30,023 nucleotides of DNA from a virus. Of this stretch, positions 1 through 30,023 are shown in pieces (within the stretch, counting starts at the first letter, position 1; each line of letters begins with the position of its first letter). The DNA lies in IMG/VR virus record IMGVR_UViG_3300035228_000827, positions 1 through 30,023 of that record; one strand, given 5' to 3'. The translations under genes and the position numbers were made by a program. Under the pieces are notes generated by a model, which ran no database searches, was not told where the DNA came from, and worked only from the letters and a program-made list of their open reading frames with translations.

Positions 1-1112
1 CAGGACGAGGAATTAACCCAAACAGGAATTACGCTGAAAATAACCACAGTGGTATAAGTTTTGAATCATCAGGTTTTACACAAACCACTTTTGGTGTTAG
101 TTATCCATGTATCTACATGGCAATCCGTCGTCCAAATAAGCCGCCGACTGTTGGTACGGAAGTGTTTAATATAGTGTCTGACGCTGGTAGTGCATCTGCC
201 AGAAGTATTTTGGCAGGTAATTTAGTTGATTTGCAAATTAGCAAAAGCAAATCCAATTCCTCCTATCCCTGGCATTGGGTGGATAGAAAAAGAGGAGCAT
301 TAACACTTAATTCCTCGGCATCAGATATAGAAACGACCTCTCAGGTTAATGGCACGACTTTTGATCTTATGGATGGGATTCGTGTTCCAAGTGGTACCGA
401 TGGTTGGTCAAACGTATCACCTTACGGAGCTCCATACATAAGGTATTTTCTTACTCGTGCCTCAGGCTGCTTCGATGCAGTTGCTTATAAGGGGACAGGG
501 TCTAGTGAACTTGAAGTTCACAATCTTGGCGTTGTGCCAGAGTTTATAATTGTCAAAAACAGAACTAGCGCTGAGAACTGGGTCTGTTACCACACAGGAA
601 ATGCTGATTCTAACTTTAGTGCTTATGAAAAGTTTATACAGTTAAACAATAGTGGTGCTGCCTTTCCTAGTAGCCCAGCTGGAACTCCTACTGCTGTATG
701 GAGAGGACAAGCACCAACAAGTACTACTTTTGGACATGGAAACGGTGCAAATGAGGGAGAATTGAATTCAAACTTCATCGCCTACCTATTCGCAACCCTA
801 CCCGGCATCAGTAAAGTAGGTAGTTACAATGGAGATACTGGTAATGAGGTTGAGGTTCCCTGTGGATTTGACACAGGTGCAAGATTTATTTTAATTAAAC
901 GCTCAGACGCCTCAGGAGATTGGTATCTTTGGGACTCAAATAGAGGCATTAGCGGTAGCGGTAATGATCCGTACATTTTGCTTAATAGTGTCGCAGATCA
1001 AGTAGCAAACACTGATTACATTGAGCCATGGCCTTCTGGATTTAAAGTTAAATCAGCCCCTGCTGCTCTAAATGAAACTGGCGGCACCTACATCTTCCTT
1101 GCTATTGCATAA
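1..1112 (+). CDS. Tail fibre / virion structural protein, 5' end outside window
   Basis: The reading frame is open from base 3 and runs through the ATG at 117 without a stop, so the gene begins before the window and the ATG at 117 is probably internal. Residues shortly after that ATG read GCFDAVAYKGTG and HNLGVVPEFIIVKNR, followed by a second half with GARFILIKRSDASGDWYLWD and an ending GGTYIFLAIA. I recognise this beta-rich pattern (a target-binding-like domain with an NLGVVPE signature) from C-terminal regions of phage fibre and structural proteins. A tail-assembly-chaperone-like gene starts four bases after its stop, the usual partner of a fibre gene. The structural-protein role is well supported; the exact part of the fibre and the receptor are not visible. 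Confidence 0.75.
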   Translation, partial: GRGINPNRNYAENNHSGISFESSGFTQTTFGVSYPCIYMAIRRPNKPPTVGTEVFNIVSDAGSASARSILAGNLVDLQISKSKSNSSYPWHWVDRKRGALTLNSSASDIETTSQVNGTTFDLMDGIRVPSGTDGWSNVSPYGAPYIRYFLTRASGCFDAVAYKGTGSSELEVHNLGVVPEFIIVKNRTSAENWVCYHTGNADSNFSAYEKFIQLNNSGAAFPSSPAGTPTAVWRGQAPTSTTFGHGNGANEGELNSNFIAYLFATLPGISKVGSYNGDTGNEVEVPCGFDTGARFILIKRSDASGDWYLWDSNRGISGSGNDPYILLNSVADQVANTDYIEPWPSGFKVKSAPAALNETGGTYIFLAIA

Positions 1113-1115
1113 TAT

Positions 1116-1586
1116 ATGGAACTAAGGGTTAGAGAAACTGGTGAAGTCATTAGTGAAAGAGATTTATATTATAAGTATCCAAATATCTCTTTCCCTAAAC
1201 CATTGACATCATATGTTATAGACACATATGGTCTTGATGCTATTCTTGAGGGAGTACAACCACAAGTTACTTCACCATATGAAACTGTTGTAAGACAGGG
1301 TATTGAGGAGATTAAAGGTAAGTGGTTTACTAAATATGTGATTGGTCCTATCTTCAATAATCAAGAAGATGAGGATTCATATAGATTAAAGATTGATACT
1401 CAAGCATCTGAGAGTATTAGAAGCACTAGAAATAATTTGATATCAAAATCTGATTGGATGGGTTGTTCTGATGTTATGATGAGTGATGAGTGGAAAGAGT
1501 ATCGTCAAGAACTGAGAGATATCACAACTCAAGAAGGTTTCCCACATAATATAGATTGGCCTAAGGAACCTATCACATATAAATAA
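1116..1586 (+). CDS. Tail fibre assembly chaperone-like protein (copy 1)
   Basis: 156 residues. The C-terminal third has the arrangement of the phage tail assembly chaperone family (Phage_tail_APC type): RNNLISKSDWMGCSD, then EWKEYRQELRDITTQ and GFPHNIDWPKEP. These proteins help fold or trimerise tail fibres and may stay at the tip. The N-terminal part (MELRVRETGEV, then SFPKPLT) is a second conserved-looking module. It follows the fibre gene by three bases, so the two are very probably co-translated. Its stop codon overlaps the late promoter of the next unit. Two relatives sharing the RQELRDI signature lie at 13443 and 17325. The family call is good; which fibre it serves is inferred from position. 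Confidence 0.75.
   Translation: MELRVRETGEVISERDLYYKYPNISFPKPLTSYVIDTYGLDAILEGVQPQVTSPYETVVRQGIEEIKGKWFTKYVIGPIFNNQEDEDSYRLKIDTQASESIRSTRNNLISKSDWMGCSDVMMSDEWKEYRQELRDITTQEGFPHNIDWPKEPITYK
1578..1585 (+). promoter_or_regulatory. T4-type late promoter
   Basis: TATAAATA matches the T4 late promoter box exactly and is followed by ACTAAAAA. It overlaps the stop of the chaperone gene and lies 17 bases before the ATG at 1603. T4-like late promoters are read by host polymerase carrying gp55, gp33 and the sliding clamp. It would drive the four genes from 1603 to 7496. Confidence 0.85.
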
Positions 1587-1602
1587 CTAAAAATACATTA
1601 CC

Positions 1603-2307
1603 ATGGCACTTGGTAGACAGATATCATTAACTAATAATGTAGCATCAAGGTTTTTGACTGCTATAGCTACTTCTAGTCAAACTGATTTCAACATTGCTGG
1701 TGGTTATAATATTAATCATATTGATGTTTTTAGAAATGGTGTAAAACTCTCTAATGGGATTGATTTTAGAGCATCTGATGGAGCAACTGTCACTTTAATC
1801 ACTGCTGCTGCTCTTAATGATGAAATACAGTTTGAATTATTTGACGATTTTAGAGTTGCAAATGCAATTCAACCAAATGTTTCTAATCAAACAATCAGTG
1901 GCAATCTAACTGTTACAGGAACACTTGCTGGCGCTAGTATTGGCATTCAGTCAGGTGGAACACAGGTTGCTATTGCAAAAACACTTAACTTTATTGGCGC
2001 TGGAAATACATTCCTCAATCAAGGTAATGGGACTGTTGATATCAGTATCTCTGGAGGAGGTGGTGGTGGTGGCGCTGGAATAGGCACTGTTATTAAATAT
2101 AGTAATAATAAATCAACACCATTCAGTTACATTGATAAATTTGCAAAAGTAGATTCAAATTTACTTATTGACTCTACAAATGCAGGTATTGATACATCTA
2201 TTGTTGTTTCCGTTATACCTAACATTGAGGTTGTATCTGGAGTAGCACTGACTGTTGGAGCTGGGAAGACTATGGTCATTGATGTTCTTCAGATAGGTGA
2301 TCTCTGA
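1603..2307 (+). CDS. Tail fibre adaptor-like structural protein
   Basis: 234 residues, first gene of a late unit. The N-terminal domain (about 1-90) contains the pattern HIDVFRNGVKLSNGIDFRAS, familiar from cyanophage structural proteins. A short stalk of TISGNLTVTGTL repeats follows. Then comes a block ending in NTFLNQGNGTVDISI and a run of seven glycines near residue 150. The last 60 residues contain TVGAGKTMVIDVLQIG, resembling the end of the protein at 13741. The stop overlaps the next start (TGATG), so it is translationally linked to the propeller fibres. I infer a joint or adaptor between baseplate or proximal fibre and the propeller proteins. The structural role is secure; the adaptor role is a guess from order and size. 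Confidence 0.7.
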   Translation: MALGRQISLTNNVASRFLTAIATSSQTDFNIAGGYNINHIDVFRNGVKLSNGIDFRASDGATVTLITAAALNDEIQFELFDDFRVANAIQPNVSNQTISGNLTVTGTLAGASIGIQSGGTQVAIAKTLNFIGAGNTFLNQGNGTVDISISGGGGGGGAGIGTVIKYSNNKSTPFSYIDKFAKVDSNLLIDSTNAGIDTSIVVSVIPNIEVVSGVALTVGAGKTMVIDVLQIGDL

Positions 2308-4037
2308 TGTCAAAGATAGTTACTAATCAAATAAAACCAAGAGTTGGGAAAAATCTCACTATTGATGGTTCAGTGACGTCTTCCACAGGAACATTTTCAA
2401 GCAATGTTTCTATTGGTGGTACATTAACTTACGATGACATAACTAATGTTCAATCTACTGGTATAGTCACTGCAAGGACTGGCATTGATGTCATCTCTAA
2501 TGGTATTGATGCTGTTGGTGTTGTCACTGCTACTACTTTTATTGGTGATGGATCACAACTTACTGGTGTTGAGTCTGGTGTTGCTAACTTTGTGGCGAGT
2601 GGTACTATTCCTAATGGTCAAACAGTAATCATTAAAGATGATGGAACTGTTGGTGTTGTTACTCAAACAACCTCTAATACTCCAAGTGCTGGTACTCCAG
2701 TAAAAGTTGACTCAAATGCTTACAGCAGCCCATCAGATACTACTGCGTGTATATATGACTCTACAAATCAAAAAGTAGTTATTACTTATAAGGATGAGAA
2801 TAATTCTTATCATGGCACAGCAGTAGTTGGAACTGTATCTGGAACATCAATTAGTTTTGGTTCTGCTGTTGTATTTGAAACTGATGCTGCTTCTGATATG
2901 TCACTAGCATATGACTCCACTAATAGTAAAGTAGTTATTGCTTATACGGATGTTGGCAACAGTTACCAGGGAACAGCAATTGTTGGAAATGTAACTGGAC
3001 TTGGTATTACTTTTGGTAGTGCTGTTGTATTTGCCCCTAGTTCAAGCAGTCAATATAACAAAGCAATATATGACACTTCAAATCAAAAAATAGTTATTTT
3101 TTGTAGGAATCAAAATAATAACAACTATTTTACATATGCTGTTGGAACTGTAAGTGGAACATCAATTAATTTCAGTTCTGCTACTGTTCTTTTAAATCAA
3201 GATTTAAGTTCTTCTTGGGATGCCATATATGACCCTGACACTAATCAAATAGTCCTTGCATTTAGGGAATCATCAAATGGGAAAGCACGGATGCTAAGTT
3301 TATCAGGAAGCACTCTTTCACTGGGCAGTTCTAGTGTATTCAGAACTGCAGATGCAAGCCATTTTGCACTTTCATATGACACCACCAATAATAAAGTAGT
3401 TATTGCATATAGAGGTCCATATGGAGAAGGTGGAAGGGGGGAAGCAGTTGTTGGCACTGTATCCGGAACATCAATCGGTTTTGGCACTCATGTTGAATAT
3501 GGACCTTCTACTGAAATTAGTCAAATTAATAATTCATATGACGCCACTAATGGTAGAGTAGTTATTTCTTATCAAGACCAAGACAATGCTAACGGTTCAG
3601 TGGTTTCTGGAACTGTGAGTGGAACTAGTATTGATTTTGGTACTGCTACTATATTCTACTCTACAACGATTGGAGGATCTGGATCGAATGGATTAACTTA
3701 TAATAATTCATCCACATATGATAGTAGCAATAACAAAGTAGTTGTTGTTTATTCTGGAGGATATAATCCATCCCATGTTACAGCATCTGCAATTACTGCT
3801 ATACAACAAACAACCAACTTAACTGCTGGAAACTACATTGGTATTGCAGCAGAAGATATTGCTAATGGAGCAACTGGCAAAGTAAACATTCTAGGCGGAG
3901 TAAATACAGGTCAAACTGGTCTTACTACAGCACAAACACACTATGTTCAACCAAATGGAACTCTTGCTACTTCTGCTGGTAATCCATCAGTAGTTGCTGG
4001 TACTTCAATTTCATCTACAAACTTAGTATTAAGGTAA
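2307..4037 (+). CDS. Seven-repeat beta-propeller tail fibre protein (paralogue 1)
   Basis: 576 residues with three parts. Residues 1-90 are a stalk: an MSKIVTNQI start, then SNVSIGGTLTYDD and beta-helix-like GIVTARTGIDV and GDGSQLTG repeats. Residues about 128-503 hold seven repeats of roughly 50 residues, each built as YDSTNxKVVIAYxD, a short GTAVVG strand, then GTVSGTSISFGSAVVF. Seven units of four short strands fit a seven-bladed beta-propeller. The last repeat lacks the SGTSISFG strand, while GTPVKVDS just before repeat 1 looks like the missing strand, as in Velcro closure. Residues 504-576 form a tail domain (NLTAGNYIGIA, YVQPNGTLATSAG, PSVVAGTSIS). Repeats 3 and 4 are the most diverged. 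Likely function is surface binding; no substrate is visible. Confidence 0.75.
   Translation: MSKIVTNQIKPRVGKNLTIDGSVTSSTGTFSSNVSIGGTLTYDDITNVQSTGIVTARTGIDVISNGIDAVGVVTATTFIGDGSQLTGVESGVANFVASGTIPNGQTVIIKDDGTVGVVTQTTSNTPSAGTPVKVDSNAYSSPSDTTACIYDSTNQKVVITYKDENNSYHGTAVVGTVSGTSISFGSAVVFETDAASDMSLAYDSTNSKVVIAYTDVGNSYQGTAIVGNVTGLGITFGSAVVFAPSSSSQYNKAIYDTSNQKIVIFCRNQNNNNYFTYAVGTVSGTSINFSSATVLLNQDLSSSWDAIYDPDTNQIVLAFRESSNGKARMLSLSGSTLSLGSSSVFRTADASHFALSYDTTNNKVVIAYRGPYGEGGRGEAVVGTVSGTSIGFGTHVEYGPSTEISQINNSYDATNGRVVISYQDQDNANGSVVSGTVSGTSIDFGTATIFYSTTIGGSGSNGLTYNNSSTYDSSNNKVVVVYSGGYNPSHVTASAITAIQQTTNLTAGNYIGIAAEDIANGATGKVNILGGVNTGQTGLTTAQTHYVQPNGTLATSAGNPSVVAGTSISSTNLVLR
2598..2654 (+). repeat. 57-base direct repeat, copy 1
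   Basis: Identical over 57 bases to 6048-6104 in the third propeller gene. It encodes SGTIPNGQTVIIKDDGTVG, the linker between stalk and propeller. The second propeller gene has a related but diverged version near 4346. Such identity between paralogues suggests recent exchange or gene conversion. Confidence 0.85.
3942..4006 (+). repeat. 65-base direct repeat in fibre tail domain, copy 1
   Basis: Matches 5649-5713 with one mismatch and its first 56 bases match 7398-7453. It encodes YVQPNGTLATSAG and what follows, near the C-terminus of each of the three propeller proteins. It can serve as a homology block for recombination between the paralogues. Confidence 0.85.
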
Positions 4038-4046
4038 TTATATCTG

Positions 4047-5744
4047 ATGTCAAAATTAAATGTTAATCAAATATCTCCTTTAAGTGGTGGAAACATTTCT
4101 CTTGATGGTCAAGTTACTGGAACCTCTGCCAGTTTTAGTGGAAATGTTTCTATAGGAGGGTCACTTACTTTTAATAAAGTCACTAATGTAGATTCTGTTG
4201 GAGTCATTACTGCAAAAAATGGAATTCAAGTTTTAGCAAATGGTATAAATGCTACTGGTGTTATAACTGCAACATCATTTAGTGGTGATGGATCACAACT
4301 TTCTAATATTAGTGCAGGAGGTGAGTTTGATTTTGTTGCTAGTGGTACTATTCCTAATGGTGCCACAGTAGTCATCAATACTGATGGAACTGTTGGTATT
4401 GTTACTCAAACAACAACTGGTGGTACTGTTGGTAGTGTTGGTGTATTTGAATCTGCTGCTGCCCTTTATTGTGCATCCACATATGATACAAACACCAATA
4501 AGGTTGTTATTGCTTATGTTGACCAAACTAACTCTAATTATGGAACAGCAGTTGTTGGTACGGTTTCTGGAACATCAATCAGTTTTGGTACTCCAGTAGT
4601 TTTTGAATCTGATAATTGCTCTCTTTCAGTTTATAATGGATGTGTATTTACCGATAACAAAATAGTTATTGCTTATACAGATTCTGGCAACTCTAACTAT
4701 GGAAAAGCAATTGTTGGTACTGTATCTGGAACATCAATTAGTTTTGGTTCTGCAGCAACTTTCAGTTCTAATACAACATACTTTGTAACAGCAGCACCAA
4801 CTAATGTTGGTGGCAAGGTAGTTATTACTTATAAGGATAATCAATCATTTCAGGGTTATGGAAAGGCAGTTGTAGGGACAGTATCTGGTACTAGTATTAG
4901 TTTTGGTAGTGTAACTGCATTCCATTCTGCAGCGACAAACTACCCTAAGGTTATATTACATGCTGCTACTGGAAAAGTAGTTGTTAATTATCTTAATGAT
5001 ACTAATAATGACAATGTAGCAATTGTTGGAACTGTAAGTGGTACGTCAATTAGTTTTGGTAGTCCAACAGTTTATAAAAGTTCAAATAATGCTAGCAAAT
5101 TTGCAATAGCATATGACTCCACCAATGAAAAAGTAGTTATTGTTTATGGAGATGCTGGCGACAATGGTCGAGGAACAGCAACTGTAGGGACAATATCTGG
5201 CACTAGTATTAGTTTTGGTACAGCAGTAGCTGCTACTAGTGATGGTGTAGATAACATGTCAGCATCATATGAACCAACTACTGGGAAGGTAGTCATTTTT
5301 TATAGGGATACTGGTAATTCTTATAAATTAACAGCAGTTTATGGAACAATATCTGGCACTAGTATAAGTTTTAGTTCTGAATTTGTGGTGAATAATATTA
5401 CTGCAGATGATCTGACATCTGTATATGATCCTGACAATGGTAAATTAGTTATTACTTATAGAGATACTGATGACAATAACTATGGTAAATCAGGTGTTTA
5501 TACAATGGCTTCAGAAGTAATCAACTTAACTGCTGGAAACTACATTGGAATAGCAAAGAATTCTATTGCAGATGGTGCAACAGGTAAGATAAATATTCCA
5601 ACGGGAATTAATACATCTCAATCTGGTTTAACAACAGGTAGAACTTATTATGTTCAACCAAATGGAACTCTTGCTACTTCTGCTGGTAGTCCATCAGTAG
5701 TTGCTGGTACTTCTATTTCTGATACAGATCTACTAATAAAATAA
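4047..5744 (+). CDS. Seven-repeat beta-propeller tail fibre protein (paralogue 2)
   Basis: 565 residues, same architecture as its upstream neighbour. The stalk start is MSKLNVNQISPLSGG with SGNVSIGGSLTF and a GVITATSFSGDGSQL repeat. The linker is ASGTIPNGATVVINTDGT. Seven propeller repeats of about 50 residues follow, and the conserved strand GTVSGTSISFGS is nearly unchanged in the first four. The C-terminal domain starts at NLTAGNYIGIAKN and ends in SVVAGTSISDTDLLIK. Repeats 2 to 4 have lost the YDSTN turn while keeping KVVI and the Ser-Gly-Thr strand, so loop variation is concentrated in those blades. The gene begins nine bases after the preceding stop and shares its late promoter. Function is inferred as an alternative or partner receptor-binding fibre. 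Confidence 0.75.
   Translation: MSKLNVNQISPLSGGNISLDGQVTGTSASFSGNVSIGGSLTFNKVTNVDSVGVITAKNGIQVLANGINATGVITATSFSGDGSQLSNISAGGEFDFVASGTIPNGATVVINTDGTVGIVTQTTTGGTVGSVGVFESAAALYCASTYDTNTNKVVIAYVDQTNSNYGTAVVGTVSGTSISFGTPVVFESDNCSLSVYNGCVFTDNKIVIAYTDSGNSNYGKAIVGTVSGTSISFGSAATFSSNTTYFVTAAPTNVGGKVVITYKDNQSFQGYGKAVVGTVSGTSISFGSVTAFHSAATNYPKVILHAATGKVVVNYLNDTNNDNVAIVGTVSGTSISFGSPTVYKSSNNASKFAIAYDSTNEKVVIVYGDAGDNGRGTATVGTISGTSISFGTAVAATSDGVDNMSASYEPTTGKVVIFYRDTGNSYKLTAVYGTISGTSISFSSEFVVNNITADDLTSVYDPDNGKLVITYRDTDDNNYGKSGVYTMASEVINLTAGNYIGIAKNSIADGATGKINIPTGINTSQSGLTTGRTYYVQPNGTLATSAGSPSVVAGTSISDTDLLIK
5649..5713 (+). repeat. 65-base direct repeat in fibre tail domain, copy 2
   Basis: One mismatch to 3942-4006 (AGT instead of AAT in the codon after GCTGGT). 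It codes for the same segment of the C-terminal domain in the second propeller protein. Confidence 0.85.
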
Positions 5745-5753
5745 AGCAATTCT

Positions 5754-7496
5754 ATGTCAAGAATAATTACTAATAAAATATCTCCAAAGAGTGGAGATAC
5801 TATTACCTTTACTGGTGGAATCACAGGTTCTTCAATTAATTTTACTGGTAATGTTTCTATTGGTGGTACATTATCTTATGAAGATGTTGCTGATATTGAT
5901 TCTGTTGGAGTCATTACTGCAAGAAATGGAATTATAGTTGAATCATCTGGTATTGATGCTGTTGGAGTAATCACAGCAACATCATTTATTGGAGATGCTT
6001 CTGAACTTACAGGAATTTCTGCTGGAGGTGTTGCCAACTTCGTAGCAAGTGGTACTATTCCTAATGGTCAAACAGTAATCATTAAAGATGATGGAACTGT
6101 TGGTATTGTTACTTTGACAGAATCTGGTCCAAGTGCTGGTACTCCTGCTATATATGAATCTGGGACAGTTTTGAATAACTCAGCTGTATATGTTGGAAAT
6201 AGTAAAATACTTGTTGCTTATAGGTCTACTGGTAATTCTAATTATGGAACAGCAGTTGTTGGAACTGTAGTTGGAACTGGTATTACTTTTGGTTCTGCTG
6301 TTGTATTTAAAGCTGGCGCTCTTTATTATATAACAACCACATATGATAGCATCAATGATAAGGTAGTTATTGCATATAGGGATCAATCTAACTCTGATAA
6401 AGGTGAATGTGCTGTTGGAACTGTAGTTGGAACTGGTGTTACTTTCCCCAGTACTCCTGTATTATTTGACAATACTCCTGCTGCGTACATGTCATCTACA
6501 TATGACTCTACTAATGGTAAAGTAGTTATTGCTTTTCAAAATGAGCAGAACTCTTACTATGGAGCAGCAATTGTTGGGGAGGTGAATTCTGGGGTAACTG
6601 GAGCTGCTATTACTTTTGGCACTAAAGAAGTGTTTAATAGTGATATTACCTATTATACTTCATCTACATATGACTCTGCTAATAGTAAAGTAGTTATTGC
6701 TTATTCTAATACCAACCAATACAAAGGTACAGCAAAAGTTGGTACTGTAACTGGACTTGGTATTACTTTTGGTACTGCATCAGTGTTTTTGCCAAATTCT
6801 GATACAGCTACACTCTACCCAAAGTCATCAGTATATGATCCTGATACTGGTAAAGTAATTGTTTCTTGGAAAACTGGCGGAGGTAGCCTTGGTGCAGTTC
6901 TTGGTACTGTAGATACTAGTGATAATTCAATTGGTTTTAGTACTTATTTTTATTTTTATTCTGGGATACCAAATTTTTTGGCATATGACGTATCACTTGC
7001 ATATGACACTATAAACAATAAAGTAATTGCATCTTATAAGGACAATGGCAATCTGAATTATGTTACAGCAAAAGTTGGTACTATAACTGGATCTGGAGCT
7101 GGTATTGGTCTTACTTTTGGTAGTGCAACTGTATGTGCAGCTACTCATGGAGATGAACCAGAATGTGCATATGATCCTGACACTGGAAAAGTAGTTATTG
7201 CTTATTATGATCAGACAAGTCCTGCCTTTAATGGCAAAGCAGTTGTTTTTGGTGCTACATCACAAACAACCAACCTAACATCGTCAAACTATATTGGTCT
7301 GGCAGCAGAAGCAATTTCTAATGGAGCAACTGGTAAAGTAAATATTTTAGGTGGAGTTAATAGTGGTCAAACTGGTCTTACAACAGCACAAACATATTAT
7401 GTTCAACCAAATGGAACTCTTGCTACTTCTGCTGGTAATCCATCAGTAGTTGGAGGAGTATCTCTTTCCACTACTAAGTTAATAGTAAAAGAATAA
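5754..7496 (+). CDS. Seven-repeat beta-propeller tail fibre protein (paralogue 3)
   Basis: 580 residues, third tandem member. The stalk starts MSRIITNKISPKSGD and includes TGNVSIGGTLSYEDV and GVITATSFIGDASELTG. Its linker is identical to that of paralogue 1, also at DNA level. Seven propeller repeats follow, with GTVVGTGITFGSAVVF or GTVTGLGITFG replacing the SGTSISFG strand; repeats 3, 5 and 6 carry longer loops (for example NSGVTGAAITFG). GTPAIYESG before repeat 1 resembles the final strand of a blade and could close repeat 7. The tail domain ends SLSTTKLIVKE. It is the last gene of the unit; a new late promoter follows 10 bases after the stop. A receptor-binding role is inferred. Confidence 0.75.
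   Translation: MSRIITNKISPKSGDTITFTGGITGSSINFTGNVSIGGTLSYEDVADIDSVGVITARNGIIVESSGIDAVGVITATSFIGDASELTGISAGGVANFVASGTIPNGQTVIIKDDGTVGIVTLTESGPSAGTPAIYESGTVLNNSAVYVGNSKILVAYRSTGNSNYGTAVVGTVVGTGITFGSAVVFKAGALYYITTTYDSINDKVVIAYRDQSNSDKGECAVGTVVGTGVTFPSTPVLFDNTPAAYMSSTYDSTNGKVVIAFQNEQNSYYGAAIVGEVNSGVTGAAITFGTKEVFNSDITYYTSSTYDSANSKVVIAYSNTNQYKGTAKVGTVTGLGITFGTASVFLPNSDTATLYPKSSVYDPDTGKVIVSWKTGGGSLGAVLGTVDTSDNSIGFSTYFYFYSGIPNFLAYDVSLAYDTINNKVIASYKDNGNLNYVTAKVGTITGSGAGIGLTFGSATVCAATHGDEPECAYDPDTGKVVIAYYDQTSPAFNGKAVVFGATSQTTNLTSSNYIGLAAEAISNGATGKVNILGGVNSGQTGLTTAQTYYVQPNGTLATSAGNPSVVGGVSLSTTKLIVKE
6048..6104 (+). repeat. 57-base direct repeat, copy 2
   Basis: Identical to 2598-2654. See the findings for the suggested role in recombination between propeller genes. 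Confidence 0.85.
7398..7453 (+). repeat. 56-base direct repeat in fibre tail domain, copy 3
   Basis: Same sequence as the first 56 bases of 3942-4006. The similarity stops just after the PSVV codons, where this gene reads GGVS instead of AGTS. Confidence 0.85.
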
Positions 7497-7505
7497 TCAC
7501 TACAT

Positions 7506-7513
7506 TATAAATA
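7506..7513 (+). promoter_or_regulatory. T4-type late promoter
   Basis: TATAAATA followed by ACTAAAAA, 17 bases before the ATG at 7531. This is the same extended form and spacing as at 1578. It drives the stalk and glycine-rich adhesin pair. Confidence 0.85.
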
Positions 7514-7530
7514 ACTAAAAAGCAGATAAG

Positions 7531-8310
7531 ATGTCACATTTATACGTTGACAACATTAAAAATAGAACAGGAGGTGCAGTTAATGCACCCTCTGGTATTG
7601 TTGTATCTGGTGTTGGGACATTCTCTGGTAATGTATCTATTGCTGGCACTTTGACATATGAAGATGTTACTAATATTGATTCTGTTGGTATTATAACAGC
7701 AAGAGGTGGTATTCATGTAACTGCTGGCGGCATTAATGCTGTTGGTGTTATTACTGCAGGACATGGTATTAATGCTGTTGGTGTTATTACTGCTACTAGT
7801 TTTGATGGTGATGGTTCAAACTTAACTGGTATAGCAGCAACTGATAATATAAATGCAGGGAGTTTATCTGTTGCTGGTATTTCAACTTTCAATGGTGACG
7901 CAGAATTCAAAAAATTACTTCAAGAACCGTGCAATATAGTTACTAGTAATCTTACATCTTCTCCAAATGTTGATTTGGAAAATGGAATGTTCTATTACTT
8001 TAGCACTAACGAAACTGGTGTTGGGAAAGCAAATATTAGATATAGTTCTACAGAAGCACTGATGTCTAAGATGGAAATTGGTGATACTGTCTGTGTTACT
8101 TTAATGACACGACCAAATGGTGCAGGATATGATCAAGGTTTAGATATTGATAGTCAAAATGTAAATGTATCTTGGTTGGGTGGCGCTCAACCAGTGTCAG
8201 CAAATAGTGGTGGATGGGATTTATATACTTACCAAATAATTAAACATTCAAACTCAGGAACTTACGCAAACGATACTCATGTCCTTGCTCACGTTGCAAA
8301 CTTTTCTTAG
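7531..8310 (+). CDS. Tail fibre stalk protein of adhesin cassette 1
   Basis: 259 residues. The N-terminus MSHLYVDNIKNRTGG is of the same type as in the propeller fibres and is followed by beta-helix-like repeats (SGNVSIAGTLTYEDVTN, GIITARGGIHV, GINAVGVITA twice). From about residue 125 a C-terminal domain begins: EPCNIVTSNLTSSP, ENGMFYYFSTNETGV, MEIGDTVCVTLMT, WLGG, then YTYQIIK. The same domain ends the protein at 14175 (MEIGESVVVTLIT, WIGGNAP, FTIIK). In both places a glycine-rich protein gene follows at once. The stalk probably carries that protein at its tip. Structural assignment is firm, the tip relationship is inferred from the repeated order. Confidence 0.7.
   Translation: MSHLYVDNIKNRTGGAVNAPSGIVVSGVGTFSGNVSIAGTLTYEDVTNIDSVGIITARGGIHVTAGGINAVGVITAGHGINAVGVITATSFDGDGSNLTGIAATDNINAGSLSVAGISTFNGDAEFKKLLQEPCNIVTSNLTSSPNVDLENGMFYYFSTNETGVGKANIRYSSTEALMSKMEIGDTVCVTLMTRPNGAGYDQGLDIDSQNVNVSWLGGAQPVSANSGGWDLYTYQIIKHSNSGTYANDTHVLAHVANFS
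7732..7793 (+). repeat. Two 26-base direct repeats (12-codon stalk unit)
   Basis: A 26-base block coding for INAVGVIT is present at 7732-7757 and again, identical, at 7768-7793, so the repeat period is 36 bases or 12 codons. It lengthens the beta-helical stalk by one unit and looks like a recent tandem expansion, since the sister stalk at 14175 lacks it. Confidence 0.75.
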
Positions 8311-8314
8311 ATAA

Positions 8315-9274
8315 ATGATGTATAACTGGTATAGAAAAGAATCACCTCTCTCAAGTTTGATTGGGATGGCTGGAGGTATTGGAAGAAACTTAATTCGTAG
8401 TAGTTTAGGACCTTCAGCAACTGGAGGTGATGAAATAATTGATACTCCAACTCATTGGATTCATGTTTTTACATCACCAGGAACTTTCAGTAATTCAAGA
8501 TCATTAGATGTTGATTATTTAATGGTTGGTGGCGGTGGTTATGGTGGAGCAAACCTTGGTGGAGGAGGTGGAGGAGGTGCGTTTATATATAAAACTGCCG
8601 CCACTCTTTCAGTAGATGATTACTCAATAACAATTGGTCAGGGTGGTACGGTGGGCACTGCGTGGCCATCTTACAACAAGCCAACTCCGGGCACTCCAAC
8701 TACTTTTAATGCATTAACTGCATCAGGTGGCGGGGGTGGCAGTGGAGCGTATCCAGGACCAGCTCCATGGCAAAACGGATCCAACGGCGCATCTGGTGGT
8801 GGAGGAGGCGGAGAGCATACAGCACACGCAAAAGGATATGCTACTGCTGATCCTTATCCTGGGGTTTTTGGTGATTCACCAAATAATGGATGGGGACATG
8901 ATGGTGGTAATGGTTTTGCACCTTGGAATTTCTGTGGTGGAGGTGGCGGTGGCGCTTCTGTAGTAGGAGATACCGGTACTGCACCAAGTGGTGGACCTGG
9001 TGGTGATGGTTTGCCAGTAACTTGGATGCCACCTTCTTATGGAACACCTGGACCTCAACCAGGAAGATGGTTTGGTGGTGGTGGAGCTGGTAGATCTTAT
9101 GGTCCTGGATATGGAGTTCATGGAATTCCTGGCCATGGCGCTGGAACTCCTGGTTCTTTGTCAGGAGGTGGTGATAACACTGGTGGTGGAGGAGGAGGAC
9201 GTTTACTTGATGGCACTGGAACTGCTAGCAGTACTGGATATGCTGGAATTGTTGCTATAAGATATAGCAAATAA
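8315..9274 (+). CDS. Glycine-rich tip adhesin, gp38-like (cassette 1)
   Basis: 319 residues, beginning four bases after the stalk gene. After an N-terminal segment (KESPLSSLIGMAGG) and the strand WIHVFTSPGTF, the protein is dominated by poly-glycine runs: GGGGYGG, GGGGGGGAFIY, GGGGGSGAYPG, GGGGGGEHTAH, GGGGGGASVVG, GGGGAGRSYGPG and GGGGGGRLLDG, separated by variable loops. This is the layout of the gp38 adhesins of T4-like phages of the S16 type, where glycine-rich motifs form a polyglycine sandwich that presents receptor-binding loops. No sequence homology to gp38 can be claimed from reading alone; the resemblance is in architecture and gene order. The sister gene is at 14922. A second in-frame ATG lies at 8318. 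Confidence 0.65.
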   Translation: MMYNWYRKESPLSSLIGMAGGIGRNLIRSSLGPSATGGDEIIDTPTHWIHVFTSPGTFSNSRSLDVDYLMVGGGGYGGANLGGGGGGGAFIYKTAATLSVDDYSITIGQGGTVGTAWPSYNKPTPGTPTTFNALTASGGGGGSGAYPGPAPWQNGSNGASGGGGGGEHTAHAKGYATADPYPGVFGDSPNNGWGHDGGNGFAPWNFCGGGGGGASVVGDTGTAPSGGPGGDGLPVTWMPPSYGTPGPQPGRWFGGGGAGRSYGPGYGVHGIPGHGAGTPGSLSGGGDNTGGGGGGRLLDGTGTASSTGYAGIVAIRYSK

Positions 9275-9303
9275 TTGACTCTGGTGAAGTTCTGATATAT
9301 AAT
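9275..9303 (+). promoter_or_regulatory. Sigma70-type promoter for the oxygenase pair
   Basis: TTGACT (9275-9280), a 17-base spacer, and TATAAT (9298-9303) give a near-consensus bacterial promoter. The -35 box begins directly after the stop of the glycine-rich gene and the start codon is at 9327, so the leader would be short. No late box lies before this gene, unlike its neighbours, which suggests earlier expression than the fibres. Confidence 0.75.
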
Positions 9304-9326
9304 GATACTGAATATATTATAGGTAT

Positions 9327-9947
9327 ATGGCATTCCAAAGTATTTGGTATTACACGGATCTTCCAGATGATATTGTAGATATTGTAGAAAGAGAACTAAC
9401 TCATAAGTTTGATGATCAGATGGCAGACTCTAGACTTCATGGAGATGCACTCAATAAAGATAAAAGAAATTCACAAAATACCTGGATTCCTACAGCGCAT
9501 TGGGTGGCAGGGTTTCTATGGCATTATATTCAACGTGCTAATCGTGAAAACTTTCTATATGACTTGAGAAACATTGATGGTGAGTCAATGCAATATACTC
9601 GTTATACAGAAGGTCAATTTTATGGATGGCATAATGATGCTGGACTATCAACACAACATAAACCCATAAGTGGCAACAATCGTGCTGAAGGATTGGCACA
9701 AGACTTTGTGAATGAGAATATTGAACTTGTTCGTAAGTTGTCATTCTCTCTTCAACTCTCTGACCCTGATGACTATGAGGGTGGAAATGTCCAATTGCTA
9801 GATGAAGCAGGAAATTCTTATATTGCTCCACGAAAACGTGGTTGTATTGTTCTATTTGATTCAAGAACACAGCATAGAGTTCTTAAAGTTAAGAAAGGTG
9901 TTCGTAAATCTATTGTTGGATGGGTTGTTGGTCCGAGGTGGAAATAA
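9327..9947 (+). CDS. 2OG-Fe(II) oxygenase (PKHD-type hydroxylase-like)
   Basis: 206 residues, a full-length double-stranded beta-helix dioxygenase. The iron ligands read as H102 and D104 in FYGWHNDAG and H183 in SRTQHRVLKV; R193 in GVRKSIVGW is placed to bind the 2-oxoglutarate carboxylate. EGGNVQLLD near residue 151 is typical of the family. Such enzymes couple oxidation of 2-oxoglutarate to hydroxylation of a protein, nucleic acid or small molecule; the substrate is not evident. It has its own sigma70-like promoter and its stop overlaps the start of a second oxygenase by one base, forming a two-gene operon set inside the tail-fibre region. Enzyme class is confident, target unknown. Confidence 0.85.
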   Translation: MAFQSIWYYTDLPDDIVDIVERELTHKFDDQMADSRLHGDALNKDKRNSQNTWIPTAHWVAGFLWHYIQRANRENFLYDLRNIDGESMQYTRYTEGQFYGWHNDAGLSTQHKPISGNNRAEGLAQDFVNENIELVRKLSFSLQLSDPDDYEGGNVQLLDEAGNSYIAPRKRGCIVLFDSRTQHRVLKVKKGVRKSIVGWVVGPRWK

Positions 9948-10681
9948 TGAAAATGGCACAAGAGCATCTTGATTTTCAAGAGAAGATTAATACAGGCACT
10001 GCATGGACTCTTAATGATGAGTTTGATAAAAATGGTTATATCGTACTAAGAAATCTTTGTGATGCTAATGATCTAATATCTCCTGTTCCTCAGAATAGAG
10101 GTCAATACACGTATTATGATAAAAATATTGAGAACTTTACTCTGGAACCAGTTGAGAGCCAAGTAGAAGGATCAACATCTCGCTATTGGCATCCTCAATA
10201 CAGAAAAATACATAATGACATTCGCCTTAGGTTACAAAAAGAAATAGGACGTTTGCTGTATAATACATATTACTATGATAGATTTTACTTTCCTGGACAA
10301 AAACTCGACAAGCACGCTGATAGAGATGCTTGTGAAATATCAGTAACAGTCAATGTTGGAACTAATCTTAAAGATAAAGATGCTGATTGGCCAATTTATA
10401 TCAAGACTCCTGACACATATAAGGATAAGAATAAGGCAACTATTATTATTCCAGGGAAAGAGCATTCAGTTATTCTAAATCCTGGTGATGCAATGGTATA
10501 TAAGGGTTGTGAACGTCCACATTGGCGTGAACCTATGCCTGGTACACCAAGACCACCAAAAAGAGGAAGAAGATTGTTTGGTGGACCTCAGTCAGAAGAA
10601 CAATATTATCATCAAATCTTTTTTCATTATGTCTTGCAAGATGGAGAAAGAGCACATTGTGCCTGGGACAGATCAAGATAA
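9947..10681 (+). CDS. Second 2OG-Fe(II) oxygenase-like protein
   Basis: 244 residues from the ATG at 9947, preferred because GAGGTGG lies just upstream and the start overlaps the previous stop (TAATG); a longer frame exists only with a TTG start. FYFPGQKLDKHADRDACEI supplies H123 and D125 of an HxD motif. NPGDAMVYKGCERPHWREP supplies the distal H192 and a nearby arginine. The C-terminus YHQIFFHYVLQDG closes the barrel. The ERPHWREP pattern is one I associate with this oxygenase group. It differs clearly from its partner, so the two likely act on different substrates or positions rather than being a recent duplication. A perfect palindrome follows its stop. Confidence 0.75.
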   Translation: MKMAQEHLDFQEKINTGTAWTLNDEFDKNGYIVLRNLCDANDLISPVPQNRGQYTYYDKNIENFTLEPVESQVEGSTSRYWHPQYRKIHNDIRLRLQKEIGRLLYNTYYYDRFYFPGQKLDKHADRDACEISVTVNVGTNLKDKDADWPIYIKTPDTYKDKNKATIIIPGKEHSVILNPGDAMVYKGCERPHWREPMPGTPRPPKRGRRLFGGPQSEEQYYHQIFFHYVLQDGERAHCAWDRSR

Positions 10682-10691
10682 AATTTCTAAT

Positions 10692-10713
10692 TTCCATGCA
10701 ATATTGCATGGAA
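10692..10713 (+). terminator. Perfect 22-base palindrome, probable terminator
   Basis: TTCCATGCA, an ATAT loop, and TGCATGGAA form a nine-base-pair stem with no mismatch, 10 bases after the oxygenase stop, followed by CATTTTATA. The T-run is short, so termination may be partial; an operator is the other reading. Confidence 0.55.
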
Positions 10714-10723
10714 CATTTTATAG

Positions 10724-10731
10724 GATAAATA
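10724..10731 (+). promoter_or_regulatory. T4-type late promoter (GATAAATA)
   Basis: GATAAATA followed by ACTAAAAA, 19 bases before the ATG at 10751. The first base deviates from TATAAATA but the downstream extension is the same as in the strongest copies. It drives the fibre, tip and chaperone genes up to 13658. Confidence 0.75.
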
Positions 10732-10750
10732 ACTAAAAATGTAGATAGAA

Positions 10751-12040
10751 ATGTCTTCTTCATCAAATGCTGCTGAATTATCTAGCTTATCTTCAGGAAA
10801 TGTATGGGTAGTTGATGGTGCCAATAGTAGAGTTGGCGTCAACACCACTTCCCCATCAACTACTCTTGATGTAATTGGTATTGTAAGCGCAACTAGTTTT
10901 CAAGGAGATGGTTCTGCATTAACTGGAATTTCAGGGGGTCTAGCAGATGTTGTTGATGACCCTTCTCCACAACTAGGTGGTAATTTAGATCTTAATAATA
11001 AAAAAATTACAGGTACAGGCGGAATTGATGTAGTTGGAGTTGTTAGTGCTACTAAATTGCATGTTGGTGTTGGTACTGGTGTATATACTGAAGATCTAGT
11101 TGTACAAGGTGATGCAAGAATTACTGGTATTCTGACTATTGGTACTGGATCAATTACCATAGACCCTCTAAATAAAGAAATAACTGGTATTAATGATATT
11201 GTTGTTGGATCTGGAGCATCATTATCATTAGCACCACTACTTAATAATAAAGGATCATTTGTTGTTGATTATAGCAAAGTAATTATTAAGGGATATAATC
11301 CCAATCTCACAGGTACATACAACAGAAACGTTGGTTTTGTTTTATGGTGGGCGTACCCTTACACAAATCAATCTAGATTTCTTTCTGCTAATAATTATTA
11401 TTATTTTTTACATGAAAGTGACAACTCTAAAATACTTATTTACAGTATTATAAATAATTACTGGTGGGCAATTTATAGTAATGGATCTGATTTTTCTTCA
11501 CCACAAAACAATGGTGTGATCTCTCCAGTAACTAATTATGCATTGATCACTCCTGGAACACAATCTTATGACAATACTTATAAATTATATCCAAGTTCTG
11601 GAAGTCAAATTGAATATCCAACAACTGTTGTAGGTCGAGAAACTTCACTTGGTGTTGCAGATGCATCCTCCATAATTGTATCTGGTAATGCTAATGTTAG
11701 TGGCATTCTGACTGCTAGTGTATTAGATAGAACACATACAACTATCACATCAGGTATTGTAACTACATTAGTATCTAATAACTATTATTCTGCTGACACT
11801 TCATCAGGGATTATTACAGCATATCTACCTCAAAATCCTTCTCAGGGAGACTACATAGTTATATCAGATAACTCTGGGTCTTTTGGTATAAACACGTGTT
11901 TTATTGTTGCAAATCAGTCAGCTACTGGTCCTGCAACTTATATTCAAGGTTCTACTACAAATTTAGAAGCTGATGTTCAATACGCAACAGCTTCTCTTAC
12001 ATATACAGGTTTTTCTACTACAGGTTGGTTGATTAAGTAA
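10751..12040 (+). CDS. Tail fibre / baseplate-associated fibre protein
   Basis: 429 residues. The N-terminal part has GVNTTSPSTTLDVIG, GDGSALTGISGGLADVV and PQLGGNLDLNNKKITGTG, a pattern common in phage fibre shafts. LHVGVGTGVYTEDLVVQGD and ITGILTIGTGSITIDP continue a regular beta-helix. A middle region rich in Tyr, Trp and Asn (about 190-290) is the likely variable domain. The last 100 residues (AYLPQNPSQGDYIVISDNSG, then LTYTGFSTTGWLIK) form a compact domain that I know from T4-like baseplate and fibre proteins of cyanophages. The next gene starts directly after its stop. Structural role confident; binding specificity unknown. Confidence 0.7.
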   Translation: MSSSSNAAELSSLSSGNVWVVDGANSRVGVNTTSPSTTLDVIGIVSATSFQGDGSALTGISGGLADVVDDPSPQLGGNLDLNNKKITGTGGIDVVGVVSATKLHVGVGTGVYTEDLVVQGDARITGILTIGTGSITIDPLNKEITGINDIVVGSGASLSLAPLLNNKGSFVVDYSKVIIKGYNPNLTGTYNRNVGFVLWWAYPYTNQSRFLSANNYYYFLHESDNSKILIYSIINNYWWAIYSNGSDFSSPQNNGVISPVTNYALITPGTQSYDNTYKLYPSSGSQIEYPTTVVGRETSLGVADASSIIVSGNANVSGILTASVLDRTHTTITSGIVTTLVSNNYYSADTSSGIITAYLPQNPSQGDYIVISDNSGSFGINTCFIVANQSATGPATYIQGSTTNLEADVQYATASLTYTGFSTTGWLIK

Positions 12041-13435
12041 ATGACAAAACTTTCAGACGTTAAAGGATTTGGTGCTGCTGGTGGTGGTGGTGGAGGAGGC
12101 GGAGGAGAAGGTGTATTTACTGGATCACTTCTCACTGATGCTAAATCATTTAACAACAATGATTCGGGTTGGTATATGGCTATAACTAACCTTGATGCAT
12201 ATGCACATCCTGTAAGAATAAGAGGACTTGATACTGCAACTAAAGCATATTTTGGTATGAACTGTGCCATGACATCTGGCAGTAACACTGGCCAGATGTC
12301 ACATACTTTTACACTTTTCTCTGCTAACCAAAATACTGGTGCTATTGTAAAAGAGAATGTTATTCAAGTACACTCAACCCCCTCCACATATGATTACTCA
12401 ACATATGATAGAAGTTGCGATGAATGGACAGGTAGGTATACTTACCATGGAAATATTCCCAGGTCTAGTTCAGGTCATCAATATGGATTTGATACTGTCT
12501 TAATTACAGGAACAACTACTAGCTCTGAAAGCTCAGATCATACTAATACTAGTTCATACTATCCTCTAAGCAACTCTCAAAAGTTTAATTATGTTAGTAC
12601 TGCAGAGAGGAGACATGGAGGTGCTGTAAAACATACGATGCCATCATATTCTGCGTCTAACTCTAAGGGAGTATTAATAGAATGGGTTTATAATTACAGT
12701 ACAACATCTGGGGGTGCGGCGTCAAACCAAACTCCATATGGGCAAAGCAGCATCACTAGCACTAATTACACCATCAACACTTTCTGGCAATGGCAGGATG
12801 CAACTGAACCATATTATGATGATTTTCATTCCCTACCTGAAGGAGTATGGGCAAGAAATAGATCAACTGGTGCATGGTCTAATATCCTACCAAATCAAGG
12901 TTTGTCTGACACTTATAAAGGATTTCATTTATCAAATGGTAGTGTTCTGCTATACTTGGGAGGAGCTGCTAAACTTATCAATAGTAGTGGATCAATAAGT
13001 GATTTATCAGCTGCTGCTGCTCTTAGTCTTTCAACCCTTAGTATAACTCGAGCTGGAAGTTACAAATCTGTAGCATTTTGTTGGAATATTGGTACAGATG
13101 AATGGATCCAGGCACTACCTAATGCTAAATTTACTAAATTTAAACTTGATCCAACTACTGGTGCTCAAACTTTATCAAATGTTTTATTAGTTCAAGAGCT
13201 AGAATTTGCTTCTCTTGATGATAGTTTTCAATATAGAAGAGGACTCTTTTCAAGTTTCTCAGTTTCTAGTATTAATTACAGTTCAAATACCTTTACATTT
13301 GGCAATGAGAGTTCAAGTGGTAATGGGTATGGTAGAAACAAACTATGTTTCATGGGAGGGCGGGACTCTGCTAATGAAATGTATGTAGCTACATATGACC
13401 TCACAACATTAATCTCTACATTAACTTATACATAG
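12041..13435 (+). CDS. Putative fibre tip / receptor-binding protein
   Basis: 464 residues, ATG directly after the preceding TAA. A short N-terminal segment with nine glycines in a row (residues 14-22) could be a flexible attachment point. The rest is Ser, Thr, Tyr and Asn rich with predicted beta strands and no repeat that I recognise. Features include GWYMAITNLDAYAHPVRIRG near the N-terminus and EWTGRYTYHGNIPRSSSGHQ further on. It lies between a fibre shaft gene and a chaperone-like gene, the place usually held by a distal, receptor-binding subunit. I do not recognise the family; the role is inferred from size, composition and position. Confidence 0.6.
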   Translation: MTKLSDVKGFGAAGGGGGGGGGEGVFTGSLLTDAKSFNNNDSGWYMAITNLDAYAHPVRIRGLDTATKAYFGMNCAMTSGSNTGQMSHTFTLFSANQNTGAIVKENVIQVHSTPSTYDYSTYDRSCDEWTGRYTYHGNIPRSSSGHQYGFDTVLITGTTTSSESSDHTNTSSYYPLSNSQKFNYVSTAERRHGGAVKHTMPSYSASNSKGVLIEWVYNYSTTSGGAASNQTPYGQSSITSTNYTINTFWQWQDATEPYYDDFHSLPEGVWARNRSTGAWSNILPNQGLSDTYKGFHLSNGSVLLYLGGAAKLINSSGSISDLSAAAALSLSTLSITRAGSYKSVAFCWNIGTDEWIQALPNAKFTKFKLDPTTGAQTLSNVLLVQELEFASLDDSFQYRRGLFSSFSVSSINYSSNTFTFGNESSSGNGYGRNKLCFMGGRDSANEMYVATYDLTTLISTLTYT

Positions 13436-13442
13436 GAAGAAT

Positions 13443-13658
13443 ATGCCTTACAGTAATATATCAGATCTTAGAGCAGCAAGAGATCAAGCATTATCAAATA
13501 GTGATTTTTATCTTCTTGAAGATTCTCCAATAGTTGAGGAACTGAGAGATATAAAAATGGTAGCATTAAAGTTGTATCGTCAGGAACTTCGTGATCTTCC
13601 AGCAAAAGCATCTATTGAAGGGATAGAAAATGTAGAATTACCCACTTCACCAATGTGA
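13443..13658 (+). CDS. Tail fibre chaperone-like protein (short copy 2)
   Basis: 71 residues. RAARDQALSNSDFYLLEDSP followed by LYRQELRDLPAK and a final PTSP mirrors the core of the chaperone-like proteins at 1116 and 17325 (residues R..L..SDW, then YRQELRDI). It lacks their N-terminal modules and the GFP-x-x-I-x-WP ending is replaced by GIENVELPTSPM. GGAAGAAT just upstream of the ATG is a usable ribosome binding site. It ends the transcription unit that starts at 10724 and probably assists folding of the tip protein before it. Confidence 0.65.
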   Translation: MPYSNISDLRAARDQALSNSDFYLLEDSPIVEELRDIKMVALKLYRQELRDLPAKASIEGIENVELPTSPM

Positions 13659-13711
13659 GTATTTTCTATAACTAAACTGTCAGTCAATAAATGACAATAG
13701 GATTTTTATAA

Positions 13712-13719
13712 GATAAATA
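13712..13719 (+). promoter_or_regulatory. T4-type late promoter (GATAAATA)
   Basis: GATAAATA followed by AGTAAAAA, 21 bases before the ATG at 13741. It is one base off the downstream extension seen at 1578. Confidence 0.7.
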
Positions 13720-13740
13720 AGTAAAAAGAAACTGTGTGCA

Positions 13741-14139
13741 ATGTCAAGGGCACGAGATTTATCAAAATTAGCTAATGAAGCTTCCTTAAGTGTTAGTGGT
13801 AGTTATAATGTTGGTGTTAACTCACTAACACCAACCACTAAGCTTGATGTAAATGGTACAGTAACAGCAACTTCATTTGTTGGTTCTGGTGCAAACTTAA
13901 CTGGTGTCAGTGGATTTGCTACTGCATTATCATCTGATCAAACATCACCATTAACTGTTTTCTTCAAAACTCCAAAGAAGGTGAATATTGGTGCAGGAAT
14001 ATCTGTAACTGTAGAATCTGATGCAACCTCAGGTAATGTAGCATTTATTAGAGAAAGCATTATTCATGTATCAGTTGGATCTACATTGCATGTTGGAGCA
14101 GGAACTACGTTAGTTACTAATGTACTTGGGCTATTTTGA
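13741..14139 (+). CDS. Small virion structural protein
   Basis: 132 residues, alone between two late promoters. MSRARDLSKLANEASLSVSG and NSLTPTTKLDVNGTVTATSF are the start of a fibre-like shaft as found in many marine phages. The C-terminal 60 residues (SPLTVFFKTPKKVNIGAGIS, then STLHVGAGTTLVTNVL) form a small beta domain whose ending resembles that of the protein at 1603 (LTVGAGKTMVIDVL). The stop overlaps the next late promoter. It may be a short fibre or a connector; its precise place in the tail cannot be told. Confidence 0.65.
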   Translation: MSRARDLSKLANEASLSVSGSYNVGVNSLTPTTKLDVNGTVTATSFVGSGANLTGVSGFATALSSDQTSPLTVFFKTPKKVNIGAGISVTVESDATSGNVAFIRESIIHVSVGSTLHVGAGTTLVTNVLGLF

Positions 14140-14145
14140 TAAATA
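14138..14145 (+). promoter_or_regulatory. Probable T4-type late promoter (GATAAATA)
   Basis: GATAAATA overlapping the stop of the small structural gene. Its distance of 29 bases to the ATG at 14175 is the longest of the set and the ACTAAAAA extension is missing, so this copy is less certain. Confidence 0.6.
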
Positions 14146-14174
14146 AAAACATAGCAAAAGGATTTTAGAAACCG

Positions 14175-14909
14175 ATGTCTGAAATTAGGGTAAATAAAAT
14201 TGTTAATGAGACGGGAAGTGGTTCCGTTGAATTTGCTGAAGGTGCAACTCTCCCTAGTGGAAAGACCCTCAGTGGATCTGGAACCATTACAATGGACGTT
14301 AGTGGTAATGTAAGTGGAAGTTCTGCATCATGTAGTGGAAACTCTGCAACAGCAACAGTTGCTAGTGGATTAACTGGAACACCTAATATTGTAGTTGGAT
14401 CTGTTACAGGAACCACAGGAACATTTAGTGGAAACGTTTCAGTTGGTGGAACACTAACTTACGAAGATGTAACTAATGTTGATTCTGTTGGTATTGTAAC
14501 TGCCAGATCAGGTGTTGACCTGAATGGAACTTTAAGAGAGAAAGTTAATGTAACTGCTGGTAAGTTGAGTGATAATCTCAACATTAACCTTGCTAGTGGT
14601 ATGGTTCATCTGTTTACCACAGCAGAATCAACAACAGCAGTACCAAATATTAGAGTAGATGGATCAACATCATTGAATAGTGTGATGGAAATTGGAGAAA
14701 GTGTTGTTGTTACCTTAATCACAACTGCAAATGCTTCTGCATATTCTGCACAGATGACAATTGATGGTGGAGCACAAACAGAAAACTGGATTGGTGGTAA
14801 TGCCCCAACAGATGGTGGAAGCTCTGGTGTAGATATTCATTCCTTTACTATTATTAAGACTGCATCTGCGACATTTACTGTAATTGGCAATCAGAATAAG
14901 ACTTCTTGA
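14175..14909 (+). CDS. Tail fibre stalk protein of adhesin cassette 2
   Basis: 244 residues. MSEIRVNKIVNETGSG opens a shaft with SGSGTITMDVSGNVSG, ASGLTGTPNIVVGSVTGTTG and SGNVSVGGTLTYEDVTNV. The C-terminal domain (about 120-244) matches the end of the protein at 7531 in order and key residues: NLASGMVHLFTT, MEIGESVVVTLITT, NWIGGNAP and HSFTIIK. A glycine-rich protein follows after 12 bases, the same arrangement as at 7531-9274. The two stalks differ in shaft length and the DNA is clearly diverged, so the duplication is old or the second copy came by transfer. A carrier for the glycine-rich tip is the likely role. Confidence 0.7.
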   Translation: MSEIRVNKIVNETGSGSVEFAEGATLPSGKTLSGSGTITMDVSGNVSGSSASCSGNSATATVASGLTGTPNIVVGSVTGTTGTFSGNVSVGGTLTYEDVTNVDSVGIVTARSGVDLNGTLREKVNVTAGKLSDNLNINLASGMVHLFTTAESTTAVPNIRVDGSTSLNSVMEIGESVVVTLITTANASAYSAQMTIDGGAQTENWIGGNAPTDGGSSGVDIHSFTIIKTASATFTVIGNQNKTS

Positions 14910-14921
14910 GGAGAATAATCA

Positions 14922-15935
14922 ATGAGAGACTTTTTTAAAAAAGAATCACCAATCCTTTCTATGCTTGGATTTGGTGGTGGAGGAACTGGAATTAATGGTG
15001 GTGGCGGAGTATCAAGATCACCAATGTCAGGAGCATATTTGCTTCTCGGAGGAGGTGGTCAAGGTGGTAGAAACAACGCTGGCGGTGGCGGCGGTGGAGG
15101 TGGTGGAATGCACGAAAATGTTAGTACAGAATTATACACTGACACCTATACAATCACTACAGGAGCAGGAGGAGTAAGTAGTGCATACGGCACCGGTGCG
15201 CCTGGTGGATATTCTTCTATTGAAGGAGAATTTTATGGTGTCATCAGGAGAGTAGAAGGTGGAGGAGGTGGTGGTGGATACGACGATGGTAGGGATGGCG
15301 GATGTGGTGGAGGATCTGGTAATGCTGGCAGTTCTCCAGGGATTGCCTATGGTAAAGGTTGGGGTCTTAATCCAAGCGCACCACAACCAGTCAGGAATAC
15401 TTACCCAAATTATACTCCAGGTGAGACTCAAGGTTATCCCGGTGGAAATAATCCTGGTTATGTGAATGCAAACGCAGCTGGTGGAGGTGGTACTGGTGGG
15501 CAAGGAGGTTCAGGTGGAGGTGCTGGTGGTAGTGGCAACAACGCCACATTGCTGGCTGCGATAGGTATTCCACATGCTGGAGGTGGAGGCGGTTGCTGGA
15601 ATTATCCTAATGGTGGTGGCACCTCTGGTGGTCAGGGAGGTGGTGGAGCCTCTAATGCCACATTTGGTCCTTTTCCTAATGCCAGCGGAGGACCTCCTAA
15701 TGGTGGTTATTATGGAACCAAAGGAACTGATGGACTTGGTGGTGGAGGAGGTGCTGGACAACAGGGCGGCCCTAATTATACATACTCTGGTGGACCAGGT
15801 GGTAGTGGAAGAGTAATATGGAGAGTGTTGACATCTGCTAGTGGTGGCATTACTCATACAAATGCATCTGTTTCTACTTCTGGTAGTTACACAATATATA
15901 CCTGGACTCAACCAGGAACTTTGACTATTCCATAA
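14922..15935 (+). CDS. Glycine-rich tip adhesin, gp38-like (cassette 2)
   Basis: 337 residues with GAGGAGA as a strong ribosome binding site. The N-terminus KKESPILSMLGFGGGGTG parallels KESPLSSLIGMAGG of the protein at 8315. About ten glycine runs follow (GGGGQGG, GGGGGGGGGM, GGGGGGGYDDG, GGGGTGGQGGSGG, GGGGGCWNYPNGGG, GGGGGAGQQGG) with diverse loops between them. The C-terminus GRVIWRVLTSA and YTIYTWTQPGTLTI is a beta segment. The layout fits gp38-type adhesins made of polyglycine helices with exposed specificity loops. Loops are unrelated to those of the first copy, so the two may bind different receptors. Codon bias toward GGT and GGA runs makes both strands open here; the reverse frames are shadows. 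Confidence 0.65.
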   Translation: MRDFFKKESPILSMLGFGGGGTGINGGGGVSRSPMSGAYLLLGGGGQGGRNNAGGGGGGGGGMHENVSTELYTDTYTITTGAGGVSSAYGTGAPGGYSSIEGEFYGVIRRVEGGGGGGGYDDGRDGGCGGGSGNAGSSPGIAYGKGWGLNPSAPQPVRNTYPNYTPGETQGYPGGNNPGYVNANAAGGGGTGGQGGSGGGAGGSGNNATLLAAIGIPHAGGGGGCWNYPNGGGTSGGQGGGGASNATFGPFPNASGGPPNGGYYGTKGTDGLGGGGGAGQQGGPNYTYSGGPGGSGRVIWRVLTSASGGITHTNASVSTSGSYTIYTWTQPGTLTIP

Positions 15936-15952
15936 AATACATAAAATTTACT

Positions 15953-16366
15953 ATGAAAGTTACATCAAGAATTGGTCAGAAACTGAAAGATGGAGGAATT
16001 CTTTCCATTTATCATAATGATGGAGATTATGAATGGTTAATCAATATTCTAAACACTCATTATACTGATGAAGAGACAGTTGCAAAATTAATTGTTGGTG
16101 GTGATGTATCATCTTGTTGGGTTGACAATGAACCTGAACATTATGAAAGCAGACCACCAATATATGATACTAACATATGTTCTTTTTTGAGTAGTCATGC
16201 AGAAGAATTCTCTTATGTATTTGATGATGGAATTTGGACTTGTTTTGACACCAGACCATCTTCAAAGAATTATGCAGGTAAAGTTACCACTACAGTAAAA
16301 TCATCATCTAATAATATAAAAAAATTATTGATTGGATTAACTAAAATGTCACATATAAATAACTAA
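15953..16366 (+). CDS. Conserved phage protein, paralogue of the gene at 28110
   Basis: 137 residues, function unknown. SRIGQKLKDGGILSIYHNDG, EWLINILNTHY, LIVGGDVSSCW and EEFSYVFDDGIWTCFD line up in order with SRIGIQLSDDSILSAYHHYD, EWLGRILQTHY, LIDGGDMSVCW and EEFAYIFNREDVWVAID of the protein at 28110. The last 35 residues (from about KNYAGKVTTTV) are unrelated and Ser and Lys rich. It sits among late fibre genes, whereas its relative lies in the early region. It starts 17 bases after the adhesin and would be transcribed with it. The overlap of its end with the next late promoter suggests a gene that has settled stably here. Confidence 0.6.
   Translation: MKVTSRIGQKLKDGGILSIYHNDGDYEWLINILNTHYTDEETVAKLIVGGDVSSCWVDNEPEHYESRPPIYDTNICSFLSSHAEEFSYVFDDGIWTCFDTRPSSKNYAGKVTTTVKSSSNNIKKLLIGLTKMSHINN
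16354..16361 (+). promoter_or_regulatory. T4-type late promoter
   Basis: TATAAATA followed by ACTAAAAA, 18 bases before the ATG at 16380, inside the last codons of the preceding gene. Confidence 0.85.
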
Positions 16367-16379
16367 AAATCAATAAACC

Positions 16380-17312
16380 ATGTCAAAGTTACAAGTTGAT
16401 GATATTGTAAATAAAGATGACACTGGTTCTGCTGGATTCTCCAAAGGTATCATTGTAACTGGTGTTACTACTTCAACATCATTTAGTGGTACTCTATCTG
16501 GTGGTGTCACTGGTAACGTAACAGGTAACGCAGATACTGCAACAGTTGCAACTAATGCTCAAGGATTGACTGGAACTCCTAGTATCACAGTAAATGGAGT
16601 TACTGCATCTACATTGAGTGGTAATGGTGCAAGTATTACAAACATTGATGCTGGTAATATAGCAACTGGTATTGTTACTACCGCAAGACTTGGTGGTGGT
16701 ACTGCAAATGCAACTACATTCTTAAATGGTGAAGGTCAATTTGCAGAAGCAGGTGGTGGTTCTTGGACATACTTAGCAACTGTAACTGCTAGTAATTCTG
16801 CAACTATGGAGTTTACATCCAATATTGATAGTACATATGATACATATGCTTTTGTGGGTTCTCATTTAATACCCACGGTAGATTCATCTTTCTTATTAAT
16901 GCAGTATTATGATACTGGTGGAAGTTGGGCTCTACCGTCTTACGGTGGTGCTTTGTTTGGAAATTCTGGAAATACAATGGTTGCTGAGGGAGTTACGCCT
17001 TCAACAGTAGACTACTTCAAAACAACCCACCTGAACGGTAACGCTGGTGTTTCCAACGTGACAGCACGTGGTGGAGTAAGTTTTATATATTATGTTTTTA
17101 ATCCTTCAAATACCACTTACTGGACACAGGCATTAGGACAACTTTCAACTATGCCCTCCAGTTTGGTCACAAACGACGGGGCAGTATTTAATTTTTCTCA
17201 TGTATTCCATAGAACACAGGCTGTTACTGGAGTGAGATTTAGGGTTGATAATACCACAACTGGAAATATAGCAAGTGGGACCGTTAGAATGTACGGAATC
17301 AAAAATTCTTAA
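16380..17312 (+). CDS. Tail fibre protein
   Basis: 310 residues. MSKLQVDDIVNKDDTGSAG is the shared fibre N-terminus, followed by GNVTGNADTATVATNAQGLT, a shaft repeat common in phage fibres, and NIDAGNIATGIVTTARLGGG. From residue 130 a C-terminal domain runs WTYLATVTASNSATMEFTS, STYDTYAFVGSHLIP and ends SGTVRMYGIKNS, an ending frequently seen in fibre and structural proteins of marine phages. The chaperone-like gene at 17325 follows with a strong ribosome binding site. It forms the last late unit of the fibre region. The structural role is confident; target unknown. Confidence 0.75.
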   Translation: MSKLQVDDIVNKDDTGSAGFSKGIIVTGVTTSTSFSGTLSGGVTGNVTGNADTATVATNAQGLTGTPSITVNGVTASTLSGNGASITNIDAGNIATGIVTTARLGGGTANATTFLNGEGQFAEAGGGSWTYLATVTASNSATMEFTSNIDSTYDTYAFVGSHLIPTVDSSFLLMQYYDTGGSWALPSYGGALFGNSGNTMVAEGVTPSTVDYFKTTHLNGNAGVSNVTARGGVSFIYYVFNPSNTTYWTQALGQLSTMPSSLVTNDGAVFNFSHVFHRTQAVTGVRFRVDNTTTGNIASGTVRMYGIKNS

Positions 17313-17324
17313 GGAGGATATTCC

Positions 17325-17618
17325 ATGACAAGATACAAAGCAACACCAGAAGGAAACATTCCATTTACTGCTGAAGAAGAGGCAGAATTTGATCAAATGG
17401 TGGCCAATGCTCAAGCTGCAGAACCTGCCAGAAAGTCTGCATCAGCTAGAGGAGAGAGAGATAAACTTCTGTCTGAATGTGATTGGGTTGTAACCAAGGC
17501 AAAAGAAACATCCACTAATGTTCCTGCTGCTTGGAAAACATATCGTCAGGAACTGAGAGATATCTCATCTCAGGCAGGATTTCCTAATACTATCACCTGG
17601 CCAACCAAACCATCCTGA
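17325..17618 (+). CDS. Tail fibre assembly chaperone-like protein (copy 3)
   Basis: 97 residues with AAGGAGG as ribosome binding site. The C-terminal half is a clean match in pattern to the tail assembly chaperone family: RGERDKLLSECDWVVTKA, AAWKTYRQELRDISSQ and GFPNTITWPTKP. The N-terminal part (TPEGNIPFTAEEEAEFDQM) is the usual module of short family members. Compared with the copy at 1116, the ending is nearly the same (YRQELRDI, GFP, I-x-WP) while the N-terminus is unrelated, so module exchange is likely. It ends the fibre region; a stem-loop begins 52 bases downstream of its stop. Confidence 0.8.
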   Translation: MTRYKATPEGNIPFTAEEEAEFDQMVANAQAAEPARKSASARGERDKLLSECDWVVTKAKETSTNVPAAWKTYRQELRDISSQAGFPNTITWPTKPS

Positions 17619-17670
17619 TAGACTAAGTAAAATAAAAGATTTAACAAATCCACTTTATAAACTGTCCACT

Positions 17671-17704
17671 AGACCTCCTTCTTAACAGTTGGGGGTCTTA
17701 TAGT
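17671..17704 (+). promoter_or_regulatory. Stem-loop abutting a TATAGT box
   Basis: AGACCTCC (17671-17678) pairs with GGGGGTCT (17691-17698) over eight base pairs including one G-T, with a 12-base loop. There is no T-run after it; instead TATAGT follows at once (17699-17704), in a context GGTCTTATAGTATG close to GGTCTGCTATAGTATG of the early element at 26962. It may end the late unit, act in an early promoter, or both. No -35 box is visible at 17 bases. Confidence 0.35.
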
Positions 17705-17729
17705 ATGTGTATACGAGACACAGAGGGGT

Positions 17730-17828
17730 ATGACCACTACTCACAAACTAATCTTCATTGCGTCTTTTATATGGATGATGCAATGGGGAACCCGTATAAC
17801 TTTGCTTGCTATCAATGCACTTAATTGA
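17730..17828 (+). CDS. Possible 32-residue membrane peptide
   Basis: A short frame starts at an ATG preceded by AGAGGGG with a 1- to 3-base gap. After MTTTHK comes a hydrophobic stretch LIFIASFIWMMQWG and ITLLAINAL that could span the membrane. Its end overlaps the start of the metallopeptidase-like gene at 17815 by 14 bases, consistent with translational coupling. It is too short for any family assignment. It could also just be a leader that delivers ribosomes to the next gene, which has no good binding site of its own. Confidence 0.4.
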   Translation: MTTTHKLIFIASFIWMMQWGTRITLLAINALN

Positions 17829-18147
17829 AACATACCCATCAGAGTCTGAGATTGCCTGTAGCAGTGTTGTAGAATGGTTTCTAATGGAATACCTTTCTGA
17901 CTGGAGTCTAGACCTTACAGTGGAACATATAGACCTCTCAGATGAGGGAACAACTGGTTGGTGTATGAAACTAGGAAAATGTAAATTTATCATTCAGATC
18001 CATAAAGATCTTGAAGGTGATGAATACACTTCAACTATCTTACATGAACTGTATCATGTCTATCAACATTTTAATAATCTACCTCAGTGTGAGATCTGTG
18101 CTTATCAAGCAGAAAAACAACTACTTGACAAGTATCAAAAAACTTGA
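17815..18147 (+). CDS. Mini zinc-metallopeptidase-like protein (HELYH)
   Basis: 110 residues from the first ATG; a TTG nine bases upstream is an alternative. STILHELYHVYQHFNNLPQC contains HExxH (H77, E78, H81), the zinc site and catalytic glutamate of zincins, on a helix preceded by a hydrophobic strand (KFIIQIHKD). E93 and E100 downstream could supply a third ligand as in small gluzincins; C92 and C95 are another possible metal pair. The size is near that of minimal SprT- or minigluzincin-type domains. No signal peptide is visible, so it would act in the cytoplasm. The start lacks a ribosome binding site and overlaps the small frame at 17730. Catalytic motif clear, substrate unknown. Confidence 0.6.
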   Translation: MHLIETYPSESEIACSSVVEWFLMEYLSDWSLDLTVEHIDLSDEGTTGWCMKLGKCKFIIQIHKDLEGDEYTSTILHELYHVYQHFNNLPQCEICAYQAEKQLLDKYQKT

Positions 18148-18153
18148 TAGACT
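18125..18153 (+). promoter_or_regulatory. Sigma70-like promoter
   Basis: TTGACA (18125-18130), 17-base spacer, TAGACT (18148-18153). The -35 box is perfect and the -10 keeps four of six bases. It lies across the end of the metallopeptidase-like gene and would start transcripts for the small-gene run from 18198. Confidence 0.5.
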
Positions 18154-18197
18154 AGGTTTGTCCTGGATGAAAGATTAATTACGCGTTCTATTAAACT

Positions 18198-18392
18198 ATG
18201 AAGACTAAATTTGTCACTGTGAATCCCAAAAGTAGGAAAGCAAAGAATCGTTTTTCTAATTTGATGAATGGACTTCATTCTTGTAGAGTGGAAAAAGAAG
18301 ACCAAGAGAAGATGTTTTTATCATCTATCAGTGGTAACTACTTCTTTTGGATGAATAAAGAGACAGATGTAAATTGGGAGTTAATTTCATGA
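18198..18392 (+). CDS. Conserved small cyanophage-type protein
   Basis: 64 residues, basic N-terminal half (MKTKFVTVNPKSRKAKNRF) followed by MNGLHSCRVEKED and FLSSISGNYFFWM. I recognise this as a type of small protein common in T4-like cyanophages, without known function. Its stop overlaps the next start (ATGA). The basic start could bind nucleic acid, but nothing proves that. Confidence 0.65.
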   Translation: MKTKFVTVNPKSRKAKNRFSNLMNGLHSCRVEKEDQEKMFLSSISGNYFFWMNKETDVNWELIS

Positions 18393-18748
18393 CTATTAGT
18401 TACAATAAAACCTGGGAAGTAATGAATGGTCTTGAAGAATCATTCAATCGCATTACTACTATTAGCCAATTATCTGAGGATTTGGTAGAAGCAGTAAATA
18501 ATGATGATAGGCAATCAATTATTGATTTGTCTCATGCTCTTAATGCTTATGTTCCTGTTTATATTAGTCAATATGATAAAGCATCAAAACGTGCTTGGAA
18601 TAACACAGTAGGAGAAGTTCGTAAGATAGATAATCCATATCATGTAAATGATGGTGACCTAAAGTCACAAAATGTTAAATATCAAGAAAGTGAAGAGTGC
18701 TTCGAAGCACTATCACGTTATAATAACTCAGACTTCCCTCAAGAGTAA
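18389..18748 (+). CDS. Hypothetical protein
   Basis: 119 residues from the ATG at 18389, which overlaps the previous stop by four bases; the longer frame would need a TTG. Mostly helical by composition (WEVMNGLEESFNRITTISQL, then EDLVEAVNNDDRQSIIDLSH) with an acidic, Asn-rich end. No motif or membrane segment is seen and I do not recognise the family. It is part of the tight cluster of small genes. Confidence 0.6.
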   Translation: MTISYNKTWEVMNGLEESFNRITTISQLSEDLVEAVNNDDRQSIIDLSHALNAYVPVYISQYDKASKRAWNNTVGEVRKIDNPYHVNDGDLKSQNVKYQESEECFEALSRYNNSDFPQE

Positions 18749-18751
18749 CTC

Positions 18752-18913
18752 ATGACATTACCTTCCAACTCAAAAATCATTAAACAAGAAGTTGATTCAA
18801 TCAAAAATGCTGTTGAGGAGGTAGATATCAGAGCGATTCATCCTGATAAGTTAGAAACATTTGCTGCCCACCTTGTTAATAAATTAAAAAATGAGCATTC
18901 ATCACAAACTTGA
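18752..18913 (+). CDS. Small hypothetical protein (53 residues)
   Basis: The frame starts three bases after the preceding stop. It is highly charged and probably helical: SKIIKQEVDSIKNAVEEVDI, then HPDKLETFAAHLVNKLKNEH. Its tail overlaps the next small gene by 23 bases. Support comes from tight packing and composition only. Confidence 0.5.
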   Translation: MTLPSNSKIIKQEVDSIKNAVEEVDIRAIHPDKLETFAAHLVNKLKNEHSSQT

Positions 18914-19016
18914 GAATATTGAAGTGACTGACATTGATGATTTTCTAGCAGAGTGTCAGTCAAAAGCAGATGAACTAGGTGTGACACTTGAGTACTACCT
19001 TGAAGAGTTCTTATGA
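18891..19016 (+). CDS. Small hypothetical protein (41 residues)
   Basis: An acidic frame, MSIHHKLENIEVTDIDDFLA followed by ECQSKADELGVTLEYYLEEF, overlapping the previous gene by 23 bases and the next by four (ATGA). It looks like one helical hairpin. GTTAATAAATTAAAAA upstream gives no ribosome binding site, so coupling to the preceding gene is likely. Unknown function. Confidence 0.5.
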   Translation: MSIHHKLENIEVTDIDDFLAECQSKADELGVTLEYYLEEFL

Positions 19017-19183
19017 ATGAAGAGGAAAAACTATTTGCTGCCATCAATCAGGTGGATAACTTAGTTTATTTGTTAGATGGCAATGAATATCAAAACTACA
19101 TCTTTTCTAAATTATCTTCCATTAAGTGTGAACTAGAAAGGCAGTTGACTAATTTAGAACAATCAAGTAAAATTAAGGGGTAA
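19013..19183 (+). CDS. Small hypothetical protein (56 residues)
   Basis: Starts inside the previous stop (ATGA). MNEEEKLFAAINQVDNLVYL and FSKLSSIKCELERQLTNLEQ suggest two helices, possibly a coiled-coil hairpin. No recognised family. Gene packing and charge pattern support that it is coding. Confidence 0.5.
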   Translation: MNEEEKLFAAINQVDNLVYLLDGNEYQNYIFSKLSSIKCELERQLTNLEQSSKIKG

Positions 19184-19196
19184 CTTTTGAGGTCTA

Positions 19197-19436
19197 ATGG
19201 CAAAGTTTTTGTATATTGTAGACCATTTTATTGGGTTTCCAAGAAGTGAATATGGTGGAATCTGGAATGTTATTGCTGAAACTGATGAACAATGTTTCGA
19301 CATTATTGTCTCAGAAGATGATGAATTGAATCTTGGTTACTATGGTAAATTGAGAGAGAACATTAAAAATTCTTCTAAATATCAACTGCTACAAGATGAT
19401 ATTAACACTAAAGTAGTTTCATCCTTTATTACATAA
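19197..19436 (+). CDS. Conserved small cyanophage-type protein
   Basis: 79 residues with GAGG upstream of the ATG. MAKFLYIVDHFIGFPRSEYG and GIWNVIAETDEQCFDII suggest a small alpha-beta fold; I have the impression of similar proteins in cyanophages but no function is known. The C-terminus (KVVSSFIT) is short and hydrophobic. It lies directly upstream of the CP12-like gene and could share its transcript. Confidence 0.6.
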   Translation: MAKFLYIVDHFIGFPRSEYGGIWNVIAETDEQCFDIIVSEDDELNLGYYGKLRENIKNSSKYQLLQDDINTKVVSSFIT

Positions 19437-19440
19437 AACT

Positions 19441-19671
19441 ATGTCAGAACCCAGACAAAAAGATCCTTCAGATCCACTCTATGATGCTAATGATAAGTGG
19501 AATGAGTATAAGGTAGATCTTCATTGCAATGAAGAGCATTCAAAAGATGAGTGGGATCCTACTATAGAAGGTAAGATCTCTGATCCACAGAATCGTCATC
19601 AGGATAAAGTTTTAGATAAGTTCTGTGATGATCACCCTGGTTCACCCATGTGTAAAGTGTTTGATGACTGA
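19441..19671 (+). CDS. cp12: CP12-like Calvin-cycle inhibitor
   Basis: 76 residues. The C-terminus LDKFCDDHPGSPMCKVFDD matches the CP12 pattern L-x-x-[YF]-C-D-x-x-P-x-x-x-x-C-x-[VI]-x-[DE]-D, with C62 and C71 as the redox pair whose loop binds GAPDH. The middle DEWDPTIEG recalls the CP12 core (WD-x-x-E). Only one cysteine (C29) remains where plant CP12 has its first pair; cyanobacterial variants missing that pair are known. CP12 ties GAPDH and phosphoribulokinase into an inactive complex in the dark. Cyanophages are known to carry cp12 as an auxiliary gene, thought to shift carbon from the Calvin cycle to the pentose phosphate pathway. The protein is hydrophilic throughout, as expected for this disordered family. 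Its end overlaps the next start by eight bases. Confidence 0.75.
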   Translation: MSEPRQKDPSDPLYDANDKWNEYKVDLHCNEEHSKDEWDPTIEGKISDPQNRHQDKVLDKFCDDHPGSPMCKVFDD

Positions 19672-19828
19672 TAAAGAAAAAGCAGCACTAGGTCTCATGA
19701 TTGAAAGTGTATTAAAACCTGATTCAAAACTACGTGGTTGTGCCCACAATCAGATATGTTTTGATGAATTGATGGAATGGCGTCAAAAAATTCTTGATAT
19801 GCTCTACAATTATGAAAAAGAAAGTTAA
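19664..19828 (+). CDS. Small hypothetical protein (54 residues)
   Basis: The ATG at 19664 is chosen because longer versions would run through the CP12-like gene from GTG or ATG codons; it overlaps that stop by eight bases. MTDKEKAALGLMIESVLKPD and CFDELMEWRQKILDMLYNYE look helical, with two cysteines (GCAHNQIC) between. No family recognised. Confidence 0.55.
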   Translation: MTDKEKAALGLMIESVLKPDSKLRGCAHNQICFDELMEWRQKILDMLYNYEKES

Positions 19829-20051
19829 ATTATCCTACTATCAAACAGATCATGTGTTTGGTAGTTATGACATTATGTTTCCTGAGACAGAAGAAGTCAG
19901 TGAAAGTGTGGTAGAATTTGATGGAGATGTGGAACTGAAAGAGTATTTCAATCAGTTTGTACATTGGTTGACTGAGATTGGTTTCAGTAAAACTGAAATC
20001 CACACTCAAATTACTCGTTATTGTCATTATCAAGATGAAATTACCCCATGA
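19812..20051 (+). CDS. Hypothetical protein
   Basis: 79 residues from the ATG at 19812, overlapping the previous gene by 17 bases. A basic start (MKKKVKLSYYQTD) leads to an acidic middle (PETEEVSESVVEFDGDVELK) and a helical end with FVHWLTEIGFSKTEI. I do not recognise it. The overlap on both sides (20035 for the next) shows it is part of a coupled string of genes. Confidence 0.55.
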   Translation: MKKKVKLSYYQTDHVFGSYDIMFPETEEVSESVVEFDGDVELKEYFNQFVHWLTEIGFSKTEIHTQITRYCHYQDEITP

Positions 20052-20307
20052 TGCTCCAAAAGGATATGAGTATTGGATTGATGACCATAACAAGACAATC
20101 AAAAGAATTTGGATACGCAATCTAAGTAATTTTTCATATACCAGCAAAAATCCCAGTAGTATATGGGGGTTTTATAATATAAAGAAACAAGAATTCATTG
20201 CTCCTATTAACTTTAAGAAACCAGGCAAAGTAGTAAACATTAAAGATACTACCCCTTTTAGTGCAATGAAGAAAAACATAAACCCTCTGATGGCAGCATT
20301 CTTATGA
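20035..20307 (+). CDS. Conserved small cyanophage-type protein
   Basis: 90 residues from the ATG at 20035; the longer frame begins with TTG inside the neighbour. MKLPHDAPKGYEYWIDDHNK, then SYTSKNPSSIWGFYNIKKQE and FIAPINFKKPGKVV, ending NPLMAAFL. The SSIWGFYN and PYxAMxxNxNPLM-like ending are patterns I recall from other marine T4-like phages, always as unknown proteins. Overlaps the next gene by four bases. Confidence 0.6.
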   Translation: MKLPHDAPKGYEYWIDDHNKTIKRIWIRNLSNFSYTSKNPSSIWGFYNIKKQEFIAPINFKKPGKVVNIKDTTPFSAMKKNINPLMAAFL

Positions 20308-20561
20308 GTAAATATATTCCAAAAATTCATGATTATGTAATATGGACACGTAGTACTGGTCTAATAGATCAAGGTTGGGTCTATTTTGTTGATGAAGAAT
20401 ATATTACTATTGAGACTGGTGTGAAAGATAAACCAATCTGTGAATATACAGTACTAGAGAAGCACAAAAAGATTCATATTTTGGTAGTATGTCACAAAAT
20501 ATATTGGAATCAGTTAGAATATCTAAAAGAAAGGTCAAGTCATTATGACGAAATGCATTGA
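20304..20561 (+). CDS. Conserved small cyanophage-type protein
   Basis: 85 residues, start within the previous stop (ATGA). MSKYIPKIHDYVIWTRSTGL, then GWVYFVDEEYITIETGVKDK and HILVVCHKIYWNQLEYLKER. The pattern DYV-x-W, GWVYF, EYITIE and LVVC is one I associate with a widespread uncharacterised cyanophage family. It looks like a small beta barrel with a helical end. Its last codons overlap the next gene by 17 bases. Confidence 0.65.
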   Translation: MSKYIPKIHDYVIWTRSTGLIDQGWVYFVDEEYITIETGVKDKPICEYTVLEKHKKIHILVVCHKIYWNQLEYLKERSSHYDEMH

Positions 20562-20757
20562 ACAATCAGATCCAAGATATTTTGACACTTACTGCAATAA
20601 TCTGTATGATAGGCATACATATGCTATAGTATTTTCAAATGGTCAGTCTGAAAATTATAACTCATGGGAAGAAGTGCAAGTCAGATGGTTTCAAACACCC
20701 ACACAATTCTTATCACATGTTGAAGTCCTTGATATAACCAAGGGTTTCAAATCTTAA
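20545..20757 (+). CDS. Small hypothetical protein
   Basis: 70 residues. MTKCIEQSDPRYFDTYCNNL precedes HTYAIVFSNGQSENYNSWEE and VRWFQTPTQFLSHVEVLDI. The second half has the look of a small alpha-beta domain seen in other cyanophage proteins. It is the last gene of the overlapping string; a 18-base gap separates it from the secreted peptidase candidate. Confidence 0.6.
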   Translation: MTKCIEQSDPRYFDTYCNNLYDRHTYAIVFSNGQSENYNSWEEVQVRWFQTPTQFLSHVEVLDITKGFKS

Positions 20758-20775
20758 ATTAACATAGGTACTAAA

Positions 20776-21444
20776 ATGAACAAAATTATTCTCTCCACAT
20801 TGCTAGCATTATCTCTAGGTGGAACAACAGTTGAAGCAAAACCCACAAAAGGGTACAATACCATGGATTCTATGGGTTGTATGTTGTTACGTGAATGTAC
20901 TGATGATGTTTTTGAAGTCACTTCACTCTTAGACATATCATCAAAGTACACAAACACAGAAGAATTTACTTTTGCTTCTGATGAGTTCAATAATATGCTC
21001 AACTCATTGAATGATGTTGGTGTTAAAGTATATCTCGCTGATGAAAAGTATTTTCCTAAAGGGCATCGTGGTGTCTACCATACTGTGGGTAACAACTTCT
21101 TCCTCAATAAGGATCACATGGGTAGTCCTGGAGTCCTGATGATGGTAATGCGTCATGAAGGATGGCACGCTGCACAGGATTGTATGGCAGGAACTATTGA
21201 TAACAGTCTGATTGCTATTATTGAACCAGAGGATGAAGTTCCTATGATCTGGCGTGTAATGGCAGAACGAACTTATCCAGCAAATGCTGTACCATGGGAA
21301 GCAGAAGCACAGTGGGCAGGTAGAACTGAACATATGACAATGAATGCTCTTGCAGCATGTGCTGGTGGTAATATGTGGGAAGTTTATGAACCTACTGCTC
21401 TTACTAGAAAGTATCTGGTAGACTTTGGATTTATTAAAGAGTAA
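20776..21444 (+). CDS. Secreted zinc-metallopeptidase candidate (HEGWH)
   Basis: 222 residues. MNKIILSTLLALSLGGTTVEA is a good signal peptide with cleavage likely after VEA (about residue 21), so the product is exported to the periplasm or thylakoid lumen. MVMRHEGWHAAQDCMAG holds HExxH (H127, E128, H131). PWEAEAQWAG offers E175 or E177 as third zinc ligand, giving a gluzincin-like set. C35, C41, C136 and C195 could form disulfides after export. I recall cyanophage proteins of this kind but no tested function. Possible roles are attack on envelope proteins, help with lysis, or blocking of superinfection. The stop overlaps the next start (TAATG). Confidence 0.65.
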   Translation: MNKIILSTLLALSLGGTTVEAKPTKGYNTMDSMGCMLLRECTDDVFEVTSLLDISSKYTNTEEFTFASDEFNNMLNSLNDVGVKVYLADEKYFPKGHRGVYHTVGNNFFLNKDHMGSPGVLMMVMRHEGWHAAQDCMAGTIDNSLIAIIEPEDEVPMIWRVMAERTYPANAVPWEAEAQWAGRTEHMTMNALAACAGGNMWEVYEPTALTRKYLVDFGFIKE

Positions 21445-21641
21445 TGTTTCCAATATTTGTTGAAGATCCCAGTACATGGCAGAGAGTGAGAGTTCCTGAC
21501 ACTATTGTGAAAGAGTGTTCAGAAATTATCAAATTCAATTCATATAATGTTAAATCAATTGAGGAATTGAGACTAATTGATTGTTATTACCATAGAATGG
21601 GATACTATGGTAAACCACCAATTTTGTCAGTATTTGAATAA
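21444..21641 (+). CDS. Small hypothetical protein
   Basis: 65 residues, start overlapping the peptidase stop by one base. MFPIFVEDPSTWQRVRVPDT is followed by a likely helix (KECSEIIKFN) and ELRLIDCYYHRMGYYG. No motif recognised. One-base overlaps on both ends imply co-translation with the peptidase candidate and the membrane protein after it. Confidence 0.6.
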   Translation: MFPIFVEDPSTWQRVRVPDTIVKECSEIIKFNSYNVKSIEELRLIDCYYHRMGYYGKPPILSVFE

Positions 21642-21844
21642 TGTGGAGACTATGGGCAAAGGCATTAGGTCAGAAAGAGGGGAAAAATCATAAAGAGGCA
21701 GATAAAATTGCCATCATTAGATCTCTTGTTATGTTGCAATTGATAGTGACAAATATGTTTATTATATCAGGGAATGTTAAAAATCTATTCTTTGATACTA
21801 AATACACTGATTGTCCAATCACTCAACTGTCCACTACCCCTTGA
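21641..21844 (+). CDS. Small membrane protein
   Basis: 67 residues, start overlapping the previous stop by one base. A basic N-terminus (MWRLWAKALGQKEGKNHKEA) precedes one hydrophobic helix, SLVMLQLIVTNMFIISGNV (about 28-46), so it should sit in the membrane with the basic end inside. A MWRLWAKALGQK-like start is one I recall in small proteins of cyanophages. Together with the secreted peptidase candidate it suggests an envelope-directed operon; that link is inferred from position. Confidence 0.6.
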   Translation: MWRLWAKALGQKEGKNHKEADKIAIIRSLVMLQLIVTNMFIISGNVKNLFFDTKYTDCPITQLSTTP

Positions 21845-21869
21845 CTATATGGAGCATATGCTCTATCAT
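21841..21869 (+). promoter_or_regulatory. Sigma70-type promoter with palindromic spacer
   Basis: TTGACT (21841-21846), a 17-base spacer, TATCAT (21864-21869). The -35 begins just inside the stop region of the membrane protein gene. It would drive the gene at 21898, whose binding site AGGAA lies eight bases before its ATG. Confidence 0.65.
21849..21866. repeat. Inverted repeat in promoter spacer
   Basis: ATGGAGC and GCTCTAT flank an ATAT loop; the inner GAGCATATGCTC is a perfect 12-base palindrome. Because it fills the spacer between the -35 and -10 boxes, it is well placed as an operator; a weak terminator for the upstream gene is the alternative. Confidence 0.5.
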
Positions 21870-21897
21870 AGTTAAGTAACCAACAGGAATGCTTCCA

Positions 21898-22068
21898 ATG
21901 ACCTTCACTGCGTATCCTCAAAAGTCAAAGTTTCGAGTTACATTAGAGATTGATGCTATGGATGACTTTAATCCACATAACATTGACTGGGAAAAAGTTC
22001 TAGATGTTCAAGGCAATGAGAATGTTATTGCCTATATTGAAGATCTTAGCACTCCTGATAGGTGGTAA
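21898..22068 (+). CDS. Small hypothetical protein (56 residues)
   Basis: A short frame with AGGAA at a good distance and its own sigma70-like promoter. MTFTAYPQKSKFRVTLEIDA, then DFNPHNIDWEKVLDVQGNEN and VIAYIEDLSTP. The composition fits a small beta-alpha domain; I do not recognise it. It stands alone between an early-type promoter upstream and a late promoter downstream. Confidence 0.6.
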   Translation: MTFTAYPQKSKFRVTLEIDAMDDFNPHNIDWEKVLDVQGNENVIAYIEDLSTPDRW

Positions 22069-22088
22069 ATTAGTCAATCTTGGTGGAT

Positions 22089-22096
22089 AATAAATA
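22089..22096 (+). promoter_or_regulatory. Probable T4-type late promoter (AATAAATA)
   Basis: AATAAATA, 22 bases before the ATG at 22119. It differs from TATAAATA in its first base and lacks the ACTAAAAA extension. The genes it precedes look like head-packaged proteins, which fits late expression. Confidence 0.6.
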
Positions 22097-22118
22097 ATAA
22101 TACGATTTAATATCCACC

Positions 22119-22310
22119 ATGGCGTACCATATCACCAGACCTGAAGCAATCAATTCCTCAAAAACAGTCTATTATACTGGAGGAAATGTATGGAGTGATG
22201 ATGCATCACTGAAAAAATCTTATTCCAGTAAAGCAAAAGCAGATGCTGTTATTGTTAATCCAGATGGAAAAAATGGTGGATTCAAAAATGCTACTGTAGT
22301 TTCAGGATGA
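22119..22310 (+). CDS. Small conserved protein, first gene of the internal-protein operon
   Basis: 63 residues. MAYHITRPEAINSSKTVYYT, then GGNVWSDD and YSSKAKADAVIVNPDGKNGG. Basic with a likely beta hairpin; a similar small protein occurs in other cyanophages to my recollection, function unknown. Its stop overlaps the start of the first basic internal protein (ATGA), and it follows a late promoter, so a virion or head-assembly link is plausible but not shown. Confidence 0.6.
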   Translation: MAYHITRPEAINSSKTVYYTGGNVWSDDASLKKSYSSKAKADAVIVNPDGKNGGFKNATVVSG

Positions 22311-22948
22311 AAACATTCAATCAATTTATTGCAGAAGCAATATATGATCCTGAGATTCAAGGAAGATCTCAGATCAAACAAACTGGCGCTGATGGCAGAA
22401 AAGAACCTAAAAGAGACACTGATAGCAGACGAAGACCTGGTGTAAAACCTAGAGTGAAAGCAACTGGTGGTGGTCAATCTTCCTCTGTTGGTGAATATAA
22501 GACTAGAAAAGATGTTGGTGCTACCAAGGCACGTTCCGAAAGAGAACAACAACCAACACAAGAAAGAGGTAGTGTTGAAGGTAAACAAGCCTATGCTGAT
22601 AAAGTGAAGGCAGAGAGGAAGAAAGCAGCACAGGCAAGAATAGCAGCAAGAAACTCTGGTGGTGAAGTAAAGAAGACTACTACGTCTTCAAAGGATGCTA
22701 GTAAAGAAGCATCTAGACTCCTGAAAAAGAAAGAGACTAAAAAGGTTAATCCTGATTATAAACCAAGGGAAGCATCAGGATATACTAGACCTGAGAGAAT
22801 GAAGATTACTAGAGCAGGTGAACGTGAACTGAAAGGTATCATGAAAGACCAAGAAACTGAGAAATATAAGAAAACAACAGGTCAAAATCCTGATAAGAAA
22901 GGTAAGTCTAAAATTTTGGGTAGAGTACATAAGAGGATGTCAACATGA
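22307..22948 (+). CDS. Basic internal head protein with capsid-targeting sequence (1)
   Basis: 213 residues, about a quarter Lys or Arg, without predicted hydrophobic core. The N-terminus MKTFNQFIAEA is almost the same as MKTYQEFIAEA, the capsid-targeting sequence of T4 internal proteins such as IPI and IPIII. In T4 that peptide directs proteins into the prohead and gp21 protease cuts after the glutamate of an I-x-E or L-x-E motif; here FIAE followed by Ala fits. The rest is rich in Lys, Arg, Gly, Gln and Ser (RKKAAQARIAARN, RLLKKKETKKVNP) and could lie along packaged DNA and be injected with it. The overlap with both neighbours (ATGA) shows a late operon. Internal-protein role is inferred from the signal. 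Confidence 0.65.
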   Translation: MKTFNQFIAEAIYDPEIQGRSQIKQTGADGRKEPKRDTDSRRRPGVKPRVKATGGGQSSSVGEYKTRKDVGATKARSEREQQPTQERGSVEGKQAYADKVKAERKKAAQARIAARNSGGEVKKTTTSSKDASKEASRLLKKKETKKVNPDYKPREASGYTRPERMKITRAGERELKGIMKDQETEKYKKTTGQNPDKKGKSKILGRVHKRMST

Positions 22949-23661
22949 AATCCTTCAGTAACTTTATTCAAGAAGCAAGAACTGCTGATGAAATATCAGC
23001 AGATGCTAGACAGGCAAATATAGAAAGACAGACAGATGCTAAAAAGAGATTGCGTGCTAAAAGAGATGCAATTAAAGTAAATACTGCCTCTAGATTAGGT
23101 GTTGGTGCATCCCATAATGAAGAAACTGTTTTAGAATATGCTGGTCAAACAATTAATAACACCACACAGGGTGGTAGTTCTGGAACCAGAGATGATATGG
23201 AGACAAAGAAACCACAACCATCATTACTTGCTAAGATTAGGGGTAAACAGAATGCTAAGAAAGCATCCAATAGTGTTGCCAAACAAGCAGGACAATCTGT
23301 AAAGAATGCTACTGATAATACAGCAGGCACAGGTTCACAAAGAAAACCACAAACTTATAGACAAGCAAATAAAACTGCCTCTGCTAAACCTGAAAAAGGT
23401 GGAGCAATCACCAAAACTGGTGATAACAAATCATCAACAATTGCTGCCAAGAAACCTATTGCTCAACCTGTTCAGAAAGCAAAGGTAAGAGTGCATTCAG
23501 GCAAACCTCAGTTAGGTTCAGCACAGAGACCTGATCTTGCTGGTGTTAAACCAAGACCACAGATTGCTGCTGCTCCACAACAGAAACAGATTTCTGGCAG
23601 TAGTGCTAAGAAACTACCTGCAAATCCTCAGAGGAAAGCATTACCTCAGGCAAGGAGTTAA
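22945..23661 (+). CDS. Basic internal head protein with capsid-targeting sequence (2)
   Basis: 238 residues. MKSFSNFIQEA repeats the targeting pattern of the preceding protein, with FIQE then Ala as probable cleavage site. After a helical, charged part (ADARQANIERQTDAKKRLRA) the sequence is of low complexity, rich in Lys, Gln, Ala, Pro and Thr, for example KKPIAQPVQKAKVRV and PQIAAAPQQKQISGSSAKKL, and is probably disordered. Apart from the first 11 residues it does not match its neighbour, so the targeting peptide is the shared part, as among the T4 internal proteins. It ends the late operon; the first early element begins directly after its stop. Confidence 0.6.
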   Translation: MKSFSNFIQEARTADEISADARQANIERQTDAKKRLRAKRDAIKVNTASRLGVGASHNEETVLEYAGQTINNTTQGGSSGTRDDMETKKPQPSLLAKIRGKQNAKKASNSVAKQAGQSVKNATDNTAGTGSQRKPQTYRQANKTASAKPEKGGAITKTGDNKSSTIAAKKPIAQPVQKAKVRVHSGKPQLGSAQRPDLAGVKPRPQIAAAPQQKQISGSSAKKLPANPQRKALPQARS

Positions 23662-23662
23662 A

Positions 23663-23691
23663 GTTAGTAACCTGTAAAGGTCTACTATATT
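23663..23691 (+). promoter_or_regulatory. Early promoter element, copy 1
   Basis: GTTAGT, 17-base spacer, TATATT. It begins two bases after the stop of the internal protein gene and ends 15 bases before the ATG at 23707. Seven related copies follow to the right edge. Confidence 0.65.
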
Positions 23692-23706
23692 GATTGACAC
23701 CACATT

Positions 23707-24258
23707 ATGACTATTTTTGTTTGTAAAGGTGCTTGGAAGGACCATAGAGGTGCTAGGCATAACTTTGAGTTAGAATCTGATAGAGCAGAGCGTAAGTTTA
23801 TTAAAGAACTTGTTGCTGCTCAATATCCATGTGAAGAAAAAGATGTTATTATTATTTCAGTGAGACAACCACAATCTCCACATATTGCTAACTTTCAAGG
23901 ATATGAAAAACAGGCAATTGATAACTCTGAATCTACACCATTAATGTCTGGGTCTATTGGCAGTGATGCAAATAGTAATAGTGGAGGGGTGCAAACGTTT
24001 GGATTACTTTTCTTAGGATTTCTCTGCTTTATTATCTACATGTCTGCTCCTGTGATTGCACTTGTGGGTGCTGGTGGATTAGCATTCAAAGTAACTAAGA
24101 ATCGCACTCATGGATTGCAATGGTTTAAGAGAACTGGTATAATACTATTAACAACTGGTCTTGCCTCAATGATAAGTTTTTATGGAACTATTGAAGCAAA
24201 GGGTAGTATAGAAACATGGTGGAATAATATTGAAACAGAGCAAGTATCATATGAATAA
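23707..24258 (+). CDS. Membrane protein of unknown function
   Basis: 183 residues. The N-terminal 95 residues are soluble (MTIFVCKGAWKDHRG, then ERKFIKELVAAQYPCEEKDV) and look like a small alpha-beta domain. Hydrophobic segments lie at about 98-112 (FGLLFLGFLCFIIYM), 114-128 (APVIALVGAGGLAF) and 144-160 (GIILLTTGLASMISF), giving two or three membrane passes. VGAGGLAFK between them is a Gly-rich turn. I do not recognise a family. Transcribed from the first early element, so it acts early, perhaps on the host inner or thylakoid membrane. Confidence 0.65.
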   Translation: MTIFVCKGAWKDHRGARHNFELESDRAERKFIKELVAAQYPCEEKDVIIISVRQPQSPHIANFQGYEKQAIDNSESTPLMSGSIGSDANSNSGGVQTFGLLFLGFLCFIIYMSAPVIALVGAGGLAFKVTKNRTHGLQWFKRTGIILLTTGLASMISFYGTIEAKGSIETWWNNIETEQVSYE

Positions 24259-24259
24259 A

Positions 24260-24285
24260 GTTAGTAACCATTGATCTACATCACC
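24260..24285 (+). promoter_or_regulatory. Early promoter element, copy 2 (degenerate)
   Basis: AAAGTTAGTAACC is intact but the following spacer (ATTGATCTACATC) has diverged and no TATAGT box stands at 17 bases; TATCAT occurs later at 24291-24296. Either this copy uses another -10 box or it is weak. Confidence 0.4.
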
Positions 24286-24304
24286 TTTTTTATCATTTCA
24301 CATC

Positions 24305-25243
24305 ATGACAACTACAACATCAATCTCACTCATTGAACTCTCAAAAAAGATTCTGGCAAAAGAATTGCCCCTAATTCCTATTGATTTAGATCTATTTTTT
24401 GAGCAAGATTCTCATGGAAATTGGGTAATTGATAGTGAAACTCGCATTCAGGTAAGAGAAGATGAAGTCAATACTGATTTCATTGATAAGAAAGTTCAAT
24501 ATGTATTGAACACAAATGATGAAAGCGATTTAGACATACTTGTGGTTGTTCAGATGCCTGATAAATCACTTAAACTCTTTGGTGGTGCTCATACTGCTAG
24601 CATCAAGATGGAGTTGGGACATGTTGCAAGTGATGCTATCATTCTTGATTTTGAAAAAGATTTAGGTGGTTCAATGGCATATCTCAAAATACTTGGTAAC
24701 TTACTTAACAAACCATCCAAAGAACAACAACCATATACTAATGATGATGTGAAAAACTGCCTCTATGAATTTATGGCAGAGAAGGAGCAAAATGGGTTAG
24801 ATCCTAAACCTACAGATGAAGAAATAAATTGGTTTGTTTCAATGTTTCCAGATGTAAGTAGGAAGTCACTGGGACAATATATTTCAAATACTTCTGCTGG
24901 TGGACGTCATCAAGCAAATAAAACATATTCTTCACAACAGTTGAAAAATATAGCAAAAGCATATACTGACATGGAGGAATTTACTGGTTACACTATTGCT
25001 GGACCATATGACCTGTCTCATGCTCAAGATAGTGTTTTAGGTTTAGCACTGAGAAAGATGATAGATGAAAAAACTAGGAAAGTAGTAATTTTGTTATATT
25101 GTAAGAATATGGCACAGCAGAATATGTGGGTTGATAAAAATGGCAATGCAACTACAAGGAGGTCAAACATTTTGAATACCTATAATAATATTTCTAAGTA
25201 TTTTGATATTCAAATTGTTTGGAAAATGGTAAAATACAAGTAA
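24305..25243 (+). CDS. ParB/sulfiredoxin-fold-like protein
   Basis: 312 residues. Residues about 15-115 resemble the ParB N-terminal domain: LPLIPIDLDLFFEQD near the start, an ILVVVQMPDKSLKLFGGAHT segment where ParB-type proteins have a strand leading to G-x-H-R, then ASIKMELGHVASDAIIL, a helix and strand. The usual arginine is a threonine here (GGAHT). The middle holds a helical region (TDEEINWFVSMFPDVSRKSL), possibly DNA binding. The end, KVVILLYCKNMAQQNMWVDK, is unassigned. ParB-fold enzymes can bind DNA, hydrolyse CTP or cut nucleic acid. It has its own early element and is followed by a helicase gene, also with its own element. The fold is a moderate guess from pattern. Confidence 0.5.
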   Translation: MTTTTSISLIELSKKILAKELPLIPIDLDLFFEQDSHGNWVIDSETRIQVREDEVNTDFIDKKVQYVLNTNDESDLDILVVVQMPDKSLKLFGGAHTASIKMELGHVASDAIILDFEKDLGGSMAYLKILGNLLNKPSKEQQPYTNDDVKNCLYEFMAEKEQNGLDPKPTDEEINWFVSMFPDVSRKSLGQYISNTSAGGRHQANKTYSSQQLKNIAKAYTDMEEFTGYTIAGPYDLSHAQDSVLGLALRKMIDEKTRKVVILLYCKNMAQQNMWVDKNGNATTRRSNILNTYNNISKYFDIQIVWKMVKYK

Positions 25244-25248
25244 TTATT

Positions 25249-25277
25249 GTTAGTAACCTCTGAATGTCCACTATATT
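25249..25277 (+). promoter_or_regulatory. Early promoter element, copy 3
   Basis: GTTAGT, 17-base spacer containing CCTCTGAATGTCC, TATATT. It lies between the ParB-like gene and the helicase gene. Confidence 0.65.
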
Positions 25278-25292
25278 ACAAGCACACTTTTG

Positions 25293-26471
25293 ATGATCAC
25301 TCTTCGTCCACACCAGCAGACTGCCCTTAATGCTATGCGTCAGAATGCTCTGGGTCAAATCATTGTCCCCACTGGTGGTGGTAAGACTTTGATTGCAATC
25401 ATGGATGCAGTCAAACGTTTTGAGGTGAATGTTCCTAGAAACATTGTTGTTGTTTGTCCTAGGATTCTCCTGGTTGAACAACTCTCTGCTGAGTATCTTG
25501 AGCACATTACTAATGCTAATGTCCTCCATGTTCATAGTGGAGAGACAAAGCATTTCAAAACTACCAAGTCTGATCGTATCAACTTGTTTGTTTCTATGTG
25601 CAACACAGTGCGTGAGCATACTATCATCTTCACCACATATCACTCTCTACATCGTATTCAAGAGGCAGGGATTAATGTAGATACAATATACTTTGATGAG
25701 GCACATAATAGTGTTCAACGTCACTTCTATGTCTCCACTGAGTATTTCAGCAAGAAAGCAGATCGCTGCTTCTATTTCACAGCAACTAGAAAGACTTCAC
25801 TGACTCCTTCTAAACCAGGCATGAACTGGGTTGAGACTTATGGTCAGGTGATTGCAAGAGTTTCTGCACCATTACTGGTTGGTCAGGGTTATATCCTGCC
25901 CCCTAAGGTTAAAGTCATTGAGATGGATAAGTATCCAGTCAAAGGCATTACTCCCTGCATGGATTCACGCAATGTTCTGGCATCTATTGATGATATTGCT
26001 ATCAAGAAAGTGTTGGTCTGTGTGAAGACTAGCAAGCAGTTGGTTAATCTATTTCTGACTGATTTTGCTGATCAACTCAAAGAGAGGGGTTATTCCTATC
26101 TTTATATCACATCCAAGACTGGTGCAGTTGTTGATGGTAAGAAAGTCAATAGAGAGGTATTCTTCAATACATTGAACACTTGGGGTAAGGATAAGGAAAA
26201 AAAGTTTGTTGTTCTCCATAGGTCAATCCTGTCTGAGGGTATCAATTGTTCTGAACTTGAGGGTGTTATCTTTCTCAGGGCAATGGATGCTATTGAAATG
26301 GCACAAACAATTGGAAGAGTAATCAGGGTAGGTAGTGAGAACAAAACCTATGGTTGTCTCTGTGTTCCAGTGTATTCTAAGGTGGGTATTGCTACTGAGA
26401 AAGCATTGCAAAGAGTTGTGGATATTGTGTTTGAGAAGGGTGAAATGTTAGACTCAGTAGCAAGGAAATAA
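25293..26471 (+). CDS. DEAH-type superfamily 2 helicase
   Basis: 392 residues from the ATG at 25293; a TTG one codon earlier is possible. Motifs in order: a Q-like RPHQQTAL (5-12), Walker A VPTGGGKT (25-32), motif Ia VCPRILLVEQL (54-64), DEAH (135-138), TAT (163-165), and motif VI MAQTIGRVIR (336-345) with the arginine finger. Motif V is SEGINCSELEGVIFLRA (314-330). This is a complete two-domain SF2 core of the restriction-helicase or UvsW style, with no extra nuclease or DNA-binding domain. In T4, UvsW unwinds branched DNA and R-loops and helps switch replication modes; whether this gene is the functional counterpart is not clear. Two small genes follow closely. Confidence 0.85.
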   Translation: MITLRPHQQTALNAMRQNALGQIIVPTGGGKTLIAIMDAVKRFEVNVPRNIVVVCPRILLVEQLSAEYLEHITNANVLHVHSGETKHFKTTKSDRINLFVSMCNTVREHTIIFTTYHSLHRIQEAGINVDTIYFDEAHNSVQRHFYVSTEYFSKKADRCFYFTATRKTSLTPSKPGMNWVETYGQVIARVSAPLLVGQGYILPPKVKVIEMDKYPVKGITPCMDSRNVLASIDDIAIKKVLVCVKTSKQLVNLFLTDFADQLKERGYSYLYITSKTGAVVDGKKVNREVFFNTLNTWGKDKEKKFVVLHRSILSEGINCSELEGVIFLRAMDAIEMAQTIGRVIRVGSENKTYGCLCVPVYSKVGIATEKALQRVVDIVFEKGEMLDSVARK

Positions 26472-26474
26472 AAA

Positions 26475-26699
26475 ATGAAAGTAACTAATCACAACTCAAC
26501 CCTGCTGAACTCTAATAATGAGGAGGCAGGATTTATTGTGGGTAAGTATGATGACCCTCTGATGTATGCTGCTATACCTGTTTCAGGGAGCACTACAAAA
26601 CTTGCTATTATACATCAAGGCAACATCCTGAAAATGTGTAGGAACAGACAATCTGCATTAAACTTTATAGATAAACATAGAAACAAAAAAAGAAAATGA
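26475..26699 (+). CDS. Small hypothetical protein
   Basis: 74 residues, three bases after the helicase stop. MKVTNHNSTLLNSNNEEAGF, a strand-like MYAAIPVSGSTTKLAIIHQG and a basic end (FIDKHRNKKRK). No known motif. It shares the helicase transcript and its stop overlaps the next start (ATGA). Confidence 0.6.
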   Translation: MKVTNHNSTLLNSNNEEAGFIVGKYDDPLMYAAIPVSGSTTKLAIIHQGNILKMCRNRQSALNFIDKHRNKKRK

Positions 26700-26959
26700 A
26701 GAAGAGAATCAAGACCTTAGGTGAACTTCAAAAGCACGTGACTGCATTAGTTAAACGTCATGGTGAGACAGCATCTTGTGCTGCTTGGACTATATCAAGA
26801 GAAGACTTTTTGACTATTGGTGATAATCAAAGAGATGTGTTAGTTGATGAAAGAGAAGTTAAAAGTATGATAGATGATATACATTTGTTTGAATATAATT
26901 TTATTGATGACCATTTGCAGAGGATTATTGGTAATGAGAAGACAAATCGTAACTTATAA
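26696..26959 (+). CDS. Small hypothetical protein
   Basis: 87 residues. MKKRIKTLGELQKHVTALVK is basic and helical; then ETASCAAWTISREDFLTIGD and an acidic, helical end (EVKSMIDDIHLFEYN). No family recognised. Last gene of the helicase unit; the next early element begins two bases after its stop. Confidence 0.6.
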   Translation: MKKRIKTLGELQKHVTALVKRHGETASCAAWTISREDFLTIGDNQRDVLVDEREVKSMIDDIHLFEYNFIDDHLQRIIGNEKTNRNL

Positions 26960-26961
26960 AA

Positions 26962-26990
26962 GTTAGTAACCTCCAAAGGTCTGCTATAGT
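26962..26990 (+). promoter_or_regulatory. Early promoter element, copy 4
   Basis: GTTAGT, 17-base spacer with CCTCCAAAGGTC, TATAGT. The final T of the box is followed at once by the ATG of the gene at 26991, unlike the other copies where a leader intervenes. Confidence 0.6.
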
Positions 26991-27164
26991 ATGAATACAA
27001 CTAATCCCTACATTGAAAACCTAGTTCAGAAAGGATACTCTGTAAAAGAGTGTCAAACACCATCAAAGACTAAAAAGTCTTTTCCTTGTGTAATTCATGG
27101 TCGTCAATTTGATACTGAAGAGCAGTATCTTGATGAACTCAATGACTTTCTAAATGGTAACTAA
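26991..27164 (+). CDS. Small hypothetical protein (57 residues)
   Basis: The frame begins MNTTNPYIENLVQKGYSVKE, continues with TKKSFPCVIHGRQFDTEEQY and ends LDELNDFLNGN. It has the regular look of a coding sequence and lies between two early elements. No family known. The start codon touches the -10 box upstream; an mRNA from that promoter would be expected to begin inside or after it, so the protein may be made from read-through transcripts or by leaderless translation. No other ATG exists in frame. Confidence 0.55.
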   Translation: MNTTNPYIENLVQKGYSVKECQTPSKTKKSFPCVIHGRQFDTEEQYLDELNDFLNGN

Positions 27165-27168
27165 TAAA

Positions 27169-27197
27169 GTTAGTAACCTCCAAATGTCTCCTATAGT
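27169..27197 (+). promoter_or_regulatory. Early promoter element, copy 5
   Basis: GTTAGT, 17-base spacer with CCTCCAAATGTC, TATAGT, then GTGTAACCACT. This is the best match to the common form. The ATG at 27215 lies 17 bases downstream. Confidence 0.7.
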
Positions 27198-27214
27198 GTA
27201 ACCACTGACTTATT

Positions 27215-27559
27215 ATGATTCTCACTCAATCCAAAACTGAATTTCTTACTGAATGTCTTCTAGAAGTTGTTAATAATAGATTCAAGGTTGATTCTATTGA
27301 ATCAGGTCATTCTTCTTACTATAAATTGACCTTTGATGTGAACAAGAAATATATCAAAGTTTATAACAACACTGTATACAGTGAAGCATCAACCATTCCT
27401 AGTCGTCATGTGTTTATGTTCATTGATAAAGAGTCTGGTGCATGTTACAAACCAGCATCATTCAAGGCACCTGCAAAGGGTATTAGATTCTTTCTTGAAA
27501 GTTTAGTTGAAAACCCTGAAATTGTTGATTGTTATGGTTCTTTCCTCTATCGTCGTTGA
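27215..27559 (+). CDS. Conserved phage protein of unknown function
   Basis: 114 residues. The second half carries the pattern HVFMFIDKESGACYKPASFK followed by APAKGIRFFLE and a final CYGSFLYRR. I recognise this KPA-x-x-x-x-P-A-x-x-x-R-F and G-S-x-L-Y-R order from a family common in marine and other tailed phages and never given a function. The first half (YYKLTFDVNKKYIKVYNN) is a beta sheet. It has the best early element directly upstream, so it is probably highly and early expressed. Confidence 0.7.
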   Translation: MILTQSKTEFLTECLLEVVNNRFKVDSIESGHSSYYKLTFDVNKKYIKVYNNTVYSEASTIPSRHVFMFIDKESGACYKPASFKAPAKGIRFFLESLVENPEIVDCYGSFLYRR

Positions 27560-27564
27560 TTAGT

Positions 27565-27798
27565 ATGAACAACATCCAAACTGAACTCACTATTATGAAC
27601 ATAGATCAAAGATTGACTGAAATCAGTGAAAGATTGCAAGAAGCAGTTAAAGTTTGTTATGAGGCAGAATCTGCCCCTATTGACAGCAATGAGGGTTATC
27701 CTTATGCTGTGGGTTGGTCTAGATCTGCTATGAATGCTGCTGTTGATAACTTAACTAGAATTGTTAAAGAATATCAATCCATCACTTTGAGCAATTAA
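27565..27798 (+). CDS. Small hypothetical protein
   Basis: 77 residues from the ATG at 27565, five bases after the previous stop; an ATG at 27598 would give a shorter form. NIDQRLTEISERLQEAVKVC and RSAMNAAVDNLTRIVKEYQS are amphipathic helices, likely a helical hairpin. GYPYAVGWSR joins them. No family known. Co-transcribed with the gene before it. Confidence 0.6.
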   Translation: MNNIQTELTIMNIDQRLTEISERLQEAVKVCYEAESAPIDSNEGYPYAVGWSRSAMNAAVDNLTRIVKEYQSITLSN

Positions 27799-27799
27799 A

Positions 27800-27828
27800 G
27801 TTAGTAACCTCTAAAAGTCCACTACAGT
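27800..27828 (+). promoter_or_regulatory. Early promoter element, copy 6
   Basis: GTTAGT, 17-base spacer with CCTCTAAAAGTCC, TACAGT. It starts two bases after the previous stop. Confidence 0.6.
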
Positions 27829-27852
27829 ATACCCACTCAATCAAAACAGACC

Positions 27853-28071
27853 ATGAATAATTCGTCACAAATTCTTAAAGAACTTCAAGAATTGCGTATT
27901 ACTTGGAAACGTCAGAATCTTACATTTACATCAGCACAGCAAGAACGTTACACTGAACTAACTGAACTTCGCAGGGCATTTATTGAACTTTGGACAGAAC
28001 AGGGTCGTGTCTGGGTTGGACCTTCTAAAGCAGGCAATAACTTTGATAGGGGAGAAACTGCTGAAGTTTGA
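27853..28071 (+). CDS. Conserved small cyanophage-type protein
   Basis: 72 residues. Helical start (SQILKELQELRITWKRQNLT), then QQERYTELTELRRAFIELW and a conserved-looking GRVWVGPSKAGNNFDRGE. I recall the ELRR and EQGRVWVGPS patterns from other cyanophages, without function. It shares a unit with the gene at 28110. Confidence 0.65.
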   Translation: MNNSSQILKELQELRITWKRQNLTFTSAQQERYTELTELRRAFIELWTEQGRVWVGPSKAGNNFDRGETAEV

Positions 28072-28109
28072 GTTAATCTTCACACTGTAAATCTACTCTT
28101 TTTATTATC

Positions 28110-28517
28110 ATGGGAACTAGATCACGCATTGGTATTCAACTTTCAGATGATTCTATCCTTTCTGCTTATCATCATTATGATGGTTATCCTGAGTGGTTGG
28201 GTCGTATTCTTCAAACACATTATAACACCAGAGAATCAGTTTCTGAACTGATTGATGGTGGTGATATGTCAGTCTGTTGGACAACTGAACGTTGGGACAG
28301 TGCAAAAATAAGAGGATATGGTCCTCAATACTATTCTCAGAGGGGAGAGAATTGTCCTCCTCGTCTTGATTCAAATGTGAGAGAATATGTTGATAATGGT
28401 GAGGAATTCGCATATATCTTCAATCGTGAAGATGTATGGGTTGCTATTGATTGTCATGAGTTTGATGACAAAGATCCTGAAACTGTTTCTATTCCAAATG
28501 GTAGACTTGTTTGCTAA
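28110..28517 (+). CDS. Conserved phage protein, paralogue of the gene at 15953
   Basis: 135 residues, function unknown. MGTRSRIGIQLSDDSILSAY opens a compact domain with HHYDGYPEWLGRILQTHY, LIDGGDMSVCW and EEFAYIFNREDVWVAID. It is a member of a family I recall as widespread in T4-like marine phages. Invariant-looking residues shared with its relative are SRIG, ILS, YH, EWL, THY, GGD, CW and EEF. The relative lies in the late fibre region. The fold appears alpha-beta. The YH and HHYDG histidines could be functional, but no catalytic motif is known to me. Confidence 0.7.
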   Translation: MGTRSRIGIQLSDDSILSAYHHYDGYPEWLGRILQTHYNTRESVSELIDGGDMSVCWTTERWDSAKIRGYGPQYYSQRGENCPPRLDSNVREYVDNGEEFAYIFNREDVWVAIDCHEFDDKDPETVSIPNGRLVC

Positions 28518-28521
28518 TACA

Positions 28522-28550
28522 GTTAGTAACCTCCAAATGTCCCCTGTAGT
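28522..28550 (+). promoter_or_regulatory. Early promoter element, copy 7
   Basis: GTTAGT, 17-base spacer with CCTCCAAATGTCC, TGTAGT, then GTGTAACCACC. The -10 box has one change (G for A). Confidence 0.6.
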
Positions 28551-28567
28551 GTAACCACCAAAAGATT

Positions 28568-29449
28568 ATGACCCAAACACACATTGAACACCCTGAAGAT
28601 CTTATCCTTACAGGTGACCTTAGTGTCTTTAATATCCTGTATGATGTAGCAGAAATCTCCATGAAAATGGATGGAATCTCATTAGTTTGGGGCACCAATC
28701 CTGCTAATGATGAGTTCTTTGTGTGTACTAAAGCAGCATTTAATAAGAAGAAGATTCGTCTCTGTTACACACAAGAAGACATTGATATTCACTTTGGTCA
28801 TCAACCAGACTTAGCAAACAGACTATCACTTTGCCTAACTAATCTACCTAGAACCAATAACATTTATTGGGGTGACTTTCTTGGGTTAGGTGGAACTAAT
28901 GTTTTCAAACCTAACACTATTTCATATCTCTTCCCAGAGACTATTGAGTCACTAATTGTGATTGCTCCACATACACAAGTTTATGTTCACAATGAATTGT
29001 ATGATTCTGTTTGTGAACCTTTGCAGGACACATTTACAGACTCTGCTGCTATCAAGTGGGTGCAACCCTCTGTAGATAGGTTATATGCCCCTACAAAGGC
29101 ACCTAATATCAGTCCAGACACAATTGCCTTCCTGAGTAAGAAAGAGGCAGAAACTGCTAAGAAAGAGATAAATGCAGTAATCAAGTCAGGTAGGGATTTA
29201 ACTGATTCTATTCTTACAGATATTCTTGGTTCTCCACAACTTGCTAATCTGTATCAGTTGGTGATTGAAATCAAGGAAGACTTGATTGATAGTTTTATTG
29301 TCAATGATGCTCCTCTAGCATTCATCTTTGATGATGTAGAAATTGATGGTGAGGGTTTCATATTTCATTCTACTGATTATGGAACAGTAAAACTGGTGGA
29401 TCGTCCCTGCTTTGCTTATGCAAACTTTACTACTGGTGCGTTCCAATGA
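28568..29449 (+). CDS. Putative ligase-fold nucleotidyltransferase (KxDG protein)
   Basis: 293 residues. THIEHPEDLIL at the start and ISMKMDGISLVWG (30-42) contain KxDG (K33, D35, G36), motif I of ATP-dependent DNA and RNA ligases and capping enzymes, where the lysine takes the nucleotide. YWGDFLG (100-106) is in the place of motif III. Near the end, DGEGFIFHS (260-268) resembles motif IV and TVKLVDRPCFAYANF (273-287) motif V with K275. I also recall a family of unknown function in T4-like phages that starts TH-x-EH-x-EDL and has K-x-DG and GDL. Motifs IV and V close to the C-terminus mean that no OB-fold follows. An active nucleotidyltransferase is possible; a degenerate one is the alternative. 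Confidence 0.6.
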   Translation: MTQTHIEHPEDLILTGDLSVFNILYDVAEISMKMDGISLVWGTNPANDEFFVCTKAAFNKKKIRLCYTQEDIDIHFGHQPDLANRLSLCLTNLPRTNNIYWGDFLGLGGTNVFKPNTISYLFPETIESLIVIAPHTQVYVHNELYDSVCEPLQDTFTDSAAIKWVQPSVDRLYAPTKAPNISPDTIAFLSKKEAETAKKEINAVIKSGRDLTDSILTDILGSPQLANLYQLVIEIKEDLIDSFIVNDAPLAFIFDDVEIDGEGFIFHSTDYGTVKLVDRPCFAYANFTTGAFQ

Positions 29450-29491
29450 TAAGTTCTCATCACAAATCTTTTCATTAAATACTGAATTATT

Positions 29492-29695
29492 ATGACTATT
29501 ACACAACGAGCATACGACAAAATTGGTGACCTTATTGAACAAGAGGAGGCACGAATTAAAGAGGAATTGAGTGACAAACCTGAATGGGTTGCACAAGAGA
29601 TTGTCAACGAATTGTGTGATGCATATGATATATTATATGATGCCTTGCATAAAGTGGGTATATTTGATATAGAAGATGAAGAGGGGAATGATTGA
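29492..29695 (+). CDS. Small hypothetical protein
   Basis: 67 residues, very acidic and helical: AYDKIGDLIEQEEARIKEEL, then EWVAQEIVNELCDAYDILY and an ending of Asp and Glu. No known family. It follows the ligase-like gene by 42 bases with no early element between them and may share its transcript. Confidence 0.6.
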   Translation: MTITQRAYDKIGDLIEQEEARIKEELSDKPEWVAQEIVNELCDAYDILYDALHKVGIFDIEDEEGND

Positions 29696-29696
29696 T

Positions 29697-29897
29697 ATGA
29701 ACTACACTAAAGAACAACTAATTGATGCAATTGTTCATGAGTGGGATTATCTTTGTCATGATGATTATGACCCTGAAGATCAAACACCTGAAGAATATCG
29801 TAAGGATCTAGAGAAACTTACTGTGAAAGAATTGATTGAGGAAACATCAACTGGTGAGTATTATACTCTTGATGAGTTTATGGATAATCATGGGTAA
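29697..29897 (+). CDS. Small acidic hypothetical protein
   Basis: 66 residues from the ATG at 29697; in-frame ATGs at 29688 and 29676 are alternatives, and GAGGGG at 29681 favours a start at 29697. MNYTKEQLIDAIVHEWDYLC, then EEYRKDLEKLTVKELIEETS and YYTLDEFMDNHG. Strongly acidic, all helical, as often seen in small phage proteins that bind host factors or mimic DNA, although nothing direct supports that here. Confidence 0.6.
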   Translation: MNYTKEQLIDAIVHEWDYLCHDDYDPEDQTPEEYRKDLEKLTVKELIEETSTGEYYTLDEFMDNHG

Positions 29898-29902
29898 TTA
29901 AA

Positions 29903-29931
29903 GTTAGTAACCTTCAAATGTCTTCTATAGT
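29903..29931 (+). promoter_or_regulatory. Early promoter element, copy 8
   Basis: GTTAGT, 17-base spacer with CCTTCAAATGTC, TATAGT, then GTGTAACCACT. The ATG at 29949 lies 17 bases downstream, the same distance as for copy 5. Confidence 0.7.
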
Positions 29932-29948
29932 GTAACCACTGAATAATT

Positions 29949-30023
29949 ATGAACACAGTTGAAATCAACAAGTCCATCATGGAATTGAATTATAGGAAGC
30001 AGAAACTTCAAAATGAAGTTGAT
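29949..30023 (+). CDS. Hypothetical protein, 3' end outside window
   Basis: The first 25 codons are visible (MNTVEINKSIMELNYRKQKL and five more residues) with no stop before the edge. The start is charged and helical. Placement after a clear early element supports the start. Nothing can be said of function. Confidence 0.5.
   Translation, partial: MNTVEINKSIMELNYRKQKLQNEVD

Follow-up and report, generated by a model that had tools for sequence, protein, structure and literature searches.

Two basic proteins of a T4-like cyanophage with putative capsid-targeting peptides and a similar tag on many unrelated phage proteins

The closest described counterparts of the locus considered here are the internal proteins of the bacteriophage T4 head. 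According to the T4 record, IPII and IPIII both start with MKTYQEFIAE/A (here and below, a slash marks the known or presumed cut). IPI is an inhibitor of Type IV restriction, and T4 also packages an ADP-ribosyltransferase (Alt). Suppressor and mutational analysis of the T4 capsid-targeting sequence (CTS) has ascribed targeting to residues 4 and 7 and processing to residues 8 and 10 (PMC9026906). Our literature search found capsid-targeting work on T4, SPN3US, and P1 and none on cyanophages, many subscription papers lying outside the search. Reports of enzymes in cyanophage virions date back to 2010, and their accessible parts do not explain how the enzymes enter (PMC3037559, PMC9602691, PMC10665884).

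The DNA analyzed here (the window, 30,023 nucleotides) comprises positions 1 to 30,023 of the IMG/VR virus record IMGVR_UViG_3300035228_000827, and its coordinates refer to the whole window. This 30-kb fragment contains tail-fibre-like genes and small hypothetical genes, and its matches among phage records are Synechococcus and Prochlorococcus phages. Two of its proteins, P0001 and P0002, are encoded in an operon of three genes coupled by ATGA overlaps (Table 1), the first of which also precedes the P0001 homologue in the loci L064-L066. The late-type promoter that the first-pass annotation had placed before the pair is borne out by several features: ATAAATA is confined to the + strand of the window, where it occurs nine times; a start codon follows 24-36 bases downstream of seven of these copies (that at 22090 among them); and of 29 homologous loci, 15 retain the motif at a distance of 217-220 bases ahead of the P0001 homologue. 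Elsewhere in the window, positions 20776-21444 encode a protein of 222 aa whose N-terminus is of the secretion type and which contains an HEGWH motif (PHROG 591, function unknown); it is possibly a secreted metalloprotease.

Table 1. Positions of the operon elements and of the predicted targeting peptides in the window.
Feature	Position	Strand	Remarks
Late-type promoter motif AATAAATA	22089..22096	+	ATAAATA at 22090, 29 bases before ORF 22119-22310
First operon gene, untagged, 63 aa, PHROG 24339 (function unknown)	22119..22310	+	ATGA overlap with next gene
P0001, 213 aa, basic tagged protein	22307..22948	+	
P0001 putative capsid-targeting peptide MKTFNQFIAE	22307..22336	+	predicted cut after codon 10 (22336/22337), before Ala11
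P0002, 238 aa, basic, mostly disordered tagged protein	22945..23661	+	ATGA overlap with P0001
P0002 putative capsid-targeting peptide MKSFSNFIQE	22945..22974	+	predicted cut after codon 10 (22974/22975), before Ala11

P0001 starts with MKTFNQFIAE/A and P0002 with MKSFSNFIQE/A, and I8-x-E10 of both falls on the same residues as in T4 IPII and IPIII. The two ORFs and peptides are exactly as first described, the T4 record confirms the IPII/IPIII start and the I-x-E position, and the description of the remainders as differing, basic, and partly disordered holds as well. Beyond the tag, similarity between P0001 and P0002 is not significant (E = 0.23); the pI is 10.3 and 10.7 and the net charge +29 and +28, respectively, and both proteins are largely disordered in AlphaFold models. 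The mean pLDDT is 53 for P0002 and 67 for P0001, where a low-confidence body is accompanied by a confident C-terminal helical hairpin at approximately residues 161-212. The pI values and the promoter motif together point to a pair of basic proteins with predicted late expression. Searches of Pfam and PHROGs with both bodies returned no family, and a search of solved structures with P0001 gave no match; in a fold search with the P0001 model, the one real match was a nameless viral protein, 50% identical, and the remainder was noise. No sequence relation of either body to the bodies of T4 IPI-III was detected, and the idea that the two are IPI homologues was rejected on sequence. A recent duplication was also rejected, because only the tag is similar between the two proteins and relatives carry other tagged bodies in the second position.

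A tblastn search of 50,697 phage records found matches to P0001 in cyanophage and marine records only (10 records, including S-SM2, P-TIM68, SynMITS9220M01, and RN05-S) and none to P0002; in addition, 32 IMG/VR loci carry relatives of P0001 and seven carry relatives of P0002. An alignment of 20 P0001 relatives shows F or L at residue 4, an invariant F at residue 7, one of I, L, M, and V at residue 8, and, in 19 of the 20, E at residue 10; residues 5, 6, and 9 are variable. In eight P0002 homologues, K2, F4, F7, I8, E10, and A11 are invariant. The residues under constraint in P0001 relatives coincide with those of the T4 analysis, so that the peptide behaves as a capsid-targeting sequence would, and both window proteins appear to possess an N-terminal peptide of about 10 residues with targeting residues 4 and 7.

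The 41 P0001 relatives have 27 distinct leaders of 10-101 residues, all with an FxxF/LxxF core at or near the start, and with the sole exception of L059 (LCE/ATGDT), a Glu followed by Ala or Val stands at most four residues from the conserved Tyr-Asp of the body. About six leaders depart from the strict (L/I)xE rule (REFLE/A, NME/A, VEE/V, TNE/V, and similar), so processing may differ in those relatives. The gene following P0001 in relatives can carry a different body and still start with a tag or a tag-like sequence (MKTFQDFLLEG, MKTFQDFLSEG, MKSFQEFITEG); a constant address on changing cargo is the pattern predicted by a targeting peptide. In the locus L048 (2-1054), P0001 is fused to a P0002-like body in one ORF, and the junction contains Ser-Glu-Ala (RMSEAVDD), as if a cleavage site had been kept between two parts of a precursor.

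Homologues of the head protease gp21 are clear in cyanophages; in the phage of the window, the gp21 gene falls outside the 30-kb fragment. The gp23 sites that align with the T4 site, which is cut at SFLTE65/A, are GLLTE/AP in S-CREM2, SFLAE/AP in S-SCSM1, and GMIAE/QP in S-SM2. At its end, the tag has the (L/I)xE motif also found at the cyanophage gp23 site, and a protease of the specificity suited to the end of the putative CTS is predicted to be available.

Together with the presence of other tagged proteins in purified virions (see below), these sequence comparisons make it very likely that the tags of P0001 and P0002 are T4-type capsid-targeting peptides and that the proteins are cut and packaged in the head. 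The fuller reading, that of tagged internal head proteins in a T4-like cyanophage which are cut by gp21, reside in the head, and leave with the DNA into the host, is considered probable. Cleavage, location in the head lumen, and injection are envisaged as follows. P0001 and P0002 would be made late, alongside structural proteins, from one coupled operon, and the 10-residue N-terminus M-K-[TS]-F-x-x-F-I-x-E would dock into the prohead core via F4 and F7. Once the shell has assembled, gp21 would cut after Glu10, at the (L/I)xE motif used on the major capsid protein. Basic and flexible, the bodies would then stay next to the packaged DNA inside the head and follow it via the tail into the host, where they might conceivably act against its defence. 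Many unrelated proteins of marine T4-like phages, enzymes included, would use the tag as a modular address.

A serious rival holds that the two proteins, although packaged in the head, serve only structurally, by shaping or filling the prohead or binding DNA, and play no part in the host. T4 offers precedents in gp67/gp68 and, in part, IPIII. A DNA-filling role would suit strongly basic, low-complexity proteins that lack an enzymatic domain and stand behind a late promoter. However, the two are non-core and patchily distributed, as the counts of phage records given above indicate, and their divergence and leader swapping are unlike gp21-gp23. We hold a purely structural role to be possible but less likely than not, while the reading as injected internal proteins remains the preferred one.

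A prediction of the first-pass annotation, that a set of head-packaged proteins exists, can be confronted with virion proteomes. For S-CREM2, 52 virion proteins with coordinates are listed in the accessible part of the report (PMC10665884). When 727 mechanical ORFs of this phage were scanned for the motif.[KR].[FYL]..F[ILMV].E at the ORF start, it was found in four, and all four are virion proteins of that list: a SAM hydrolase (MKDFDSFLEE), an APH-like kinase ((V)KRFDAFLTE), a nucleotidyltransferase (MKNFSSFLTE/A), and a 78-aa protein detected by a single peptide (MKDLHSFLTE). This corresponds to p = 0.003 against 219 annotated CDS and 4e-4 among the non-structural ones, or to 0.012 and 0.003 if the 78-aa protein is left out; since the motif, which follows T4 residues 2, 4, 7, 8, and 10, was fixed only once the N-termini of the listed virion proteins had been inspected, these probabilities are a guide and not a blind test. 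The Cas9 of S-CREM2 virions bears LRFASFMAE/A after a 15-residue extension.

Nucleotidyltransferases give the same picture in other phages. The accessible parts of the respective reports describe T4-GC190 in S-SM1 virions (PMC3037559) and the NMNAT of S-SCSM1 as a virion protein (PMC9602691), and the homologue in S-SZBM1 was also detected in virions (PMC9146016); these proteins start with MKKFSAFLNE/A, MKSFLQFLKE/A, and MRFRQFIIE/A, the last tag being one residue shorter. S-CREM1 has three tagged ORFs. Most of the tagged proteins of S-CREM2, S-SM1, S-SCSM1, and S-SZBM1 are present in purified virions, but two tagged proteins of about 105 aa, SSCSM1_30 and SSZBM1_191, are not reported in the virion proteomes of S-SCSM1 and S-SZBM1. 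They may have been overlooked because of their small size, or the tag may be insufficient; as mass spectrometry favours large, abundant proteins, this absence is weak evidence. The family to which they belong (with W02:167904 and G001:101529) is encoded near terminase genes in at least S-SCSM1 and S-SZBM1.

The search for further tagged genes, proposed at the outset, did bring a large set to light: two scans gave at least 152 tagged ORFs, which fall into at least 45 clusters once the tag is removed. Pfam domains recognized on the tagged cargoes are cytidylyltransferase-like, DUF6267, DUF5661, DUF6321, GNAT acetyltransferase, RlpA-like transglycosylase, glucosaminidase, adenylate kinase, AAA_33 kinase, and S-adenosylmethionine lyase, the last (S-AdoMet_lyase) on a protein of the locus L258. 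SAM-degrading enzymes counter restriction in other phages, as cited in the accessible part of PMC10665884, so a virion-borne tagged enzyme of this kind is the best counter-defence candidate here. Chemistry directed against host defence is plausible for the tagged SAM hydrolase of S-CREM2 virions and the L258 protein, but nothing ties P0001 or P0002 to the inhibition of defence.

Several other proteins deserve mention. Small proteins with an HGT...IKK.GF signature (L101, L084, L145, and a seven-member cluster) have no match in Pfam; a resemblance to an ADP-ribosyltransferase-type fold is only a lead. T4 gp61.1 (gene 61.1; NC_000866 18966-19130; L228:1467-1631, - strand) begins with MKTFKEFIKE, followed by a segment like the N-arm of mature T4 gp23 (VAGDSGGNPENISIGTTSGAVVNKGP versus IGGDHGYNATNIAAGQTSGAVTQIGP; score 69 versus a shuffle mean of 28, z 9.7), and may be an unrecognized tagged head protein that mimics the capsid arm. 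Independently of this case, the tagged SSM2_108 (S-SM2, GU071095 91376-91804; L068:13377-13805), which reads MKTLKQFLKE/TPTNSVGNGGYTSAGGQTVAGYD, repeats after the tag the start of its own phage's mature gp23 (z 16.5). S-CREM2 ORF160 (OR473000 128342-129235; L194:28342-29235), listed as a virion protein by mass spectrometry in the accessible part of the report, has no tag, and close to its N-terminus it almost duplicates the capsid N-arm of its own phage (GATGFTGAAAPEGPVAGYDPLM versus GADGFTGAAAPGGPNAGFDPVM, z 13.3).

The tag might, on the other hand, send proteins to the tail, baseplate, or neck of the virion rather than to the head interior. The RlpA-like and glucosaminidase domains would suit a tail site, being those of cell-wall enzymes, and whole-virion mass spectrometry gives no location, as it does not separate the head lumen from the tail or from co-purifying protein. 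Internal head proteins can bear wall-degrading domains too, however, T7 gp16 being an example. Moreover, the tag is nearly identical to the T4 peptide proved to target the head core (PMC9026906), it ends in the head protease motif, and it is carried by none of the annotated S-CREM2 tail or baseplate proteins, all of which makes a destination outside the head unlikely.

That the tag exceeds chance follows from three controls. Encoded as a degenerate DNA pattern, M[KR]x[FY]xxF(L/I/V/M/F)xE matched 22 sites, two of which belong to the window, in a total of 16 records; the reversed pattern matched none. The three T4 matches are ipII, ipIII, and the uncharacterized 61.1; the podovirus P-SSP7 has no match to the pattern, and S-PM2 and HTVC008M have no strict match, although a nucleotidyltransferase-like sequence is present. 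In IMG/VR, the pattern was found in at least 120 stretches versus seven for a codon-permuted control, and a T4-like core gene was recognizable in 96 of the 130 tag-bearing loci listed versus one of seven control loci. In five cyanophage genomes, the protein motif stands at 13 ORF starts versus one match in 235,874 internal positions. The motif is short and AT-rich codons favour K and F near starts, yet in view of these controls, the conservation of Glu10, and the enrichment of tagged ORFs among virion proteins, a chance origin was rejected, and a coincidental or translation-start effect without a targeting role is extremely improbable.

The mechanism proposed for P0001 and P0002 is that of T4, of which they would be new members. 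We lean towards a wider view, in which a single modular code for head export, F4-x-x-F7 plus an (L/I)xE cut, is shared by marine T4-like phages and carried by dozens of unrelated delivered proteins. With about the same degree of assurance, its cargoes would include NMNAT-like and SAM-degrading enzymes, kinases, ADP-ribosyltransferase-like and GNAT proteins, and disordered basic proteins such as P0001 and P0002. A shared code on dozens of cargo families goes beyond what our literature search found described. If true, it would define a set of delivered proteins that can be read from sequence and would offer an account of how non-structural enzymes enter cyanophage virions. Sequence alone would then suffice to predict injected proteins throughout an abundant group of marine viruses, and the question of what a cyanophage delivers when infection starts would come down to a finite list of candidates.

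Among known systems, the CTS of T4 IPII and IPIII is the nearest: the N-terminal 10 residues (seven of 10 identical in P0001), the I-x-E/A site, the basic character, and the late-type promoter are alike, whereas the mature bodies are unrelated, the host of the phage is a marine cyanobacterium, and leaders reach 101 residues in relatives. T4 IPI resembles P0001 and P0002 in its MKTFKEF start and in a later Glu-Ala site (ITE/A at residue 19); its body has no sequence relation to theirs, and of the three proteins only IPI is known to have anti-restriction activity. The cyanophage T4-GC190 nucleotidyltransferase (NMNAT-like) has the same tag and, according to the accessible literature, is proven in virions; unlike P0001 and P0002, it is a folded enzyme and a core cyanophage gene, and that literature mentions no packaging tag. 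The SAM hydrolase, APH-like kinase, and Cas9 of S-CREM2 differ from the window pair in being enzymes with a less exact tag, displaced in Cas9, but they share with it leaders of the tag type, and the accessible part of their report suggests that they are encapsulated, naming no signal (PMC10665884).
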